Source: Streptomyces sp. NBC_00572
GTDB taxonomy: Bacteria; Actinomycetota; Actinomycetes; Streptomycetales; Streptomycetaceae
Direction of reading: 5' to 3'
DNA length: 64,000 bases
Assembly (NCBI RefSeq): GCF_026341815.1
Contig: NZ_JAPENX010000001.1
Span: 682,001 to 746,000 of the forward strand
Part shown: one piece after another, positions 1-64,000 of the stretch
Position numbering within the stretch: the stretch's first letter is position 1
How the letters are laid out: each line of letters opens with the position of its first letter
The notes under the pieces: generated by a model
Seen by the model: only the letters and a program-made list of their open reading frames with translations
Database searches by the model: none
What the model was told of the DNA's origin: nothing
Program-made: the position numbers and the translations under genes

Positions 1-569
1 TACGCCCGGACGACCCGGTCGCGGTAGGCGTCGAGGCTCGTCCCGTTGCGCCCGACGGCCCGTACCGCGTCCTCGTCCAGCGGGAGCACCTTCGCGCCCT
101 TCTGGACGTACCACGCGTCGATCTGCGGCTCGCGGAACACGAGGCCGTCGCCGCCCATCTCCGCGTAGCGGATCTCGTCGTCGCCGGTGGCGATGTTCAC
201 CACCTGCCAGCCGCCGGCCTGCTTCACCGTCCACAGGGAGGCCTTCTGGCCGTCCGAGGACACGGCCCGGCTGGCCCGGAACTCGACCCGGGCGACCGGG
301 GCACCCGCCTTTCCGGCGACGAACTCCGGGGAGAGGATCCGTACCGGCACGGACCCGCCCTCGACGCGCGGTGCGGCGGCCGAGCGGGCGACCGCCCCGT
401 CCCGGGCGAAGAAGCGGGACAGGGTGTCCAGGGTCCCGGGCGCCGAGGCGGCCTGTTCGGGGGTCGGCGCGGGCGGCAGGGCCCCGGCGGCGGCCTCCGC
501 CGGGAAGGTTCCCAGAAGAACGAGGGCGGCGGTGGTGAGGAGCCCGGCGCCCGTGGCACGTGCGTTCAT
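1..569 (-). CDS. Secreted protein of unknown function, 3' end outside window
   Basis: Reading leftward from ATG 569-567 gives 189 codons without a stop, so the C-terminus lies beyond the window. The N-terminus is a signal peptide (basic start, hydrophobic stretch LLTTAALVLLGTF, Ala-rich cleavage region near residue 27). The mature part holds a globular region with alternating Trp/Val/Gly patches (for example SLWTVKQAGGWQVVNIATG). I do not recognise a family. It starts 5 bp after the stop of the secreted papain-like protease, so the two are probably one transcript. A role as protease partner, propeptide-like inhibitor or co-secreted factor is inference only. The frame has normal Streptomyces GC3 bias. 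Confidence 0.75.
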   Translation of the reverse strand, partial: MNARATGAGLLTTAALVLLGTFPAEAAAGALPPAPTPEQAASAPGTLDTLSRFFARDGAVARSAAAPRVEGGSVPVRILSPEFVAGKAGAPVARVEFRASRAVSSDGQKASLWTVKQAGGWQVVNIATGDDEIRYAEMGGDGLVFREPQIDAWYVQKGAKVLPLDEDAVRAVGRNGTSLDAYRDRVVRA

Positions 570-574
570 CGTCG

Positions 575-1162
575 TCACGCCCCGATCCGGTAGAGCGAGT
601 GGGTCCAGGAGAAGGAGTCGTTGTCGACGTACCAGGCGTGCGAGGCCCAGTTGTAGCGGTCGCTGGAGGGCCAGGGGTCGCCCCAGTAGACCCAGCTGTC
701 GGCGTCGTCGTAGCCGTAGACGACGTGCATGTGACCGCCGCCGCTGGACCACTGGATGCGGGTCTCGACGGGCCGGTCGGCGTTGATCTCGGTCTGGACC
801 GTGGAGTAGCGCAGCCAGCCGGTCACGTACGAGCCGGGGGTGATGCCGGCCCAGCTCAGTCCGGTCTGGACGTTGCCGAGGGTGGCCTGGTTGTTGGGGC
901 AGTCGTAGCCCTGCTGGCGGTTGAAGGCGGCGTTGCAGAACTGGTTCTGGCTGTAGTTCCGGCCGAACCAGGTGGCGATGGTGTTGCCGCCGGCCGCCCA
1001 GCACCAGTTGGTCTTCTGCTGGGCCTGCATGGTGATGTTCAGCCGCTTGGAGCCGAGGGCGGCGGCGTCCTCGCCGGCGGGTGCGGCGGACGCCGAGGTG
1101 GTGGGGACGAGAAAGAGGGCGGCCACGGCGAGTGCCGCGAGGTTCAGCTTTCTTCTGCGCAT
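575..1162 (-). CDS. Secreted papain-like cysteine protease (C39/C70-type fold)
   Basis: A 195-residue exported protein. I chose ATG 1162 because a GGGAGGAA ribosome site lies upstream and a signal peptide follows at once (MRRRKLNLAALAVAALFLV, Ala-rich cleavage near residue 27). Catalytic motifs are visible: Cys54 in NWCWAAGG, a His in GGGHMHVV (His144 or 146) and Asp162 in YWGDPW. This is the Cys-His-Asp arrangement of the bacterial papain-like/AvrRpt2-like (Peptidase_C70/C39_2) group. Further cysteines at 76 and 88 could form a disulfide. There is no adjacent ABC exporter, so it is not a bacteriocin-processing C39 peptidase. The substrate is unknown. It is likely co-transcribed with the secreted gene that starts 5 bp downstream. 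Confidence 0.85.
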   Translation of the reverse strand: MRRRKLNLAALAVAALFLVPTTSASAAPAGEDAAALGSKRLNITMQAQQKTNWCWAAGGNTIATWFGRNYSQNQFCNAAFNRQQGYDCPNNQATLGNVQTGLSWAGITPGSYVTGWLRYSTVQTEINADRPVETRIQWSSGGGHMHVVYGYDDADSWVYWGDPWPSSDRYNWASHAWYVDNDSFSWTHSLYRIGA

Positions 1163-1377
1163 CGCGTTCCTCCCAGTGCGGGGGGTGTGGGGATGTGGGG
1201 GGGGGTGGAGGAGCGCGTCCGGACGCTGGTCAGGAGCATCTTCCGTTGTCCGGATCCGGTCAACACGCTTCAACGCGGGGCGACATCGGGCTGTGAACGG
1301 TGTGACCCGGGTGTGAACGGACGCCCTCGGCCCACCTGCCCGCAAACCCCTCGCTACGCGACGGTCCGCTCCCCCGT

Positions 1378-1391
1378 CGTGAACGTTCACG
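1378..1391. promoter_or_regulatory. Perfect 14-bp palindrome, candidate operator
   Basis: CGTGAACGTTCACG reads the same on both strands. It lies in non-coding DNA 216 bp upstream of the protease start and next to IS-like debris. Its size suits a dimeric repressor of GntR or LacI type, but no regulator is adjacent in the protease orientation. The function is not shown. Confidence 0.4.
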
Positions 1392-1399
1392 TGTCTCCA

Positions 1400-1427
1400 C
1401 CGAGGAAGACCGGAGCTTCAGCCTCGG
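1400..1427. repeat. IS200/IS605-end-like hairpin
   Basis: Arms CCGAGG (1400-1405) and CCTCGG (1422-1427) enclose an inner GAAG/CTTC pair. The CTTCAGCCTCGGGGAGG layout resembles the imperfect hairpins at the right ends of Streptomyces TnpB-type elements. It could be a second, decayed element end to the left of the TnpB remnant. It could also be a chance GC-rich hairpin. Confidence 0.35.
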
Positions 1428-1498
1428 GGAGGTATCGGCTCCATGGAACGGAGCCGCGCGGCGGCGGAGTTCTCGAACTACGCGCTCTGAGAGAAGGT

Positions 1499-1618
1499 CG
1501 GTTTCCGCAGCGGACCGTCATGCACGCGGACCACAACGGCTCCCGCAACATCGCCCATCGAGGCGACGCCGTGTGGAAGCGGGGCGCGGTCAACCGCCCC
1601 GGAACCAGCACACGCTGA
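1499..1618 (+). pseudogene. tnpB: Remnant of TnpB (IS200/IS605 OrfB) C-terminus
   Basis: The frame ending at TGA 1616-1618 encodes MHADHNGSRNIAHRGDAV followed by a WKRG..VNRP tail. This is the signature C-terminus of Streptomyces TnpB proteins, after the last zinc-binding cysteines (usual form HxDHADxNGSRNIA). The CxxC pairs, the RuvC-like catalytic core and the N-terminus are all absent. Only about 40 codons of a roughly 400-codon gene remain, so it is a truncated relic. The reading frame upstream of residue RFPQ has no TnpB similarity that I can recognise. Confidence 0.8.
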
Positions 1619-1722
1619 TTCCGGACGCAGGGGACCACGCGACAGCCAGCCGCGCTCCACCTGCACTCACGGCCTTTACGGATCGGGTGACAAGCCCGAT
1701 CCTTCAGGCCTGAGAAGTTGAC
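1619..1722 (+). mobile_element. Right end (RE / omega-RNA region) of the TnpB element relic
   Basis: Immediately after the tnpB stop lies the structured right end typical of Streptomyces IS605-group elements. It has an 8-bp perfect stem GGATCGGG (1680-1687) / CCCGATCC (1695-1702), then CTTCAGGCCTGAGAAG, ending in GTTGAC at 1717-1722. In intact elements this region specifies the 3' part of the omega-RNA guide scaffold, and the DNA just outside the end acts as guide. Here the outside DNA is the ribosome-binding site and start of the next gene. Transcription of the relic is not shown. Confidence 0.65.
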
Positions 1723-1734
1723 TGAGGAGTCCTC

Positions 1735-2664
1735 GTGAGCCACACCGAGGCCGATCTCGTGCAGCTGCTGCACACCGGCCCCTTCCATCTGGCGCTGCGC
1801 ACCGCGCTGGCCGTGCGCGGGCTGCCGCTCCAGCGGGTCCAGCACCATCTCGCGCACCGGGGCATCAAGGTCGGGGTGACGAGTCTGAGCTACTGGCAGC
1901 AGGGTGCCCGCCGGCCGCAGCGGCCGGAGTCGCTGAAGGCGGTCCGTGCCCTGGAGGAGGTGCTTCAGCTGCCGGGGAACTCGCTGCTGCGGCTGCTCTC
2001 GGGGGACGCGGCCGCGCGGTCCGAGGTGGAGCGCCCGGCGGCCCGTTCGTATCGCTCGCTCGTGGAGGCGTCCGGCTCGGTCGAGGAGCTCCTCGCGGAG
2101 CTCGAATCACCGGCGGACGGCGGGCTGCACACCGTGGGGCACCACGAGCGGGTACGGATCGGGGCGGGGCGGGAGCTGGTGGGGCGCGAGTCGCAGCAGG
2201 TGGTGCGGGCGCACCGGGACGGCGTGGACCGCTACCTGGCCATCCACCACGGCGACCCCGGCTGCGACCCGTCGGGGGTCACGGTGCGCGCGGTGGAGAA
2301 CTGCCGAACCGGGCGGGTGCGGTGGCACGCGGGGACGGGGGTGCTGGTCGCGGAGCTGCTCTTCGACACGCGGCTGCGGGCCGGCGACACGTATCTGTTC
2401 TCGTACGGCTTCGAGGACGGTACGGCGGGGCCGAGCGGGGAGTACGTGCGCGGGTTCAGCTTCGCGGGCGGGCAGTACGCGTTGCAGGTGCGCTTCGACG
2501 AGGCGGCGCTTCCGGTGCGGTGCCGGAGGTTCGCGCAGGCCTCGACGGGTGCGCCGCGCGGGGGCCGTGCGGAGCTGACCCTGAGCGGCCGGCACCGCAC
2601 GGTGCACGTCGTGGAGCAGGGCGTACGCCCGGGGATCCTGGGGATCGACTGGGACTGGACCTGA
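1735..2664 (+). CDS. Helix-turn-helix (XRE-like) DNA-binding protein
   Basis: A 309-residue protein starting at GTG 1735 behind GAGGAG (1724-1729). Residues about 15-80 form an N-terminal helix-turn-helix (AVRGLPLQRVQHHLAHRG, then VTSLSYWQQGARRP). This is the arrangement seen in Streptomyces XRE-family regulators that read a strand-turn DNA element. The rest (about 100-309) is rich in beta strands (VENCRTGRVRWHAGTGVLVAELLFD) and has no catalytic motif that I recognise, so it may be an effector or dimerisation domain. The gene stands alone. The TnpB relic ends 12 bp upstream, so its native promoter was displaced or now lies inside the relic. The regulatory target is unknown. Confidence 0.75.
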   Translation: MSHTEADLVQLLHTGPFHLALRTALAVRGLPLQRVQHHLAHRGIKVGVTSLSYWQQGARRPQRPESLKAVRALEEVLQLPGNSLLRLLSGDAAARSEVERPAARSYRSLVEASGSVEELLAELESPADGGLHTVGHHERVRIGAGRELVGRESQQVVRAHRDGVDRYLAIHHGDPGCDPSGVTVRAVENCRTGRVRWHAGTGVLVAELLFDTRLRAGDTYLFSYGFEDGTAGPSGEYVRGFSFAGGQYALQVRFDEAALPVRCRRFAQASTGAPRGGRAELTLSGRHRTVHVVEQGVRPGILGIDWDWT

Positions 2665-2720
2665 CGGGGACCGGACCGGACGAGGACCAGACCTGACAGG
2701 GACTGGGACTGGGCCCTGAC

Positions 2721-3158
2721 TCAGGCCTTGGGTGCGGCCTCGGGTCCGGCGATCAGCTTGCCGTTCTCCACGCGGACCGGGACCTCGGGGAGCGGGACGG
2801 TGGCCGGGCCCTTGAGCGCCTTGCCGGTGGTCACGTCGAAGCGGCTGCCGTGGCAGGGGCAGTTGCCCTCGTTGTTCTCGATCTTGTCGAGGACGCAGCC
2901 GGCGTGGGTGCACTGGGCACTGAACGCCTTGTACTGGCCCTTGGCCGGGCAACTCACCACGACCTTCTGCTCGCGGTAGAGCTTGGCACCGCCGACCGGG
3001 ACCTCGTCCGGGGCGCCGAGCGCGACCGGTGCGGTCGGGGTGGGGACGCCGGCGTGGCCGAGCTTGGATTCGGTGGAGCAGGCGGCGACTCCCAGCCCGG
3101 CGGCACCGGCGAGAGCGGCGCCCTTCAGTACGGTGCGGCGGCTGGACTGGCCGGACAT
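2721..3158 (-). CDS. Tat-exported Rieske [2Fe-2S] lipoprotein
   Basis: A 145-residue protein. ATG 3158 is preceded by GTGGAG and gives a twin-arginine signal (SSRRTVLK, Arg7-Arg8) ending in a lipobox with Cys27 (GVAAC). The Rieske centre is complete: Cys83-x-His85 in QCTHAGC and Cys100-x-x-His103 in NCPCHGS, with Cys88 and Cys102 placed for the stabilising disulfide. The family carries a one-electron [2Fe-2S] centre on the outer face of the membrane. No cytochrome b or c partner is adjacent, so this is not the bc1 subunit QcrA. It resembles the stand-alone Rieske proteins common in Streptomyces. Its electron partner is unknown. It is transcribed convergently with the upstream regulator. Confidence 0.88.
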   Translation of the reverse strand: MSGQSSRRTVLKGAALAGAAGLGVAACSTESKLGHAGVPTPTAPVALGAPDEVPVGGAKLYREQKVVVSCPAKGQYKAFSAQCTHAGCVLDKIENNEGNCPCHGSRFDVTTGKALKGPATVPLPEVPVRVENGKLIAGPEAAPKA

Positions 3159-3316
3159 GGGCGCTCCACGGTGGATCGGGGCAAGGCGTGACCGAACCGA
3201 CGATACCGGCGGGGTTTCCGGCGCCGACGGCCGGGCCTGCGGGTCCGGGCCTGCAGGTCCGGGCCTGCGGAGAGGCAGGGCCCCGGGACGGGTACCCTGC
3301 CTCTCCCCCACGTGCG

Positions 3317-6361
<3,045 letters not shown>

Positions 6362-6530
6362 GCCGGTCCGCACCTTTCTTCAGAGAGCGGATGTGCCTGA
6401 AAGACCCAACACCTCAAGGATGCCGGATGCTTCCTTCGAGCTTATAGCACGCACATTCGATTTCCGGACTCGCGGAGACCTCTTCACCCGAACGAGTGGT
6501 GGCACCCCGGCTGGCACTAGGGTCGGCGCC

Positions 6531-7214
6531 ATGATCGACCACGAACGCGACCTTGCTCACGTACGCGAAGCGACCGAAAGGCTGCTGAACGCGGCCGCTT
6601 CCCTGGACAACGCGGCGGCGGCCGAGCCGTCACGGCTTCCCGGCTGGACCCGCGGCCACGTGCTCGCCCACGTCGCCCGCAACGCCGACGCCCTGGTGAA
6701 CGTCCTCCAGGGCCGGCCCATGTACGCGGACGCCGCGACCCGCGACGCCGACATCGAGCGCGACTCCGGCCGCCCGCTCGACGTCCAGCTCGCCGACCTG
6801 CGCGAAACCGCCGACCGGTTCCAGGCCACGGGCGCCGAGCCCGCCGACTGGAGCCGTACGGTCGAGCTCCGCAACGGCGTCACGGACAGCGCCTCCCGCA
6901 TCCCGTTCCGGCGCTGGGTGGAGGTCGCCCTGCACCACGTCGACCTGGGCGTCGGCTACGAGCTGGAGGACCTGCCGGAGGAGTTCGTCCACCGCGAGAT
7001 CGACTTCCTGACCGAGCGCTTCAAGGGCCTGGAGAGCGTCCCCGCGACCGTTCTGTGGGCCGATGACGGGCGGGGCTGGACCACCGGCGGCACGTCCGGC
7101 GGCGTCGCCGTCATGGGCCCGGCCACCGAGTTCCTCGGCTGGCTCGCCGGCCGCCGCGACGGCTCCGCCCTGAAGACCAAGGGCGGCCCCCTGCCGGAGC
7201 TTCCGCCGCTGTAG
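6531..7214 (+). CDS. Maleylpyruvate isomerase family mycothiol-dependent enzyme
   Basis: A 227-residue protein starting at ATG 6531. The N-terminal DinB-like four-helix metal/thiol domain shows [18 protein letters not shown] (residues about 38-55) and a later [17 protein letters not shown], giving the three histidines usually used for metal. The C-terminal part ([12 protein letters not shown], then the FLGWLAGR motif) matches the MDMPI C-terminal domain. Family members use mycothiol, the actinobacterial thiol, for isomerisation or conjugation. The substrate cannot be read from sequence. It lies divergently from uvrA and is followed after 35 bp by the MBL hydrolase on the same strand, so the two may be co-transcribed. 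The TAGGGT just before the ATG suggests a short or absent leader. Confidence 0.88.
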
Positions 7215-7249
7215 CCGCCGCTGTCACTCCCCGGGGCTAGTCTGAGGCC

Positions 7250-7906
7250 ATGACGTACAGCGGAGTGGTGAAGGTCGGCGGGGCGGCGGACGTGCACGAG
7301 CTGACGGACCTGATGATCTCGAAGGTCGCGGTCGGCCCGATGGACAACAACGCGTATCTGCTGCGCTGCCGGGCGACCGGCGAGCAGCTGCTGATCGACG
7401 CGGCCAACGACGCGGACACCCTCCTCACGCTGATCGGTGACGACGGCATCAAGGCCGTCGTCACCACCCACCGGCACGGCGACCACTGGCAGGCGCTCGC
7501 CGACGTGGTCGGGGCGACCGGCGCCCGGACGTACGCGGGCGCGTACGACGCGGAGGGCATCCCGGTCGCGACCGACGTGACCGTCGAGGACGGCGACACG
7601 ATCCGGGTGGGCCGGATCGAGCTGACCGCCCGGCACCTGGTCGGCCACACCCCGGGCTCGATCGCCCTCGTCTACGACGACCCGCACGGCCATCCGCACG
7701 TCTTCACCGGCGACTGCCTCTTCCCCGGCGGGGTGGGCAACACGTGGAAGGACCCGAAGGCCTTCGCGAGCCTGATCCACGACGTGGAGACCAAGCTCTT
7801 CGAGGTCCTGCCGGACGAGTCCTGGATCTATCCGGGCCACGGCAAGGACACCACGCTCGGTGACGAGCGCCCGCACCTCGCGGAGTGGCGCGAGCGCGGC
7901 TGGTGA
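7250..7906 (+). CDS. MBL-fold metallo-hydrolase (glyoxalase II-like)
   Basis: A 218-residue metallo-beta-lactamase-fold hydrolase. The metal ligands are complete: THRHGDHW at 73-80 (His74, His76, Asp78, His79), His133 in GHTPGS, Asp155 in FTGDCLF and His197 in YPGHG. The order and the GHTPGS/FTGDCLF motifs are those of glyoxalase II and persulfide-dioxygenase-like hydrolases, which cleave thioesters of low-molecular-weight thiols. The neighbouring mycothiol-type enzyme makes a mycothiol thioester a reasonable substrate guess, but this is inference. The start at ATG 7250 follows the upstream gene by 35 bp. Confidence 0.9.
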   Translation: MTYSGVVKVGGAADVHELTDLMISKVAVGPMDNNAYLLRCRATGEQLLIDAANDADTLLTLIGDDGIKAVVTTHRHGDHWQALADVVGATGARTYAGAYDAEGIPVATDVTVEDGDTIRVGRIELTARHLVGHTPGSIALVYDDPHGHPHVFTGDCLFPGGVGNTWKDPKAFASLIHDVETKLFEVLPDESWIYPGHGKDTTLGDERPHLAEWRERGW

Positions 7907-7984
7907 CGCCCGGCGCGCGGCCCCGGAGCTGCGCACCTCCGCACGCCCCCGTAACCGGGACGACGGAGGGGTAGTTGGCGCGAC

Positions 7985-9316
7985 ATGCGCCAAAGTCACC
8001 CTCCGTCGCCGCCCGGGACCCCGTCGATGGGACGGCTCGCCGCCGCCTCGCTCGTCGGCACCGCCATCGAGTTCTTCGACTTCTTCGTCTACGGAACCGC
8101 CGCCGCCCTCGTCCTGGGGCCGCTCTTCTTCCCGACCTTCTCCCCGCTCGCCGGGACCCTGGCCGCCTTCGGCACCTTCGCCATCGGCTTCGTGTCGCGG
8201 CCGCTCGGCTCGGTCCTCTTCGGTCATGTCGGCGACCGGTACGGACGGCGCCCGGTCCTCTTCGCCTCGCTGCTCCTGACCGGCTGCGCCACGGTCGCGG
8301 TGGGCTGTGTCCCCACGTACGAGACGATCGGCATCGCCGCACCCGTACTGCTGCTCGTGCTCCGCTTCCTCCAGGGCCTGGGCCTCGGCGGCGAGTGGGG
8401 CGGGGCCGTCCTGCTCACCGCCGAGCACGCCCCGGAGAACCGCCGCGCGCTCTGGTCGAGCTTCCCGCAGATCGGCCCGTCGATCGGCTTCCTCCTGGCG
8501 AACGGGGTGATGCTGGCCCTCTCGGCCGGCCTGAGCGACGCCGAGTTCCGCTCCTGGGGCTGGCGGGTGCCGTTCTGGGCGGCCGGGCTGCTCGCGGCGG
8601 TCGGGCTGCTGCTGCGCTCCTCGCTCGCGGAGACCCCTCAGTTCGAGAAGCTGTCCGCTGCCGGGCAGACCGCGGGCGCCCCGCTGGCCGAGGTCGCCCG
8701 CGACCACTGGCGGCTCGTGCTGCTGACGGCCGGGGCGCTCGCGGTCGGGTACGCGACCTTCTACGCGGTCTCCACCTGGGCCCTGGCCTACGGCACCGAG
8801 CGGCTCGGGGTGAGCAGCACGGTGATGCTGACCTGTGTCATGGCGGCGGTCGCGATCAAGGGCGCGGTCACGCCGTTCATCGCGGCGCTGTCCGACCGCT
8901 GGGGCCGCAGGCCGCTGTGTCTGGCGGGGTGCGCGGCCTCCGCGCTGTGGATGTTCCCGATGGTGGCGCTGCTGCACACGGCGCGCCCGTTGCTGATGTT
9001 CCTGGGCTTCCTGGGGGCGCTGCTCGCCTTCATCACCATGTTCGCGGTGGTGGCCGCGTACCTCCCGGAGCTGTACGAGCCCCGCGTCCGCTGCACCGGG
9101 GCCGCCGTCGGCTACAACCTCGCCGGTGTCCTGGGCGGCGCCCTCACCCCGCTGGTCGCCACCGCCCTCTCCGACGGCGGTTCGGGGCCGCCCTGGGGCG
9201 TCGCGGCCTATCTGACCGTGGTCGCGCTGGTCAGCCTCGGCTGCTTCGCCCTGCTCCCGGAGACCCGGCCGGCCAAGGCCGGGCAGCCGGCGGAACTCGA
9301 ACCCGCCTCTGCCTGA
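7985..9316 (+). CDS. MFS transporter, MHS (metabolite:proton symporter) type
   Basis: A 443-residue, 12-segment inner-membrane transporter. TM1 begins with LVGTAIEFFDFFVYGTAAA, the hallmark of the metabolite:H+ symporter family (ShiA, KgtP, ProP, CitA). The loop 2-3 motif GHVGDRYGRRPVL and the RFLQGLGLGGEWGGA stretch of TM4 also fit. Members take up organic acids, shikimate or betaine; the substrate here is not predictable. The start at ATG 7985 has GGAGGGG 11 bp upstream. A very strong hairpin follows the stop. Confidence 0.88.
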   Translation: MRQSHPPSPPGTPSMGRLAAASLVGTAIEFFDFFVYGTAAALVLGPLFFPTFSPLAGTLAAFGTFAIGFVSRPLGSVLFGHVGDRYGRRPVLFASLLLTGCATVAVGCVPTYETIGIAAPVLLLVLRFLQGLGLGGEWGGAVLLTAEHAPENRRALWSSFPQIGPSIGFLLANGVMLALSAGLSDAEFRSWGWRVPFWAAGLLAAVGLLLRSSLAETPQFEKLSAAGQTAGAPLAEVARDHWRLVLLTAGALAVGYATFYAVSTWALAYGTERLGVSSTVMLTCVMAAVAIKGAVTPFIAALSDRWGRRPLCLAGCAASALWMFPMVALLHTARPLLMFLGFLGALLAFITMFAVVAAYLPELYEPRVRCTGAAVGYNLAGVLGGALTPLVATALSDGGSGPPWGVAAYLTVVALVSLGCFALLPETRPAKAGQPAELEPASA

Positions 9317-9328
9317 GAGACGGTGAGA

Positions 9329-9369
9329 CGGCGACGGCCGGCCGGGGAGTCCCCGGCCGGCCGTCGCCG
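9329..9369. terminator. Bidirectional hairpin terminator
   Basis: A perfect 19-bp stem (9329-9347 with 9351-9369) and a 3-nt loop lies between the convergent MFS gene and terC-type gene. There is no U tract, as is common for Streptomyces terminators. It can serve both strands. Confidence 0.8.
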
Positions 9370-9402
9370 TAGCTGTGCCATCTCCATGGCGTGTCAGGCG
9401 TG

Positions 9403-10446
9403 TCAGGCGCCGATGCTGTCCTTCTTGGCGTCGTCGACGTCGGTCACGCCCTCGGCGTCGGTCGCACTCTCGGCCTCGGTCACGCCGGCGGCCGCGTCCC
9501 GCGCCGCCTGCCTCTTGGAGGCGATCAGGCTGGTGATCGTGGTGACGACCAGGACGCCGCCGATGACGGCGAGCGAGAACGGGATGGAGATCTCCGGGAC
9601 GTGCACCCCGGACTCGTGCAGGGCGTGCAGCACGAGCTTGACGCCGATGAAGCCGAGGATCACCGACAGGCCGTAGCTGAGGTGGACCAGCTTCTTGAGC
9701 AGGCCGCCGATCAGGAAGTACAGCTGTCGCAGACCCATGAGGGCGAAGGCGTTGGCGGTGAAGACGATGTACGGGTCCTGGGTGAGGCCGAAGATCGCCG
9801 GGATGGAGTCGAGGGCGAAGAGGATGTCGGTGGTGCCGATGGCGAGCATGACGACCATCAGCGGGGTCATGATCCGCTTGCCGTTGCTCCGGATGAACAG
9901 CTTGGTGCCGTGGTACCGGTCGGCGACGCCGAACTTCTTCTCGACGCTCTTGAGGAGACGGTTCTCCTCCCAGTCGTCCTCGTCCTCGTCGGTGCGCGCC
10001 TCCTGGATGAGCTTCCAGGCGGTGTAGATCAGGAACGCGCCGAAGATGTAGAAGACCCAGGAGAAGTTCGCGATGACCGCGGCGCCCGCGGCGATGAAGA
10101 TCGTGCGGAGCACCAGGGCGATCACCACACCCACGAGCAGCACGCGCTGCTGGAGGTGGGAGGGGACCGCGAACTTCGCCATGATCAGGACGAAGACGAA
10201 GAGATTGTCGACGCTGAGCGATTTCTCGGTGATGTAGCCGGCGAAGAACTCGCCGGACGCCTGGCCGCTGCCGAAGAACATCAGGCCGAGACCGAAGAGT
10301 CCGGCCAGCACGATCCAGACGATCGTCCAGATTCCGGCTTCCTTGACCGACACGTCATGGGGCTTGCGCCCGATGAAGAAGTCGGCACCGATCAGGGCAC
10401 CCAGACCAAGAATGGTCAGTACCCACAGGGTCATTGAAACGTCCAC
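9403..10446 (-). CDS. terC: TerC family integral membrane protein
   Basis: A 347-residue membrane protein starting at GTG 10446, with GGAGG ending 4 nt upstream. It has about eight or nine hydrophobic helices. Conserved TerC motifs include the LSVDNLFVFVLIM segment (about residues 77-89) and FALDSIPAIFGLTQDPYIVFTAN (in two parts, about 212-235), whose Asp and Asn residues line the likely metal path. The family (TerC, Alx, MeeF/MeeY) exports or handles manganese and supports metallation of exported proteins. The original link is to tellurite resistance. A probable manganese riboswitch in its leader supports a manganese role here. The C-terminal 35 residues are acidic and not conserved. Confidence 0.92.
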   Translation of the reverse strand: MDVSMTLWVLTILGLGALIGADFFIGRKPHDVSVKEAGIWTIVWIVLAGLFGLGLMFFGSGQASGEFFAGYITEKSLSVDNLFVFVLIMAKFAVPSHLQQRVLLVGVVIALVLRTIFIAAGAAVIANFSWVFYIFGAFLIYTAWKLIQEARTDEDEDDWEENRLLKSVEKKFGVADRYHGTKLFIRSNGKRIMTPLMVVMLAIGTTDILFALDSIPAIFGLTQDPYIVFTANAFALMGLRQLYFLIGGLLKKLVHLSYGLSVILGFIGVKLVLHALHESGVHVPEISIPFSLAVIGGVLVVTTITSLIASKRQAARDAAAGVTEAESATDAEGVTDVDDAKKDSIGA

Positions 10447-10612
10447 TGCGCCTCCGGCGTCGTACGGCTACTGATCAGCGTCGTCGCTGCCGGAGGTCTC
10501 TTCCACCCGGGCGACGGACGATCGCCGCCGGGCCGACGCCCCGGGATCGGATCACTGGGGATCCGTCCGTATTGACGGGTACGCCGCGCATGGGGAGTAC
10601 TCCCCTCCGCAC
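10447..10612 (-). promoter_or_regulatory. Probable yybP-ykoY manganese riboswitch with RBS-sequestering platform
   Basis: On the minus strand the terC leader shows the yybP-ykoY elements in order: GGAGG (10608-10604) running into GGGGAGTA (10605-10598), CCGTCAATACGG around GTCAATA (10576-10570), a GC-rich helix, then AAGAGACC (10502-10495) continuing into CCTCCGGC (10496-10489). GGAGG and CCTCC can close the P1 helix. The same CCTCCGGC is perfectly complementary to GCCGGAGG (10458-10451), which contains the terC ribosome-binding site. P1 formation and site sequestration are therefore mutually exclusive, the layout of a translational ON switch. This class binds Mn2+ and often precedes TerC/Alx and exporter genes. 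I recognised it by eye, without a covariance model. Confidence 0.72.
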
Positions 10613-10613
10613 C

Positions 10614-10645
10614 GGAAAGACTACCCGAAAGACCAAGAGAAGGTA
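10614..10645 (-). promoter_or_regulatory. Candidate promoter of terC
   Basis: On the minus strand TTTACC, an 18-bp spacer and TAGTCT lie just upstream of the riboswitch-like leader, which would place the transcript start at or just before its first helix. The match to the vegetative consensus is moderate. Confidence 0.4.
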
Positions 10646-10687
10646 AAGGGGAGGGTAAAGGGCTCCCAAGAGTGCAGGTCAGGGGTG

Positions 10688-12595
10688 TCAGGGGCGCTTT
10701 CCATGACGAGCGGCCGCCACCTGTGCGAGGACCTGCCGGAGCACCCCGCTGCCCGGCGGGAGCATCGGCGGCTCGTACGACCAGGCGTGGCCGACCCATG
10801 GATCGGCGAGGTGGTCGTCGGGGACGGGCGTGAGCCGCAGGAGCGAGCGCCACAGCGGGTCGAGCAGCGGTCCGTACGCGGACGCGTCCTCCCGGTCCGC
10901 CACCATCAGCAGATGGACGCCGACCGACGGGCCCTCGTCGGCGAGGTACCGGAGCCGGGTGACCGCCCGGTCGTCGAAACCGTGCGGGAAGTCGTGCACG
11001 AGCAGCAGCTGACGGGCCGCGTCCAGACCGGGCGGCAGGGCGTCGGCGGCCCCGGCCCTGACCGCCATCTGCAGCAGGTCGACCCGCTCGGTGAGCTGCT
11101 CCAGTACCGCCGAGACCCCGGCCGCGCCCCGGGCCGGCGGGGCCGCGAGGACGCCCGTCTCCACGAGCGGCGCGAGCGCGGCGGCACCCGCACCGGCCGG
11201 GTCGACGACATGGACGGTGAACTCGCCCGCCGGATGCGCCGCGAGCAGCCGGGCCGTGTGCGCGACCGCGCAGTCCAGGGCGAGCCGTCGCAGTTCGATC
11301 TCGTCGAGGAGACCGGCGGCCTCGGAGCGGCCTCGGCCGCTGTCCACCCAGAGCCCGCGCTCCAGCGGCAGCCGGACGAGCATGGGGATCCGCAGATCGG
11401 CCCCCTCGGGGAGCTGGAGGTCACCGAGCCGGACCGCCATCGGCTCCTCGGCCGGGACGCGGTAGCCGTGCCAGACGGGGTTGTCCCAGCGGGCGTAGGC
11501 GGCGGGCAGGGCGGGCTCGACGACCTCGGACTCGGCCGCGAGCTGGGCGAGGTCCCGGTCGAGGACCTCCTGGGCCCGCTCCACCAGCTCGTCGTGCCGG
11601 GCGCGGGCGGCGGCTCGCGCGGCGTCGTTGGCTCCGTCGGCGCGGGCGCGGTAGTCGGAGAGGGTCTCGTCGAGCTCCCGGTCGAGCCGGGACTCGGCGA
11701 AGTCGCACGCACTGCGGTAGGCCGCGGCGGTACGGGCCAAGTCCTCGAACATGCCCCACACCTGGTTGTACAGGCGCTCCTCCATGGACCAGCCCGACGC
11801 GTCCCCGGCGACCGGGGTGGGCGGACCCTGCGGGGGCTGGGACGGGGACTGGGGCTGGGCTTCGGGAGCGGGCGCGGTGGGCCGGCGGCGGGGGTGGGAG
11901 TAGTCGACGGGGCCGCCGACGGCCGGTCCGGTCCCCTGGACGGGAGTGGGCACCGGGGTGGTCGGGGCCGGGTCCTGGGCGGTCACCGGCGCCGGGTGGC
12001 GTACGCGCTCCGCCTCGGGGACGTGCTGCGCCTGGGCGGTGGGCCCCGGCGCGACCGTCTCCAGGATGGACGCGGCCAGGTCGGCGGCGCGCTCCAGGCC
12101 CTGGTCGCCGAGGAGGGCGGCGAGCCCGCCCTCGTACCCCTGGCCCATGGCGCGGACCTTCCAGGTGCCCTGGCGCCGGTAGAGCTCCAGGGCGACGACG
12201 GCGGACTCGCTGTCGAGTCCGGTGATCGTGAAGGTGGCGATCTCGGCGCCGTCCGGGCCCGCCACGGCGACGAAGGGGGCGGCGACCGTTCCGAAGCGGG
12301 CGGCTCCGCCGGCGCGCGGCCCGGGCAGCGCGAGGAGGACCGAGACGCGGTGGACTGCGCCGGGGACCGCGTCCAGGTCGATGGTGAGGCGGTGGTCGGC
12401 GGCCGTCTGCCCGGGGACGTCGACGCCGGGCAGCGAGGGTGCGCCGGGGTGGGCGATCCACTCCACGCCCGGAACTCTGCCCTGTTCGTCGCCGAGGGTG
12501 GCTCCGGCGAGAACAGGGTGACCGGCCGACACCCGGATCTCCAGTCGGGTGTCGGGCAGGGGGTGGTTCTGCCCCCGGACCAGCTCGGCCGTCAT
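10688..12595 (-). CDS. TerD-domain protein with FtsK-like C-terminal region
   Basis: A 635-residue protein from ATG 12595 behind GAGGGG. Residues 1 to about 170 are a TerD-like beta-sandwich (GVEWIAHPGAPS, VALELYRRQGTWKVRAMGQGY in two pieces). Residues about 185-265 are a Pro/Ala linker. A charged helical region (about 270-345) looks coiled-coil. The C-terminal 250 residues resemble FtsK/SpoIIIE-type ATPases as found fused to TerD in Streptomyces, but the P-loop is degenerate: SGRGRSEA stands where GxGKS is expected, and LLLVHDFPHG replaces a Walker B. It is therefore probably not an active motor. TerD proteins bind Ca2+ and act at the membrane in stress responses. It lies 133 bp downstream of the TerD gene on the same strand. 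Confidence 0.85.
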   Translation of the reverse strand: MTAELVRGQNHPLPDTRLEIRVSAGHPVLAGATLGDEQGRVPGVEWIAHPGAPSLPGVDVPGQTAADHRLTIDLDAVPGAVHRVSVLLALPGPRAGGAARFGTVAAPFVAVAGPDGAEIATFTITGLDSESAVVALELYRRQGTWKVRAMGQGYEGGLAALLGDQGLERAADLAASILETVAPGPTAQAQHVPEAERVRHPAPVTAQDPAPTTPVPTPVQGTGPAVGGPVDYSHPRRRPTAPAPEAQPQSPSQPPQGPPTPVAGDASGWSMEERLYNQVWGMFEDLARTAAAYRSACDFAESRLDRELDETLSDYRARADGANDAARAAARARHDELVERAQEVLDRDLAQLAAESEVVEPALPAAYARWDNPVWHGYRVPAEEPMAVRLGDLQLPEGADLRIPMLVRLPLERGLWVDSGRGRSEAAGLLDEIELRRLALDCAVAHTARLLAAHPAGEFTVHVVDPAGAGAAALAPLVETGVLAAPPARGAAGVSAVLEQLTERVDLLQMAVRAGAADALPPGLDAARQLLLVHDFPHGFDDRAVTRLRYLADEGPSVGVHLLMVADREDASAYGPLLDPLWRSLLRLTPVPDDHLADPWVGHAWSYEPPMLPPGSGVLRQVLAQVAAARHGKRP

Positions 12596-12728
12596 CGACT
12601 CTGTCCCCTCAGTGTTTCCCGGCGCGGATCAAGCGGTGTGCGAGTGAAGCGGATCATGTGGATCATGCGGGACAGCTCCCGGTGGCCGCTGCCTCCGGGA
12701 GCTGTGGGTGCGTGCTGTGCGGGCCTGC

Positions 12729-13307
12729 CTACAGGTGCGGCAGGATCGCGGGCATCAGGTCCTGGAAGGTGCGGCCGTTGGCCGGGTTGCCCAGGGCGGT
12801 CATCTGCCAGCCGGAGCCGACCCGGTGCACCTTCGCCATGATCTGCGCGGTGTAGTTGCCGCCGCCGTCGAGGGTGTAGCGCGCGAGCTCCTGGCCGTTC
12901 GTCTCGTCGACGATCCGGCAGAAGGCGTTCTGCACCTCCTGGAACGTCTGACCGGTGAAGGAGTTCACCGTGAAGACGATCTGGTCGATGTGGACCGGGA
13001 CCCGCTGGAGGTCGACGAGGATCGCCTCGTCGTCCCCGCCCTGGCCGGCGCCGCCGACGAGGTTGTCGCCGGTGTGCTTGACCGAGCCGTCGTCGCTGAC
13101 CAGGTGACGGAAGAAGACCACGTCGACCGGCTGCTTGTCCGCGAAGAGAACGGCCGAGGCGTCCAGGTCGATCTCCTGCGTGCGCTTGCCGAAGAGACCG
13201 CGGCGCGGTGCCGCCTGCCAGCCGAGCCCCATCCGCACCTGGCTGAGGCTGCCCCCGCCCTGCTTCTCCAGGCTGATGGCCTGACCCTTGGTCATATTGA
13301 CCGACAC
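12729..13307 (-). CDS. terD: TerD family protein
   Basis: A 192-residue single TerD domain from GTG 13307, with GAGGGG 8 nt upstream. Family signatures visible are the N-terminal MTKGQAISLEK, the VRMGLGWQ segment, DLDASAVLF, and the calcium-site region HTGDNLVGGAGQGGDDEAI (residues about 77-95), followed by VFTVNSFTGQTFQEVQNAF. The acidic residues of the two Ca2+ sites (Asp and Glu of GDNLxG and GDDExI) are present. The protein is soluble and likely membrane-associated on stress. It heads a unit with the TerD/FtsK-like gene and possibly terC further on. A hairpin separates it from uvrB upstream. Confidence 0.95.
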   Translation of the reverse strand: MSVNMTKGQAISLEKQGGGSLSQVRMGLGWQAAPRRGLFGKRTQEIDLDASAVLFADKQPVDVVFFRHLVSDDGSVKHTGDNLVGGAGQGGDDEAILVDLQRVPVHIDQIVFTVNSFTGQTFQEVQNAFCRIVDETNGQELARYTLDGGGNYTAQIMAKVHRVGSGWQMTALGNPANGRTFQDLMPAILPHL

Positions 13308-13401
13308 GCGTTTTCCCCTCTCGTTGGCGTTCCCCGCGCCCGCTGTTCCGGTGCGTGCGGTTGTCGAGCACCCTACGCAGCGCGACGGACACCGCGGAGG
13401 T

Positions 13402-13442
13402 GCGGTCCGGTTTTGTGTCGGTCTTGCAACACACCGGACCGC
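13402..13442 (-). terminator. Hairpin terminator downstream of uvrB
   Basis: Arms GCGGTCCGG (13402-13410) and CCGGACCGC (13434-13442) enclose a secondary TGTGT/ACACA pairing. The hairpin starts 18 bp past the uvrB stop and separates uvrB from terD. Confidence 0.7.
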
Positions 13443-13459
13443 GCGCCGGACCTGTCCGG

Positions 13460-15589
13460 TCAGCCGAGTCCCGCCTCCTTCATCTGGCGCAACTCCTTCT
13501 TCAGCTCTCCCACTTCGTCGCGGAGCCGGGCGGCGACCTCGAACTGCAGCTCGGCGGCGGCGGCGCGCATCCGGTCGGTCATCTCCTCGATGATCGCGGC
13601 CAGTTCGGTGGCGGGCCGGTCGCCGAGCTCGACAGTCGAGCCGGCCTTGCCCTTGCCCTTGACGCCGTGCGCGGCGAGCGAGGGGACGGGGGCCTTGGCG
13701 CCCTTGCCCTCCTTGCCCTGGCGGTAGCCGCTGCCGAGGAGCTCCTCGGTGTCGATCTCCTCGCGCGCGATGGTCGCGACGATGTCGTTGATCTTCTTGC
13801 GGAGCGGCTGCGGGTCGATGCCGTGCTCCGTGTTGTACGCGATCTGCTTCTCGCGGCGCCGGTTGGTCTCGTCGATGGCCTTCTCCATCGCCGGGGTGAT
13901 CCGGTCCGCGTACATGTGGACCTGGCCCGAGACGTTTCGCGCGGCGCGGCCGATCGTCTGGATCAGGGACGTCCCGGAGCGCAGGAAGCCCTGCTTGTCG
14001 GCGTCGAGGATGGCGACGAGGGACACCTCGGGGAGGTCGAGGCCCTCGCGGAGGAGGTTGATGCCGACGAGGACGTCGTACTCACCGGCGCGCAGCTCGC
14101 GCAGCAGCTCGATGCGGCGCAGGGTGTCGACGTCGCTGTGCAGATAGCGCACCTGGATGCCGAGCTCCAGGAAGTAGTCGGTGAGGTCCTCGGCCATCTT
14201 CTTGGTGAGGGTGGTGACGAGGACCCGCTCGTCGCGCTCGGTGCGCAGCCGGATCTCGTGGACCAGGTCGTCGATCTGACCCTCGGTGGGCTTCACGACG
14301 ACCTCGGGGTCGACGAGTCCGGTGGGGCGGATGATCTGCTCGACGAAGCCGTCGCCGCGCGAGAGTTCGTACGTCCCGGGGGTCGCGGAGAGGTAGACGG
14401 TCTGGCCGATGCGCTCCTGGAACTCCTCCCACTTCAGCGGGCGGTTGTCGAGGGCGGACGGCAGCCGGAAGCCGTGGTCGACCAGGGTCCGCTTGCGGGA
14501 GGCGTCGCCCTCGTACATGGCGCCGATCTGCGGCACGGTGACGTGCGACTCGTCGATGACGAGGAGGAAGTCTTCGGGGAAGTAGTCGATGAGGGTGTTG
14601 GGCGCGGAGCCGGGGTCGCGGCCGTCGAAGTGCATCGAGTAGTTCTCGATGCCGGAGCAGGAGCCGATCTGGCGCATCATCTCCAGGTCGTACGTGGTCC
14701 GCATGCGCAGGCGCTGGGACTCCAGGTGCTTGCCCTGCTTGTCGAGCTCGGCGAGGCGGCCCTCCAGCTCGCGCTCGATGTCGTTGACCGCGCGCTCCAT
14801 GCGCTCGGGGCCGGCGACGTAGTGGCTGGCGGGGAACACGTACAGCTCGCGGTCCTCGCTGATGACCTCGCCGGTGAGCGGGTGGAGGGTGGAGAGGGCC
14901 TCGATCTCGTCGCCGAACATCTCGATGCGGACGGCGAGCTCCTCGTACACCGGGAAGATCTCGATGGTGTCGCCGCGGACGCGGAAGGTGCCGCGGGTGA
15001 ACGCCAGGTCGTTGCGCGTGTACTGGATGTCGACGAAGCGGCGCAGCAGCTGGTCGCGGTCGAGCTCCTCGCCGACCTTGAGCGGGACCATCCGGTCCAC
15101 GTACTCCTGGGGCGTGCCGAGGCCGTAGATGCAGGAGACGGAGGCGACGACGATGACGTCCCTGCGGGTGAGCAGGGAGTTCGTCGCGGAGTGGCGGAGC
15201 CGCTCCACCTCCTCGTTGATGGAGGAGTCCTTCTCGATGTACGTGTCCGACTGCGGCACGTACGCCTCGGGCTGGTAGTAGTCGTAGTACGAGACGAAGT
15301 ACTCCACCGCGTTGTTCGGCAGGAGCTCCCGGAACTCGTTCGCCAGCTGGGCGGCCAGGGTCTTGTTCGGCGCCATCACCAGGGTGGGGCGCTGGAGCTT
15401 CTCGATCATCCACGCGGTGGTGGCCGACTTTCCGGTGCCGGTGGCACCGAGGAGCACGACGTCCTTCTCGCCCGCGCGGATACGCCGCTCCAGGTCGGCG
15501 ATGGCCGCCGGCTGGTCGCCGTTGGGCTTGTACTCACTGACGACCTCGAAGGGCGCCACCGAACGTTCGATCTTGGAAACGGGCCGCAT
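13460..15589 (-). CDS. uvrB: Excinuclease ABC subunit B
   Basis: A 709-residue DNA-damage verification helicase of nucleotide excision repair. Walker A GATGTGKS lies at 48-55 and the beta-hairpin [18 protein letters not shown] (from residue 100) that inserts between DNA strands is intact. A DESH helicase box, the [14 protein letters not shown] and QTIGRAARN motifs (V and VI) and a C-terminal UVR domain ([21 protein letters not shown] region) for UvrC contact are also present. A basic Gly/Lys-rich insertion precedes the UVR domain. ATG 15589 has TACGGT 7 nt before it, so the transcript may be nearly leaderless. It works with UvrA, encoded 7 kb downstream on the same strand. Confidence 0.98.
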
Positions 15590-15619
15590 GGAACCACCGT
15601 ACGACCCGGCACTGACAGT

Positions 15620-15648
15620 CGGGCGGCGATCGGCTCACCGGCCGCCCG
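15620..15648 (-). terminator. Hairpin after the MHYT gene
   Basis: Arms CGGGCGGC (15620-15627) and GCCGCCCG (15641-15648) lie directly past the stop of the MHYT-domain gene and before uvrB on the same strand. There is no U tract. Confidence 0.5.
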
Positions 15649-15651
15649 CGG

Positions 15652-16551
15652 TCACCAGTCCTGGGAGCGGTGGCCGCCCCTGGGGACGCCTCTGCGGGCC
15701 CCGCGTCCGGCGGGCCGGGCCGTCCAGTTGGCGGGCTCTCCGTAGGACGGTACGTGGCGCGGGGCGGGCACGCCGGGGCGGTGCGGGGTACGGGCGGCGG
15801 GCCCCTTCCAGTCCGGGTCACCCATCACGAGGAGCGGGTCGAACATGACGACGACGGCGGCGAGGATCAGGAAGACCGCCGGGCCGATCAGCATCGGCAG
15901 GAGCAGCGAGGTGGCGGTGTCGCCGGTGCCGGCGACGGGTTCGGTGCCGTGCAGATGGACGCTGACCGCCGACATGGCGGTGTAGTGCATACCACTGACG
16001 GCGACGCCCATCACCAGGCTCGCACCGAGGCTGGCCAGAAATCCATGTACGGAGACGGCCGCCCAGAGGGCCGTCGTGGCGGCCACGACGGCGATGACCA
16101 CGGACAGCGCGACGGTGAGCGTGTCGTACTCGATGCGTCCCTGGAGGCGCATCCCGGCCATGCCCAGGTAGTGCATGGTCGCCACGCCGAGGCCGGTGAT
16201 GGTGCCGCCGGTGACCAGGGTGAGGGCGGTCGCCCCCCGGTATCCCACGATGAAGATGCCGATGCCGACCATGAGGACGGCGACGCCCAGGCTGGCGAAG
16301 GTGATGGGGAGGTCGTAGTTGATGGGCGCCTGCCGGACCGAGAAGCCCATCATCGCGATGAAGTGCATGGTCCAGATGCCGGTGCCTATCGAGGTGGCGC
16401 CGAGGGCGAGCCAGCCCGCCTTGAAGCTGTCGCGGTGGCGGAGCGATCTCGTGGTGCAGCGCAGGCCGAGGGCGCCGCCCAGGCACGCCATGAGAAAGGC
16501 CGCCACCGGAGTGACGAGCCCGTAGCTGAATCCGTCGACCGTGCCCTGCAT
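15652..16551 (-). CDS. MHYT-domain membrane protein
   Basis: A 299-residue protein with seven predicted membrane helices in residues 1-235 and a basic cytoplasmic tail of about 65 residues. The three MHYT signatures are clear: TGIWTMHFIAMMGF (about 58-71), GVATMHYLGMAGM (about 122-134) and SGMHYTAMSAV (about 186-196). The family is proposed to bind copper through these Met/His residues and to sense a diatomic gas or redox state. Many members are fused to GGDEF/EAL or kinase domains, but this one has no output domain. The tail is Arg/Pro-rich with no motif. Start ATG 16551. Confidence 0.9.
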   Translation of the reverse strand: MQGTVDGFSYGLVTPVAAFLMACLGGALGLRCTTRSLRHRDSFKAGWLALGATSIGTGIWTMHFIAMMGFSVRQAPINYDLPITFASLGVAVLMVGIGIFIVGYRGATALTLVTGGTITGLGVATMHYLGMAGMRLQGRIEYDTLTVALSVVIAVVAATTALWAAVSVHGFLASLGASLVMGVAVSGMHYTAMSAVSVHLHGTEPVAGTGDTATSLLLPMLIGPAVFLILAAVVVMFDPLLVMGDPDWKGPAARTPHRPGVPAPRHVPSYGEPANWTARPAGRGARRGVPRGGHRSQDW

Positions 16552-16607
16552 GAGCGTGTGTCCTCCAGCCCTGGTGCCACGTCGTCCGAAAACAGTCGGT
16601 ACCGCTG

Positions 16608-16619
16608 GGTAGTACTACC
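16608..16619. promoter_or_regulatory. 12-bp palindrome in MHYT/alkyltransferase intergenic region
   Basis: GGTAGTACTACC is a perfect palindrome 57 bp upstream of the MHYT start, in the 246-bp divergent interval shared with the alkyltransferase. It could be an operator near the MHYT promoter. No regulator gene is adjacent. Confidence 0.35.
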
Positions 16620-16797
16620 GGGGCGAGATTATGGCGCGCCGCGGGCCTCGCGACCACGTGACCGGGGAATTTCCGCTCGTGAGACCGGAGCGAGACCGGT
16701 CCGTGATCTTGGCCGCCGTTCCGGTGCCTTCGGTGACCGGGCAGGCGGGAAGCCGTTTCCGGGCTCGCTGTCGGTGGCGGGTCGTACCGTGGGCGGC

Positions 16798-17373
16798 ATG
16801 GACATCGAAGCGGGACCGACGGGGGCGACGGACGGCGGGCGGGCCGTCCCGGTCGAGTGGACGGTCATGGAGAGCGGCATCGGGCCACTCTTTCTCGCCG
16901 CGACCGAGCGGGGGCTCGTGCGGGTCGAGTTCCATGCCGACGCGGCGCGGCGGGAGCGGATGCTCGACCGGCTGGCGGCGCAGCTCGGCGCGGAGCCGGT
17001 GGAGCGTGCCTCGGGGCTCCTCGCGGGCGCGATACGCCGGCTCGACCGGTACTTCGCGGGCGAGCCGGGCGATGTCGACCTTCCTCTGGACTGGAGCCTG
17101 ACGGCCGGCTTCAACCGGCAGGTGCTGCGCGAGCTGGCGAGCGGTGTGCCGTACGGCACGGTCGTCGGGTACGGGGAGCTGGCCAGGCGCGTGGGGCAGC
17201 CGGGGGCGGCGCAGGCGGTCGGGGCGGCGATGGGTTCCAATCCGCTGCCGGTGGTGGTGCCGTGCCACCGTGTGGTGGAGAGCGACGGCGGTCTCGGCGG
17301 TTTCGGGGGCGGTCTGGAGACCAAGCGGCAGCTGTTGGCCCTTGAGGGCGTGCTGCCCGCGCCGCTGTTCTGA
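16798..17373 (+). CDS. ogt: Methylated-DNA-[protein]-cysteine S-methyltransferase
   Basis: A 191-residue suicide repair protein that moves alkyl groups from O6-alkylguanine to its own Cys. The acceptor motif PCHRVV lies at 155-160 (Cys156). The upstream helix-turn-helix with the arginine finger region (VPYGTVVGYGELARRVG, about 118-133) and GSNPLPVVV are typical. ATG 16798 is the plausible start. TACCGT lies about 10 nt before it, so a leaderless message is possible. It belongs with uvrA and uvrB in a loose DNA-repair neighbourhood. An MFS gene follows after 36 bp. Confidence 0.93.
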   Translation: MDIEAGPTGATDGGRAVPVEWTVMESGIGPLFLAATERGLVRVEFHADAARRERMLDRLAAQLGAEPVERASGLLAGAIRRLDRYFAGEPGDVDLPLDWSLTAGFNRQVLRELASGVPYGTVVGYGELARRVGQPGAAQAVGAAMGSNPLPVVVPCHRVVESDGGLGGFGGGLETKRQLLALEGVLPAPLF

Positions 17374-17409
17374 TTCCCATCAGGTGAGACGGCTGGCACA
17401 CTCACGTAA

Positions 17410-18702
17410 GTGACCCGCACCCCCGGCGCCCCTGACGCCACCCTGCCCGAGCACATACCCGCCCCCGTCACCGACGCCGAGCTTCCGGCGCTGCGCCGCC
17501 GCGTTCAGGCCGTGCTCATCGCCACCCAGATCCTCGGCGGCCTCGGTATCGCCACCGGCGTCGCGCTCGCCGCCGTCCTGGCCAGGGACGTCAGCGGCTC
17601 CGAGGCCCTGTCCGGTCTCGCCTCGACGGCGACCGTGGCCGGTCCCGCGCTGCTCGCCATGCCGCTGGCCGCCCTGATGGCCTCGCGGGGGCGCCGGGCC
17701 GGACTCGTCCTCGCGTACCTCATCGGCGCGGTCGGCGCCGGGGTCGCGGTGCTCGGGGCGGTCGCCGACAGCTTCCCGCTGCTGCTCGTCGGACTCGTCG
17801 GCTTCGGCGCCGGGTCCTCGGCCAATCTGGCGGCCCGCTTCGCCGCCGCCGACCTCGCCGAGCCGGACCGCAGGGCGCGGGCCATCTCCACGGTGGTGTG
17901 GGCGACCACGATCGGCGCCGTGCTCGGCCCGAACATCGCCGCGCCGGCCGGGAAGAGCGTCGCGGGCCTGGGGATTCCGGCCACGGCGGGCCCCTTCGTC
18001 TGGGCCGCCGGAGTCTTCGTGATCGCGGCGGCCGTGGTGGCCCTGCTGCTGCGTCCCGACCCGCTTCTCACCGCCCGCGCGCTGACCGACACCGGTACGG
18101 GCGAGGCGGCGGAGGAGCGCTCGCTGCGGGCCGGGATGCGTGCCGTACGGGAGTCTCCGAAGGCCCGCCTCGCCCTGGTCACCGTCGCCGGCTCGCACAC
18201 CGCGATGGTGTCGATCATGTCGATGACCCCGGTGGCGCTCACCCACCACGGTGCGGACATCCAGCTGATCGGGCTCGTGATCAGCGGGCACATCGCCGGC
18301 ATGTACGCCTTCTCCCCCGTGATGGGCTGGCTGTCCGACCGGCTGGGAAGGCTGTCGGTGATCGGGCTCGCGGTCGGGCTGATCGGCGTGGCGGCGCTCG
18401 TCGCGGGCACGGCGGGGCCGAGCCACGGCCGGACCGCCCTCGGTCTCTTCGTCCTCGGCCTCGGCTGGTCGGCGGGTCTGGTGTCCGGCTCGGCGCTGCT
18501 CACGGACTCGGTGCCGCAGGCCGCGCGGGCGGCCGTCCAGGGGCTCTCCGACTTCGTCATGAACACCGCCGCCGGTCTCGGCGGCCTCGGGGCGGGTCTG
18601 ATCGTGGCGCAGGCGGGCTACGGCCCCTTGAACGCGATCGCCGCCTGCCTGCTCCTGCCGATGGCGGCGCTCGCGATCCGAGGCTCGCTCCGGAAGGCGT
18701 GA
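17410..18702 (+). CDS. MFS transporter
   Basis: A 430-residue membrane protein from GTG 17410 with about 12 hydrophobic segments. The family loop motif appears as GWLSDRLGRLSVIG between TM8 and TM9. Between halves there is a cytoplasmic loop (LLTARALTDTGTGEAAEERS). The overall pattern (GSSANLAARFAAADLAEPDRRARAIS in TM4/5, cut here by loops) resembles drug/sugar-type transporters. The substrate is unknown. It may be co-transcribed with the alkyltransferase 36 bp upstream. Only 18 bp separate it from the convergent TolB-like gene, with no clear terminator. Confidence 0.85.
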   Translation: MTRTPGAPDATLPEHIPAPVTDAELPALRRRVQAVLIATQILGGLGIATGVALAAVLARDVSGSEALSGLASTATVAGPALLAMPLAALMASRGRRAGLVLAYLIGAVGAGVAVLGAVADSFPLLLVGLVGFGAGSSANLAARFAAADLAEPDRRARAISTVVWATTIGAVLGPNIAAPAGKSVAGLGIPATAGPFVWAAGVFVIAAAVVALLLRPDPLLTARALTDTGTGEAAEERSLRAGMRAVRESPKARLALVTVAGSHTAMVSIMSMTPVALTHHGADIQLIGLVISGHIAGMYAFSPVMGWLSDRLGRLSVIGLAVGLIGVAALVAGTAGPSHGRTALGLFVLGLGWSAGLVSGSALLTDSVPQAARAAVQGLSDFVMNTAAGLGGLGAGLIVAQAGYGPLNAIAACLLLPMAALAIRGSLRKA

Positions 18703-18720
18703 TGTCCCTCGGTGTGCCGG

Positions 18721-19716
18721 TCAGTGCGGCACCGCCGGGGAGGAGGTTCCCTGCGCCAGTCGGCGTGGGCTGCCCGTGCCGTCGGCCGGTACCGACCAGA
18801 CCGCTCCCCCGTATCCGTACGCGAGGGTCTTCCCGTCCGTCCACAGGGCCTGGTCGTCGATGCCGCGCCGCTCGGCGACCGCGTGTTCGCGCCCGGTGCT
18901 CAGCTCGTACACGTACAGCCGCCAGGGCTCGCTGGGGCCGTCGGAGACCCGTTTCTTGAAGGCGAGCCGAGTGCCGTCCGGGGAGAGCGACGGGCATTCG
19001 ACGTTTTCCCGCAGGGCCTTGGCCGACCAGTTCCGCATGTCGCCCTCGACGAGATGGGTGCGGCCGTCGGTGGAGACGGTGGCGTAGAAGCGGTTGTCGT
19101 CGGCGGCGAAGCTGACGCCCCAGTAGTTGACGTCGGGGGCGTGGTAGCGGCGGCCGCCGAGGGTGAGCGGGATCTGCTCGATGTTCTTCACCAGATAACC
19201 GGTGCGCAGATCGAGGATCGAGGTGCGGGTGGAGAAGGCCGAGCGCGCGTAGGAGTCACCGGTCGCGAACATCGTCCAGGCGAGCATCTTCCCCGAGGCC
19301 GAGACCCGGGCCCGGCTGGGGATGCCCGGCAGGCCGATCCTGCGCACCTCGCGCAGCCGCCGGTCGAGCACGAGGACGTACGAGCGGGCCGGGACGCCCG
19401 GCCTGCGCTGGAGGCAGAGGGCGGTGGGGCCGGCGGCGTGGAAGCGGTCGCAGGAGGGGCCGCCCACCACCCGGCCGCCCGGCGCGGAGGGATCCACGCG
19501 CGCGACGCGGCCGCTGGCGGTGTCCCGGGCGAAGAGCGCGTCGGCTCCGCCGTCGAGGGTGAAGCCGGGGTCGGCGGTCCCGGTGGCCGCGGCCTCGCGG
19601 CCCGAGGCCGCCCGCAGCGTGTAGGCGGTGGCGCCGCCGCCGAGCAGGAGCAGCGCGAGTACGAGGATCCACACGCGCGTACGGGTGGACGGACGGGCGC
19701 CGTTCAGGGCGGGCAT
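18721..19716 (-). CDS. Membrane-anchored TolB-like beta-propeller protein
   Basis: A 331-residue protein with one N-terminal membrane helix (WILVLALLLLGGGATAYTL, residues about 16-34) and an extracytoplasmic domain of WD40/TolB-type blades. Blade-like repeats include PSRARVSASGKMLAWTM and CPSLSPDGTRLAFKK, the latter a classic PD40 motif (SPDGxxxAF). Propellers of this kind bind proteins or ligands rather than catalyse. It is the last gene of a three-gene unit (phosphoesterase, MFS, this protein) and follows the MFS stop by 3 bp. The role in that unit is unknown. Confidence 0.75.
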   Translation of the reverse strand: MPALNGARPSTRTRVWILVLALLLLGGGATAYTLRAASGREAAATGTADPGFTLDGGADALFARDTASGRVARVDPSAPGGRVVGGPSCDRFHAAGPTALCLQRRPGVPARSYVLVLDRRLREVRRIGLPGIPSRARVSASGKMLAWTMFATGDSYARSAFSTRTSILDLRTGYLVKNIEQIPLTLGGRRYHAPDVNYWGVSFAADDNRFYATVSTDGRTHLVEGDMRNWSAKALRENVECPSLSPDGTRLAFKKRVSDGPSEPWRLYVYELSTGREHAVAERRGIDDQALWTDGKTLAYGYGGAVWSVPADGTGSPRRLAQGTSSPAVPH

Positions 19717-19719
19717 GGG

Positions 19720-21036
19720 TCAGTCGGTCCTCTCGGAGGTCTCGGGGGTCTCGGGAACGACGCTCTCGGAGGGCTTCGGAGCGCCCTGCGTCGAGGGGGT
19801 GGCGGGCAGCAGGCGTGCGGAGAAGCAGAGGGCGGCCGTGAGGGCGAGCAGCGCCCCGACGAGCGCGGTCTCCGGCCCGCTCGCGGTCCAGACGGCGCCG
19901 AACGCGACGGCGGCTCCGAGCCGGGCGAGGGCCTGCGCGGTCTGGACGACCGCGAGGCCGCTCGCCTGCCGGCCCTCGGTCAGGAAGGGGCCTGCCAGGG
20001 CCATCAGGACGCCGTCGGTGGCGGCGTAGAAGACACCGAGCAGGAGGAGGACGCCGAGGAGGACCACCGGGTCGGGCAGCGGGGCCAGGAGCAGTCCGTA
20101 GGCGAGGAGCAGGGCCCCGTGCCCGTACAGGAGGGGTCCTCGCCGCCCGGTCCGGTCGGCGAGGCGTCCGACGGGGACGGCGAGCAGCAGATAGACGGCG
20201 GCCGCGCCGAGCGGCAGGAACGGGAACCAGGTCGGGTCGAACGCGAGCCGCCGCTGGAGCAGCAGGTACAGGAAGGAGTCGCCGACGGTGGCGGCGCCGA
20301 GGAGTCCGGCGCAGAGCACGATCCGCCGGTACGCGGGCGAGCGCAGTCCGGCGAGGAGCCCGCCACGCGCGCGTGGCACCGCCGGGGCGGTGCGTGTCTT
20401 CCCGTCCTCCCGTGCCCGCCCGGGGACGAGGAGCACCCACAGCAGGACGCCGAAGGCCCCGACGCAGAAACTGACGGCGAAGACGGCATCGTACGCGTCG
20501 GCCGTCGCCCACAGCAGCGCGAAGGCGGCCAGGGGGCCGAGGAGGGCGCCGGTGGTGTCCATGGCGCGGTGGGTGCCGAAGGCGCGGCCCAGGTCCTCGG
20601 GCGGGCTGTGCAGCGTGATGAGGGCGTCGCGCGGTGCGGTGCGGACGCCCTTGCCCAGCCGGTCGGCGGCGAGGGCTGTCGCGATCCAGCCGGTCGCGCC
20701 GCCCGCGAGGAGGAGGCCGAGCCGGGAGCAGGCGGAGAGGGCGTAGCCGAGTCCGCCGACCTGTTTGTGGCGGCCGCCGCGGTCGGCGGTGGCGCCGCCG
20801 AGGAGCCGTACGAGCGCGGTGGCTCCGGTCGAGAGGCCGTCGAGCAGCCCGAACTGGAGCGGGGAGAGGCCGAGTCCGAGGACCAGGTAGAGCGGCAGGA
20901 CTGCGGTCACCATCTCCGAGGAGACGTCGGTGACCAGGCTGACCGCGCCGAGGGCGAGGACGGTGCCGGGGACGCGCCGCCGGACCCCCGAGGGGGCGGG
21001 CGGCGCGTCGCGGCGACCGGTGGTCGCGAGGTACAT
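19720..21036 (-). CDS. MFS transporter of phosphoesterase operon
   Basis: A 438-residue, 12-segment membrane protein. The start is ATG 21036, whose A is shared with the TGA of the upstream phosphoesterase, so it is translationally coupled. Motifs are GTVLALGAVSLVTDVSSEMV in the first helix, LLGGATADRGGRHKQVG (loop 2-3), and DRLGKGVRTAPRDALI, a sequence typical of the 'MFS transporter, YfkF/NreB-like' subgroup. A second loop motif is PVGRLADRTGRRGPLL. The C-terminal 30 residues are Pro/Ser/Thr/Glu-rich and soluble. Cargo is unknown; the secreted phosphoesterase partner hints at a product released from phosphate esters, which is inference. Confidence 0.85.
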   Translation of the reverse strand: MYLATTGRRDAPPAPSGVRRRVPGTVLALGAVSLVTDVSSEMVTAVLPLYLVLGLGLSPLQFGLLDGLSTGATALVRLLGGATADRGGRHKQVGGLGYALSACSRLGLLLAGGATGWIATALAADRLGKGVRTAPRDALITLHSPPEDLGRAFGTHRAMDTTGALLGPLAAFALLWATADAYDAVFAVSFCVGAFGVLLWVLLVPGRAREDGKTRTAPAVPRARGGLLAGLRSPAYRRIVLCAGLLGAATVGDSFLYLLLQRRLAFDPTWFPFLPLGAAAVYLLLAVPVGRLADRTGRRGPLLYGHGALLLAYGLLLAPLPDPVVLLGVLLLLGVFYAATDGVLMALAGPFLTEGRQASGLAVVQTAQALARLGAAVAFGAVWTASGPETALVGALLALTAALCFSARLLPATPSTQGAPKPSESVVPETPETSERTD

Positions 21037-22376
21037 CAGTGGCAGGTGTAGGTCGGGCCGGAGTCCTTCACCTGGTTGTCGGTGCCGACGTACTGCCAGG
21101 TGTAGGTGGTGTCGGTGAGGTCCAGCTTCAGGACGCCGTACGGACCGCTGATCCGCTTCTGGCTGTTCGGCTGGACCGTCTCGATGTCGTAGGGCTCGGC
21201 GCCGCCCATGCCGCCCACGATCTCGACGATGCCGTCGGCGGTGGCGCGCCCGTTGGGGTCCTGCGGGGCGAAGCGCTCGTAGTGGTGGTCGTGTCCGTTG
21301 AGCACCAGGTCGGCCTTGGCGTTGTAGAGGATCTGCCAGACCGGCTTGGAGACGGGGTCGTTGCCGTGGCCGCCGGAGGAGTACAGCGGGTGGTGGAAGT
21401 AGGCGGCGACGCAGCCCTTGGTGTTCCGCGCGAGGTCGTCCTTGAGCCACTGGATCTGTGCGGCGTCGTCGAAGGAGTTGGAGTCGAGGGCGACGAAGTG
21501 CCAGTTGCCCTGGTCGTAGCTGTAGTAGGACTTGCCCTGCGGGTAGGCGATCGAGCCGAAGTACGACTTGTATCCGGCGAGCGGGCCGGCCGGGTCGTAG
21601 GTCTCGTGGTTGCCGGGCACGGGGCGGGTCTTGGCCTTGAAGGCGCCCCAGGACTTGTCGTAGTAGTTCTTGAAGTCGGAGAGCAGGGCGTCGTCGTACT
21701 GGTTGTCGCCCATCGTCAGATAGAAGGACGGCGCGATCCGCTGGGCCAGTGCGGCCGTCTTGGGGTGGGCGCAGGAGCTGCTGGAGGCCGTGCACTGGGC
21801 GGCGATGTCACCGGCCGCGACGACGGTGAAGGAGCCGGTGGGCGGCTCCGTGGTGCCGGTGGTGCCGTAGACCTCCACCGAGAAGAGCGAGTAGCCGTAC
21901 GAGGTGCCGCGGGCGGTCCCGTACACGCGGAGGTAGCGGCCCTGGCCGGTGAGTCCGGTCCAGTCGTCCGTGGCGCCGTTCCCCGCGGTCTCGTTGGCGA
22001 GGCGGGTCCAGGTGGTGCCGTCGGTGGAGATCTCGACGCGGTAGGCCTTGGCGTAGGCGGCCTCCCAGACGAGCTTGACGCGGGAGACGGTGGCCGAGGG
22101 GCCGAGGTCGACGCGGATCCACTGGGGGTCGACGCCTTCGGCGCTTGCCCAGCGGGTGGTGGAGACGCCGTCGAAGGCCTTCTCCGGGCCGAAGGTATCG
22201 TCCTCGACGGAGGAGGACGTGGCCGGTCGGCCCTGCGAGATCAGGACGTCGGCGGCGGCGCCGGCCCGGTCCGGAAGGGCGAGGAGGAGCCCGCCGACGA
22301 GCAGCAGCACGGCGGCGAGGACGAAGGGGAGAGGGGTGGTGGTGCGGCGTGGTGGGGCGGAGGCGTTCAGGCGCAT
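21036..22376 (-). CDS. Secreted metallophosphoesterase with discoidin (F5/8 type C) domain
   Basis: A 446-residue exported enzyme from ATG 22376 with GGGAG upstream. It has a signal peptide (residues 1-40, hydrophobic VLAAVLLLVGGLLLAL), a carbohydrate-binding-like F5/8C domain (about 43-172, FGPEKAFDGVSTTRWAS) and a purple-acid-phosphatase-like catalytic domain. The dinuclear metal ligands are visible: Asp190 in AAGDIAA, Asp224 and Asn225 in MGDNQYDD, Asn256-His257 in PGNHE, His328/329 in FHHPLYS and His362/His364 in NGHDHHYER. It should cleave phosphomonoesters or diesters outside the cell, bound to a polysaccharide by the discoidin domain. It heads the operon with the MFS and TolB-like genes. 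Confidence 0.92.
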   Translation of the reverse strand: MRLNASAPPRRTTTPLPFVLAAVLLLVGGLLLALPDRAGAAADVLISQGRPATSSSVEDDTFGPEKAFDGVSTTRWASAEGVDPQWIRVDLGPSATVSRVKLVWEAAYAKAYRVEISTDGTTWTRLANETAGNGATDDWTGLTGQGRYLRVYGTARGTSYGYSLFSVEVYGTTGTTEPPTGSFTVVAAGDIAAQCTASSSSCAHPKTAALAQRIAPSFYLTMGDNQYDDALLSDFKNYYDKSWGAFKAKTRPVPGNHETYDPAGPLAGYKSYFGSIAYPQGKSYYSYDQGNWHFVALDSNSFDDAAQIQWLKDDLARNTKGCVAAYFHHPLYSSGGHGNDPVSKPVWQILYNAKADLVLNGHDHHYERFAPQDPNGRATADGIVEIVGGMGGAEPYDIETVQPNSQKRISGPYGVLKLDLTDTTYTWQYVGTDNQVKDSGPTYTCH

Positions 22377-22689
22377 ACCTGGGCTCCCTGGCCTGGGGGG
22401 TCGGCGAGAGCTGGACACCGGTGCGGCGCACCACGGACCGGCCGCGCGGCGCGGGCCGGGGCGCCCGTGCCGTGGGTACGGACACGGGCGACCGGCCGGG
22501 TGGCGATTCGGGGCGCCACACGGCGGGGTGGTGCTCGGCGGCCGGGTCAGAGCTCTCACTGAGCGCGTCACGCCCCTTGGGGTGGGGCGCCGCGCCAAGC
22601 CGCTGCCGGGATGCTAGCCGATAGGAAGGTTTCCTACCAGACCCTCAACTCATGGCCGTCCCCTGCGACTTCAGGGGGCTTCAGGGACT
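22377..22689 (-). promoter_or_regulatory. Upstream region of phosphoesterase operon, with palindromic box
   Basis: This 313-bp region holds no gene. Near its right end the inverted repeat TAGGAA-GGT-TTCCTA (22622-22636) sits beside a minus-strand TAGCAT -10-like hexamer (22616-22611), so it would cover the promoter spacer. Boxes of the form TAGGAAnnTTTCCTA are, as far as I recall, frequent upstream of secreted hydrolase genes in Streptomyces, but I cannot name the regulator. This start would give a GC-rich leader of about 225 nt. Confidence 0.45.
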
Positions 22690-23046
22690 TCAGAGGCTGA
22701 TGTGGTACGCCTTGCGCAGGGTCTCGTGCACGGTCCAGGTCGTCTTGTCGCCCTCGCGCAGCACGCAGGCGTCGCCGGGCCCGATCTCCAGGGTGGCCCC
22801 GCCCTCGACGGCGACGGTCGCCCGGCCGGAGACCACCACGAACAGCTCGTTGGCCTCGGTGTCGGTGACGACGCCGGGCGTGATCTGCCAGATGCCGCGC
22901 AGCTGCTTGCCGTCGGCAGACTCCCACAGCACCTTGCCCGTCACCTCGGGCGTGCCGGAGACGATCTGGGCGGGGTCGAGAGGCTCCGCCTCAAGCTCCG
23001 CGTCGGGGATGTGCACGGCGAAGGAGGGCTGGTCATGTGTCGTCAT
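22690..23046 (-). CDS. Cupin domain protein (DUF861/ureidoglycine aminohydrolase-like)
   Basis: A 118-residue single cupin. I chose ATG 23046 because MTTHDQPSFAVHIPDAELE is the natural domain start and a TACAGT -10-like hexamer lies 8 nt upstream, suggesting a leaderless message. Cupin motif 1 is weak (TDTEANELFVVVSGRATV, residues about 63-80) and motif 2 is IGPGDACVLREGDKTTW. The metal-binding histidines of motif 1 are replaced (T/N/E), as in the EutQ/DUF861 subgroup (WEHTLRKAYHI-like end is present as WTVHETLRKAYHI). The function is unknown. It is divergent from psuG. Confidence 0.82.
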   Translation of the reverse strand: MTTHDQPSFAVHIPDAELEAEPLDPAQIVSGTPEVTGKVLWESADGKQLRGIWQITPGVVTDTEANELFVVVSGRATVAVEGGATLEIGPGDACVLREGDKTTWTVHETLRKAYHISL

Positions 23047-23342
23047 GGGCGGTGACTGTAGCGGGGGTCCGGGGCCGCCCCGAGGCCGGGACCGGCTGGA
23101 CGGAACCCCTCCGCTTCGCCTCCCACCAGGCGCGATGCCCGGATCCCGGCGCGACGACGAAATCCGCACGACCCCATCGACACAGCGCCGGACGGGTGGC
23201 GCGCCGGGCGCGGACGACCGCGCCGGGCACCCCGTGACGGATTCCGAAGGCGCCTTCCACGGATTCCGCAGGAGCCCCCCACCGTGTGGCTGGAGCTCGC
23301 CAACGAGGTTTGCGGGGCACGTGGTCGCGCCAGGAATGGGAC

Positions 23343-24287
23343 ATGTCCACACAGGTGTCCGAAGAGGTACGCGAAGCGCTCCACGAGGGGCGTCCCGTCG
23401 TCGCGCTGGAGTCGACGATCATCGCCCACGGTCTGCCGCGCCCGCGCAACCTGGCCGTGGCCCTGGAGCTGGAGGAGCTGGTCCGGGCCGGCGGCGCCGT
23501 CCCCGCCACGATCGCCGTGGTCGACGGCACGGCCAGGGTCGGCCTCGACCGGGCGGCCCTGACCCGGATCGCCGAGGACCCGGCCGTGCGGAAGCTGGGG
23601 CACCGCGACCTGGCTCCCGCCCTGGCGACCGGGGCGACCGGGGCGACGACGGTCTCGGCGACGGCCTGGCTCGCGGACGCGGCCGGCATACGGGTATTCG
23701 CGACCGGCGGCCTCGGCGGCGTGCACCGCGCCTGGACCGAGACGCAGGACGAGTCCGCCGACCTGCGACTGCTCGCCCGGGTCGGGATCACCGTCGTGTG
23801 CGCAGGGGTCAAGTCGATCCTCGACGTGCCCGCGACTCTTCAGCGCCTGGAGACGCTGGGGGTGACGGTCGTGGGGTACGGCACGGAGCACTTCCCCGGC
23901 TTCTACCTCGCCTCCTCGGGCGAGCCCGTCGACTGGACGCTGCGGACCCCGGAGGAGGTGGCCGGGGTGATACGGGCGCAGGACCGGCTCGGCGGGCCAC
24001 GGGCCGCGCTGATCGTGGCCAACCCGGTGCCGTCGGCGCAGCAGTTGGATCCCGCACTGCACGACCGGGTCCTCGCGGGTGGTCTGGCGGCGGCGAAGGA
24101 GAAGGGGATTTCGGGGCAGGCGGTGACGCCCTTCCTGCTCGAATATCTGACGGTGCACACGGAAGGGGCGTCCCTGGAGGCCAACCTGGCGGCGGTACGG
24201 GGCAATGTGCGGCTCGCGGCGAGGATCGCGGGGGCGTACGGCGCGGGGAGGTCCGGAGCGGAGACGTCCGGAGCGGGCGGCCGGTGA
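23343..24287 (+). CDS. psuG: Pseudouridine-5'-phosphate glycosidase
   Basis: A 314-residue enzyme that reversibly splits pseudouridine 5'-phosphate into uracil and ribose 5-phosphate. Family signatures are strong: VVALESTIIAHGLPRPRNL (about 21-39), the lysine region RKLGHRDL, GATTVSATAWLA, VFATGGLGGVHR (residues about 118-129), VVCAGVKSILDVPATLQRLET (in two parts) and IVANPVP. ATG 23343 follows AGGAATGGG. The kinase that supplies its substrate overlaps its stop codon (GTGA). In the known pathway PsuK phosphorylates pseudouridine and PsuG cleaves it, salvaging uracil from RNA breakdown. Confidence 0.93.
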   Translation: MSTQVSEEVREALHEGRPVVALESTIIAHGLPRPRNLAVALELEELVRAGGAVPATIAVVDGTARVGLDRAALTRIAEDPAVRKLGHRDLAPALATGATGATTVSATAWLADAAGIRVFATGGLGGVHRAWTETQDESADLRLLARVGITVVCAGVKSILDVPATLQRLETLGVTVVGYGTEHFPGFYLASSGEPVDWTLRTPEEVAGVIRAQDRLGGPRAALIVANPVPSAQQLDPALHDRVLAGGLAAAKEKGISGQAVTPFLLEYLTVHTEGASLEANLAAVRGNVRLAARIAGAYGAGRSGAETSGAGGR

Positions 24288-25198
24288 GCCGGGCGGCGGG
24301 TGCGCTGCTCGTCGTCGGCGACGTGGTCACGGATGTCGTCGCCCGGCACCGGACCCCGCTGGCCCCCGCCACGGACACGGCGGCGGAGATCCGGACCCTC
24401 CCGGGCGGCGCCGGGGCCAACGCGGCCTGCTGGGCGGCGCGTTCCGGCTGCGACGAGGTGCGGCTCCTCGGCCGGGTGGGTACGGACGCGGCCGACTGGC
24501 ACGAGCGGGCGCTGCGGCGCGCGGGCGTGCGCCCGTTGCTCGTCCCGGACGCGGAGGCGGCGACGGCCACCGTGATCGCACTCGTGGACTCCTCGGCGGA
24601 GCGCACCTTCCTGACCGACAGCGGCGCCGCCCTGCGCCTCTCCCCCGGCGACTGGTCGGCCGGCCTGCTCGACGGCGTGGCCCGGCTGCATCTCTCCGGG
24701 TATCTGTTCTTCGCCGCGCCGAGCCGCGAGACGGCCCGGCTGGCGCTGCGGGACGCACGGGAGGCGGGGGTCCCGGTGAGCGTGGACCCGGCCTCGGCGG
24801 GGTTCCTGGCGGAGCTGGGAGTGGACAGGTTCCTGGCGGCGACGGACGGCGCCGAGGTTCTGCTGCCCAACGCCGACGAGGCCCGGTCGCTCACCGGGCG
24901 CGCCGAACCGGAGGTGGCGGCGGCCGAGTTGAGCCGCCGCTTCCCGCTGGTCGTGGTCACCCTCGGGGCGGCGGGCGCCCTGGTCGCCGAGGACGGCGCG
25001 GTCACCGCGCGGGTGGCGGCGCCTCCGGTGCGGCCGGTGGACTCGACCGGCGCGGGCGACGCGTTCACCGGCGCCTTCCTGGCGGCCCGGCTCGCGGGCG
25101 CGGACCCGGCGAAGGCCGCCGAGGCGGGCTGCCGGGCGGGCGCGGAGGCGGTCACCGTGGTGGGCGGCAGACCTCCGGAGGGGCTGACGGGCGACTGA
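24284..25198 (+). CDS. psuK: PfkB-family carbohydrate kinase, probable pseudouridine kinase
   Basis: A 304-residue ribokinase-fold kinase. GTG 24284 overlaps the psuG stop (GTGA), so translation is coupled. N-terminal GGAGANAACWAA (about 39-50) matches PfkB signature 1, and DSTGAGDAFTGAFLAARLAG (from about residue 250, in parts) matches signature 2 with the catalytic Asp and anion hole GAGD. The position next to psuG strongly suggests pseudouridine as substrate, but the sequence alone does not prove it. No dedicated nucleoside transporter is adjacent, so uptake must be encoded elsewhere. Confidence 0.85.
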   Translation: MSRAAGALLVVGDVVTDVVARHRTPLAPATDTAAEIRTLPGGAGANAACWAARSGCDEVRLLGRVGTDAADWHERALRRAGVRPLLVPDAEAATATVIALVDSSAERTFLTDSGAALRLSPGDWSAGLLDGVARLHLSGYLFFAAPSRETARLALRDAREAGVPVSVDPASAGFLAELGVDRFLAATDGAEVLLPNADEARSLTGRAEPEVAAAELSRRFPLVVVTLGAAGALVAEDGAVTARVAAPPVRPVDSTGAGDAFTGAFLAARLAGADPAKAAEAGCRAGAEAVTVVGGRPPEGLTGD

Positions 25199-25216
25199 CG
25201 GGGGCGGGCCGCGAGC

Positions 25217-25232
25217 CCTCCCCTAGGGGAGG
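25217..25232. terminator. 16-bp palindrome between convergent genes
   Basis: CCTCCCCTAGGGGAGG is a perfect palindrome. It spans the stop codon of the minus-strand uridine-kinase-like gene and lies 18 bp past the psuK stop. It may fold as a short terminator for both strands. Confidence 0.45.
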
Positions 25233-25867
25233 TCCCCCGTCCAGGCCGGGTGGCGCGGGTCGTCGGCGCGTACGACGACGTCGGCGGTCCCGCCGGGGTC
25301 GACCTCCGTCTCGTACCGGACGAACGCGGGGAGCGTCCAGACCTCCTCGGTGCGCCGGGCGAGGGCGGCGGCCGAGAGCCGCAGGTGCACGGTGAGGTCG
25401 AAGGGGAACCAGTGGCCGAGCAGGAAGGGCCCGTGCAGCACGAGCACCGCGCCGGGCGGCAGCGTCACGTAAGGGCTACGGGTCGCACGGTCCGTCACCG
25501 GGTCCCACAGGTCGGGCAGCACGCGCCCGGTGCCACCGGGCTCCAGCGGTCCGAAGACCTCCCGCCACAGCGCCCCGGTGTCGGTCCACCCGCTGTAGTA
25601 CGAGTCCGGGTCCTGCTTCCCGTACTCGTACCGCAGCGACGCGGGCCGCAGGAAGCCGCCGGTCCCCGCGACGAGGACGGAGCGCCCGCGTGTCCGCAGT
25701 GCCTCGGCAAGCAGTTCGGCGAACTCGCCGCCGGGCGCGGCGGGCGGCCCGTCGACGGCGACCTTGAGCCAGCCGCTCCCATCGGCCGAAGCGGACCCGT
25801 CGAGCCGCCGGGCGAGCGCCTCCGCCAGCCGTTCCCAGGTGATCGCCTCGTATCGCATCCCGCTCAT
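25223..25867 (-). CDS. Uridine kinase-like P-loop protein with degenerate Walker A
   Basis: A 214-residue protein. ATG 25867 forms an ATGA overlap with the stop of the upstream gene, which fixes the start. Layout resembles nucleoside kinases: WLKVAVDGPPAAPGGEF (about residues 30-46), GTGGFLRPASLRYEYGKQD, DPDSYYSGW, and a lid-like AAALARRTEEVW. The P-loop lacks GK[ST]: PPAAPGGEF stands where GxxxxGKT is expected. I recall actinobacterial proteins annotated 'uridine kinase' with the same change. ATP binding is therefore doubtful and the catalytic role uncertain. It ends convergently with the pseudouridine kinase gene, whose uridine-related role is suggestive only. Confidence 0.75.
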   Translation of the reverse strand: MSGMRYEAITWERLAEALARRLDGSASADGSGWLKVAVDGPPAAPGGEFAELLAEALRTRGRSVLVAGTGGFLRPASLRYEYGKQDPDSYYSGWTDTGALWREVFGPLEPGGTGRVLPDLWDPVTDRATRSPYVTLPPGAVLVLHGPFLLGHWFPFDLTVHLRLSAAALARRTEEVWTLPAFVRYETEVDPGGTADVVVRADDPRHPAWTGDLP

Positions 25868-26373
25868 CCCACTCGACCCCCGTCTCCCGACCATCCTGCC
25901 CGCATGTCCGGCGGCCCGTCGTCGCCGGGGCCGCACAGGGGCACCCCGAACCGGTCCGCCAGGGCCCGTGCGGTGGCGAGGGGTTCCGCCCAGTCGACCT
26001 CCTGCCACTGGGCCAGCGGGTGCGGCCGTTCCGCCGGGCCGGGGAGGACGGCGCCGAGCAGCAGGATCCAGCCCCAGGTGTCCCCGTCCCACTCCAGTTC
26101 CAGGGCGACGGGCGGACGGGGCAGCGCCGATGCCTGCCTGGAGAGCGCGTCCACGTCCTGGCGCGGCAGCGACACGAGACGGTCGGCCAGGATCTCCTCC
26201 CGCACCGCGACGAGAGCGACGCAGTCGTTCAGGTCAGGCCGGGGGAGAACGCCTGCCTCCCAGATCTCGCGGACCGCCGGCAACCGGCGCCGCCGGATCA
26301 CGAGGCCGTCCACACGTTCGCGGGTCTCCCACGGCAGGGCCGGCCACAGTTCATGCGCCAGTTCGTACACCAC
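25864..26373 (-). CDS. Hypothetical protein coupled to the uridine kinase-like gene
   Basis: A 169-residue protein from GTG 26373. I do not recognise a family. It begins with a helical charged region (YELAHELWPALPWETRERVDGLVI) and has a Trp-rich middle (ELEWDGDTWGWILLLG). There is no signal peptide and no clear membrane segment. Its stop overlaps the next start by ATGA, so the two are co-translated. It diverges from the SDR gene with only 43 bp between starts. Confidence 0.7.
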   Translation of the reverse strand: MVYELAHELWPALPWETRERVDGLVIRRRRLPAVREIWEAGVLPRPDLNDCVALVAVREEILADRLVSLPRQDVDALSRQASALPRPPVALELEWDGDTWGWILLLGAVLPGPAERPHPLAQWQEVDWAEPLATARALADRFGVPLCGPGDDGPPDMRAGWSGDGGRVG

Positions 26374-26376
26374 GGC

Positions 26377-26407
26377 TTGACCTTGTCACTGGCGTCACTG
26401 TTTGACC
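26377..26407 (+). promoter_or_regulatory. Tandem direct repeats before the SDR/MerR operon
   Basis: Two TTGACC copies (26377-26382 and 26402-26407) bracket two GTCACTG copies (26385-26391 and 26394-26400, 9 bp apart). The block fills the 43-bp gap between divergent starts. It could bind the MerR regulator encoded downstream, although MerR operators are normally inverted repeats within a 19-bp spacer. Confidence 0.4.
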
Positions 26408-26416
26408 ATCGGATTC

Positions 26417-27169
26417 ATGGACACCACCACACCCACCAGGGTCGTCGTCGTCACCGGTGCGGGCACCGGCATCGGCCGGGCCGCCGCCCGCTCCTTCGCG
26501 CGGCAGGGGGCGACGGTCCTCGCCGTCGGCCGCAGGGCGGAGCCACTGCGGGAGACCGCCGAAGGGCATCCCGGGATCCACCCGTTCGTCGCGGACATCA
26601 CGGCGGACGGCGCGGCCGAGGAGATCGTGCGCGCCGCCGTGACCGGCCACGGCCGACTGGACGTGCTCGTCAACAATGCCGGGATCTCCCTCGGCGGCCC
26701 GCTCGGCACCCTCGACCGTTCCGTGATCGACCCGCTCCTGGAGACCAACCTCGTCGCTCCGGTCCTCCTCACCCAGGCCGCCCTCCCCGCGCTCCGGGAG
26801 TCGCGTGGCGTCGTGGTGAACGTGACGACGACGATCGGTCAGCGCGGCTGGCCGGCCAACTCCGTCTATCCGGCGACCAAGAGCGCCCTGGAGACACTGA
26901 CCCGCTGCTGGGCGGTGGAGCTCGCGCCCGACGGTGTCCGGGTGGTGGCGGTCGCCCCCGGCCCGATCGAGACCCCGATCGCGAATCACATGGGACTCTC
27001 CCCCGAGCAGCTGAAGGCCTTGCGGGCCTGGCAGCTCGCGCACGTTCCGCTGGGCCGGATCGGCCGTCCCGAGGAGGTCGCCTGGGCGATCACCTCGCTC
27101 GCGGCGCCCGACGCCTCGTTCCTGACCGGCACCGTCCTGCCCGTCGACGGGGGTGCGCTGGTCGCGTGA
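26417..27169 (+). CDS. Short-chain dehydrogenase/reductase
   Basis: A 250-residue classical SDR oxidoreductase. The cofactor motif TGAGTGIG is at 13-20, followed by VGRRAEPL, whose Arg residues suggest NADP(H). VNNAGIS lies near residue 90 and YPATKSAL carries the catalytic Tyr and Lys. The usual catalytic Ser is not obvious: NVTTTIGQRG has Thr at that place. The C-terminus ends in FLTGTVLPVDGGALV. ATG 26417 is preferred over an upstream TTG because it starts the domain directly. The substrate is unknown. The MerR gene follows on the same transcript and probably controls it. Confidence 0.9.
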   Translation: MDTTTPTRVVVVTGAGTGIGRAAARSFARQGATVLAVGRRAEPLRETAEGHPGIHPFVADITADGAAEEIVRAAVTGHGRLDVLVNNAGISLGGPLGTLDRSVIDPLLETNLVAPVLLTQAALPALRESRGVVVNVTTTIGQRGWPANSVYPATKSALETLTRCWAVELAPDGVRVVAVAPGPIETPIANHMGLSPEQLKALRAWQLAHVPLGRIGRPEEVAWAITSLAAPDASFLTGTVLPVDGGALVA

Positions 27170-27195
27170 TACGACTGAGCGAGGAGGTGGCGTCC

Positions 27196-27552
27196 TTGCG
27201 CATCGGTGAACTGGCCCGGCGGACCGGGGTGTCGCCGCGCGCCCTGCGCCACTACGAGACGGCGGGGCTGATCGCGTCGGAGCGCGCGGCCAACGGATAC
27301 CGGGTGTACGGCGAGGACGCCGTGACGCGGGTGTCGAACATCCGGTATCTCCTGGACGCCGGCCTCACCCTGGACGACGTGTCCGCGTTCCGGTCCTGCC
27401 TGGACGGCGACGTGCCCTCGGCCCCGCCGTCCGCCCGCGGCCTGGAGATCGCCCGCGAGCGGCTGGCCGTGCTCGACGCGCGGATCGCGGCGCAGACCGA
27501 GGCCCGGGACCGGCTGGCGCGAAGCCTGGGCGTGGTGTCGGACCGGGGCTGA
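27196..27552 (+). CDS. MerR family transcriptional regulator
   Basis: A 118-residue regulator. I chose TTG 27196 because GGAGG (27183-27187) is 8 nt upstream and MRIGELARRTGVSPRALRHYE is the exact start of the MerR winged helix. In-frame GTG codons at 27187 and 27166 (overlapping the SDR stop) are alternatives. The DNA-binding domain covers residues 1-70 (helix-turn-helix, then LRHYETAGLIASERAANGYR wing, cut here at residue 36). A coiled-coil dimerisation helix follows (about 78-112). There is no metal-binding cysteine, so an organic or stress ligand is more likely than a metal. It probably regulates the co-transcribed SDR. Confidence 0.85.
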   Translation: MRIGELARRTGVSPRALRHYETAGLIASERAANGYRVYGEDAVTRVSNIRYLLDAGLTLDDVSAFRSCLDGDVPSAPPSARGLEIARERLAVLDARIAAQTEARDRLARSLGVVSDRG

Positions 27553-27618
27553 CGCCCGGGATGAGCCGATGCGCCGGGATGGGCCGATGCGCCGGGATGG
27601 ACTGGTTCCGGGGTCCGG

Positions 27619-28260
27619 CTACGACTGGGCGGCCCGCACGGGCCGTTCCAGCACCGCGCGCCCCGACTGGACCGCCTCGGCGAGCGTCGACTCCCCGCCC
27701 GCGAGGGCCCGGCAGGTCGCCGTGTCGGTCCTCAGCCGGACGTCCGCCACCTCCGCCGTACCGGCGCCGTACACCCCGTCCCCGTACGACACGGCTCCGT
27801 CGCCCCCGATCCGTACGTGGAACTCGCCCTCGTCCAGGGTCACCTGGACGACCCCCTCGCCCAGTTCGGCGAGTGCCCCGAGGAGCGGGATCGCGTACCA
27901 GTGCGCGCGGACGGCGTCGGTGGGCCGCGGCTCGCCCAGGTCGGACGCCCCCCAGGCAGCAAGTGTGCGCAGCACGGGCAGCAGCTCGCGTCCACGCGGG
28001 GTGAGCTCGTACACGAACGCCGAGGCGGGAGGCGGCAGTCGGCGGCGGGTGACCAGCTCGGCGCTCTCCATGTCCTTGAGGCGGCCGGCGAGCATGTCGG
28101 TGCTGACACCCGGGAGGTCGGCGTGGAGGTCGGTGTAGCGGCGCGGCCCGGCGAGGAGTTCGCGGACGACGAGCAGGGTCCAGCGGTCGCCGACGAGGTC
28201 GAGGGCGCGCGCGGCGGCGCAGTGCTGGTCGTAGCTGCGGCGGCGTGGCTGACGTGGCAT
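27619..28260 (-). CDS. HxlR-type winged-helix regulator with C-terminal sterol-carrier-like domain
   Basis: A 213-residue protein from ATG 28260. Residues 8 to about 100 form an HxlR winged helix (CAAARALDLVGDRWTLLVVREL, in parts; PRRYTDLHADLPGVSTDMLAGRLKDME region; ELTPRGREL wing). Residues 115-205 look like the SCP2-like domain found in many such actinobacterial regulators (VQVTLDEGEFHVRIGG, AGGESTLAEAVQSGR). A TAGACT -10 sits 7 nt before the ATG with TTGGAA 16 bp further up, indicating a leaderless transcript. Strings of CCAAG/CTTGG half-sites cover this promoter and that of the divergent aminotransferase, so it probably represses itself. Confidence 0.87.
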   Translation of the reverse strand: MPRQPRRRSYDQHCAAARALDLVGDRWTLLVVRELLAGPRRYTDLHADLPGVSTDMLAGRLKDMESAELVTRRRLPPPASAFVYELTPRGRELLPVLRTLAAWGASDLGEPRPTDAVRAHWYAIPLLGALAELGEGVVQVTLDEGEFHVRIGGDGAVSYGDGVYGAGTAEVADVRLRTDTATCRALAGGESTLAEAVQSGRAVLERPVRAAQS

Positions 28261-28281
28261 GCGACGCAGTCTAGACATGTT

Positions 28282-28317
28282 GTTGGACTTTCCAAGCTCG
28301 AACTTGGTAAAACCAAG
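28282..28317. promoter_or_regulatory. Phased CCAAG/CTTGG operator overlapping divergent promoters
   Basis: Four half-sites alternate in direction at 28282-28286 (GTTGG, one mismatch), 28292-28296 (CCAAG), 28303-28307 (CTTGG) and 28313-28317 (CCAAG). Start-to-start distances are 10, 11 and 10 bp, one DNA turn each. They overlap the minus-strand -35 TTGGAA (28295-28290) of the HxlR gene and a plus-strand TTGGAC (28283-28288) in front of the aminotransferase. Confidence 0.6.
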
Positions 28318-28351
28318 CAACACTGATTCCGGGGACTTGGGGAGGTCGGAC

Positions 28352-29563
28352 ATGGAGTTCCGGCAGTCGAGCAAGCTGAGCGAGGTCTGCTACGAGATCC
28401 GGGGCCCGGTCATCGAGCACGCCAACGCGCTGGAGGAGGCGGGCCACAGCGTCCTGCGCCTCAACACCGGCAATCCGGCGCTCTTCGGCTTCGAGGCGCC
28501 CGAGGAGATCGTCCAGGACATGATTCGGATGCTCCCCAAGGCCCATGGCTACACCGACTCGCGCGGCATCCTCTCCGCCCGGCGCGCGGTCGCCCAGCGC
28601 TACCAGTCCATGGGCGTGCCGGAGGTGGACGTCGACGACATCTTCCTCGGCAACGGTGTGTCCGAGCTGATCTCGATGGCCGTCCAGGCCCTCCTGGAGG
28701 ACGGCGACGAGGTCCTCGTACCCTCCCCGGACTACCCGCTGTGGACGGCGGTGACCACGCTCGCGGGCGGCAAGCCCGTGCACTACCTGTGCGACGAGTC
28801 CGCCGACTGGTACCCGGACCTCGACGACATGGCGTCGAGGATCACCGACCGCACCAAGGCCATCGTCGTCATCAACCCCAACAACCCCACCGGCGCGGTC
28901 TATCCGAAGCAGATCGTCGAGGGCATCCTCGATCTCGCCCGCCGTCACCACCTGATGGTCTTCGCCGACGAGATCTACGACCAGATCGTCTACGACGAGG
29001 CCGTCCACTACCCGGCCGCCTCCCTCGCCCCCGACGTGGTCGTGCTCACCTTCGGCGGGCTTTCCAAGACGTACCGGGTGGCGGGTTTCCGCTCCGGCTG
29101 GCTGGTCGTCAGCGGTCCGAAGCAGCACGCCAGGAACTACCTGGAGGGCCTCACCATGCTGGCCTCCATGCGGCTCTGCCCCAACGCCCCCGCCCAGTAC
29201 GCCATCCAGGCCGCGCTCGGCGGCCGGCAGTCGATCCACGAGCTGACCGCCCCCGGAGGCCGGCTGCGCGAACAGCGCGACCGGGCCTGGGAGAAGCTCA
29301 ACGAGATCCCGGGCGTCTCCTGTGTGAAGCCGAAGGGGGCGCTGTACGCCTTCCCGCGCCTCGACCCCGCCGTGCACAGGATCCACGACGACGAGAAGTT
29401 CGTCCTCGACCTGCTCCTGCGGGAGAAGATCCAGGTCGTCCAGGGCACCGGATTCAACTGGCCCCGCCCGGACCACTTCCGCATCCTGACCCTGCCGTAC
29501 GCCGACGACCTCGACGCCGCGATCAGCCGCATCGGCCGCTTCCTCAGCGGCTACCGGCAGTGA
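28352..29563 (+). CDS. alaA: PLP-dependent aminotransferase, AlaA (glutamate-pyruvate) type
   Basis: A 403-residue class I/II aminotransferase from ATG 28352 with GGAGG upstream. MEFRQSSKLSEVCYEIRGPV opens like the E. coli AlaA/AlaC group. The cofactor Lys is Lys239 in GGLSKTYRVAGFRSGW; NPNNPTGAVY (175-184) and FADEIYDQIVYD (204-215) carry the ring-contacting Asn and Asp/Tyr; FRILTLPY near the end holds the substrate-carboxylate Arg. The reaction is transfer of the alanine amino group to 2-oxoglutarate and back. It is divergent from the HxlR gene and may be controlled through the shared operator. Confidence 0.92.
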   Translation: MEFRQSSKLSEVCYEIRGPVIEHANALEEAGHSVLRLNTGNPALFGFEAPEEIVQDMIRMLPKAHGYTDSRGILSARRAVAQRYQSMGVPEVDVDDIFLGNGVSELISMAVQALLEDGDEVLVPSPDYPLWTAVTTLAGGKPVHYLCDESADWYPDLDDMASRITDRTKAIVVINPNNPTGAVYPKQIVEGILDLARRHHLMVFADEIYDQIVYDEAVHYPAASLAPDVVVLTFGGLSKTYRVAGFRSGWLVVSGPKQHARNYLEGLTMLASMRLCPNAPAQYAIQAALGGRQSIHELTAPGGRLREQRDRAWEKLNEIPGVSCVKPKGALYAFPRLDPAVHRIHDDEKFVLDLLLREKIQVVQGTGFNWPRPDHFRILTLPYADDLDAAISRIGRFLSGYRQ

Positions 29564-29663
29564 GCGGGCGACCGTGACGTGACACCCCCTCAACTGTCAT
29601 GATCTGAGAGCCTGAAGATCCTTCGGGCCGACGGACAGGACGACGGACGGGGGGGCGCCGGTC

Positions 29664-30122
29664 ATGGATGTGGCGCTGATAGCGGTGGCGGGAACCCTGT
29701 TGGGCGTCATCGCGACGCACTGGTTCCAGGGGCGGGCCACCGAGCGCACCGCCTCGCTGGCCCGGACCGAACAGCTCCGCCAGGAGCGGATCGCGACCTA
29801 CAGCGCCTACGCGGGCGCGGTCGTCGACTACCGGCACAGCCAGAACGACCGCTGGTTCCGAGCGCACGAGGGGCCGGGGTCGGAGGAGGCCGAGGAGTCC
29901 CGCCACGCCTCCTACCGTCAGCGCACCGCCGCCCGCCAGGCCCTTTTCCGCGTGCAGTTGGTCTGCGACGACCCGCAGGTCCGACGACTGGCCGAGGCCG
30001 CGTTCGAGCAGACCCACTGCATGCACGATGCGGAGGGAGAGGTCGAGCGCGCCCGCCGCTCGGCGGAGGCGAAGGAAGCGCTCGCCGTGTTCATCGCCGC
30101 CGCCGCGCCCGGCGTGCGCTGA
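29664..30122 (+). CDS. Hypothetical protein, one N-terminal membrane helix
   Basis: A 152-residue protein from ATG 29664 behind GGGGGGG. Residues 1-18 form a short hydrophobic anchor (MDVALIAVAGTLLGVIATHW). The rest is a charged, Arg/Ala/Glu-rich alpha-helical region (ERTASLARTEQLRQERIA) likely to be coiled coil. I do not recognise a named family, but small anchored helical proteins of this kind are common in Streptomyces. The next gene starts 14 bp downstream, so the two probably share a transcript. Confidence 0.72.
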   Translation: MDVALIAVAGTLLGVIATHWFQGRATERTASLARTEQLRQERIATYSAYAGAVVDYRHSQNDRWFRAHEGPGSEEAEESRHASYRQRTAARQALFRVQLVCDDPQVRRLAEAAFEQTHCMHDAEGEVERARRSAEAKEALAVFIAAAAPGVR

Positions 30123-30136
30123 ACGGAGGTGCGGAC

Positions 30137-30826
30137 ATGGATCTCGTCGCGCCCGTGGTCGTCGAGCCGCTCAAGCGCCGCCGCTGCTCCGAGTGCCGAC
30201 AGGGCCCCCTCGAACGGATGATCGTCGAGTTCAACGCCCCGGTCTGTCTGGACTGCGCCGACCTCGGGCATCTCGTCTTCCTGCGCCGGGGCGACACGGC
30301 GCTCACCCGCCGGGCCCGCGAGGGAAGCACGCTCTGGGCCGTGGTCGTACGCCACAACAGGCGCCGCACCCGCTACGAGCGTCAGGGCCTGCTCGTCGAG
30401 GAGGAGGCACTCGCCGAGGCGGAGCTGTCCTGCCTGGCGGACGCGGAGGCTCGGGCCAGGCGCCGGGCGAGGGACGCTGTACGGCGCGCGGCCCTCGACG
30501 TGGAGATCACCGAGGTCCTCCGGGCGGAGGTCCTGCGACTCTTCCCGTCCATCCCGGCGGACCGGGCCACGGAGATCGCCGTCCACGCCTCCGCGAAGGG
30601 CAGTGGACGGGTGGGGCGCACGGCGGCCGGCCGCTCGCTCGACCGAGGCGCCGTCACGGCGGCCGTGCGCGCCTCCGTGCGCCATGTCGACACGCCGTAC
30701 GACACCTTGCTGATGCAGGGGGTTCCTCGGCACCAGGCCCGGACGAGGGTCGCTCCCGCCATCGAGGCGGTGCTCCGGGCCTGGCATCGCGGTGGCGAGA
30801 GCGCCCTCGGCCGGGGACGCGGCTGA
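30137..30826 (+). CDS. DUF2293 domain protein with zinc-ribbon-like N-terminus
   Basis: A 229-residue protein from ATG 30137 with GGAGG upstream. Residues 17-40 contain two CxxC pairs (Cys17-Cys20 in RRCSECRQ and Cys37-Cys40 in VCLDCADL), a likely zinc ribbon. The C-terminal half (LRLFPSIPADRATEIAVHAS, then RAVTAAVRASVRHVDTPYDTL-like, cut to short pieces) matches DUF2293, with the conserved RHxDTxYDxLL. The function is unknown; the zinc ribbon and basic character suggest nucleic-acid binding, which is inference. Confidence 0.82.
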   Translation: MDLVAPVVVEPLKRRRCSECRQGPLERMIVEFNAPVCLDCADLGHLVFLRRGDTALTRRAREGSTLWAVVVRHNRRRTRYERQGLLVEEEALAEAELSCLADAEARARRRARDAVRRAALDVEITEVLRAEVLRLFPSIPADRATEIAVHASAKGSGRVGRTAAGRSLDRGAVTAAVRASVRHVDTPYDTLLMQGVPRHQARTRVAPAIEAVLRAWHRGGESALGRGRG

Positions 30827-30873
30827 CGGCTCGGGTGTCAGCGCGCGTCGGCCGGACCGCGTGGTCGGGACCC

Positions 30874-31674
30874 TCAGGCCTGGTCTCCGGCGCGGCGCGC
30901 GCGACGGTACAGCAGGGCTCCGCCGAGCAGCAGCGCCGCGCTCGCGGCGGACGTGTAACCGATGCTCTCCGAACCGGTGGAGGCCAGCGCGACCGTGCTC
31001 GTCTCACCCTGCGGCTTGGGCGCCGGGGCGGCAGGCTTCTCCGTCTCGGTCTCGGTCTGCGGGACCGGCACGTTCCGGACGGGGGTCTGCGGGCGCGGCG
31101 TCGGCGTCTCGATCGGCTGCTCGGGCTTCGAGGGGCCGTTGACCGAGGTGTTGCCGAAGACCGGGTTGAGGATGCCCACCACGTTGACCGAGTTCCCGCT
31201 GACGTTCACCGGGAGGTCGATGGGCAGCTGCAGGCCGTTCCCGGAGAGGACGCCGGGAGATCCCGCGACGTGGGTCTCGGCGGTGGACCCGCCGCCGTTG
31301 GACGAGCCGCCGCCGGAGGAGCCGCCGCCGTGCTGACCGCCGGCCTGCTCTCCGCCGCGCGGGGTGCCGGGCTCGTCCTTGTGGGACCCGCCGCCGTCCT
31401 CCGAGCCGTAGCCGTCGGGCTCCTTCTCGGCGGAGTGGTTGGAACAGCGGTTGCCGAAGGCCGGGTTGAGCAGGCCGACGACGCTGACCGTGTTGCCGCA
31501 GACGTTGACCGGCACGTGCACCGGCAGCTGAACCGTGTTGCCGGAGCCGACGCCCGGCGAGCCGACCGCGGCGCCCTGTGCGCCGGAGTCGGCGTGCGCG
31601 GCGCCTGCCGACAGGGCGAGCGCCCCACCCGTGACCAACAGTGTGGCCAGACCACTTCGGCGAATCTGCCTCAT
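30874..31674 (-). CDS. Long chaplin, sortase-anchored
   Basis: A 266-residue cell-surface protein from ATG 31674 (AGGAAG upstream). In order: signal peptide (1-28), chaplin domain 1 (about 37-80, Cys59 and Cys77 in NVCGNTV and GNRCSN), a Gly/Ser/His linker, chaplin domain 2 (about 137-180), a Pro/Thr-rich wall spacer, the sortase signal LASTG (230-234), a membrane helix and the tail YRRARRAGDQA. Chaplins self-assemble to amyloid-like films that let aerial hyphae leave water; long chaplins are anchored by sortase. Domain 2 has Ser159 and Ser177 where domain 1 has its two Cys, so only the first can form the usual disulfide. Confidence 0.93.
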   Translation of the reverse strand: MRQIRRSGLATLLVTGGALALSAGAAHADSGAQGAAVGSPGVGSGNTVQLPVHVPVNVCGNTVSVVGLLNPAFGNRCSNHSAEKEPDGYGSEDGGGSHKDEPGTPRGGEQAGGQHGGGSSGGGSSNGGGSTAETHVAGSPGVLSGNGLQLPIDLPVNVSGNSVNVVGILNPVFGNTSVNGPSKPEQPIETPTPRPQTPVRNVPVPQTETETEKPAAPAPKPQGETSTVALASTGSESIGYTSAASAALLLGGALLYRRARRAGDQA

Positions 31675-31798
31675 GGCTTCCTGCCTTCCGGAGGTGTGCG
31701 GGCAAGTGCCCGTACCGGAATCAACGCGACAAACGCACGTGCCGGATCCGGCCGTTGACGGGTTTCACTCCATCGAGTGGGCCCCGTTCGAGTGTCGG

Positions 31799-33067
31799 TC
31801 AGCGCCCCAGAAGGTCGGTGAGGGCTCCCACCGGGTCGTGATCGGGGGTGCCGCGCGGCCACCAGTCCTCGCGTCCGGCGTCCGACTCGTAGCCGTACCA
31901 GAGGCCGTCCCGGCCGAGGCGGAGCTGCAGGGACTCGGTGGAGAGCCGATTGCGCCAGGGACGGAAGACGGGGAAATCGGCGGCGAGCAGCGCGGGCCGG
32001 GCCCGGTCGAACGGACCCGCGGGCGGATCCCACGGCTCTTCGAGTACGGCGAGACCGGCGGCGCCGCCCTGACGCCAGGCGGCGACGGCCCGGGCGAGGT
32101 CCGTGGGGGTCCGGTCGAGCGCGTACGCCAGGTCGCGGTAGAGGGCCCGGGTCGAGGCCGTGAGCCCGGAACCGGGGTGTGCGGCGGCCAGCCGGACGGC
32201 GTCCTGCCACGGGCTGAGCGCGGCGACCGGGTCGTGCCCGGTGGCGAGGAACGCGTGGGCGCGGGCGGCGGCTTCGGAGGCGAGGAGGTCGAGGGCGAGC
32301 GGGTCGGGGGCGTCGGGGTCGGGCGGGAAGACGGCGGGGCGACCGGGGCGGTCCGGAAGCGGCAGCGGAGGAGGCAGCGGCAGCCCCGCCCGCTCCGTCG
32401 CGGCGAACACGGCACGGGCGGGGACGGTGGGCATCGAGGGTGCGGCAGCGGTCGTCTCGGCGGCGGACAGGGCCGCGTTGCGCCGGGTGAGCTCGGCGAG
32501 CAGCTCCTGCTCCCCGCGGCCGCGCATCAGGAAGAGGACGAACGGGTCCTCGTCGAGGAGCCGGGCGGCCTGGTAGCAGAGGGCGGCGGCGTGCTTGCAG
32601 GGGTAACCGTCGTCCGGGCAGGAGCAGTCGGGGACGAGGTCGCCCGGCGCGGGCAGCAGTCCTGTGACCGCCTCCAGGGCGTGCGGCACGTCCTTGTCGA
32701 GCAGGGCGGCGATGTGGTCGGGGCGGGCGGTGGCCTCGTCGAGGAACCGCTCCCAGCCGTCGTCGCCGAGGGTCCGCATCCTGATCTCGGTGCGGTACGG
32801 GCGGGGCCGGCTGCCGTGGACGTAGGCGACGACCCGGCCGGGAGTGACGGTGATCGCGTCGACATGCCCGCGTCGGGCGTACGCCTTGCCGCGGGCGAGA
32901 CGGGCCGCGTCGAGGGCCGCGTCCTCCAGTGCCTCCACCCAGGCGTTCCCCCACCAGGTGGCGGCGAACCGACCGTCGGGGGCCTCGCGGGGCGCGACCT
33001 GCGGGAAGCTGCGGCGGCGGTCGTCGTGGCGGGGGGCTGCGCCGCGGGCGCCCCGTGGCATGGTCAC
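31799..33067 (-). CDS. SWIM zinc-finger protein
   Basis: A 422-residue protein. GTG 33067 overlaps the stop of the upstream helicase gene (GTGA) and has GAGGAGG 5 nt upstream, so I prefer it to ATG 33061. The SWIM finger is DCSCPDDGYPCKHAAAL (about residues 146-162): CxCx6CxH, a zinc motif for DNA or protein binding. The preceding part (ATWWGNAWVEALEDAALDAARLARG in pieces; RRGHVDAITVTPGRVVAYV) is the usual SWIM-protein N-terminal domain. The C-terminal 200 residues are Pro/Ala-rich and end in a small region with GLWYGYESD. It is likely a helper of the SNF2 helicase with which it is co-translated. Confidence 0.88.
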   Translation of the reverse strand: MTMPRGARGAAPRHDDRRRSFPQVAPREAPDGRFAATWWGNAWVEALEDAALDAARLARGKAYARRGHVDAITVTPGRVVAYVHGSRPRPYRTEIRMRTLGDDGWERFLDEATARPDHIAALLDKDVPHALEAVTGLLPAPGDLVPDCSCPDDGYPCKHAAALCYQAARLLDEDPFVLFLMRGRGEQELLAELTRRNAALSAAETTAAAPSMPTVPARAVFAATERAGLPLPPPLPLPDRPGRPAVFPPDPDAPDPLALDLLASEAAARAHAFLATGHDPVAALSPWQDAVRLAAAHPGSGLTASTRALYRDLAYALDRTPTDLARAVAAWRQGGAAGLAVLEEPWDPPAGPFDRARPALLAADFPVFRPWRNRLSTESLQLRLGRDGLWYGYESDAGREDWWPRGTPDHDPVGALTDLLGR

Positions 33068-35925
33068 GAGGGCCTCCTCAGGGACACCAGGTCGGCGAGC
33101 TCGCGGTCGGTCAGTTCGGTGAGGGCCGCCTCGCCCGAGCCGAGGACGGCGTCGGCCAGGGCACGCTTGGCGCGGAGCATCTCCCCGATGCGGTCCTCGA
33201 CGGTGCCCTCGGCGACGAGCCGGTGGACCTGCACCGGCTGGGTCTGCCCGATGCGGTAGGCCCGGTCGGTGGCCTGCTCCTCGACGGCCGGGTTCCACCA
33301 GCGGTCGAAGTGGACGACATGGCCGGCCCGGGTGAGGTTGAGGCCGGTGCCCGCGGCCTTGAGGGAGAGCAGGAAGACGGGGATCTCGCCGGCCTGGAAG
33401 CGGTCGACCATCCGCTCCCGCTCGGCCACCGGGGTGCCGCCGTGGAGGAGTTGGGCCTGGATGCCGCGGGCGGCCAGATGGTCGGCGAGGAGCCGCGCCA
33501 TCGTCACGTACTGGGTGAAGACGAGCACGGAGCCGTCCTCGGCGAGGATCGTGTCGAGGAGCTCGTCGAGGAGGGCGAGCTTCCCCGAGCGGCCGGCGAG
33601 GCGGGCGGTTCCGCTGCCGCGCGGTGCCTCTTCCTTCAGGTACTGCGCGGGGTGGTTGCAGATCTGTTTGAGGGAGGTGAGCAGCTTCATGACGAGGCCC
33701 CGGCGGGCGATGCCCTCGGCCTCCTCGATCTGCGCCATGGTCTCGCGGACGACCGCCTCGTAGAGCGAGGCCTGCTCCCTGGTGAGGAAGACCGGATGGT
33801 CGGACTCCGTCTTCGGCGGCAGCTCCGGAACGATGCCGGGGTCGGACTTGCGGCGGCGCAGCAGGAAGGGCCGTACGAGCCGGGCGAGCCTCTCGACGGC
33901 CTCCTCGTGCTCGATCTCCTCGTGGTTCTCGACGGCGCGGGCGTGCCGGGAGCGGAAGGCCTTGAGCGGGCCGAGGAGACCGGGGGTGGTCCAGTCGAGG
34001 AGCGCCCAGAGCTCGGAGAGGTTGTTCTCCACGGGGGTGCCGGTCAGGGCGACCCGGGCGGGCGAGGGGATCTCGCGGAGCGCCTTCGCGGTCGCGGAGA
34101 ACGGGTTCTTGACGTGCTGGGCCTCGTCGGCGACGACCATCCCCCACTCCCGCTCCGCCAGTCGGGCGGCGCTCGTCCGCAGGGTGCCGTAGGTGGTGAG
34201 GACGAACCCGCCGTCGGCGCCGTCGAGGTCACGGTCGGCGCCGTGGAAACGCCGGACGGGCACGTCTGGGGCGAACTTCTCCACCTCCCGCTGCCAGTTG
34301 CCGAGCAGGGAGGCCGGGCAGACGACGAGGGTGGGGGCGCGGCGGGCGCGGCGCAGATGGAGGGCGATGAGGGTGACCGTCTTGCCGAGGCCCATGTCGT
34401 CGGCGAGGCAGCCGCCGAGACCCAGCGAGGTCATCAGGTCCAGCCAGGCGAGGCCGCGCAGCTGGTAGTCGCGGAGGGTGGCGGTGAGGCCGGGCGGGGC
34501 CTGCACGTCCTCGGGGCCGGCCAGGAGCCGGTCGCGGAGAACGGCGAGCGCTCCGACGGGGACGGCGGGCACGGTCTCGCCGTCCACTTCGGCGGTGCCG
34601 GTGAGGGCGACGGCCAGGGCGTCGACCGGTTCGAGCAGGCCGAGTTCCCGCTTGCGCGCCTTGCGGACCAGGTCGGGGTCGACGACGACCCACTGGTCGC
34701 GGAGGCGCACGATCGGCCGGTGGGCCTCGGCCAGGTGGTCCATCTCCCGCTCGGTGAGCGGATCGCCGTCGAGGGCCAGCTGCCAGTTGAACCGCAGGAG
34801 TTCCTCGCTGTCGAAGAACGCGGTGCCGTCGGTGGCCGAGCCGGGGGCGGTCTGGGAGGCCCGGACGACGGCGGAGGCGCTGAGCGAGCGGGCCAGCTCA
34901 CGCGGCCAGTGGACGGCGACCCCGGCGTCGGCGAGCCGGGCGGCGGCGGGGCCGAGCAGCTCGTACAGCTCGTCCTCGGTGACGGCGAGGACGTCGGGCA
35001 CGTCCCGCTCCAGGAGCCGGGCGAGCGGAGGCCAGACGCGGGCGGCCCGGCGCAGGGCGAGGACGGCGTCGATCCGGGCGCGGGGCCCGAAGTGCTCGCC
35101 GTCGCCCGCCCACAGGGCCGTGGCGTCGATGACGAGAGTGGGGTCGGCGAGGCTGTGGACCTGGAGGAGCGCGGCGGCCGCGTGGCGCTCGCCCCGGGGC
35201 GTCTCGGGGGTGTCGGTGCCATGGGCGCTGTCCGTCGTGTCGAACAGTTCGTACGGCGAGAAGTCCAGGCGGAGCGAGACCCGGACGCCCGCGTCCATCC
35301 CGGCCGCCGCCTCGGCGGCCCAGGCACGCGCACGGGGCAGGTGCTGGGGCGCGCGGGCCGCGAACGGCGCCCCCACCGCGTGGGCGGCGGCCGGGGTGCG
35401 GGGCAGGGTGTCGGCGACGGCGTCGAGGAAGGCGCGCACGAGGGCCTCGGGGTCGGGCAGTCGCAGCGGGCCGCTCCCGGGGACGGGCACCGCGTGCGCC
35501 TCGTACGGCAGGGCGGCGGCGACGGCCCGCAGATGGGCGATGTCCTCGGCGTCCAGCGGGCCGGCCCGCCAGGCGTCCAGGTCGTCGGCGGTCAGACCCG
35601 GCAGCATGCGGCCGCGGGCCACCAGGTGCAGGGCGTGCAGGGCGGCGGCGCCCCAGCCGGCGGTGGCGGGGTGGGCGGCCGGGTGGCGGCGGGCCGCGAC
35701 GAGGTGGGGCAGGGCGGCGTCGACCGGGAGGGTCAGGGCGGGGACGGTCCGGCCTCGGGCGCCGCTGCCGTGCCGTCGGGCGACGGTCAGCTCGACGCGC
35801 TCCGCGCCGCTCTCGGCCGGGTCCGGCAGCGCGTCGCCGTCGGGGGCCCAGAAGGCGACGCGGCCCTCACGGGGCAGGGCGGCCGGCAGGAAGACGGCGG
35901 CGCTGCTCGTCCAGGTGTGTGCCAC
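33064..35925 (-). CDS. SNF2/RapA-type DEAD-box helicase
   Basis: A 953-residue ATPase. GTG 35925 (AHTWTSSAAVFLP) with GGAG upstream is chosen; the open frame runs further up without coding character. Residues 1 to about 430 form the SNF2-associated N-terminal region. The motor has LRDYQLRGLAWLDLM (Q/Ia), DDMGLGKT with Lys near 515, DEAQ near 599, ALTGTPVENNLSELW (III), KQICNHPAQYL, then VLVFTQY, LKAAGTGLNLTRA and RAYRIGQTQPV (IV-VI). SNF2 motors translocate on double-stranded DNA and remodel bound proteins. The start of the SWIM zinc-finger gene overlaps its stop, a stable pair that suggests a two-part DNA remodelling or repair machine. Confidence 0.93.
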   Translation of the reverse strand: MAHTWTSSAAVFLPAALPREGRVAFWAPDGDALPDPAESGAERVELTVARRHGSGARGRTVPALTLPVDAALPHLVAARRHPAAHPATAGWGAAALHALHLVARGRMLPGLTADDLDAWRAGPLDAEDIAHLRAVAAALPYEAHAVPVPGSGPLRLPDPEALVRAFLDAVADTLPRTPAAAHAVGAPFAARAPQHLPRARAWAAEAAAGMDAGVRVSLRLDFSPYELFDTTDSAHGTDTPETPRGERHAAAALLQVHSLADPTLVIDATALWAGDGEHFGPRARIDAVLALRRAARVWPPLARLLERDVPDVLAVTEDELYELLGPAAARLADAGVAVHWPRELARSLSASAVVRASQTAPGSATDGTAFFDSEELLRFNWQLALDGDPLTEREMDHLAEAHRPIVRLRDQWVVVDPDLVRKARKRELGLLEPVDALAVALTGTAEVDGETVPAVPVGALAVLRDRLLAGPEDVQAPPGLTATLRDYQLRGLAWLDLMTSLGLGGCLADDMGLGKTVTLIALHLRRARRAPTLVVCPASLLGNWQREVEKFAPDVPVRRFHGADRDLDGADGGFVLTTYGTLRTSAARLAEREWGMVVADEAQHVKNPFSATAKALREIPSPARVALTGTPVENNLSELWALLDWTTPGLLGPLKAFRSRHARAVENHEEIEHEEAVERLARLVRPFLLRRRKSDPGIVPELPPKTESDHPVFLTREQASLYEAVVRETMAQIEEAEGIARRGLVMKLLTSLKQICNHPAQYLKEEAPRGSGTARLAGRSGKLALLDELLDTILAEDGSVLVFTQYVTMARLLADHLAARGIQAQLLHGGTPVAERERMVDRFQAGEIPVFLLSLKAAGTGLNLTRAGHVVHFDRWWNPAVEEQATDRAYRIGQTQPVQVHRLVAEGTVEDRIGEMLRAKRALADAVLGSGEAALTELTDRELADLVSLRRPS

Positions 35926-36133
35926 GGCTCCGCTCTCCTTCCCACCGGTGACGAGTGTCGACTGGATCTCCGACCTTACGGCGGGGGTCTGACAACGGCC
36001 GACAGGCGGGTTCGCCCGAGCGGCCCAGCAACGGATGACACGGGCGCCCGGGGGCGCGAGGGTGGGCCTGAACCGGGTGCACCCGAGGTGCCACCGGAAC
36101 ACCGACTCGGACTCCGACAGAAGAGGAACCGAC

Positions 36134-36472
36134 ATGTCCGTTCGCCGGCGTCTCACGACCGCCACCGGGGCCGTGCTGCTCACTCTCGCCGTCGCCGGCT
36201 GTTCGAGCCTGGGCCGCACCATGGTCGGCACGCTCTCCTACGAGACGGAGCGCGAGTTCGTGGTGACCGAGACGAGCCCCTCGGTGAACGGCTGCCACCG
36301 CCTCCTCGCCCCCCGGGGGGTGACCAGGGTCGAGAACAACACCCTGGTCGACATCAGGCTGTTCCCGACGCGCGACTGCACGGGGAAGCACAACATCTAC
36401 CTCGCCACCAACACCAGCAACCAGATCGCGCCCGGCGCCCTGCCGTGGCGCAGCTACAGCGTCATCCACTGA
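36134..36472 (+). CDS. Small lipoprotein of unknown function
   Basis: A 112-residue protein from ATG 36134 behind AGAGGA. The signal peptide ends in the lipobox LAVAGC (Cys23). The mature part has two further cysteines in NGCHRLL and TRDCTGKH, likely a disulfide, and a beta-rich pattern (VTRVENNTLVDIRLFP). I do not recognise a family. It faces away from the SNF2 helicase, with 208 bp between the two starts. Confidence 0.75.
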   Translation: MSVRRRLTTATGAVLLTLAVAGCSSLGRTMVGTLSYETEREFVVTETSPSVNGCHRLLAPRGVTRVENNTLVDIRLFPTRDCTGKHNIYLATNTSNQIAPGALPWRSYSVIH

Positions 36473-36547
36473 CCGGTTCCGTTCACCCCACCGCAGGGTC
36501 CATCCTGGAAGAGGCCTTCGAGGCTCCGACGGAAGATGGTGACCGTC

Positions 36548-36817
36548 ATGCGTTCCGGGAACGAACCGGCGACCGCGCGCAGTCCCCTGCGCATGCGGTT
36601 CTGGCTGGGCATGTGGGGACTGCTCTGGGCCGCCTTCGGCACGACCGTCTTCTCGCTGGTGGGCCGCCCCGGCTGGGCGGCGGCCTGCGGGGTGCTGTTC
36701 CTGGTGGTCGTGTGCGACCTGGCGATGGTGGTGCACCACATGCGTCAGGGCCCGCACTGGCAGCCGGGCCGGAACATCCCGCCGTACGAACCCGACCACG
36801 GCGGCACGGGACGCTGA
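36548..36817 (+). CDS. DUF6343-like small membrane protein
   Basis: An 89-residue protein. ATG 36548 (MRSGNEPATARSPLRMRFWL) is preferred to the in-frame ATG 36536 because family members start MRxGxEPxTARSPLR. Two membrane helices follow (about 20-38 and 45-65), then a conserved tail with GPHWQPGRNIPPYEP. I recall this as a Streptomyces-restricted family without known function. It follows the lipoprotein gene by 75 bp. Confidence 0.75.
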   Translation: MRSGNEPATARSPLRMRFWLGMWGLLWAAFGTTVFSLVGRPGWAAACGVLFLVVVCDLAMVVHHMRQGPHWQPGRNIPPYEPDHGGTGR

Positions 36818-36836
36818 GCGCCCCGCCGCGCCGGCC

Positions 36837-37205
36837 CTACTGCTCCGTGTCGAAGCCCGCGGCCTGGAGGTACTCCGGCTTCGGGTCGAGCGCCGCGGCG
36901 AGGCGGAAGTGCCGGGTGGCCTGGGCGGTCAGACCCGAGCGCTCGAACGTACGGGCAAGGGCGAAGTGCGCGAACGCGTTGTCCGGCTCGCGCTCCAGGA
37001 CCAGCTCGAACTCCAGCTGCGCCGGACGCAGCTGCGCGGCGGCGAAGAACGCCCGGGCCCGCAGCAGGCGCGCGGCGGTGTTCTCGGGGTGCGCGGCGAT
37101 CACGGAGTCCAGCAGCTTCACGGCACCACGGGGATCCCGGGCGGCCAGCAGGTGCTCGGCGGCGCGGAAGTCGATGACGTGCGTTTCCGGGTTTCTGTCG
37201 GCCAC
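36837..37205 (-). CDS. Tetratricopeptide repeat protein
   Basis: A 122-residue soluble protein. GTG 37205 has AAGGA at a good distance and starts at the conserved ADRNPETHVIDFRAAEHLLAA region. Three helical repeats follow with TPR-like spacing: RDPRGAVKLLDSVIAAHPEN, AARLLRARAFFAAAQLRPAQ and AFAHFALARTFERSGLTAQA, each about 34 residues apart. TPRs bind partner proteins, and the partner is unknown. It ends convergently with the small membrane gene, 19 bp apart. Confidence 0.83.
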   Translation of the reverse strand: MADRNPETHVIDFRAAEHLLAARDPRGAVKLLDSVIAAHPENTAARLLRARAFFAAAQLRPAQLEFELVLEREPDNAFAHFALARTFERSGLTAQATRHFRLAAALDPKPEYLQAAGFDTEQ

Positions 37206-37362
37206 GATGGAATCCTTCCCCTCGATCCGATGGTTGAACACCGGACCCGGCACCCTCATTCCGCCGGGCGCCCACGCGGACGGGCCCCGGCCACGGTCCA
37301 CCGGACACCCTCCCGGTCGTGCCAGAGGTCGCGGGCCGGGCGGGACACCTTCCGGACGCGGC

Positions 37363-37968
37363 CTAGGGGGTGTCCGCCGCCCTGCGCTCCAGCTCGTCCC
37401 AGACCTTGCGTACCTGGGGTTCGAGCGCGTCGAGCGGTCCGTCGTTGTCGATCACGAGGTCCGCGACGGCAAGACGCTGCGCGCGCGTGGCCTGGGCGGC
37501 CATCCGGGCCCGCGCCTCGGACTCGACCATGCCGCGGAGCCGTACGAGGCGGTCGAGCTGGGTCTCCGGGGACGCGTCCACCACCACGACCAGGTCGTAC
37601 AGCGGTGCGAGCCCGTTCTCGGTGAGCAGGGGCACGTCGTGGACGACGACGTCTCCCGTACCCGCCAGGCTCTCCAGTTCCGCCGACCGTGCCCCGACCA
37701 GGGGGTGGACGATGGCGTTGAGGGTGGCGAGGCGGGCGACGTCGGCGAAGACGATGGAGCCGAGCTTCGGCCGGTCGAGCGCCCCCTCCCCGGTCAGGAC
37801 GTCCTCCCCGAAGGCCTCGACGACGGCCGCGAGCCCCGGTGTCCCGGGCTCGACGACCTCGCGGGCGATCCGGTCCGCGTCGATCAGCACGGCCCCGTAC
37901 GAGACGAGCAGCCGTGACACTTCGCTCTTGCCGGCGCCGATCCCGCCGGTCAGGCCCACCTTCAGCAT
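37363..37968 (-). CDS. coaE: Dephospho-CoA kinase
   Basis: A 201-residue kinase that performs the last step of coenzyme A synthesis, phosphorylating the 3'-hydroxyl of dephospho-CoA. It starts at ATG 37968, as in other CoaE proteins ([18 protein letters not shown]). The P-loop is GGIGAGKS (8-15), the CoA-domain motif [18 protein letters not shown] lies at about 29-46, [10 protein letters not shown] is present, and the lid region [19 protein letters not shown] (about 130-148) is normal. Single-gene unit between the TPR gene and the PAC2 gene, all on the minus strand. Confidence 0.96.
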
Positions 37969-37999
37969 GAGCGGCAGCTTAGGGCCTGCCCCGGACGGG

Positions 38000-38938
38000 T
38001 CAGGCGTCGCCCTCCCGCTCGGCGAGGAAGCGCTCGAACTCGCGGCCCAGCTCGTCCGCCGACGGCAGGTCGACGGGCTCGGCGACCAGGCTGCCGCGGG
38101 TCTCGGCACCGGCCGCCGCGTCGTACTGGTGCTCAAGGCCCTGCACGAGCGCGACCAGCTCCTCGTCGCCCTCGCCGATCTGGCGGTCGATCTCGGTCTG
38201 GGTGCGCCGGGCCTCGGTCCGCAGGGAGTGGGCGACGCCGGGGAGGACGAGGCCGGTGGCGGCGGTGACGGCCTCCAGGGCGGTCAGCGCCGCGTCCGGG
38301 TACGAGGAGCGGGCGACGTAGTGCGGGACGTGCGCGGCGACACCGAGGGTGTCGTGGCCGGACTCGGTGAGCCGGTACTCGACGAGGGCCTCGGCGCTGC
38401 CGGGAACCTGGGCCTCGTCGAAGGGGCTGCGGTGGCCGGGCATGAGGTCGGTGCGGCTGCCGTGCGGGGTGAGGCCGACGGGCCGGGTGTGCGGCACGCC
38501 CATGGGGATGCCGTGGAAGTTGACGGAGAGGCGCACGCCGAGGCGCTCGATGATCTGCCGGACGGCGACGGCGAAGCGCTCCCACTCCACGTCGGGCTCC
38601 GGGCCCGAGAGGACGAGGAAGGGGGCGCCGGTGGCGTCCTGGACGAGGCGGACCTCGATGGACGGCGTCTCGTACGCGGTCCACCGGTCGCGCCGGAAGG
38701 TCAGCAGCGGGCGGCGGGCACGGTAGTCCACCAGCCGGTCGTGGTCGAAGCGGGCCACGAGCTGGTGGGGCAGGGTGTCGAGCAGGCCCTCGATGATCTG
38801 CTCACCGGTCTCCCCCGCGTCGATGTAGCCGTCGAAGTGGTACAGCATGACCAGCCCGGCCGACTCCTGCGCCAGTGCCAGGTCGACGACAGCCAGGCCC
38901 TTGGTGTCCCATTCGTACAAATCCTGGGGATCAAGCAC
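38000..38938 (-). CDS. PAC2 family protein (proteasome assembly chaperone-like)
   Basis: A 312-residue protein. GTG 38938 follows GGAGGAG and begins at [18 protein letters not shown], the usual N-terminus. The PAC2 core is visible in [20 protein letters not shown] (about 28-47), [19 protein letters not shown] and [20 protein letters not shown]. Homologues assemble proteasomes in eukaryotes and archaea; actinobacterial members are widespread, with an unclear link to the bacterial proteasome. The C-terminus is helical and charged. It lies upstream of coaE on the same strand, 31 bp away. Confidence 0.88.
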
Positions 38939-39089
38939 GATTACCGCTCCTCCTCGTGTTCTCTCTGAAAACGTCTCGGGCGGCACCGCCATTCCCGTGC
39001 CGCACGATCTTCCGGCGGTCGATCTCCCGGCGGGAGCGGGTCGGCCTCCCGGCGGGGCGCGGGGCGAACTCCGGCCACTGGTCCAGACC

Positions 39090-39118
39090 TTGACAGGGCC
39101 ATCACCTCTCCCTACCGT
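39090..39118 (+). promoter_or_regulatory. Promoter of the beta-helix gene
   Basis: TTGACA (39090-39095), a 17-bp spacer and TACCGT (39113-39118) form an excellent vegetative-type promoter 83 bp before the start codon. TSS is expected near 39125. Confidence 0.7.
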
Positions 39119-39139
39119 CTCGGGACAGCATCGCGTTCA

Positions 39140-39151
39140 GCATCTAGACCA
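39140..39151 (+). promoter_or_regulatory. Partial DasR-like (dre) site
   Basis: GCATCTAGACCA keeps the right half and centre of the dre consensus (TGGTCTAGACCA) but differs at its first three bases. It lies just downstream of the predicted transcript start of a secreted polysaccharide-type gene. It is too degenerate to call with confidence. Confidence 0.25.
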
Positions 39152-39200
39152 ACGTGCACATACAGGAACACCCCTCGCCCCCGCACGGAAGGCATCCCCC

Positions 39201-40148
39201 ATGCGCACCCGAACGCTGCTCCTCCCCCTGCTCCCGGCGCTCCTCGCCGCCCCCCTCGTCGCCACGCCCGCCTCGGCGGCGACCGTCGAGGTCTCGACCG
39301 CCGCCCAGCTGAAGACCGCGCTGGCCAACGCCCGGCCGGGCGACACGATCCACCTCGCGGACGGCACGTACACCGGGAACTTCAAGGCCACGACCCCGGG
39401 CACCTCCTCGGCCCGGATCACCCTGACCGGCTCCTCCCGCGCGGTGCTGACCGCCGGCGGCGGCTACGGACTGCACCTCAACGGCGCCTCGTACTGGACG
39501 GTCAAGGGCGTCACCGTGAGCGGCGGCCAGAAGGGGATCATGGCCGACACCGCGGACGGCGTGGTGATCGACGGGGTGACCGTGCACGACCTGGACATGG
39601 AGGGCGTGCACTTCCGCAACTCCAGCAAGAACGGCGTCATCAAGAACTCGAAGATCTACGACACCGGGAACGACGGCCGGGGCATGGGCGAGGGCGTGTA
39701 CGTCGGGACCGCCGGCAACCTCGGCGACCGCAGCGACAACGCGCAGATCCTGAACAACGTCATCGGGCCGGACGTCGGCGGCGAGAGCGTCGACATCAAG
39801 GAGGGCACCACCGGGGCGCGGATCGTCGGCAACACCTTCGACGGGCGCGGTCTGACCGGCGCCAACTTCGACGACTCCTGGGTCGATGTGAAGGGCAACG
39901 GCGTCCTCGTCGAGAACAACACCGGCGTGAACACGACGAACAACGGCTTCGAGACGCACACGCAGCAGAGCGGCTGGGGCTGCGGCACCGTCTTCAAGGG
40001 CAACCGCTCGACCCTGACGGGCGCGACCGGCGCGCAGCGGCTCGCGATCAACGTCACCAACCGGAGCGGCTCCTGCCCGACCACGGTCTACGCCTCGAAC
40101 ACGGTGACCGGCGGGAACGGCCTGACGAACATCCCCGTCACGCCCTGA
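39201..40148 (+). CDS. Secreted right-handed beta-helix protein (pectate lyase-like)
   Basis: A 315-residue exported protein from ATG 39201 with GGAAGG upstream. The signal peptide (TRTLLLPLLPALLAAPLVATPASA) ends near residue 28. The mature protein begins with VSTAAQLKTALANARPGDTIHLADGTY, shown here only as the typical pectin-lyase-fold entry, and continues with repeating coils (GVTVSGGQKGI, GVTVHDLDMEG, NSKIYDTGNDG, NNVIGPDVGGES). Two Cys near the end (GCGTVF, GSCPTTV) may pair. The fold is shared by pectate lyases and other polysaccharide enzymes. I see no unmistakable calcium/Arg catalytic set, so the exact activity is open. Confidence 0.83.
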   Translation: MRTRTLLLPLLPALLAAPLVATPASAATVEVSTAAQLKTALANARPGDTIHLADGTYTGNFKATTPGTSSARITLTGSSRAVLTAGGGYGLHLNGASYWTVKGVTVSGGQKGIMADTADGVVIDGVTVHDLDMEGVHFRNSSKNGVIKNSKIYDTGNDGRGMGEGVYVGTAGNLGDRSDNAQILNNVIGPDVGGESVDIKEGTTGARIVGNTFDGRGLTGANFDDSWVDVKGNGVLVENNTGVNTTNNGFETHTQQSGWGCGTVFKGNRSTLTGATGAQRLAINVTNRSGSCPTTVYASNTVTGGNGLTNIPVTP

Positions 40149-40183
40149 GGGCCGACCCGTCGGGAACAGGCCCGGGAAATGAC

Positions 40184-40217
40184 CGAGGCCCGCTCCCCCG
40201 AAGGGGAGCGGGCCTCG
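40184..40217. terminator. Bidirectional terminator between beta-helix gene and rpsA
   Basis: A 15-bp perfect stem (40184-40198 with 40203-40217) closed by a CGAA loop lies between two convergent stops. The minus-strand side, serving rpsA, is followed by a T-containing stretch. Confidence 0.85.
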
Positions 40218-40252
40218 ATTCGCTAGCGGCTAGCGCTCAGCTCAGAGCCTGT

Positions 40253-41758
40253 TCAGCTCTGGCCGCCGGCCAGCTTCTCGCGCAGGGCGGCAAGCGCCTC
40301 GTCCGACGCCAGGGCGCCGGAGGTGTCGTCCGACTCCGAGGAGTACGAACCACCCGAGATACCCGCACCGGCGTTGCCGGCGGCCGGGGCGGCAGCACCC
40401 TCGGCAGCGGCGGCCTCGTCGGCCTCGCGGGACTTGATGACCTGAGCCTGGTGCTGCTCGAAGCGAGACTGCGCCTCGGCGTACTGGGTCTCCCAGGCCT
40501 CGCGCTGGGTCTCGAAGCCCTCGAGCCAGTCGTTGGTCTCGGGGTCGAAGCCCTCGGGGTAGATGTAGTTGCCCTGGTCGTCGTAGGACGCGGCCATGCC
40601 GTACAGGGTCGGGTCGAACTCGACCGAGGCCGGGTCGGCACCGAAGGACTCGTTGGCCTGCTTCAGCGAGAGGCTGATGCGACGACGCTCGAGGTCGATG
40701 TCGATGACCTTGACGAAGATCTCGTCGTTGACCTGGACGACCTGCTCCGGGATCTCCACGTGGCGCTCGGCCAGCTCGGAGATGTGGACCAGACCCTCGA
40801 TGCCCTCGTCCACGCGGACGAACGCACCGAACGGAACCAGCTTGGTGACCTTACCCGGGACGACCTGACCGATCTGGTGCGTCCGGGCGAACTGCTGCCA
40901 CGGGTCCTCCTGCGTCGCCTTCAGCGACAGGGAGACACGCTCGCGGTCCATGTCCACGTCGAGAACCTCGACGGTGACCTCCTGGCCGACCTCGACAACC
41001 TCGGACGGGTGGTCGATGTGCTTCCAGGACAGCTCGGAGACGTGCACGAGACCGTCGACGCCACCCAGGTCCACGAAGGCACCGAAGTTGACGATCGAGG
41101 AAACGACGCCGGAGCGGACCTGACCCTTCTGCAGGGTGGTGAGGAACGTCTGGCGAACCTCGGACTGGGTCTGCTCGAGCCAGGCACGGCGGGACAGGAC
41201 CACGTTGTTGCGGTTCTTGTCCAGCTCGATGATCTTCGCCTCGAGCTCCTTGCCCACGTAGGGCTGGAGGTCGCGGACGCGACGCATCTCGACGAGGGAG
41301 GCAGGCAGGAAGCCACGGAGGCCGATGTCGAGGATGAGACCACCCTTGACGACCTCGATGACGGTACCGGTGACGATGCCGTCTTCTTCCTTGATCTTCT
41401 CGATCGTGCCCCAGGCACGCTCGTACTGAGCGCGCTTCTTGGACAGGATCAGGCGGCCTTCCTTGTCCTCCTTCTGGAGAACCAGGGCCTCGATCTCGTC
41501 GCCAACCTTGACGACCTCGTTCGGGTCGACATCGTGCTTGATCGAGAGCTCACGGCTCGGGATCACGCCTTCGGTCTTGTAACCGATGTCGAGCAGGACC
41601 TCGTCCCGGTCGACCTTCACGATGACGCCGTCGACGATGTCGCCGTCGTTGAAGTACTTGATCGTCTCGTCGATCGCGGCGAGGAATGCTTCCTCGTCAC
41701 CGATGTCGTTGACCGCAACCTGCGGGGTGGTGGCGGTGGTCTCGGTGCTGCTCGTCAT
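40253..41758 (-). CDS. rpsA: 30S ribosomal protein S1
   Basis: A 501-residue translation protein that binds mRNA at the small subunit. ATG 41758 gives MTSSTETTATTPQVAVNDIG, the usual Streptomyces start. Four S1 RNA-binding repeats follow: about 37-105 (GDIVDGVIVKVDRDEVLLDIG), 123-185, 208-277 (GQVRSGVVSSIVNFGAFVDLGG, in parts) and 295-364 (GQVVPGKVTKLVPFGAFVRV). Repeats 3 and 4 are the most canonical. The C-terminal 130 residues are acidic, Gln/Ala-rich and shared by actinobacterial S1 proteins. Codon use is the most biased in the window, as expected for a highly expressed gene. A strong promoter and structured leader precede it. Confidence 0.97.
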   Translation of the reverse strand: MTSSTETTATTPQVAVNDIGDEEAFLAAIDETIKYFNDGDIVDGVIVKVDRDEVLLDIGYKTEGVIPSRELSIKHDVDPNEVVKVGDEIEALVLQKEDKEGRLILSKKRAQYERAWGTIEKIKEEDGIVTGTVIEVVKGGLILDIGLRGFLPASLVEMRRVRDLQPYVGKELEAKIIELDKNRNNVVLSRRAWLEQTQSEVRQTFLTTLQKGQVRSGVVSSIVNFGAFVDLGGVDGLVHVSELSWKHIDHPSEVVEVGQEVTVEVLDVDMDRERVSLSLKATQEDPWQQFARTHQIGQVVPGKVTKLVPFGAFVRVDEGIEGLVHISELAERHVEIPEQVVQVNDEIFVKVIDIDLERRRISLSLKQANESFGADPASVEFDPTLYGMAASYDDQGNYIYPEGFDPETNDWLEGFETQREAWETQYAEAQSRFEQHQAQVIKSREADEAAAAEGAAAPAAGNAGAGISGGSYSSESDDTSGALASDEALAALREKLAGGQS

Positions 41759-41845
41759 GTGGGTAAGGGCTCCGGTTACGGACAGAAAGTCGTAGGTACT
41801 GCTACGCCGAGAGCCCGTATCGCACCAAGAAGCCGGACAGCCAAT

Positions 41846-41877
41846 GAGGCCCCCTTCCCGCGAACGGGAGGAGCCTC
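41846..41877 (-). promoter_or_regulatory. UUCG-capped hairpin in the rpsA leader
   Basis: On the minus strand GAGGCTCCTCCCG (41877-41865), TTCG and CGGGAAGGGGGCCTC (41860-41846) can fold into a long stem with a small bulge and an extra-stable UUCG loop. It lies in the rpsA leader about 90 nt before the start codon. It may act as an attenuator, stabiliser or S1 autoregulatory element. Its function is unproven. Confidence 0.5.
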
Positions 41878-41954
41878 GAAAACCGAGGGGACATACAACA
41901 GGTACGAGCGCGGCCTGCTCCGTCTGAGGCGCGCAGGCCCGCAGCGCAACCTTT

Positions 41955-41983
41955 AGCATACGGGGGCAGCCGGACAGGGTCAA
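41955..41983 (-). promoter_or_regulatory. rpsA promoter
   Basis: Minus strand TTGACC (41983-41978), 17-bp spacer, TATGCT (41960-41955): a near-ideal vegetative promoter. Transcript start is expected near 41948, giving a leader of about 190 nt. Confidence 0.8.
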
Positions 41984-42104
41984 TGCGCGAAGCGCGCACC
42001 CGGGGCAGATCTGCTCAACTCCGGCACCAACTTGCGTCCTTCCACGCCTCATCGGCGGGAACCGCGCACAGCGGCACTGAGCGCAAACTACATCGGCGGG
42101 CGAG

Positions 42105-42944
42105 ATGAACCAAGAGTACGAACACGAAGTCCCCTCCGACTCGGCCGAGGAGGAGGCGGAGGCGACCCGGCGTGACGCAGGGGACGCGGAGAGCAGTCGG
42201 GCGAGCCGTGGCTGGTGGGACAGGAACGCCGACGAGTACCAGAGCGATCACGGATCGTTCCTCGGCGACGACCGGTTCGTCTGGGGTCCGGAGGGGCTCG
42301 ACGAGGCCGAGGCCGGGCTCCTCGGCCCTGCCTCCTCCCTGAAGGGCCTCGCCGTCCTGGAGATCGGCGCGGGCGCGGCGCAGTGCTCGCGGTGGCTGGC
42401 GGCGCAGGGGGCGCGGCCGGTGGCCCTCGACCTCTCGCACCGGCAGCTCCAGCACGCGCTGCGGATCGGCGGGGACGTGCCTCTGGTGGAGGCCGACGCC
42501 GGTGACCTGCCCTTCCGGGACGGCTCCTTCGATCTGGCGTGTTCGGCGTACGGCGCGGTGCCGTTCGTGGCCGACCCGGTGAAGGTGTTCCGTGAGGTGC
42601 GGCGGGTGCTGCGGCCCGGTGGCCGGTGGGTGTTCTCGGTGACGCACCCGATCCGGTGGGCGTTCCCCGACGAGCCCGGCCCCGAGGGCCTCTCGATCGC
42701 CGCCTCCTACTTCGACCGCACCCCTTATGTGGAGCAGGACGAGGAGGGGCGTGCGGTGTACGTGGAGCACCACCGGACCGTCGGTGACCGGGTGCGGGAC
42801 GTGGTGGCCGGCGGGTTCCGGCTCCTGGACCTGGTCGAACCTGAGTGGCCGGAATGGAACAGCCAGGAGTGGGGCGGCTGGTCTCCGCTGCGGGGGAACC
42901 TGATCCCGGGCACGGCGATCTTCGTCTGCGAGCGCGAGGATTAG
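42105..42944 (+). CDS. Class I SAM-dependent methyltransferase
   Basis: A 279-residue enzyme from ATG 42105. The acidic N-terminus (about 30 residues) precedes the Rossmann domain. Motif I is VLEIGAGAAQCSRWLAAQG (about 85-103), the adenine-binding acidic strand is PVALDLSHRQL and DLPFRDGSFDLACS is the post-I/II region, followed by the motif III-type RVLRPGGRWVFSV. Conserved downstream WxPDEPGP-like and FDRTPYVE segments match a Streptomyces methyltransferase group. The substrate is unknown. It is divergent from rpsA and ends at an intrinsic terminator. Confidence 0.88.
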   Translation: MNQEYEHEVPSDSAEEEAEATRRDAGDAESSRASRGWWDRNADEYQSDHGSFLGDDRFVWGPEGLDEAEAGLLGPASSLKGLAVLEIGAGAAQCSRWLAAQGARPVALDLSHRQLQHALRIGGDVPLVEADAGDLPFRDGSFDLACSAYGAVPFVADPVKVFREVRRVLRPGGRWVFSVTHPIRWAFPDEPGPEGLSIAASYFDRTPYVEQDEEGRAVYVEHHRTVGDRVRDVVAGGFRLLDLVEPEWPEWNSQEWGGWSPLRGNLIPGTAIFVCERED

Positions 42945-42954
42945 TCCTATTTAT

Positions 42955-42988
42955 AGGTGGGCCCTGTGGACAACGGGGCCCACCTTTT
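42955..42988 (+). terminator. Intrinsic terminator of the methyltransferase gene
   Basis: AGGTGGGCCC (42955-42964) pairs with GGGCCCACCT (42976-42985), followed by TTTT (42985-42988). It is the most classical rho-independent terminator in the window. Confidence 0.85.
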
Positions 42989-43012
42989 CGCGTCGCGTAC
43001 GAGACTGAGTGC

Positions 43013-45565
43013 GTGATCCGAAACGACGCACTCGACCGTCTCCCCGTCCGCCATGCCGTCCCCGAGCTGCTGGCCGCGCTCGACCGGCGCGGTACGGCCG
43101 TGTTGTCCGCGCCTCCCGGCACCGGCAAGACGACGCTGGTGCCGCTCGCCCTCGCGGGTCTCATAGGGGACGGACCGCGGCGGCGGGTCCTGGTGGCCGA
43201 GCCGCGGCGGATGGCGGTCCGGGCGGCGGCCCGGCGGATGGCGTGGCTGCTCGGCGAGGAGGTCGGCTCCACGGTCGGCTTCTCGGTGCGCGGCGAGCGG
43301 CGGACCGGTCCCTCGACCCGGGTCGAGGTGGTGACCACGGGCATCCTGCTCCAGCGGCTCCAGCGCGACCAGGAGCTGGCGGGTGTGGACGTGGTCCTGC
43401 TCGACGAGTGCCACGAGCGGCATCTGGACGCCGACACGGCGATGGCGTTCCTCGTGGACGTGCGGGCCACCCTGCGGCCGGAGCTGAAGCTGATCGCCGC
43501 GTCGGCGACCAGCGACGCGGCGGCCTGGGCGGATCTCCTCACCGTCCTGGACGGCACGGGCCCGGCGCCGGTGGTGTGGAGCAAGGGCGAAGGGCACGGC
43601 TGCCGGGTCTCCTTCGCGGCGCCGCCCTCCGACATCCGGCCGGCGCACGGCACGTGGGTGGACCCGGCGCTGCTCCGGCACGTCGCCGCGACGGTGCGGC
43701 TCGCGATGGAGCGGCACGAGGGAGACGTCCTCTGTTTCCTTCCGGGTACGGGGGAGATCGCGCGGACGGCCGGGATGCTGGCCGACGTCGACGCGGAGGT
43801 GCTCCAGCTGCACGGGCGGGCCCCTGCGGCGGTGCAGGACGCGGTGCTGCGCGGTGCGGAGCCGGGCGGGCGACGCAGAGTGGTGCTCGCGACCTCGGTG
43901 GCGGAGTCCAGCCTGACGGTGCCGGGGGTGCGGATCGTCGTGGACTCGGGGCTCGCCCGTGAGCCGCGCATGGACCACGCCCGGGGTCTCGGCTCGCTGG
44001 CGACGGTGACGGTCTCAGAGGCGACGGCGACCCAGCGCCTGGGCCGGGCCGGCCGTGAGGCCTTCGGTTTCGTCTACCGCTGCTGGGCGGAGACGAGCGA
44101 CGGAGGCAGGCCGCGCTTCCCGTCCCCGGAGATCAAGGTCGCCGACCTGGCGGACTTCGCCCTGCGGGCCGCCTGCTGGGGCGACCCGACGGCGGAGGGG
44201 CTCGCGCTGCTCGACGCTCCGCCCGCCGGGGCGATGACGGCGGCCCGGTCGGTCCTCGACTCGATCGGGGCGGTGGACGCGGACGGCCGGGCCACCGACA
44301 GAGGGGTACGAATGTCCCGGCTGGGGCTCCATCCCCGGCTGGGCCGCGCCCTCCTCGACGGTGCGCCGGAGGTCGGGGTACGACGGGCCGCGGAGGTGGT
44401 GGCGCTGCTCAGCGAGGAGCCGCCGCGCGACTACGGGGACGATCTGGCGGCGGCCTGGCGCGCCGCCCGCCGGGGCGCCGACGGGTACGGCGCCCGCTGG
44501 AAGACGGAGGCGCGCCGACTGGAGCGGTCGGCGGCCGACGCGGTGGGCGGGGGCGCCGGGGCGGGGGCGGCCTCCGCGATCGGCGAGGACGCGGTGGCCG
44601 GTCTGGTGACGGCGCTCGCCTTCCCCGAGCGGGTGGCGAGGGCCCGGGAGCAGGGGGGCTATCTGATGGTGTCGGGCAGCGGGGCGCGGCTCGGCGAGGG
44701 GTCCGGGCTGCGGTCCACTCCGTGGCTGGCCGTGGCGGTGGCGGACCGTACGGCGCGGGACGCCACGGCGCGGGTGCGGCTGGCCGCGGTGGTGGACGAG
44801 GAGATGGCGCGGCGGGCCGCCGGGCATCTGCGGTCCGCGGGTGAGGAGGTCCGTTGGGAGGACGGGGACGTGGTCGCGCGCTCGGTGGACCGGCTCGGCG
44901 CGGTCGAGCTGACGGTCCGGCCGCTCGGGGCGAAGGCCGAGCCCTCGCTCGTACGGGAGGCGCTGCTCGACGGCCTGCGGCGTGAGGGGCTCGGGCTGCT
45001 GCGGTGGAGCCGGGAGGCCGGGGAGCTGCGCGAGCGGCTCGCCTTTCTGCACCGGGAGGTGGGGGAACCCTGGCCGGATGTGGCGGACGAGTCGCTCGTG
45101 GAGCGGGCCGGGGAGTGGCTGGAGCCGGAGCTGTCCCGGGCAGTGCGTCGCGCCGATCTGGGGCGGATCGACGCCGGTGACGCCCTGCGGCGGCTGCTGC
45201 CGTGGGCGTCGGGCGAGGCGGGCCGGCTGGGAGAGCTGGCGCCCGAGCGGATCGAGGTGCCCAGCGGATCGCGGATCCGGGTCGAGTACGGGGGTGAGCG
45301 GCCGGTGCTCGCGGTGAAGCTCCAGGAGATGTTCGGTCTGGCCGAGACCCCTCGGGTGGCCGGTGTCCCGGTGCTCGTCCATCTCCTCTCGCCCGCCGGG
45401 CGGCCGGCGGCGGTGACCGCCGACCTGGCGTCGTTCTGGCGGGACGGCTACCGATCCGTGCGGGCGGAGCTGAGGGGGAGGTACCCGAAGCACCCGTGGC
45501 CCGAGGACCCGTCGGCGGCGGAGCCGACCCGGTTCACGAGCGCGCGGCTCAGACGGGAGGGGTGA
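43013..45565 (+). CDS. hrpB: ATP-dependent helicase HrpB
   Basis: An 850-residue DEAH-family RNA helicase from GTG 43013. Walker A APPGTGKT is at 33-40, motif Ia EPRRMAVRAAARRMA follows, the motif II box is DECH (131-134), motif III is SATSD, motif V is LATSVAESSLTVPGVRIVVDSGL (in parts) and motif VI is QRLGRAGRE. The HrpB-specific C-terminal domain includes the conserved FPERVARAREQGGYLMVSGSG region and ends with PAAVTADLASFW..YPKHPWPEDP. The role in bacteria is poorly defined; loss affects surface traits in some species. It starts 25 bp past the methyltransferase terminator. Confidence 0.95.
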   Translation: MIRNDALDRLPVRHAVPELLAALDRRGTAVLSAPPGTGKTTLVPLALAGLIGDGPRRRVLVAEPRRMAVRAAARRMAWLLGEEVGSTVGFSVRGERRTGPSTRVEVVTTGILLQRLQRDQELAGVDVVLLDECHERHLDADTAMAFLVDVRATLRPELKLIAASATSDAAAWADLLTVLDGTGPAPVVWSKGEGHGCRVSFAAPPSDIRPAHGTWVDPALLRHVAATVRLAMERHEGDVLCFLPGTGEIARTAGMLADVDAEVLQLHGRAPAAVQDAVLRGAEPGGRRRVVLATSVAESSLTVPGVRIVVDSGLAREPRMDHARGLGSLATVTVSEATATQRLGRAGREAFGFVYRCWAETSDGGRPRFPSPEIKVADLADFALRAACWGDPTAEGLALLDAPPAGAMTAARSVLDSIGAVDADGRATDRGVRMSRLGLHPRLGRALLDGAPEVGVRRAAEVVALLSEEPPRDYGDDLAAAWRAARRGADGYGARWKTEARRLERSAADAVGGGAGAGAASAIGEDAVAGLVTALAFPERVARAREQGGYLMVSGSGARLGEGSGLRSTPWLAVAVADRTARDATARVRLAAVVDEEMARRAAGHLRSAGEEVRWEDGDVVARSVDRLGAVELTVRPLGAKAEPSLVREALLDGLRREGLGLLRWSREAGELRERLAFLHREVGEPWPDVADESLVERAGEWLEPELSRAVRRADLGRIDAGDALRRLLPWASGEAGRLGELAPERIEVPSGSRIRVEYGGERPVLAVKLQEMFGLAETPRVAGVPVLVHLLSPAGRPAAVTADLASFWRDGYRSVRAELRGRYPKHPWPEDPSAAEPTRFTSARLRREG

Positions 45566-46532
45566 CCGGGGCCGTGGCGTGGGCCGGCGCCGGGCGCCGG
45601 GAGCGGGCCTCCAGCCAGAGGGCGAGGGCGAGAAGGAGCAGTGCCAGGAAGGTGAGGCTCCAGGGGAGGTAGGAGACGAGCAGGAGGATCGTGAAGCGGT
45701 TGGAGGAGACCATCTCGCCGACGCTCTTGATGTAGTCCTCGCGCATCTTCACGTGCCCCTCGAAGACGGTGAGGGTGTCGCGGCCCATCAGCGCCTTGGC
45801 GTTGCGGAGCTCCTCCTTGTGGATCTCCTCGCCGTTGACGGGGGCGCCGGTGACCGGCTCGATCCAGAACATCCGCTTGGTGGTGTACCAGCGGGTGAGG
45901 CCGGAGTCGGCGAGGATCTTCGGGGTGATGCCCTTGACCGGCATGGCCTTGGGCATGGGGACCTTGGTCCAGGGGATGGTCTGCTCGAAGTAGTAGACCT
46001 CCGTGCCCCGGAAGGTGCGGGTGCCCTTGTAGTGGATGGGGGCCGAGGTGCGGGTCTGGGCGTCGAAGTACTGGTAGTCCCGCTTCTCGGTGAGGAAGGG
46101 CCACTTGAACTCGATGCCCTCGCGCCGGACCGGGTCGCCGTCGACGGATTCGCCGGTGGCGTTGACGGGGTCCTGGGTGTGGGCGTCGAAGATGTACCGC
46201 TCGGGGACCTGGGAGACCATCTTGCCGTCGGGGCCCGTGACATAGGCGAGGGCGTCCCAGACGACGACGTCGCGCCCGGCGTCGCGTTCGATCCGCCGCG
46301 ACTCCTCCACATTGCCCTTGAGGGTCTGGATGATCGTGATCTTGTCGACCTTCTCCGCCTGGAGCGTGGAGTAGTTGAGCAGGGTCGCGGGCTTCGCCTC
46401 CAGGACGGTCTCCTGGTACTGGTTCGGCGGGATCTTCGCCAGGCGGGGGAAGGCGTACCAGCGCAGGGTCGGGGCCATCGCGGCGCAGAAGACGGCGAGG
46501 GCGAGGAGGACGAGGCCGGCTCGGCGGCGCAC
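45549..46532 (-). CDS. DUF3068 membrane protein
   Basis: A 327-residue protein. GTG 46532 (VRRRAGLVLLALAVFCAAMAP) has GGGGAG upstream. It has an N-terminal membrane helix (about 5-20), a long extracytoplasmic beta-rich domain and a C-terminal helix (about 285-310) with a short basic tail. DUF3068 is a PorA-like family seen in mycolate and non-mycolate actinobacteria; in streptomycetes it has no known function. The last 17 bp overlap the end of hrpB on the other strand. A 46-residue gene lies 11 bp upstream, so the two form one unit. Confidence 0.85.
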   Translation of the reverse strand: MRRRAGLVLLALAVFCAAMAPTLRWYAFPRLAKIPPNQYQETVLEAKPATLLNYSTLQAEKVDKITIIQTLKGNVEESRRIERDAGRDVVVWDALAYVTGPDGKMVSQVPERYIFDAHTQDPVNATGESVDGDPVRREGIEFKWPFLTEKRDYQYFDAQTRTSAPIHYKGTRTFRGTEVYYFEQTIPWTKVPMPKAMPVKGITPKILADSGLTRWYTTKRMFWIEPVTGAPVNGEEIHKEELRNAKALMGRDTLTVFEGHVKMREDYIKSVGEMVSSNRFTILLLVSYLPWSLTFLALLLLALALWLEARSRRPAPAHATAPVTPPV

Positions 46533-46543
46533 GGTCGTCTCCC

Positions 46544-46684
46544 CTACTTCTTGGGGCCGGGATCGGCGGTCAGCAGTGGCTTGGGCGAGGTGGGTCCGTC
46601 GGGCGGCAGATCGACCACGGAGACGAGGAGGACGAAGAGGAGGACTGGGGCGAGTCCGATGGCGGCGGCGACGAGGGCGCGCAT
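46544..46684 (-). CDS. 46-residue membrane peptide upstream of DUF3068 gene (SPW_0924-like)
   Basis: ATG 46684, stop TAG 46544. A perfect GGGAGG lies 6 nt before the ATG. The peptide starts MRALVAAAIGLAPVLLFVLL (one membrane helix) and ends with DGPTSPKPLLTADPGPKK. The TSPKPLLT motif is what I recall from the small Streptomyces SPW_0924 family. It precedes the DUF3068 gene by 11 bp on the same strand. Such a short gene is easily missed by gene callers. Confidence 0.8.
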   Translation of the reverse strand: MRALVAAAIGLAPVLLFVLLVSVVDLPPDGPTSPKPLLTADPGPKK

Positions 46685-46823
46685 GGTCGGCCTCCCGGGG
46701 TGTGATCTGATAGGTCGTCAGGGCGGGGGCACCGTAGCAACGCGGCCGCGAGATGAGAACACGTTGCACCGGGACACCGTCGGACCGTCGTGTCACCGGA
46801 CGGTCGCGACCGGGGAACGCGAA

Positions 46824-46859
46824 GCGCCGCCCCTCCGCCCGGTGGGGCGGAGGAACGGC
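46824..46859 (-). terminator. Terminator after the lytic transglycosylase gene
   Basis: CCTCCGCCC (46832-46840) pairs with GGGCGGAGG (46845-46853), extended by an outer GCGCCG/CGGCGC pair. It lies about 37 bp past the stop of the minus-strand gene. Confidence 0.65.
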
Positions 46860-46895
46860 GCGAGGGGAACGCGGGCCGCGCGGGCGGCGGGTGCG

Positions 46896-48716
46896 TCAGG
46901 CCGAGGGCGAGGGGGAGGCCTCGGGCGAGCCGGTGCCGGAGGGCGTCGGCTCCGGGGTCGGAGTCGGGGTCGGCTCCGGGGTCGGGGTGGGTGCGGTGAC
47001 CGTCAGCTCGATCTCCGTCTTCCCACCGCCGGGCGCGGTCAGGCGCAGCACGAACTCGCCGGCCTTGTCGCCCGCGAAGAGGTCCTTGAGGGAGATCAGG
47101 CCGTTGGCGTCGGTCTTCAGGACGAGCGTACGGACGTTGCCCGCCGCGCTCTTGAAGTACGGGCCCTCGGCGCTCTCCTCGGTGTCCGTCGCGGAGGCGA
47201 CGATCACGGCGGTGACGAGCACACCGGGGGCGAGCGCGCCCTTGTCGGTGGCCTTCACCTGCGCGGGCTGGGTGAAGGCGGTGCCGGTGGTGGCCGACAG
47301 GGGGTCACCGGCGACTCGGGCGAGGGTGTCCGCCCGGCGTTCGGTCACGGTCGCCGTGAACGCCGCCGCCTTCGTGCTGTTGCCCACGACGGTGGCCTTG
47401 ACCGTGAACGGCCCGGTCTTCTCGCCCGCCCGCAGCGCGGGGGCGGCGGCGAGGCCGGCCGATCCGGTGGTGACGGTGGCGGTCGTCGCGCCGCCGGAGA
47501 AGCGGGTGTCGGTGGTGCCGGTGATCTCGAAGCGGATGCTCACCCCGGTGACCGGCGTGCCCGAGGCGTCGAGGGCCGCGACCGTCACCGCCTTGGCGAA
47601 GGCGCTCTCGGTGGTCGCGGTCAGTTCTCCGGTGGAGACGGTCGCGAGTCGCGCGACCTTGACGGCCGGCGGGACGATCGGCGGCTTCGTCGGCGGAGTG
47701 ACCGGGGGCTTGGTCGGCGTGACCGGCTTCGTCGGAGACGGGGTGACCTCCGAGGGCCCGCCCGGCTTCGTCGGAGAGGGCTTCGGGGCGCCCGGCTCGG
47801 ACGGCTTCGGAGCGGGGGGCGTCGGGGAGGGCGAGAGCGGCGGGGTGGGACGGTGGCGGTTGCCCTGCCCCCGGTCGTCGCTGCGGTCGACCGGCAGCAC
47901 TCCCGTGCCGTCCGGGACCTGGTGGGTGCCGCGCTGGTAGTACGTGAACCAGGACAGGACCGTGTTCAGGTACTCCGTCGAGCGGTTGTAGCTGAGGATC
48001 GCCCGGTCGAGGTCGGCCTTGAGCGCGAGGTTGCGGTCGTTGGCGCAGAGGTAGAGACCGGCGGCCTGCGCGGCGTCGTAGATGTTGTTCGGGTCCTTCT
48101 TCCCGTCGCTGTTCGCGTCCTGGCCCCAGGTGGCCCAGGTGGACGGGATGAACTGCATCGGGCCGACGGCACGGTCGTGCTTGGTGTCGTCGTCGTACGC
48201 GCCTCGATCGGTGTCGGCGATGAGGGCGAACCCGTTGCCGTCGAGGGCGGGGCCGAGGATCGGCTTGAGCGTCGTGCCGTTGGCGTCGACCCGGCCGCCG
48301 CTCGCCTGTCCGGACTCGACCTTGCCGATCCCGGCGAGCAGCTGCCAGGGCAGGTTGCAGCCGGGGGCGGTCGAACGGATCGACTGCTCGGCGCGCTTGT
48401 AGGCGGAGAGCACGGACGCGGGTATGCCGGCCTCGGCCGGCCCGGTGATGACCGGCAGGTTGGTGGCGGCCCCCGGCTTGTTCGGCGTGGCCAGCGGGGG
48501 CAGTGCCGTGTAGTACGGCGAGTCGCCGGTGGCGGAGCCGTCGCCGGACGGCGGCGCGGTGTCCCCGGCGCCGATGGTCCGGTCACCGCCGGCGTTGTCG
48601 GCGGGCGGCGTGGCCATCTCCGGCGCCTGCGAGGCGGCGAGCGCAGCGACCGCCGCAGCCACCACCGCACCGCTGGTGGCCCCCTTGCGCAGCCTGCGGC
48701 TCAAGTGCGCTGACAT
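46896..48716 (-). CDS. Secreted lytic transglycosylase with Pro/Thr linker and Ig-like repeats
   Basis: A 606-residue exported protein from ATG 48716 behind GAAGGGA. Signal peptide in residues 1-30. The transglycosylase domain (about 95-275) has the catalytic Glu134 in GIGKVESGQASG and the structural motifs GPMQFIPSTWATWG and NIYDAAQAAGLYLC. This is the MltB/SLT_2-like layout that cleaves peptidoglycan between MurNAc and GlcNAc to form 1,6-anhydro ends. A Pro/Thr/Lys wall-spanning linker (about 295-375) leads to two Ig-like beta domains (about 376-575, each beginning with a VSTGELTAT or ARVAGDPLSAT type strand) and a Thr/Pro/Glu tail. It is probably a cell-wall remodelling enzyme of growth or sporulation. 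Confidence 0.9.
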   Translation of the reverse strand: MSAHLSRRLRKGATSGAVVAAAVAALAASQAPEMATPPADNAGGDRTIGAGDTAPPSGDGSATGDSPYYTALPPLATPNKPGAATNLPVITGPAEAGIPASVLSAYKRAEQSIRSTAPGCNLPWQLLAGIGKVESGQASGGRVDANGTTLKPILGPALDGNGFALIADTDRGAYDDDTKHDRAVGPMQFIPSTWATWGQDANSDGKKDPNNIYDAAQAAGLYLCANDRNLALKADLDRAILSYNRSTEYLNTVLSWFTYYQRGTHQVPDGTGVLPVDRSDDRGQGNRHRPTPPLSPSPTPPAPKPSEPGAPKPSPTKPGGPSEVTPSPTKPVTPTKPPVTPPTKPPIVPPAVKVARLATVSTGELTATTESAFAKAVTVAALDASGTPVTGVSIRFEITGTTDTRFSGGATTATVTTGSAGLAAAPALRAGEKTGPFTVKATVVGNSTKAAAFTATVTERRADTLARVAGDPLSATTGTAFTQPAQVKATDKGALAPGVLVTAVIVASATDTEESAEGPYFKSAAGNVRTLVLKTDANGLISLKDLFAGDKAGEFVLRLTAPGGGKTEIELTVTAPTPTPEPTPTPTPEPTPSGTGSPEASPSPSA

Positions 48717-49060
48717 GTCCGTGGTCCCTTCCCCCTCGACTGAGGTCCCACGCTCCCCGCGTCAGACCTCCGGCGACCCTATGCCAACTCCGGACCACCG
48801 GGCACCGGCGCCTGACCGGCTTTCACGCTTTCGTCACCTCTCGGCTGCCTGCAGACCTCCCCGACCAGGCACGGAGGGCGACCGGTCGGGGGCTCCGGCG
48901 GGAGCCGGAGCGGAGAACCAGGCACATCCGGGCAACGATCGGGCAGAGACGGAGGACCGGGCGCCCCTGCCGTGGGAACCGGGCGGAGGGTCAGGCGCCT
49001 CTTGCACTGCGGCCGATGATGCACCCCGGCCGTCACCACCGGATCCTGGGGGAACTCCCG
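48717..49060. other. 344-bp divergent intergenic region, no gene
   Basis: Upstream of both the lytic transglycosylase (minus) and the DUF4184 gene (plus). I see one 8-bp hairpin GCTCCGGC (48892-48899) / GCCGGAGC (48904-48911) and a minus-strand TAGGGT near 48777, but no promoter I would call. I looked for the c-di-AMP (ydaO) riboswitch that precedes many Streptomyces wall hydrolases and did not find its conserved segments. Confidence 0.5.
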
Positions 49061-49969
49061 TTGCCGTTCACGCTGAGCCATGCCGCTGCCGTGCTGCCCG
49101 GGTTGCGCCGGAACGGGACCGCGCGCGGACCGCTGGTCGCGTCCGCTCTCGTCGCGGGCTCCTTCGCGCCCGACATGACCTATTTCGCCGCGACGGCCTT
49201 CCCCGGGGCGATGGTCCTCGGGGACGTGACCCACTCCCCCGTCGGGATCGTCACGGCCGACGTGCTGATCACCGCCGCGCTCGTGGCCCTGTGGCTGACC
49301 GTGCGTGAGCCGCTCGTGGCGCTGCTGCCCGCCCGGTGGCGCGGGCGGGTGTACGGGCTCGTCCGGGGCGACGTGTGGCGCGACCGGCACGCGGCCGTGC
49401 TCGCCGGGTGGTTCGGTCTCTCCGCCGTCGTCGGCTCGACGACCCATGTGGTGTGGGATTCGTTCACCCACCTCGACCGCTGGGGGACCCGGATGATCCC
49501 GTTCCTCGGTGACATCGTGGCCGGGTTCCCCGTCTATCTCTATGCGCAGTACGGCGGTTCGGCGCTGGCCCTGGGGCTCCTCGGCTGGTTCACGGCGCGG
49601 GCCCTCCGGTCCACCGCCCCGGGTGGGGAGCTGCCGGCCCGGGTGCGGGTCCCGGGTCGGCGCGGACGGCTGCTCGCGGCCGGGCTCATCGGCGGCTGCG
49701 TCCTCGCCGGGGTCGCCCACCGGGTGCTGCGCTGGGCGGCGTACTGGGGCTGGGACCGGATCGAGACGCCCCTGGACGTCATTCCGACGGCCTGCTTCGG
49801 GGCCGGCGCGGGGCTCGCCGTCGGGCTCGTGCTGTACGGGACGGGGGCGCGCCTCCTGGGAGCAGCGCCGGATCCGGGGCCGGCGGCTCCGGCCACCCCT
49901 CCCCCGGCGCCCGGGAGTGAGGGCCGCCCGGCCCCTCGTGCGGAGCGCTCCCGTCAGGGATCTCGCTGA
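49061..49969 (+). CDS. DUF4184 family membrane protein
   Basis: A 302-residue protein. I chose TTG 49061, giving the family start (M)PFTLSHAAAVLPG, with GGGGGAA 6 nt before. Conserved early features are PFTLSHAA, SFAPDMTYF and THVVWDSFTHLDRWG, with His and Asp residues placed like those of metal-dependent phosphatase-type membrane enzymes. There are about six membrane helices. The function is unknown. The last 60 codons are soluble, Pro/Arg-rich and lie opposite the 3' end of the next gene, a 191-bp antiparallel coding overlap. Confidence 0.83.
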   Translation: MPFTLSHAAAVLPGLRRNGTARGPLVASALVAGSFAPDMTYFAATAFPGAMVLGDVTHSPVGIVTADVLITAALVALWLTVREPLVALLPARWRGRVYGLVRGDVWRDRHAAVLAGWFGLSAVVGSTTHVVWDSFTHLDRWGTRMIPFLGDIVAGFPVYLYAQYGGSALALGLLGWFTARALRSTAPGGELPARVRVPGRRGRLLAAGLIGGCVLAGVAHRVLRWAAYWGWDRIETPLDVIPTACFGAGAGLAVGLVLYGTGARLLGAAPDPGPAAPATPPPAPGSEGRPAPRAERSRQGSR

Positions 49970-50849
49970 TCTTCTCCGGCGGGGTGAAACCGCGGGCCGC
50001 TGCGGCGCCGGAGAGTCTGCGGTGCACGGCGAGCGAGACGCCCTCCAGGGTGCGGACGCCGTACCGCAGGGTGGGGTTGTCGTGGCTGAGGAGGGCGATC
50101 CGGTAGTCGACCGCCTCGGTGTCCGTGGTGCCCGCCGCCGGTCGTGCGATGCCGATGCTGTGGACGCGCCAGGCATGGGTGGCGCGGTGCAGCCAGCCGT
50201 TCTTGAGGTGGACCTTGACCGTACGGGGCGCGCCCGCGGTGACGCCCCAGGCCTGGTGGCGGACGACCCGGCCCATCAGGTTCATCGCCTCGGTGCGGCG
50301 GGAGACGGCGGCGAGCAGGGCCAGTTGGTCCCGGGCGGTGGTGCGGGTGAGGCCCCAGTAGCGGGCGCGGCCGAGGACGGTGTCCTGGGCTCCGGCCTCG
50401 CGCAGCACCCTGTTCAGCCGGGCGCGGGAGAGGCCCTCCCACAGTTCGGTGGCGGCGGTGTTGTCGGAGGTGGTGATCATCGCCTTCATCCGCCGGGACT
50501 CCAGCGCGGTGGGCGCCCTGCCGAGTTCCTCGGCGCGTCCGAGGACGGCCTGCAGGATGAGGACCTTGGCGATGCTGGCGGAGTCGTACGCCAGGGTGTC
50601 GCCGAGCCCGCAGCGCAGTCCGCGCCCGGGGTCGTGGACGGCGACGGACACCTGGCCGTGGCGGTCCTTGAGCGCGGCCGCGATGTCCTGGGACAGGCGG
50701 GCGGCGAGGGTGGGGTCACGGGTCGAGGTGCAGAGTGCGGGTGCGCGGTGTGCCTCGGCCTCGGCCGGCCACGTGGTACCTGACGCGCTGAGGAGGGTAC
50801 TCAGCAGGGCCCAGGCGCGGAGGTGGGAGCGGCGGCGGCTCGTGAACAT
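49779..50849 (-). CDS. Secreted beta-lactamase-like serine hydrolase (class A fold)
   Basis: A 356-residue protein from ATG 50849 with a signal-like N-terminus (LRAWALLSTLLSASG). The penicillin-binding/serine beta-lactamase motifs are SIAK (Ser92-Lys95, in AYDSASIAKVLIL) and SDN (128-130, in TTSDNTAAT). A clear KTG triad is missing at the usual place: VKVHLKNGWLH offers KNG at about 219. Lactamase activity is uncertain; many Streptomyces homologues are of unknown function. The domain ends near residue 300; the last 60 residues (Pro/Arg/Gly-rich) are antisense to the neighbouring DUF4184 gene and could be fortuitous read-on. Confidence 0.78.
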   Translation of the reverse strand: MFTSRRRSHLRAWALLSTLLSASGTTWPAEAEAHRAPALCTSTRDPTLAARLSQDIAAALKDRHGQVSVAVHDPGRGLRCGLGDTLAYDSASIAKVLILQAVLGRAEELGRAPTALESRRMKAMITTSDNTAATELWEGLSRARLNRVLREAGAQDTVLGRARYWGLTRTTARDQLALLAAVSRRTEAMNLMGRVVRHQAWGVTAGAPRTVKVHLKNGWLHRATHAWRVHSIGIARPAAGTTDTEAVDYRIALLSHDNPTLRYGVRTLEGVSLAVHRRLSGAAAARGFTPPEKISEIPDGSAPHEGPGGPHSRAPGEGWPEPPAPDPALLPGGAPPSRTARARRRAPRRPRSRPSE

Positions 50850-51028
50850 GCTGCCAGTTTCGGGAGCGGGGTCGTGGGGCCGCTCCCTTACTGGTCCACC
50901 TGGCGCACACCTGCGGGGCCGGGCCCGCCCTCCCTGCGCGGCGCCCCCGTGGTGCGGGTTCAGGCCCGGAAGCCTGGGCCCGGCAGAGGGCGCCGTTCCA
51001 CGTGGCCGCCCTCCCCCGGGCTCCGTCG

Positions 51029-53740
51029 TCAGTGGGCCGCGGAGTCCCAGTCGTGGCCTACGCCTACCGAGACGTCGAGGGGGGCGCGGAGGTCGGCCGC
51101 TGCCGACATCTGCTCACGGACCAGGGCCTCGACCTGCTCGCGCTCGCCGGGGGCGAGTTCGAGCACGATTTCGTCGTGGACCTGGAGGAGCATCCGGGAG
51201 CCGAGGCCCGCTTCCGTCAGCGCCCGGTCGACGTTCAGCATGGCGACCTTCACGATGTCGGCGGCCGTGCCCTGGATCGGGGCGTTGAGCGCCATCCGCT
51301 CGGCGGCCTCGCGGCGCTGGCGGTTGTCGCTGTTGAGGTCGGGCAGGTAGCGGCGACGGCCCAGCATCGTCTCGGTGTAGCCGGTGGCGCGGGCCTCGTC
51401 GACGACCCGGCGCAGGTAGTCCCGTACCCCGCCGAAGCGCTCGAAGTAGGTGTCCATCAGGCCGCGGGCCTCGCCCGGGTCGATGTTCAGCTGCTGGGAG
51501 AGGCCGAAGGCGGAGAGGCCGTAGGCCAGGCCGTACGACATGGCCTTGATCTTGCGGCGCATCTCGGCGTCGACGGCGGACCGCTCGACGGAGAAGACCT
51601 GGGAGGCGACCGTGGTGTGGAGGTCCTCGCCGGAGGTGAAGGCCTCCAGGAGACCCTCGTCCTCGGAGAGGTGGGCCATGACGCGCAGCTCGATCTGGCT
51701 GTAGTCGGCGGTCATGAGGGCCTCGAAGCCCTCGCCGACCACGAAGCCGTGCCGGATGGCGCGGCCCTCGTCCGTCCGTACCGGCACGTTCTGCAGGTTG
51801 GGGTCGGTGGAGGAGAGACGGCCGGTGGCGGCGACGGTCTGGCTGAAGGTGGTGTGGATCCGGCCGTCGGCGGCGACGGTCTTGATGAGGCCCTCGACGG
51901 TGGAGCGCAGCCGGGCCTGCTCGCGGTGGCGGAGCATGATCACGGGCAGGTCGTGCTCGGTCTGGCCGGCCAGCCAGGCGAGCGCGTCCGCGTCCGTCGT
52001 GTATCCGGTCTTGGTCTTCTTGGTCTTCGGCAGGTTCAGCTCGCCGAAGAAGACCTCCTGGAGCTGCTTGGGCGAGCCGAGGTTGAACTCGTGGCCGACG
52101 GAGGCGTGCGCCTCCTTCACGGCCTGCTGGACGGCGCCGGCGAACTGCTGCTCCATGGCCTCCAGGTGGTCGCGGTCGGCGGCGATGCCGTGCCGCTCCA
52201 GGCGGGCGAGGAGGGCGGAGGTGGGCAGCTCGACCTCGTGGAGGAGCTCACGGGCGCCGACCTCGCCGAGCTTCTCCTCGAAGGCCACGGCGAGGTCGAG
52301 GACGGCCCGCGCCTGGGTCATGAGGGCCTCGGCCTCGGCGGTGTCGTCGGCGCCGAAGGCGAGCTGGCCGTCGGCGGCGGCCGCGGGGGCGAGCTCGCGG
52401 TGGAGGTACTCGACGGAGAGCGCGTCGAGCGCGAAGGAGCGCCGGCCGGGCTTGACGAGGTAGGCGGCGAGGGCGGTGTCCATGGTGACGCCCGCGATGC
52501 TCCAGCCGTGCTCGGGGAAGACCCGCATGGCGCCCTTGGCGTTGTGCATGACCTTCGGCCGCTCGGCATCGGAGATCCAGGCGGCCCAGGCCTGCTCGTC
52601 GGCCTCGTCGAGCGTGCTCGGCTCGAACCAGGCGGCGGCGCCTCCGGCGGCGGCGAGGGCGATCTCGCCGACGTTCCCCGTGCCGAGGGCCCAGCTGTCG
52701 ACGGTGGCGATGCCGAGGGGCTCGGTGCCGTGCTCGGCGAGCCAGGGGGCGAGCTCACCGGCGCCGAGGACGGTGCCGTCGATCTCGACGCCCGCCTCCG
52801 GGGCCGGGGCGGTGTCCTCGGCGGCGCCCGGGTCGACGGCGAGGAGCCGCTCGCGCAGCGAGGGGTTGCGGATCTCCAGGGTGTCGAGGACGAGGGCGAC
52901 GGCCCCGCGGTCGTACGGCTCGCGGGCGAGGTCGGTGACGCCCTTCGGCAGCTCGACGTCGGTGACCATCGCGGTCAGGCGGCGGTTGAGCTTGACCGAC
53001 TCCAGGTGGTCGCGGAGGCTCTGGCCGGCCTTGCCCTTGACCTCCTCGGCGCGCTCGACGAGCGCGTCGAAGGAGCCGAACTCGTTGATCCACTTGGTGG
53101 CGGTCTTCGGGCCGACGCCGGGGATGCCGGGCAGGTTGTCCGACGGGTCGCCGCGCAGGGCCGCGAAGTCGGGGTACTGGGAGGGGGTGAGGCCGTACTT
53201 CTCCTGGACCTTCTCCGGGGTGAAGTGGGTGACCTCGGAGACGCCCTTGGTGGGGTAGATCACGGTGGTGCGGTCGGAGACCAGCTGGAAGGAGTCCCGG
53301 TCGCCGGTGAAGATCCGGACGTCGAAGCCCTCGGCCTCGGCCTGGGTGGTGAGGGTGGCGATGACGTCGTCGGCCTCGAAGCCGTCGACGGCGAAGCGCG
53401 GAACGTTCATCGCGTCGAGGAGCTCGCCGATCAGTTCGACCTGCCCCTTGAACTCGTCGGGGGTCTTGGAGCGGTTCGCCTTGTACTCCGGGAACTCCTC
53501 GGACCGCCAGGTCTTGCGGGACACGTCGAAGGCGACGGCGAAGTGCGTGGGCGCCTCGTCGCGCAGCGTGTTCGCCAGCATCGAGGCGAACCCGTAGATC
53601 GCGTTCGTCGGCTGTCCGGTCGCGGTGGTGAAGTTCTCCGCGGGCAGCGCGAAGAACGCCCGGTACGCGAGCGAGTGCCCGTCCATGAGGAGCAGGCGGG
53701 GGCGGGTGTCTGCGGGGTTCTTCGATGCTGTCTCGGCCAC
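51029..53740 (-). CDS. polA: DNA polymerase I
   Basis: A 903-residue repair and Okazaki-fragment polymerase. GTG 53740 (VAETASKNPADTRPRLLLMDG) follows AGGA and matches family starts. Residues 1 to about 300 are the 5'-3' nuclease (LLLMDGHSLAYRAFFAL, DGFEADDVIATL, GDRDSFQLV, GVGPKTA). Residues about 320-490 are a proofreading-like domain that lacks the metal ligands: the first box reads IATVDSWAL instead of DxE and the second MHNAKGAMRVF lacks its Asp, so no proofreading is expected. The polymerase has motif A TADYSQIELRVMAHLS, motif B RRKIKAMSYGLAYG and motif C QVHDEIVLE. Confidence 0.97.
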   Translation of the reverse strand: MAETASKNPADTRPRLLLMDGHSLAYRAFFALPAENFTTATGQPTNAIYGFASMLANTLRDEAPTHFAVAFDVSRKTWRSEEFPEYKANRSKTPDEFKGQVELIGELLDAMNVPRFAVDGFEADDVIATLTTQAEAEGFDVRIFTGDRDSFQLVSDRTTVIYPTKGVSEVTHFTPEKVQEKYGLTPSQYPDFAALRGDPSDNLPGIPGVGPKTATKWINEFGSFDALVERAEEVKGKAGQSLRDHLESVKLNRRLTAMVTDVELPKGVTDLAREPYDRGAVALVLDTLEIRNPSLRERLLAVDPGAAEDTAPAPEAGVEIDGTVLGAGELAPWLAEHGTEPLGIATVDSWALGTGNVGEIALAAAGGAAAWFEPSTLDEADEQAWAAWISDAERPKVMHNAKGAMRVFPEHGWSIAGVTMDTALAAYLVKPGRRSFALDALSVEYLHRELAPAAAADGQLAFGADDTAEAEALMTQARAVLDLAVAFEEKLGEVGARELLHEVELPTSALLARLERHGIAADRDHLEAMEQQFAGAVQQAVKEAHASVGHEFNLGSPKQLQEVFFGELNLPKTKKTKTGYTTDADALAWLAGQTEHDLPVIMLRHREQARLRSTVEGLIKTVAADGRIHTTFSQTVAATGRLSSTDPNLQNVPVRTDEGRAIRHGFVVGEGFEALMTADYSQIELRVMAHLSEDEGLLEAFTSGEDLHTTVASQVFSVERSAVDAEMRRKIKAMSYGLAYGLSAFGLSQQLNIDPGEARGLMDTYFERFGGVRDYLRRVVDEARATGYTETMLGRRRYLPDLNSDNRQRREAAERMALNAPIQGTAADIVKVAMLNVDRALTEAGLGSRMLLQVHDEIVLELAPGEREQVEALVREQMSAAADLRAPLDVSVGVGHDWDSAAH

Positions 53741-53873
53741 ATGACGATCCTGCCACGGACGACTGACAATCCCGCCCACCGATCCCGCCCGCACCGGCGG
53801 GGTGCCGGGCTGTCGCCACCGCGTGACAGGATCGGAGACGTACGCGCAGGATTACCGCTCAAGGGAGAGCGCG

Positions 53874-56156
53874 ATGGTCAGCAAGCCGCCGGTCGGCGAC
53901 CCGGTCCAGGACGCACCGCAGGTCACGCCGCCGCAGCACGCCGCCGCCGGGCTGCCCGCCATCGGGCACACCCTGCGGATCGCCCAGGAGCAGATGGGGC
54001 TGCGGCGCACCGCGCGGACCCTGCTCAAGGTCAACCAGAAGGGCGGCTTCGACTGTCCCGGCTGCGCCTGGCCCGAGGAGGACAAGCGGCATGTCGCCGA
54101 GTTCTGCGAGAACGGGGCGAAGGCGGTCGCCGAGGAGGCGACGCTGCGCCGGGTGACCCCGGAGTTCTTCGCCGCGCACCCGCTGGCGGACCTGACGACC
54201 CGCAGCGGGTACTGGCTGGGCCAGCAGGGCCGGATCACCGAGCCGATGCTGCTTCCGGAGGGCGGCGACCGGTACGAGCCGGTGAGCTGGGAGCGGGCCT
54301 TCGCGATCATCGCCGAGGAGCTCCGGGCGCTCGCCTCCCCCGACGAGGCGCTCTTCTACACCTCGGGGCGGACGAGCAACGAGGCGGCGTTCCTCTTCCA
54401 GCTCTTCGCGCGCGAGTTCGGTACGAACAACCTGCCGGACTGTTCCAACATGTGCCACGAGTCCTCGGGTTCGGCGCTGACGGAGACCATCGGCATCGGC
54501 AAGGGCAGTGTCTCGTTGGAGGACCTGCACCGGGCCGACCTGATCATCGTGGCGGGGCAGAACCCGGGCACGAACCACCCGCGCATGCTGTCGGCCCTGG
54601 AGAAGGCCAAGGCGGGCGGCGCGCGGATCATCTCGGTCAATCCGCTGCCCGAGGCGGGCCTGGAGCGGTTCAAGAACCCGCAGACCCCGCAGGGCATGCT
54701 CAAGGGCGCCGCGCTCAACGACCTCTTCCTCCAGATCCGGATCGGCGGCGACCAGGCACTCTTCCGGCTCCTCAACAAGCTGGTCCTGGAGACGGCCGGG
54801 GCGGTCGACGAGGAGTTCGTACGCGAACACACCCACGGTTACGAGGAGTTCGTGGCGGCGGCCAAGGAGGCCGACTGGGACGAGACGCTGGCCGCGACCG
54901 GACTGGACCGGGCGGAGATCGAGCGGGTCCTGGAGATGGTGCTCGCCTCGGAGCGGACCGTCGTGTGCTGGGCGATGGGCCTCACCCAGCACAAGCACTC
55001 GGTGCCGACGATCCGCGAGGTCGTCAACTTCCTCCTGCTGCGCGGCAACATCGGCCGGCCGGGCGCCGGGGTCTGCCCGGTGCGCGGCCATTCGAACGTG
55101 CAGGGCGACCGCACGATGGGCATCTTCGAGCGCCCCGCGGCCGCCTTCCTCGACGCCCTGGACAAGGAGTTCGGGATCGTCTCGCCGCGCCACCACGGCT
55201 TCGACGTGGTCCGGTCCATCCAGGCGCTGCGGGACGGCGAGGCGAAGGTGTTCTTCGCGATGGGCGGCAACTTCGTGGGGGCGACGCCCGACACGGAGGT
55301 GACGGAGGCGGCGATGCGCCGTGCCCGGCTGACCGTCCACGTCTCGACGAAGCTGAACCGCTCGCACGCGGTCACGGGCACGCGCGCGTTGATCCTGCCC
55401 ACCCTGGGGCGTACCGACAAGGACGTGCAGGCGAGCGGCAAGCAGTTCGTGACGGTCGAGGACTCGATGAGCCTGGTGCACGCCTCGCGGGGCAATCTGC
55501 CGCCCGCGAGCCCGCACCTGCTGTCCGAGCCGGCGATCGTGGCGCGGATGGCCCGCGCCGTCCTGGGCCACGGATCGGCCACGCCCTGGGAGGAGTTCGA
55601 GGCCGACTACGCCACGATCCGGGACCGCATCGCGCGCGTGGTGCCCGGTTTCGAGGACTTCAACGCCCGTCTGGCGGCGAACGCGGGCGGCTTCCGGCTG
55701 CCGCACGGACCGCGCGACGAGCGCCGCTTCCCGACGAAGACCGGCAAGGCCAATTTCACGGCGGCGCCGGTGGAGTACCCGAGGGTGCCGGAGGGCCGGC
55801 TGCTGCTCCAGACGCTGCGCTCGCACGACCAGTACAACACCACGATCTACGGCCTGGACGACCGCTACCGGGGCATCAAGGGGGGCCGCCGGGTCGTCCT
55901 GGTCCATCCCGAGGACGCCGCCGCTCTGGGCTTCGCCGACGGGGCGTACGCGGATCTGGTGAGCGAGTGGACGGACGGCAGCGAGCGGCGGGCGCCCGGC
56001 TTCCGGGTGGTGCACTACCCGACCTCCCGGGGCTGCGCCGCGGCCTACTACCCGGAGACGAACGTGCTGGTGCCGCTGGAGTCGACGGCGGACGTCAGCA
56101 ACACCCCCGCGAGCAAGTCCGTGATCGTCCGTCTGGAAGAATCCGCCTCCGCCTAA
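53874..56156 (+). CDS. FdhF/YdeP-type molybdopterin oxidoreductase
   Basis: A 760-residue enzyme from ATG 53874 with AGGGAGAG upstream. N-terminal NQKGGFDCPGCAWPEED (about 51-67) is the hallmark of the YdeP-type 'oxidoreductase alpha (molybdopterin) subunit' group. It continues with FYTSGRTSNEAAFLFQ, NMCHESSGSALTETIGIGKG (in parts), AGQNPGTNHPRML, RGNIGRPGAGVCPVRGHSNVQGDRTMG (in pieces) and the C-terminal molybdopterin-binding domain (TTIYGLDDRYRG). The usual four-Cys Fe4S4 site is reduced. No partner subunit or molybdenum cofactor gene is adjacent. E. coli YdeP is linked to acid tolerance. The substrate here is unknown. Confidence 0.92.
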   Translation: MVSKPPVGDPVQDAPQVTPPQHAAAGLPAIGHTLRIAQEQMGLRRTARTLLKVNQKGGFDCPGCAWPEEDKRHVAEFCENGAKAVAEEATLRRVTPEFFAAHPLADLTTRSGYWLGQQGRITEPMLLPEGGDRYEPVSWERAFAIIAEELRALASPDEALFYTSGRTSNEAAFLFQLFAREFGTNNLPDCSNMCHESSGSALTETIGIGKGSVSLEDLHRADLIIVAGQNPGTNHPRMLSALEKAKAGGARIISVNPLPEAGLERFKNPQTPQGMLKGAALNDLFLQIRIGGDQALFRLLNKLVLETAGAVDEEFVREHTHGYEEFVAAAKEADWDETLAATGLDRAEIERVLEMVLASERTVVCWAMGLTQHKHSVPTIREVVNFLLLRGNIGRPGAGVCPVRGHSNVQGDRTMGIFERPAAAFLDALDKEFGIVSPRHHGFDVVRSIQALRDGEAKVFFAMGGNFVGATPDTEVTEAAMRRARLTVHVSTKLNRSHAVTGTRALILPTLGRTDKDVQASGKQFVTVEDSMSLVHASRGNLPPASPHLLSEPAIVARMARAVLGHGSATPWEEFEADYATIRDRIARVVPGFEDFNARLAANAGGFRLPHGPRDERRFPTKTGKANFTAAPVEYPRVPEGRLLLQTLRSHDQYNTTIYGLDDRYRGIKGGRRVVLVHPEDAAALGFADGAYADLVSEWTDGSERRAPGFRVVHYPTSRGCAAAYYPETNVLVPLESTADVSNTPASKSVIVRLEESASA

Positions 56157-56221
56157 GCGTTTGCTCAGGCAGCTCAGGAAGACCAGCCGTACGAAGACGT
56201 ACGAAACGAACGGAGCCGGGC

Positions 56222-56716
56222 ATGGGTGAGCAGCAGCACGTGAAGTTCCCGCAGGAGGTCCTCGACGAGTACGCGGCGCTGGGCGTCGACCTCCCGGCGC
56301 TCTTCTCGGCCGGGCACCTGGGGAACCGGATGGGAGTCCAGATCCTCGAGGCCTCCGCCGAGCGGGTCGTCGGCACCATGCCGGTGGAGGGCAACACCCA
56401 GCCGTACGGTCTGCTGCACGGCGGCGCGTCGGCCGTGCTCGCGGAGACGCTGGGCTCGATCGGCTCGATGCTGCACGGCGGGGTGTCGAAGATCGCGGTG
56501 GGCGTCGACCTGAACTGCACCCATCACCGCGGGGTGCGCAGCGGCCTGGTGACCGGTGTGGCGACGCCGGTGCACCGCGGGCGGTCGACCGCCACGTACG
56601 AGATCGTGATCACCGACGAGCAGGACAAGCGGGTCTGCACGGCGCGGCTGACGTGTCTGCTGCGTGAGGTCACCGCGAAGGACGCGTCCAGCATTCCGGA
56701 CACCCGGAACGCCTGA
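56222..56716 (+). CDS. PaaI/YbdB-type hotdog-fold thioesterase
   Basis: A 164-residue acyl-CoA-type thioesterase from ATG 56222. The hotdog core shows GNRMGVQILEASAERVVGTMPVE, NTQPYGLLHGGASAVLAETLGS (HGG loop with a catalytic-type Glu, about 66-85), GVDLNCTHHRGVRSGLVTGVA and GRSTATYEIVITDEQ. The family cleaves thioesters such as 1,4-dihydroxy-2-naphthoyl- or phenylacetyl-CoA derivatives. The substrate here is not determined. It starts 65 bp after the molybdoenzyme, likely on one transcript, and ends at a strong terminator. Confidence 0.92.
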   Translation: MGEQQHVKFPQEVLDEYAALGVDLPALFSAGHLGNRMGVQILEASAERVVGTMPVEGNTQPYGLLHGGASAVLAETLGSIGSMLHGGVSKIAVGVDLNCTHHRGVRSGLVTGVATPVHRGRSTATYEIVITDEQDKRVCTARLTCLLREVTAKDASSIPDTRNA

Positions 56717-57263
56717 GCGGTGACACAGGCGGTCTGACCAGCGACGCACGACCAAGGGGCGGCACCTACGGGTGCCGCCCCTTCGGCGTTCCCGAGCGGC
56801 TCTCCACCCCCGTTTTCGTCACGCTGTGTCACATGCACAAGATGTGGCACATACCGAAGCGGAGGGGCCGGTTCGTCCGCTCAGGTTTCTGCCGTTGTCC
56901 GATATCCGGAGAGTCCGCTGAGCGGACCGTCAGTACCAAGAATCGCTCAAGCCCCTTAGCGGAACTGCGCGTTCTCACTATGTGAACACCGCATTACAGA
57001 CCCCTATGTCCTGGTATTCCCAGGCGACGCGCACACTCTTCCCTCGTCGGCATAACAAGACAGTCACATCCTGTCCTCGGCGCTCCCCGACCCTCCCCAC
57101 CTGCGCTTAGAGTCACCGCCAGTCACCGCGCCGCCGGGCGCGTTCTACTGCACGGCCCTGTACCAACTCCAGTACGGCCCGGCGTTCCAAAACGGCACCC
57201 CTCGCTCCGCAGCTTCACGGCACCGCCTCATCCGAGGGGGCCGCGCCAGGGAAAGGACCCTTC
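56717..57263. promoter_or_regulatory. 547-bp non-coding region upstream of livK
   Basis: After the terminator this region carries several short inverted repeats and no open frame: TGTCACAT/ATGTGGCA (56827-56834, 56842-56849, one mismatch), GTCCGCT-G-AGCGGAC (56913-56927) with extra half-sites GTCCGCT at 56875-56881 and AGCGGAAC at 56958-56965, GTTC..GAAC ends at 56971-56987, and GACAG/CTGTC (57059-57063, 57071-57075). The long leader suggests complex control of the liv operon. I cannot assign one promoter with confidence. Confidence 0.5.
56754..56783 (+). terminator. Hairpin terminator after thioesterase gene
   Basis: A 13-bp perfect stem (56754-56766 with 56771-56783) and TACG loop lies 37 bp past the stop, with a C/T-rich stretch after. 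Confidence 0.8.
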
Positions 57264-58499
57264 GTGCGAAACCGTTCGATGCTCATACTCACCACCGCGG
57301 TCACCGCGGGAGCACTCACCCTCACCGCCTGTGGTTCGCGCGACGACAAGGGTGGCGCCGCCGAGAACGGTGACGGCGGCAACGTCACCGTCACCATCGG
57401 TCTCGACGCGCCCCTCACGGGCGAGCTGTCGGCCCTCGGCCTCGGCATCAAGAACTCGGCCGACCTGGCGGTCAAGACGGCCAACAAGAAGTCCTACGTC
57501 AAGGGCGTCACCTTCAAGCTGGAGTCCCTGGACGACCAGGCCCAGCCCTCCGCCGGTCAGCAGAACGCGACCAAGTTCGTCGCCGACAAGGGCGTCATCG
57601 GCGTCGTCGGCCCGCTGAACTCCTCGGTCTCCGAGTCGATGCAGAAGGTCTTCGACGACGCGAAGCTGGTGCAGGTCTCCCCGGCCAACACCAACCCGTC
57701 CCTGAGCCAGGGCGTCAACTGGAGCACCGGCGACAAGAAGCGCGGCTACAAGTCGTACTTCCGTACCGCCACCACGGACGCCATCCAGGGCCCGTTCGCC
57801 GCCCAGTACGTCTTCAACGAGGCCAAGAAGACCAAGGCCTTCATCATCGACGACAAGAAGACCTACGGCGCCGGCCTCGCGGGCACCTTCAAGGGCGAGT
57901 TCGAGAAGCTCGGCGGCAAGGTCCTCGGCACCGAGCACATCAACCCGGACACCAAGGACTTCTCCGCGGTCGCCACCAAGGTGAAGAGCTCCGGCGCCGA
58001 CGTCGTCTACTACGGTGGCGAGTACCCGGCCGCCGGCCCGCTGGCCAAGCAGATCAAGGAAGCCGGCGCGAAGGTCGTCGTCGTCGGTGGCGACGCGATC
58101 TACAGCCCCGAGTACGTGAAGCTCGGTGGCGCCGCCGCGACCAACGGCGACATCGCCACCTCCGTCGGCGCACCGATCGAGTCCCTCGCCTCGGCCAAGG
58201 AGTTCCTGGCCGACTACAAGACCGGTGGCTACAAGGAGGCCTACGAGGCCTACGGCGGCTACGCCTACGACTCGACCTGGGCGATCATCGAGGCCGTCAA
58301 GAAGGCCACCGAGGCCAACGGCGGCAAGGTCCCCGAGCGCGCCAAGGTCGTCGAGGCCATGCAGGGCGTCTCCTTCGAGGGCGTGACCGGTTCGGTCGCC
58401 TTCGACGAGTTCGGTGACACCACCAACAAGCAGCTGACGGTCTACAAGGTCGAGGGCGGCGCCTTCAAGCCGGTCAAGTCCGGCACCTTCGGCGGCTGA
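57264..58499 (+). CDS. livK: Branched-chain amino acid ABC transporter substrate-binding lipoprotein
   Basis: A 411-residue lipoprotein from GTG 57264 behind GGGAAAGGA. The lipobox is LTAC (Cys23), followed by a disordered acidic linker. The type I periplasmic-binding fold starts with VTVTIGLDAPLTGELSALGLG (in parts) and includes GVIGVVGPLNSSVSES, TTDAIQGPFAAQYVF and AGAKVVVVGGDAIYSPEYV. It captures Leu, Ile or Val outside the membrane and delivers it to LivH/LivM. Very regular high-expression codon use. First gene of livKHMGF, separated from livH by 97 bp that hold a stable hairpin. Confidence 0.95.
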   Translation: MRNRSMLILTTAVTAGALTLTACGSRDDKGGAAENGDGGNVTVTIGLDAPLTGELSALGLGIKNSADLAVKTANKKSYVKGVTFKLESLDDQAQPSAGQQNATKFVADKGVIGVVGPLNSSVSESMQKVFDDAKLVQVSPANTNPSLSQGVNWSTGDKKRGYKSYFRTATTDAIQGPFAAQYVFNEAKKTKAFIIDDKKTYGAGLAGTFKGEFEKLGGKVLGTEHINPDTKDFSAVATKVKSSGADVVYYGGEYPAAGPLAKQIKEAGAKVVVVGGDAIYSPEYVKLGGAAATNGDIATSVGAPIESLASAKEFLADYKTGGYKEAYEAYGGYAYDSTWAIIEAVKKATEANGGKVPERAKVVEAMQGVSFEGVTGSVAFDEFGDTTNKQLTVYKVEGGAFKPVKSGTFGG

Positions 58500-58527
58500 T
58501 CAACCCCACCACTCAGCACCACCTTCA

Positions 58528-58561
58528 CCGCGCGGGGGGCCGCACCTGGCTCCCCGCGCGG
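58528..58561 (+). promoter_or_regulatory. Intercistronic stem-loop between livK and livH
   Basis: CCGCGCGGGG (58528-58537) pairs with CCCCGCGCGG (58552-58561), with a 14-nt loop and no U tract. It may stop part of the transcription or protect the livK 3' end, giving more binding protein than permease. Confidence 0.6.
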
Positions 58562-58596
58562 TGTCACATCCGTCGAAAGTCTCGGAGGACAATGCG

Positions 58597-59526
58597 GTGA
58601 ACGAACTGCCGCAGCAGCTGGTCAACGGCCTGCTACTGGGATCCATGTACGGGCTCGTCGCCGTCGGCTACACGATGGTCTACGGCATCGTCCAGCTCAT
58701 CAACTTCGCCCATGGCGAGATCTTCATGACCGGCGGCTTCGGGGCGCTCACGGTCTGGCTCATCCTGCCCGCCGGCACCACCATGTGGGTCGCACTGCCC
58801 CTCATGATCATCGGTGCCATTCTCGTCGCGACGACGATAGCCGTCGGCGCGGAACGGCTCGCGTACCGTCCGCTCCGCGGCGGCCCACGCCTCGCCCCCC
58901 TCATCACCGCCATCGGTCTCTCGCTCGCCCTCCAGCAGGCCGTCTGGTCCCTGTACCCGGAGGCGAAGTCCGCCCGGACCTTCCCGCAGATCCCCGGCGG
59001 CCCGATCGAGCTCGGCCCGGTCACCATCCAGACCGGCGACGTCTTCCTCCTGATCGCCGCCCCGATCTGCATGGCCTTCCTCGCCTTCTTCGTCATGCGC
59101 ACCCGCACCGGTCGCGGCATGCAGGCCACGGCGCAGGACCCGGACACCGCGAAGCTCATGGGCGTCAACACCGACCGGATCATCGTGATCGCGTTCGCCC
59201 TCGGTGCCGCGATGGCCGCCGTCGGCGCCGTCGCCTACGGCCTCAAGTACGGCGTCGTCGACTACAAGATGGGCTTCCTCCTCGGACTCAAGGCCTTCAC
59301 GGCCGCCGTCCTCGGCGGTATCGGCAACATCTACGGAGCCATGATCGGCGGAGTCGTCCTCGGTATCGCCGAGACCATGGCGACGGCGTACATCAGCCAC
59401 ATCCCCGGTATGGAGCAGCTCGGCGGCCAGTCCTGGGCCGACGTCTGGGCCTTCGTACTCCTCATCGTCGTACTCCTCGCCCGGCCACAAGGCCTCCTCG
59501 GCGAGCGCGTCGCGGACAGGGCGTGA
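58597..59526 (+). CDS. livH: Branched-chain amino acid ABC transporter permease LivH
   Basis: A 309-residue inner-membrane permease. I chose GTG 58597 with GGAGG 8 nt upstream (an in-frame upstream GTG at 58561 lies in the hairpin). There are eight or so helices, opening with QLVNGLLLGSMYGLVAVGYTMVYGI and LINFAHGEIFM, a family hallmark. The EAA-like ATPase contact loop appears around MQATAQDPDTAKLMGVNTDR. It forms the membrane channel with LivM. Its stop overlaps the livM start by GTGA. Confidence 0.94.
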   Translation: MNELPQQLVNGLLLGSMYGLVAVGYTMVYGIVQLINFAHGEIFMTGGFGALTVWLILPAGTTMWVALPLMIIGAILVATTIAVGAERLAYRPLRGGPRLAPLITAIGLSLALQQAVWSLYPEAKSARTFPQIPGGPIELGPVTIQTGDVFLLIAAPICMAFLAFFVMRTRTGRGMQATAQDPDTAKLMGVNTDRIIVIAFALGAAMAAVGAVAYGLKYGVVDYKMGFLLGLKAFTAAVLGGIGNIYGAMIGGVVLGIAETMATAYISHIPGMEQLGGQSWADVWAFVLLIVVLLARPQGLLGERVADRA

Positions 59527-61361
59527 GCACCATGACCACCATCTCCGAGAACTCCAAGGCAGCCGCGGCCCCCGCACCGGCCGAGGCGACCGGTCTCATC
59601 GACCTCATACCGGCCAAGATCGCCCGCGCCCTCACCCTGGGCGCCGGTGTCCTCACCGTCGCCAGCTGCTTCCTCGCCTGGACCTGGACCCCCAGCTTCC
59701 CCGGCGACCTCACCTTCTACGGCTCCCCGGCCGGCCTCCAGATGCAGGTCCTGGTCACCGGTGTCCTCACCACCCTCTTCGCCCTCTCCACGTACGGCGT
59801 CAAGGGCACCCGCTGGCTGACCCCGGCCGGCGGCGACGCGGCCCTCAAGCTCGCCGCCATCGCCAACTTCGCCATCGTCTGGTTCACCGTCGGCGCGATC
59901 AGCATCACGCTCGGCGGCCCGATCAACCTGGAGCCGGGCGGCGCGGTCGTCGCGGTCGCCGGCCTGCTCGGCCTCCTCGGCGCCCTCGCCCTCCCCTTCG
60001 AGCGGCCGAAGCAACTGCCCGTGGACCCCGAGGACACCGGCTGGGACCAGTTCAAGCACAACTTCGGCAACGGCTGGGACACCTTCAAGGCCGCCTTCGC
60101 CACCGGCCCCGTGCGCAAACTGCCCGCGATGCACTCGTCCGTCGAGATCCTGATCATCACCGGCATCCTCGCCGTGGCACTCGGCGTCTTCACCTACGGT
60201 GTCGGCACCGAGTACGACGAACTGTTCCTCGGCTTCCTGATCACGACCGGCATCGGCTTCGCCGCGCTCAACAAGTCGGGCCTCATGGCGCAGGCCACGC
60301 AGCTCACCAGCAAGCACCAGAACCTCAGCATCGCCGGTGCGTTCACCGCCGCCGCCCTCTTCCCGTTCACCCAGACCGACGACCAGTACGCGACGCTCGG
60401 CGTCTACATCCTGATCTTCGCCACGGTCGCCCTGGGCCTGAACATCGTCGTCGGCCTCGCCGGTCTCCTCGACCTCGGTTACGTCGCCTTCCTCGGCGTC
60501 GGCGCCTACGCGGCCGCCCTCGTCTCGGGCGCCCCGACCTCCCCGTTCGGCGTGCACTTCCCCTTCTGGGCAGCGGTCCTGGTCGGCGCGGCAGCGTCCC
60601 TGGTCTTCGGTGTCCTCATCGGTGCCCCGACCCTGCGGCTGCGCGGCGACTACCTCGCCATCGTCACCCTCGGTTTCGGTGAGATCTTCCGTATCGCGGT
60701 GAACAACACCGACGGCACCTCCGGCCCCGACATCACCAACGGTTCCAACGGCATCGCGTCCATTCCGAACCTGAGCATCTTCGGCTTCGACTTCGGCGCC
60801 GAGCACGCCATCGCCGGGTTCACCATCGGCCGCTTCGCGAACTACTTCTTCCTGATGCTGCTGATCATGGCGGTCGTCGTGCTGGTCTTCCGGCGCAGCG
60901 GCGACTCCCGTATCGGCCGCGCCTGGGTCGCCATCCGCGAGGACGAGACCGCCGCGCTCGCCATGGGCATCAACGGCTTCCGGGTCAAGCTCATCGCCTT
61001 CGCGCTCGGCGCCTCGCTCGCCGGTCTCGCCGGCACCGTGCAGGCCCACGTCACCTACACGGTCACCCCGGAGCAGTACCTCTTCGCCGGGCCGATCCCG
61101 CCCAACTCCGCCTTCCTGCTCGCGGCCGTCGTCCTCGGCGGCATGGGCACGATGAGCGGTCCGCTGGTCGGCGCCTCGCTGCTCTTCCTCATCCCGAACA
61201 AGCTCCAGTTCATGGGCGAGTTCCAGCTCCTCGCCTTCGGCGTCGCGCTGATCCTGCTCATGCGCTTCCGCCCGGAGGGCATGATCGCCAACCGGCGCAA
61301 CCAGCTGGAGTTCCACGAGAAGGACGAGACGCCCGCCACGCTCGCCAAGGCAGGTGCCTGA
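59523..61361 (+). CDS. livM: Branched-chain amino acid ABC transporter permease LivM, extended N-terminus
   Basis: A 612-residue permease. GTG 59523 overlaps the livH stop; ATG 59532 is an in-frame alternative. The canonical LivM domain occupies about residues 285-590 (NIVVGLAGLLDLGYVAFLGVGAY, RLRGDYLAIVTLGFGEI, AIREDETAALAMGINGFRVK as the ATPase contact loop). The first 270 residues add several further membrane helices and a soluble stretch (LPVDPEDTGWDQFKHNF), a long form seen in actinobacteria. Works with LivH, LivG and LivF. Confidence 0.93.
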   Translation: MSTMTTISENSKAAAAPAPAEATGLIDLIPAKIARALTLGAGVLTVASCFLAWTWTPSFPGDLTFYGSPAGLQMQVLVTGVLTTLFALSTYGVKGTRWLTPAGGDAALKLAAIANFAIVWFTVGAISITLGGPINLEPGGAVVAVAGLLGLLGALALPFERPKQLPVDPEDTGWDQFKHNFGNGWDTFKAAFATGPVRKLPAMHSSVEILIITGILAVALGVFTYGVGTEYDELFLGFLITTGIGFAALNKSGLMAQATQLTSKHQNLSIAGAFTAAALFPFTQTDDQYATLGVYILIFATVALGLNIVVGLAGLLDLGYVAFLGVGAYAAALVSGAPTSPFGVHFPFWAAVLVGAAASLVFGVLIGAPTLRLRGDYLAIVTLGFGEIFRIAVNNTDGTSGPDITNGSNGIASIPNLSIFGFDFGAEHAIAGFTIGRFANYFFLMLLIMAVVVLVFRRSGDSRIGRAWVAIREDETAALAMGINGFRVKLIAFALGASLAGLAGTVQAHVTYTVTPEQYLFAGPIPPNSAFLLAAVVLGGMGTMSGPLVGASLLFLIPNKLQFMGEFQLLAFGVALILLMRFRPEGMIANRRNQLEFHEKDETPATLAKAGA

Positions 61362-61364
61362 ACC

Positions 61365-62477
61365 ATGACGACCACCACGAAGACCGCCGACGCCACCACC
61401 GCGCCGGCCACCGGCGAGACCGTGCTCGACGCGCGCGGGGTCACCATGCGCTTCGGCGGCCTCACCGCCGTGCGCGATGTGAACCTGACCGTCAACAGCG
61501 GCGAGATCGTCGGTCTGATCGGCCCCAACGGCGCCGGCAAGACCACCTTCTTCAACTGCCTCACCGGCCTCTACGTCCCCACCGAGGGTGAGGTCCGGTA
61601 CAAGGGCAAGGTCCTGCCGCCCACGTCCTACAAGGTCACCGACGCCGGCATCGCCCGCACCTTCCAGAACATCCGCCTCTTCCACAACATGACCGTCCTG
61701 GAGAACGTCCTCGTCGGACGCCACACCCGGATGAAGCAGGGCCTCTGGTCGGCGCTGCTCCGTCTTCCCGGGTTCAGGAAGGCCGAGGCGGAGGCCTCGA
61801 AGCGGGCCATGGAGCTCCTGGAGTTCATCGGCCTCCAGGACAAGGCGCAGCACCTCGCCAAGAACCTCCCGTACGGAGAGCAGCGCAAGCTGGAGATCGC
61901 CCGCGCCCTCGCGAGCGACCCCGGTCTGATCCTGCTCGACGAGCCCACCGCCGGCATGAACCCGCAGGAGACGCGGGCGGCGGAGGAACTCATCTTCGCC
62001 ATCCGGGACATGGGCATCGCCGTGCTCGTCATCGAGCACGACATGCGGTTCATCTTCAACCTCTGCGACCGGGTCGCCGTGCTCGTCCAGGGGCAGAAGC
62101 TGATCGAAGGCGACAGCCAGACCGTCCAGAGCGACGAGCGGGTCATCGCCGCGTACCTGGGCGAGCCCGTCGCGGACGACGCACCGGCGGAGGAAGCTCC
62201 CGTGGAGGAGGCCCCCGCCAAGGACGCGCTGTCCAAGGAGGCGCCCGCCGAGGCGGCTCCGGCGAAGGACGCTCCGGCGAAGGAGGTTCCGTCCGAGGAC
62301 GAGGCCGACGAGGCCTCCGAGGACGAGGCTTCCGACGACGAGGCCTCCGACGACGCGCCTTCGGACGACGCCCCGGAGGCCCCCGAGGCCTCCGACGACG
62401 AGACGCCGGCTGCCGAGGAGACCTCCTCGGAGGACACCACGCAAGACCCCGGTTCGGGCAAGGAGAACGACGCATGA
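61365..62477 (+). CDS. livG: ABC transporter ATPase LivG with acidic C-terminal tail
   Basis: A 370-residue ATP-binding protein. Walker A GPNGAGKT (53-60), Q-loop FQNIRLF, signature LPYGEQRKLEIARALA, Walker B LILLDEPTAGMNP and the H-loop VIEHDM are normal, and the canonical domain ends near residue 267 (AAYLGEP). A further 100 residues of Glu/Asp/Ala/Pro/Ser low complexity follow (EEAPVEEAPAKDA, SEDEASDDEASDDAPSDD), absent from typical LivG (about 255-280 residues). It sits in the middle of the operon and overlaps livF by ATGA, so tail length is fixed by the frame, not by a missed stop. Confidence 0.95.
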   Translation: MTTTTKTADATTAPATGETVLDARGVTMRFGGLTAVRDVNLTVNSGEIVGLIGPNGAGKTTFFNCLTGLYVPTEGEVRYKGKVLPPTSYKVTDAGIARTFQNIRLFHNMTVLENVLVGRHTRMKQGLWSALLRLPGFRKAEAEASKRAMELLEFIGLQDKAQHLAKNLPYGEQRKLEIARALASDPGLILLDEPTAGMNPQETRAAEELIFAIRDMGIAVLVIEHDMRFIFNLCDRVAVLVQGQKLIEGDSQTVQSDERVIAAYLGEPVADDAPAEEAPVEEAPAKDALSKEAPAEAAPAKDAPAKEVPSEDEADEASEDEASDDEASDDAPSDDAPEAPEASDDETPAAEETSSEDTTQDPGSGKENDA

Positions 62478-63190
62478 CCGCACTGCTCGAAGTCGAGGAC
62501 CTGCGCGTCGCCTACGGAAAGATCGAGGCCGTCAAGGGCATCTCCTTCTCCGTCGACGCCGGTGAGGTCGTCACCCTCATCGGCACCAACGGCGCCGGGA
62601 AGACCACCACCCTGCGAACCCTCTCCGGGCTCCTCAAGCCGGTCGGCGGCCAGATCAAGTTCGAGGGCAAGTCCCTCCGCAAGATCCCCGCGCACAAGAT
62701 CGTCTCGCTGGGCCTGGCCCACTCCCCCGAGGGCCGGCACATCTTCCCCCGGATGACGATCGAGGAGAACCTCCTCCTCGGCGCCTTCCTCCGGAAGGAC
62801 ACCGCCGGCATCGCCAAGGACGTCCAGCGCGCCTACGACCTCTTCCCGATCCTGGGCGAGCGTCGCAAGCAGGCGGCCGGCACGCTCTCCGGCGGTGAGC
62901 AGCAGATGCTCGCCATGGGCCGGGCGTTGATGTCCCAGCCGAAGCTGCTCATGCTCGACGAGCCCTCGATGGGTCTCTCGCCGATCATGATGCAGAAGAT
63001 CATGGCGACCATCGCCGAGCTGAAGGCCCAGGGCACCACGATCCTGCTCGTCGAGCAGAACGCCCAGGCCGCGCTCGCCCTCGCGGACCACGGTCACGTG
63101 ATGGAGATCGGCAAGGTCGTGCTCTCGGGCACCGGCCAGAACCTGCTCCACGACGAGTCCGTCCGCAAGGCGTACCTCGGCGAGGACTGA
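62474..63190 (+). CDS. livF: ABC transporter ATPase LivF
   Basis: A 238-residue ATPase of normal length. ATG 62474 overlaps the livG stop (ATGA). Walker A GTNGAGKT (37-44), the Q-loop, signature LSGGEQQMLAMGRALM, Walker B LLMLDEPSMGLSP and the H-loop VEQNA are present. It pairs with LivG to power branched-chain amino acid import. Last gene of the operon, followed by a strong terminator. Confidence 0.96.
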   Translation: MTALLEVEDLRVAYGKIEAVKGISFSVDAGEVVTLIGTNGAGKTTTLRTLSGLLKPVGGQIKFEGKSLRKIPAHKIVSLGLAHSPEGRHIFPRMTIEENLLLGAFLRKDTAGIAKDVQRAYDLFPILGERRKQAAGTLSGGEQQMLAMGRALMSQPKLLMLDEPSMGLSPIMMQKIMATIAELKAQGTTILLVEQNAQAALALADHGHVMEIGKVVLSGTGQNLLHDESVRKAYLGED

Positions 63191-63211
63191 CCCACCCGGT
63201 CACCCAGGACA

Positions 63212-63247
63212 GAAGGCCCGCCCCACAGTGACGTGGGGCGGGCCTTC
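63212..63247. terminator. Terminator of the liv operon
   Basis: A 15-bp perfect stem (63212-63226 with 63233-63247), 6-nt loop, followed by TTC. It lies between the convergent livF and ANTAR genes and can serve both. Confidence 0.85.
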
Positions 63248-63274
63248 TTCGTACGTGTACGGCGGCGGGCGGGG

Positions 63275-63925
63275 CTACTGGCCCTTGGCCGCCTTCTTCT
63301 CCTCGGCGTCCTCGATGACGGCCTCGGCGACCTGCTGCATCGACATGCGGCGGTCCATCGAGGTCTTCTGGATCCAGCGGAACGCGGCCGGCTCCGTCAG
63401 CCCGTACTGGGTCTGGAGGATGGACTTGGCGCGGTCCACCAGCTTGCGGGTCTCCAGGCGCTGGGAGAGGTCCGCGATCTCCAGCTCCAGGGCGCGCAGC
63501 TCGGCGAAGCGGGAGACGGCCATCTCGATGGCCGGCACGACGTCGCTCTTGCTGAACGGCTTCACCAGGTACGCCATGGCGCCGGCGTCCCGGGCCCGCT
63601 CGACGAGCTCGCGCTGCGAGAAGGCGGTGAGCATGAGAACCGGGGCGATGGACTCGCCGGCGATCTTCTCGGCGGCCGAGATGCCGTCGAGGACGGGCAT
63701 CTTCACGTCGAGGATGACGAGGTCGGGGCGGTGCTCGCGGGCGAGCTCGACGGCGGTGGCACCGTCACCGGCCTCGCCGACGACCGTGTAGCCCTCTTCC
63801 TCCAGCATCTCTTTGAGGTCGAGGCGGATGAGGGCCTCGTCCTCGGCGATGACGACGCGGGTCGTCAGCGGCGGGACGTGCGACGCGTCGGCGTCGTCGG
63901 GCTGGGGCGACTCGGGGGCGGTCAC
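63275..63925 (-). CDS. pdtaR: ANTAR-domain response regulator (PdtaR-like)
   Basis: A 216-residue regulator from GTG 63925 with GAGGAGC upstream. The receiver domain (about 22-140) has the acidic pocket AEDEALIRLD, the phospho-acceptor Asp73 in VILDVKMP, the conserved Thr in MLTAFSQ and Lys in YLVKPF. The ANTAR domain follows (about 145-210: ELRALELEIADL, RKLVDRAKSILQTQYGLTEPAAFRWIQKTSM in parts). ANTAR proteins bind paired hairpins in nascent RNA and prevent termination. The partner kinase (PdtaS-like) is not in the window. It is encoded opposite the liv operon. Confidence 0.94.
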   Translation of the reverse strand: MTAPESPQPDDADASHVPPLTTRVVIAEDEALIRLDLKEMLEEEGYTVVGEAGDGATAVELAREHRPDLVILDVKMPVLDGISAAEKIAGESIAPVLMLTAFSQRELVERARDAGAMAYLVKPFSKSDVVPAIEMAVSRFAELRALELEIADLSQRLETRKLVDRAKSILQTQYGLTEPAAFRWIQKTSMDRRMSMQQVAEAVIEDAEEKKAAKGQ

Positions 63926-64000
63926 GGGGGCTCCTCGTTCAAGGCCTCTTCCAGGCGGATACAGCTCACCAAGAGCCTACCTAGCTGCGGTAAGGTGGAC
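63926..64000. other. Upstream region of the ANTAR gene, window end
   Basis: 75 bp of non-coding DNA. It must include at least part of the promoter of the ANTAR gene. I see no hexamer pair that I would call, and no start of a further gene. Confidence 0.4.

Follow-up and report, generated by a model that had tools for sequence, protein, structure and literature searches.

The terC gene of Streptomyces sp. NBC_00572 lies in a 64,000-nucleotide stretch of DNA (the window), and the sequence before it raised the question of whether its leader is a manganese riboswitch and how such an RNA would control the gene. All features described here are on the minus strand and are numbered as in the window. 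The element is the 5' leader of terC (10447-10612) and sits within a 241-base intergenic region extending from terC to the end of the upstream gene (10688). The terC coding sequence (9403-10446) has a probable GTG start at 10446 (M-D-V-S-M-T-L-W), located 4 nt past the Shine-Dalgarno (SD) sequence and in agreement with the M-D-V start of homologues, and an alternative ATG at 10434. The protein encoded by 9403-10434 matched PF03741 (TerC; E=3.5e-54), and the downstream protein corresponded to NCBIfam TIGR03718 'R_switched_Alx' (376.7 bits vs a cut-off of 246.4), the subfamily of E. coli Alx. A -35-like element, TTTACC (10642-10647), and a -10-like element, TAGTCT (10618-10623), were found upstream of the leader: TANNNT was kept in 92 of 93 leaders, with TTTACC or TTTACT 17-19 nt upstream of it in the same proportion. 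This promoter-like pair (TTTACC-N17/19-TANNNT; shuffled rate 0.002) was located 9-10 nt upstream of helix P1.1 (see below) in 92/93 leaders, and the transcript should therefore start at about 10612, i.e., at P1.1.

Read from its 5' end, the leader opens with the 5' strand of P1.1, CGGAGG (10604-10609), which forms 6 bp with 10491-10496 and covaries with its partner across the class. The 5' side of loop L1, GGAGUA (10598-10603), follows; it was invariant in A1, an alignment of 25 diverse Streptomycetaceae leaders that was not fitted to the structure. The P1 5' strand CUCC (10594-10597) was recognized in A1 and in the covariation analysis. Next comes a short unpaired linker (10587-10593) at the position of an mntP-type P2; P2 itself is absent, alignments A1 and A3 being without a hairpin there, and alx shows the same gap. 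The P3 arm (10534-10586) pairs CGGCGU..CCC (10586-10577) with GGGG..CGUCG (10542-10534), with 94.5% of cells paired and 8 of 9 pairs double-changed. It encloses the 5' side of L3, GUCAAUAC (10569-10576; GUCA..AC invariant in A1), the terminal hairpin P3.1 (10544-10568; 94.5% of cells paired, 4 of 5 pairs double-changed) and the 3' side of L3, a single C (10543) in A1 and A3 that is identical in alx. By analogy, the A at 10573 would correspond to the Mn2+-contacting A41 of the L. lactis RNA 4Y1I (site residues: PMC9190785). In the P4 hairpin (10505-10533), GCCC (10533-10530) pairs with GGGU (10508-10505) around a variable arm, and in A3 100% of cells were paired and all four pairs double-changed.

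The P1 3' strand, GGAA (10501-10504), partners CUCC at 10594-10597. Its outermost C-A is a mismatch here, and U-A and C-G exchange at this place across the class; the C-A apposition, which closes L1 (10501 with 10597), was seen in 18 of 25 Streptomycetaceae, other actinomycetes having U-A or C-G, and is possibly a pH-sensitive pair. The 3' side of L1, GAGA (10497-10500; A1 and A3), is identical in E. coli alx and mntP. The switching strand CCUCCGGC (10489-10496) serves both as the 3' strand of P1.1 and as the anti-SD strand, and both of these helices covary across the class. A linker with a small hairpin, CAGCGACGACGCUG (10459-10488), kept in many Streptomyces leaders and variable elsewhere, separates it from the SD strand GCCGGAGG (10451-10458). 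The latter pairs with the anti-SD strand in a helix that RNAalifold found unprompted, and covaries with 10489-10496 across families. All the blocks named for this leader in the earlier note were located: GGGGAGTA at 10605-10598, GTCAATA at 10576-10570, AAGAGACC at 10502-10495, CCTCCGGC at 10496-10489, the 5' GGAGG at 10608-10604 and GCCGGAGG at 10458-10451. What that note called 'P1' is the switch helix named P1.1 in the literature.

Among 109 terC homologues of Streptomycetaceae with full upstream sequence, 92 kept the leader (87 fit a strict pattern and 5 were slightly different); those without it were mostly second terC copies. The blocks were invariant in the 92 leaders, and the intervening stems varied in length and sequence. 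Insertions and deletions between blocks were not multiples of three, so the element is non-coding. In A1, GGAGGGGAGUA, UCC, GUCA..ACGG, the 3'-side GAG and CCUCCGG, and the SD were constant with variable arms between them, and the structure made of P1.1, P1, P3, P3.1 and P4 was kept in 95.3% of cells. Folded without constraints, the alignment gave in RNAalifold the off state: the 5' GGAG on CUCC, P3, P3.1, P4 and the ribosome-site helix. Five leaders (S. noursei L088, S. varsoviensis L102, S. eurocidicus L111, L199 and L200) had lost the aptamer core and kept the platform strands GGAGG...CCGGCAGCG, and L104 lacked both. Folding gave no support to the idea that a short P1.1 hairpin keeps these aptamer-less leaders permanently on; the SD came out largely paired in L088, L102 and L111.

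The CCUCCGGC strand was constant in Streptomycetaceae except for its last base and P1.1 was invariant there; therefore, the covariation evidence for P1.1 comes from other families. From Streptomyces terC leaders we built R1, a covariance model restricted to the aptamer. In 51 sequences aligned to R1, 24 of 28 pairs had changes on both sides and 96.3% of cells were paired; the covariation score was 0.638 vs 0.229 for shuffled alignments and at most 0.101 with partners slid, and 0 of 500 shuffles reached it. This alignment was fitted to the structure, a bias in its favour, and both the sliding control and the unfitted A1 agreed with it. For the switch itself, we asked how well the P1.1 3' strand of each locus matches the 5' strand and downstream sequence of that locus and of other loci. 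Own partners gave a mean of 5.9 bp for P1.1 (permuted, 4.7) and 6.9 bp for the SD helix (permuted, 5.6), values found in none of 5000 permutations for either helix; the permutation ignores shared ancestry within families. With partners exchanged across families, the means stayed at these permuted levels (4.7 and 5.5 bp).

Changes in the 5' strand of P1.1 were matched in its 3' (anti-SD) strand and in the SD strand: GGAGG/CCUCC/GGAGG, CAAGG/CCUUG/CAAGG, GAAGG/CCUUC/GAAGG (L153, L159, L160 and L182), CGAGG/CCUCG/CGAGG (L164, L173 and L187) and ACAAGG/CCUUGU/ACAAGG (L181). As a comparative case, this joint change of three strands neatly illustrates a switch strand that an aptamer helix and a ribosome site have in common. 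It also bears out the earlier proposal that one strand pairs alternatively with the 5' GGAGG or with the ribosome-site strand, since both helices covary across actinomycete families; when terC leaders were compared for compensatory changes, both were conserved and co-changing, and the contrary outcome, an alternative pairing not conserved in relatives, did not occur. At the level of sequence comparison, the architecture, the conserved metal-site bases, and the two alternative helices with their exclusivity and covariation are thus established. A simple SD helix was not found in one lineage (L183-L185, L192 and L142), in which the partner gene may be different.

We consider it very probable, from sequence and its comparison, that the terC leader is an alx-type yybP-ykoY riboswitch in which Mn2+ stabilises P1.1, frees the SD and turns terC translation on. 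At low Mn2+, CCUCCGGC would lie on GCCGGAGG over the ribosome site, with the 5' GGAG paired locally to CUCC and terC off. At high Mn2+, L1 and L3 would dock around the metal, and P1.1 (CGGAGG/CCUCCG) and P1 would form. CCUCC is common to P1.1 and the SD helix, and stabilisation of P1.1 would therefore remove CCUCCGGC from the ribosome site and allow terC to be translated. Its product would be a metal exporter or a metal-delivery membrane protein of the TerC/Alx family. We infer Mn2+ as the ligand, ON as the direction and translation as the step, the ligand and direction from homology to alx and mntP plus the anatomy of the leader. In L. lactis, metal binding at L1/L3 stabilises P1.1 (PMC11087558, PMC9190785), and both mntP and alx are Mn-activated, mntP through a freed ribosome site (PMC9603457, PMC11647493). 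The minimum-energy fold of the window leader lacked P1.1 and contained the SD helix with a probability of about 0.9 or more, a ground state that fits an RNA needing its ligand to switch. The calculated on state lay ~12 kcal/mol above the off state, a value that leaves out loop-loop docking and the order of synthesis. By this calculation, ligand docking and co-transcriptional order would have a large gap to bridge.

The same aptamer could act mainly on transcription, the uncoupled off-state leader being terminated by Rho and Mn2+ relieving this termination, a reading that we regard as unlikely yet as the most serious of the alternatives. Rho terminates the E. coli mntP leader at its riboswitch (PMC11647493), and Rho termination is compatible with the present data as a second layer. 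However, the alternative helix includes the SD, stops 4 nt short of the start codon and has no U-run after it, which fits primarily translational control. A transcription terminator in the platform was rejected, as no U-run was seen.

C-A pairs are pH-sensitive, and most Streptomyces leaders have a C-A apposition beside L1, at a place occupied by U-A or C-G in other actinomycetes. The RNA might sense alkaline pH together with Mn2+ or instead of it, as does the leader of alx, the closest characterised relative, which is activated by alkaline pH and Mn2+ (PMC9603457). Nevertheless, alx has A-U at the pair in question, so its pH response has another source, and we think pH sensing slightly less likely still than transcriptional output.

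The assignment of the leader to the yybP-ykoY family, made in the earlier note, was supported by L1, L3, the P1.1 switch, the gene context and homology to alx. L1 presented GGAGUA opposite (G/A)AGA, closed by the GG/CC of P1.1, with its 5' side invariant in A1; L3 carried the invariant A (equivalent to A41, whose role is described in PMC9190785) in GUCA; P1.1 competes with the expression platform; and the RNA lies before a gene of the Mn-homeostasis group (TerC/Alx, MntP and GDT1). In the window's own genome, R1 recovered the terC leader with 93 bits and reached the E. coli alx leader with 37.9 bits (E=7e-7); its match to E. coli mntP was weak (14.9 bits, E=0.079).

RF00080 was the covariance check proposed beforehand, and no match to it was found in the window at the Rfam 15 gathering score, nor in a permissive scan of 371 bases that allowed E values up to 10. 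By the rule set in the earlier note, this outcome amounts to half a refutation. This negative is uninformative for an alx-type RNA because the Rfam 15 model also fails to detect the leader of E. coli alx (L193:3374-3501), a riboswitch known from experiment, even when it is searched alone; E. coli mntP, with 41.6 bits, likewise falls under the cut-off of 45, so that the gathering score does not discriminate for the subtype. RF00080 calls for a P2 hairpin and an L3 reading GUCAACAUACU, whereas alx and the window lack P2 and have an L3 of the form GUCANUAC. The four-way P1-P2-P3-P4 junction was not found either, P2 being absent in the window and in the actinomycete relatives inspected. Neither lack excludes membership, since alx, an accepted member, fails on both counts. 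We therefore filed the terC leader as a putative alx-type (P2-less) yybP-ykoY riboswitch.

Within the class, R1 matched in at least 172 of 296 genomes and at least 66 of 114 genera, counts that are lower bounds because the first-look filter drops real matches such as the GDT1 leader L001 (see below). None of 60 genomes of the order and none of 118 of the class gave an RF00080 score above the cut-off; alx-type riboswitches are thus overlooked by this standard model throughout the actinomycetes. Among 70 R1 loci, made up of 40 fetched distant loci and those returned directly, 65 adjoined terC.

Only the missing RF00080 match speaks positively for a conserved leader that binds a protein or another ligand and merely resembles manganese riboswitches. 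Its conserved loops, on the contrary, are those known to hold the metal, R1 reaches both E. coli alx and the GDT1 gene of the same genome, and the genomic partners are TerC genes; we regard this reading as improbable. The view that a GC-rich intergenic sequence resembles the riboswitch by chance, to which the lack of an Rfam match and a single-sequence folding z-score of only -1.4 (uninformative about chance) might point, is refuted by the comparative data, with blocks invariant in 92 leaders, covariation reached in 0 of 500 shuffles and a spread over 66 genera, and has a negligible probability.

A second Mn-riboswitch-like leader was found in the window's own genome (L001:1485-1586, minus strand; G000:C2 at about 6.896 Mb), before a GDT1/UPF0016 gene (PF01169). 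Scored directly, it gave 56.8 bits with R1 and 27.2 bits with RF00080, and its L3 has GUCGACAUAC in place of GUCAA. At L142, L183 and L184 the aptamer precedes a family of ~290 aa proteins with the core ADRAAIARYDYLLQTAD..., a candidate manganese-related gene family; there was no Pfam match for the proteins of L183 and L184 and no NCBIfam match for that of L183. At L181 the aptamer (R1 match 301-400) directly precedes a gene for a PGPGW transmembrane protein (PF09656), and at L160 a PGPGW-like gene follows terC. L164 carries divergent R1 matches (1701-1801, minus, and 1905-2052, plus) ~100 bp apart, which are back-to-back candidate Mn riboswitches.

Under the proposed mechanism, terC of Streptomyces, and by extrapolation that of much of the class, would be subject to a testable manganese control. 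The frequency of the alx type in actinomycetes (at least 172/296 genomes sampled) is likely underestimated by routine annotation because RF00080 of Rfam 15 misses these RNAs. More broadly, the actinomycetes may hold a very widespread class of P2-less, alx-type Mn riboswitches with a three-way junction, in which the P1.1 strand is the anti-SD strand and to which the C-A apposition of Streptomyces could add pH sensing, a composite picture that we put forward only as a long shot.

In the open literature searched, we found no published Streptomyces terC or manganese riboswitches. That the family occurs in actinomycetes was already known: the terC (cg2157) leader of C. glutamicum, an actinomycete terC leader like the one studied here, was listed under RF00080 with 49.13 bits in 2013 and its start site was mapped (PMC3890552), whereas the current Rfam 15 model stays below its cut-off in all of the 118 class genomes sampled. 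The breadth of the distribution and the gap in Rfam 15 are useful additions. The L. lactis yybP-ykoY RNA (PDB 4Y1I) has counterparts in the window for its metal-site residues G9, U39, C40, A41 and C45 and also uses P1.1 as its switch helix, but it forms a four-way junction with P2, acts by transcription antitermination and has U44 where the window and alx have A. E. coli mntP and the RF00080 consensus share the blocks GGGGAGUA, GUCAA and GAGACC and the P1.1 switch, with translational ON reported for mntP; they differ in their P2 hairpin and their GUCAACAUACU-type L3. The nearest likeness is to E. coli alx, a yybP-ykoY riboswitch with a TerC/Alx gene downstream, the same order of P1, P3 and P4, no P2, and L1 GGAGUA//GAGA and L3 GUCANUAC//C against GGAGUA//GAGA and GUCAAUAC//C in the window. 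In alx, which has more leader parts, the partner of the P1.1 3' strand is GGCGAGGUC, a long way before the start codon, whereas in the window this strand pairs directly with the Shine-Dalgarno sequence.

Follow-up and report, generated by a model that had tools for sequence, protein, structure and literature searches.

A 46-residue peptide encoded directly upstream of a DUF3068 gene in Streptomyces sp. NBC_00572 is, judging from sequence comparison, a probably translated single-pass membrane protein that on balance probably serves its neighbour, a relative of the mycobacterial proteins PgfA and LmcA, as a small, dedicated accessory subunit. The peptide may be an overlooked PgfA helper, because it adjoins the PgfA gene in every genome of the genus sample in which PgfA could be judged, and because its distant relatives lie near PgfA genes in mycobacteria.

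The small gene and its neighbour

The window analysed here is a stretch of 64 kb, in which the peptide gene occupies positions 46544..46684 of the reverse strand. A GGGAGG ribosome-binding site (46691..46696) and a 6-base spacer precede an ATG at 46684, followed by 46 codons (MRALVAAAIGLAPVLLFVLLVSVVDLPPDGPTSPKPLLTADPGPKK) and a TAG at 46546-46544. After 11 bases, which contain a GGGAG ribosome-binding site (46539..46543), the DUF3068 gene begins with GTG at 46532 and ends at 45549 on the same strand (45549..46532, 327 amino acids). A first-pass annotation had described this small gene with its GGGAGG, ATG, single membrane helix and TSPKPLLT tail, placed 11 bp upstream of DUF3068, and the sequence bears out both the 46-residue gene and the distance (TAG 46544 to GTG 46532). 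The same annotation was mistaken in calling the peptide unlisted, since it belongs to NCBIfam SPW_0924 (NF033490), a family which that annotation had itself guessed and proposed as a check. The match reaches 75.2 bits, more than twice the cut-off of 33 (E 2.9e-21), and is full length, pairing peptide residues 1-45 with positions 1-44 of the 44 in the profile. SPW_0924 is named as a hypothetical equivalog, its entry as displayed gives neither a partner nor a function, and a literature search for SPW_0924 found no paper. Position-conserved relatives in two genera (g115 and g118) score below the cut-off or not at all.

The peptide consists of a hydrophobic helix at about residues 4-25 followed by a conserved tail, TSPKPLLTADPGPKK (TSPKPLLTTVP). 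Across 94 distinct peptide-PgfA pairs, pN/pS was 0.46 overall, 0.53 in the helix, 0.65 in the linker and 0.17 in the tail, which is thus the most constrained part. The ORF pattern missed MRAF-starting peptides at three loci (L178, L180 and L192), all outside the 94 pairs, and when read directly these had the usual tail; at L116, also outside the set, the peptide and the PgfA start were visible on direct reading. This protein-type constraint, the E value against NF033490 and the presence of relatives in 132 of 199 Streptomyces genomes place the gene far above chance, and the frame is conserved in related species, the point on which the first-pass annotation had let its claim stand or fall. The N-terminus is signal-like and in many members the tail is preceded by A-x-G, as would be expected if the helix were a cleaved signal peptide that releases a secreted peptide or signal of ~20 residues, but the window type (SVVDLPPDG) and several members from other genera lack consistently placed small residues, as judged by eye, and we regard such release as very improbable.

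Upstream of the peptide, a promoter-like -10 element, TACGGT (46731..46736), and a -35-like element, TTCTCA (46754..46759), 17 bp 5' of it in a conserved GTTCTCATCTC block, were assigned on the reverse strand from consensus match and conservation. Among the 94 pairs, a TAC[GC]GT element precedes the peptide in all 94, a loosened -35 pattern in 90, and a Shine-Dalgarno-like site in 92. The peptide is therefore the first reading frame after a promoter-like element, and a short conserved coding sequence directly upstream of a membrane-protein gene, frequently ending in proline (50/94 end in HP), could act as a cis-acting leader whose translation or stalling sets PgfA translation and whose product is itself functionless. 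However, the residues close to the stop vary (HP, GPKK, APGK) and the conserved motif ends before them, and the gap to PgfA is anything between 8 and 107 nt long, with every relative frame represented, so that neither conservation up to the stop nor the fixed spacing of an arrest or leader peptide was found. The PgfA gene also has its own Shine-Dalgarno-like site in 81 of the 94 relatives, against a background of 13% in PgfA coding sequence, positions 45400-47000 gave no Rfam match at E up to 0.1, and related peptides outside the family lie mostly kilobases upstream of PgfA. A leader role seems to us distinctly unlikely.

The DUF3068 protein is a member of both Pfam PorA (PF11271; 283.9 bits, cut-off 29.5) and NCBIfam PgfA (NF053601; 325.6 bits, cut-off 160), and it matches structure 7n3v by sequence. 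An AlphaFold model of a relative (locus L020), rather than of the window protein, superimposed on LmcA with Z 19.3 (220 residues aligned, rmsd 2.9), on CD36 with Z 10.0 and on LIMP-2 with Z 10.1; it thus shares the CD36-like barrel fold with the PgfA/LmcA proteins (MSMEG_0317, Rv0227c; DUF3068). In the portions available to us, the work on M. smegmatis PgfA reports that the protein binds trehalose monomycolate, works with MmpL3, is essential and is required for polar envelope growth (PMC9678360). Neither for PgfA nor for LmcA do the available portions of the papers refer to a small partner, and neither main text contains the word Streptomyces. Literature searches for ‘PorA family protein’ in Streptomyces found nothing, and those for pgfA in Streptomyces returned no paper recognisably about this protein among the matches listed.

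Joint presence and absence of the pair

In the sample of 199 Streptomyces genomes, the peptide was found above cut-off in 132 and a PorA-family protein in 148; 131 genomes had both, 1 the peptide only, 17 PorA only and 50 neither (Fisher p 4e-31, with related species counted as independent). Wherever both were present the peptide lay directly upstream of PgfA (131/131; 121 by coordinates and 10 by locus reading), and no assessable PgfA of the pair-associated clade was without a peptide. Fourteen of the 17 PorA-only genomes carry proteins that do not belong to the pair-associated clade (support 100/100), as placed by identity or by a tree. The tree was built from one in three of the 94 pairs together with 19 PorA-only proteins, leaving out L133 and the broken copy of G131. 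In PorA-only genome G041 a run of N lies upstream, in G071 a contig edge, and the broken PorA copy of G131 was left unplaced.

Absences rest on direct reading of the locus where this was done, and not on tallies alone; the first-look search scores part of the candidates. At 18 pair-free loci, neither peptide nor PgfA was present at the site. These were reached by searching hrpB in 24 genomes; in the others the hrpB match was cut short, broken or absent. Ten of 59 PorA-positive genomes in the family sample had no peptide match, and eight of these ten carry other PorA types, as judged by eye from their N-termini; in addition, G503 has only a C-terminal PgfA fragment and G533 a weak peptide match below the cut-off. 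Among diverged peptides, the order transglycosylase-peptide-PgfA was kept in 7 of the 9 loci fetched.

The two genes were thus kept and lost together, as would be expected of a small accessory subunit and its partner, with two exceptions. One genome (G003) has lost PgfA, and its peptide, whose tail has decayed to TSPSPRPTTAP, still scores 48.7 bits despite that loss; in another (G144), one of the 131 with both genes, the peptide is intact while PgfA carries an internal deletion. The earlier proposal of a real membrane-protein gene tied to DUF3068 is supported by the conservation of the peptide, its adjacency to PgfA, the shared pattern of presence and absence and the promoter-like element.

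Relatives in other actinobacterial families

DUF2613 (PF11021) proteins resemble the window peptide in being small, with one N-terminal helix and a short C-terminal tail, and in lying near PgfA genes. They differ in the tail, which reads TSPKPLLTTVP in the window branch of SPW_0924 and PLYNYGDR or VEYGSR in other branches. A literature search for DUF2613 found no paper; Rv0236A, a small secreted protein, is presumably a member. The window peptide itself is not a PF11021 member, since even at E up to 10 it was not matched. Four relatives, diverged or from other genera, also stayed below the cut-off of 22.1 bits, three with 17.5-18.8 bits and one with no score, and one f17 peptide reached 21.3 bits.

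Profile comparison gave 94.5% for SPW-DIV, 88.4% for SPW-F17, 97.1% for DIV-F17, 96.6% for F17-OTH and 91.7% for F17-DUF2613, with lower values for DIV-DUF2613 (66%), DIV-OTH (60%) and SPW-OTH (6%). The direct SPW-DUF2613 value, 28%, equals the best of 15 scrambled-SPW controls, which apply to the comparisons with SPW; five PgfA-helix controls stayed below 1%. Some genes enter the DUF2613 set with more than one alternative start, so that its depth is overstated, and the OTH set includes the peptide of G452, a weak profile match (E 0.03; 12.6 bits against PF11021) that was spotted by position. These comparisons suggest that the diverged sub-cut-off peptides link SPW_0924 to DUF2613, strongly through intermediates and weakly when the two are compared directly.

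In the mycobacterial family, DUF2613 was found in 24 genomes; in 21 of them it is upstream of PgfA, once directly abutting it. The PF11021 matches below E 1e-4 number 29 in 25 genomes, four of which have two, and at least 25 of the 29 are followed within 20 kb by a downstream PorA gene of the same strand; the unlinked ones are in G454 (separate contigs), G367 (two tandem copies on a separate contig) and G228 (opposite strand). For SPW-profile matches below 1e-4 outside the family, the corresponding count is at least 7 of 8, and no PorA was found in the genome of the unlinked one (G301). Between E 1e-4 and 1e-2, PF11021 matches were PorA-linked in at least 9 of 59 cases among the matches listed, and PF11021 also matches in Haloferax volcanii, a control in whose genome PorA gave no match; most weak matches in the other-family searches are probably chance. 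When 20 PgfA loci of other families were scanned within 480 nt for a ribosome-binding site and hydrophobic ORF, no such peptide was found immediately upstream. One ORF (L157) passed this filter and was rejected by eye as part of a longer reading frame.

In mycobacteria, unlike the window peptide, which abuts PgfA, DUF2613 stands directly upstream of AftD in 80 of 80 loci kept, with PgfA ~6-19 kb away, and AftD could therefore be the partner there. Of 28 loci tested in other families, 24 had an AftD-like gene. The peptide might then serve another envelope protein or process, such as an AftD-like transferase, with the PgfA link reflecting shared regulation or history. However, in three lineages the peptide sits next to PgfA and the stretch read contains no AftD (the 64 kb window, 5 kb in G299:C100 and 13 kb in G452), and in the genus a single site carries either both peptide and PgfA or neither, so we consider another partner unlikely. 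A tentative proposal, to which we give somewhat less than even weight, is that SPW_0924 and DUF2613 form one ancient superfamily of small membrane peptides that serve the lipid-handling proteins PgfA/LmcA throughout the Actinomycetes as an unrecognised accessory subunit; the arrangement would be reduced to the bare pair in the window's family, and Rv0236A would be the mycobacterial form.

A putative subunit for lipid handling

KdpF, CydX and AcrZ are small accessory subunits of larger membrane proteins, with one helix and fewer than 60 residues, often encoded in the same operon. The window peptide is like them in size and in its single helix, would probably share an operon with its partner, and would be a putative subunit of the same kind. 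As an accessory subunit of PgfA, the peptide would be translated and co-transcribed with PgfA and would adopt an N-in/C-out topology, with its helix beside the two anchor helices of PgfA. The outer tail may then lie near the membrane-side entrance of the cavity in PgfA's extracytoplasmic CD36-like lipid domain, where it could stabilise PgfA or aid lipid entry or exit. To model the pair, the peptide and PgfA of locus L020 were joined into one chain by reading the stop as Ser, and AlphaFold was run on this chain with 32 of 33 in-frame paired loci as rows. The model had a mean pLDDT of 80.7 and a pTM of 0.71, and the tail a pLDDT near 41, which gives no support for docking of the tail on PgfA. 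The ‘helper or assembly peptide’ of the first-pass annotation is compatible with our results and is the reading we prefer, with the placement of the tail modelled at low confidence.

The pair may bear on the way in which envelope lipids are loaded onto CD36-like proteins and released from them. If the proposed role is correct, the streptomycete peptide, as a putative branch of a larger superfamily of actinobacterial peptides to which DUF2613 may also belong, would provide a first function for two families of unknown function, SPW_0924 and DUF2613, and a near-obligate tiny partner in the genetically easy Streptomyces would offer a direct handle on the lipid loading or unloading step.

A small gene directly upstream of PgfA

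The 46-residue peptide is encoded on the minus strand at 46684-46544 (ATG start, TAG stop), with a GGGAGG placed six bases upstream of its ATG, and eleven bases separate its TAG from the GTG of the DUF3068 (PgfA) gene, which encodes 327 aa and ends at 45549 on the same strand. The window sequence agrees in these respects with the first-pass annotation, which had described a small gene with GGGAGG and ATG 11 bp upstream of DUF3068. The peptide had also been called unlisted, and this did not hold, since the suggested search for SPW_0924 gave a whole-length match to NCBIfam NF033490 (75.2 bits; cut-off 33); the peptide therefore belongs to a known family, one without a stated function. The DUF3068 protein scored 283.9 bits against PF11271 (PorA) and 325.6 bits against the NCBIfam PgfA model (cut-off 160). 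Upstream of the pair, the minus strand (46896-48716) encodes a protein of 606 aa that has a transglycosylase SLT_2 domain and, C-terminally, a part rich in threonine and proline. Downstream, the hrpB helicase gene (plus strand, ending at 45565) and the PgfA gene meet tail to tail, and their 3' ends overlap by 17 bp (45549-45565).

By sequence search, the only relative of the window DUF3068 protein found with a solved structure was LmcA of M. smegmatis (7n3v/7shw). A predicted model of a relative encoded at locus L020, rather than of the window protein, matched LmcA with a Z of 19 and CD36/LIMP-2 with a Z of 10. The LmcA crystal structure is described as having two enclosed cavities, with one entrance predicted near the membrane (PMC8972800), and MSMEG_0317 is described as PgfA, a periplasmic TMM-binding protein working with MmpL3 (PMC9678360).

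Distribution of the peptide and PgfA

In the genus sample, the peptide was found in 132 of 199 genomes and a PorA-family protein in 148, with both in 131, the peptide only in one (G003), PorA only in 17 and neither in 50 (Fisher p 4e-31, which is only a guide because related species are counted as independent). Conservation of the pair, which had been proposed as a check on the small gene, was evident, as the peptide gene adjoined PgfA, directly upstream, in all 131 genomes (121 placed by coordinates, among them G144, whose PgfA is internally deleted, and 10 by locus reading). In an unrooted tree of 60 proteins, one branch with 100/100 support held all 32 sampled pair-associated PgfA proteins, five diverged ones and two of the 19 "PorA-only" proteins; upstream of these two lay a run of N in one and a contig edge in the other. 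The tree left out a broken copy from G131 and the L133 protein, the latter sharing 93% identity with a protein that lies beyond the pair-associated branch. From the tree, the N run and the contig edge, there is therefore no assessable PgfA of the pair clade without the peptide in the genus sample. Judged from its distribution in sequence, the pair is near-obligate in this sample. The G131 gene (L143, L148; G131:C17), of the PorA family but apparently of another type, reads as two separate pieces, contains a single in-frame TGA and is apparently a pseudogene.

At the site after hrpB in 18 pair-free genomes, neither gene was found, with no match better than E 0.6. The transglycosylase gene flanking the window pair was present near hrpB in 17 of these 18 loci (∼1.8 kb away in two), and another PgfA type was located elsewhere in four of the genomes. 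Of the 121 genomes in the family sample, 59 had a PorA match and 49 had the peptide; eight of the ten PorA-positive, peptide-negative genomes carried other PgfA types, as judged by eye from their N-termini, with no peptide upstream. The peptide match in G533 was weak only. All that G503 retained of PgfA was a C-terminal fragment, located between hrpB and the transglycosylase gene (L397, G503:C298), and no peptide was found at this locus, an apparent further joint loss of both genes.

Constraint and expression

Among 94 distinct pairs, the eleven-column tail had the lowest pN/pS (uncorrected counts), 0.17, against 0.53 in the helix, 0.65 in the linker and 0.46 over the peptide as a whole. The tail motif was present in loosened form in 93 of the 94 and as exact TSPKPLLT in 64, residues just before the stop were variable (HP in 50), and none of the members contained cysteine.

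Upstream of the peptide, a conserved block, GTTCTCATCTC, was exact in 65 of 94 pairs. A promoter-like -10, TAC[GC]GT, was present in all 94, its end lying 29-100 nt from the start codon (median 47), and a loosened -35 pattern preceded it by 14-19 nt in 90; the distance is 17 bp in the window, where the promoter-like block AACGTGTTCTCATCTCG lies at 46731-46770. Some other genera have in its place a near-palindrome, GTAGAACCTGTTCTCA, which we take to resemble operators of lipid-metabolism TetR regulators. Shine-Dalgarno-like sites preceded the peptide in 92 of the 94 pairs and PgfA in 81 (background 13%), and the spacing between the genes varied between 8 and 107 nt, with all frames represented. 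Together, these features fit a putative two-gene transcript beginning with the peptide and argue against a fixed leader mechanism.

Possible relation to DUF2613 and role with PgfA

A widened peptide profile, built without any sequence from outside the family, matched in 10 of 17 genera of the family sample (PorA, 11 of 17). In loci of other genera, the peptide was present in 14 of 14 in one set and 13 of 20 in a second, the remaining seven having other PgfA types by their N-termini. Peptides of genera g115 and g118, such as MRAFAAVVLGIALAVGAAFAVAAFAVADPGTVHKPLQVTSPPARP, fell below the NCBIfam cut-off or gave no match, and DUF2613 (PF11021) was the best Pfam match, below its cut-off, for three of four of this type scanned. 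Among nine such loci, seven showed the order transglycosylase-peptide-PgfA and one, from g117, the order peptide-PgfA-hrpB; the ninth belonged to another PgfA type and had no peptide. Outside the family, the widened profile gave eight matches below 1e-4, seven of them followed 5.6-13.7 kb downstream by a same-strand PorA gene (among PorA matches listed), and those read resemble MIRVLAALAVGAVLAVGASVAVVNVAAPTPEPPNRPLYNYGDK or MTPLIGVLVAAVVGIAIAVGSSVAVVQVAAQKPDPVTKPIIVYGSN. PF11021 gave 29 matches below 1e-4 in 25 genomes; among PorA matches listed, 25 of the 29 had a same-strand PorA gene no more than 20 kb downstream, and in family f4, taken as mycobacterial, PF11021 was upstream of PorA in 21 of 24 genomes. 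At one locus (L300, G299:C100), a PF11021 member (54.4 bits) abuts the PgfA gene, and the 5 kb read contained no AftD; in this genome, of the mycobacterial family, both abutting genes are second copies. In family f38 (L261, L309; G452:C10), a weakly related peptide, MSGILGAIIAAVVGALLAFGGTSLLVNSQTAVPAPVDKPYIVYGNK, ends 13 nt before the PgfA gene and scores only 12.6 bits against DUF2613.

Profile comparison gave 94.5% for SPW_0924 with the diverged set, 88.4% for SPW_0924 with f17, 97.1% for the diverged set with f17, 91.7% for f17 with DUF2613 and 96.6% for f17 with other families. Direct comparison of SPW_0924 with DUF2613 gave 28%, a value that the best of 15 scrambled-SPW controls equalled; SPW_0924 with other families gave 6%, and five PgfA-helix controls were below 1%. 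The strong steps run through intermediates, so the apparent link between the two families is transitive rather than direct, and we do not file the window peptide as DUF2613.

Size and position had earlier suggested a helper or assembly peptide, and the most likely reading, which we favor slightly, is that the peptide is an accessory membrane subunit of PgfA; in this reading we infer translation, orientation, contact and effect. Its helix would be embedded in the membrane, N-terminus on the inner side, and its tail would emerge on the outer side, close to the membrane-side entrance to the PgfA lipid cavity. An AlphaFold attempt on the peptide with PgfA spoke neither for nor against this reading. 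Two single cases bear on it: G003 has lost PgfA, and its peptide tail reads TSPSPRPTTAP, a decayed form of TSPKPLLTTVP, with the score still above the family cut-off, which is for an accessory subunit, and in G144 the peptide is intact beside the internally deleted PgfA, which is neutral or mildly against.

The AftD neighborhood is a complication for PgfA as the partner. DUF2613 was directly upstream of AftD in all 80 named mycobacterial loci kept, with PgfA further along in at least 34 within the flank covered, and of 28 loci tested from other families, 24 had an AftD-like gene. In the clusters the peptide comes first, followed in some by a glycosyltransferase or methyltransferase, then by AftD and finally by PgfA. 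PgfA is what the contexts read have in common, and AftD is the nearer neighbor in many. We take Rv0236A to be a DUF2613 member. Its reported length of 57 aa (PMC4219376) is in line with this assignment, and it is described as a small secreted protein, with a locus merging Rv0236A and Rv0236c upregulated (PMC11534329).

Because NCBIfam already has its family, the peptide is ordinary as a gene call; as a pair, peptide and PgfA are more than ordinary. Strict partnership, constraint on the tail and a transitive link to DUF2613, found near PgfA in mycobacteria, together amount to a concrete and testable proposal for SPW_0924 and DUF2613, both families of unknown function.
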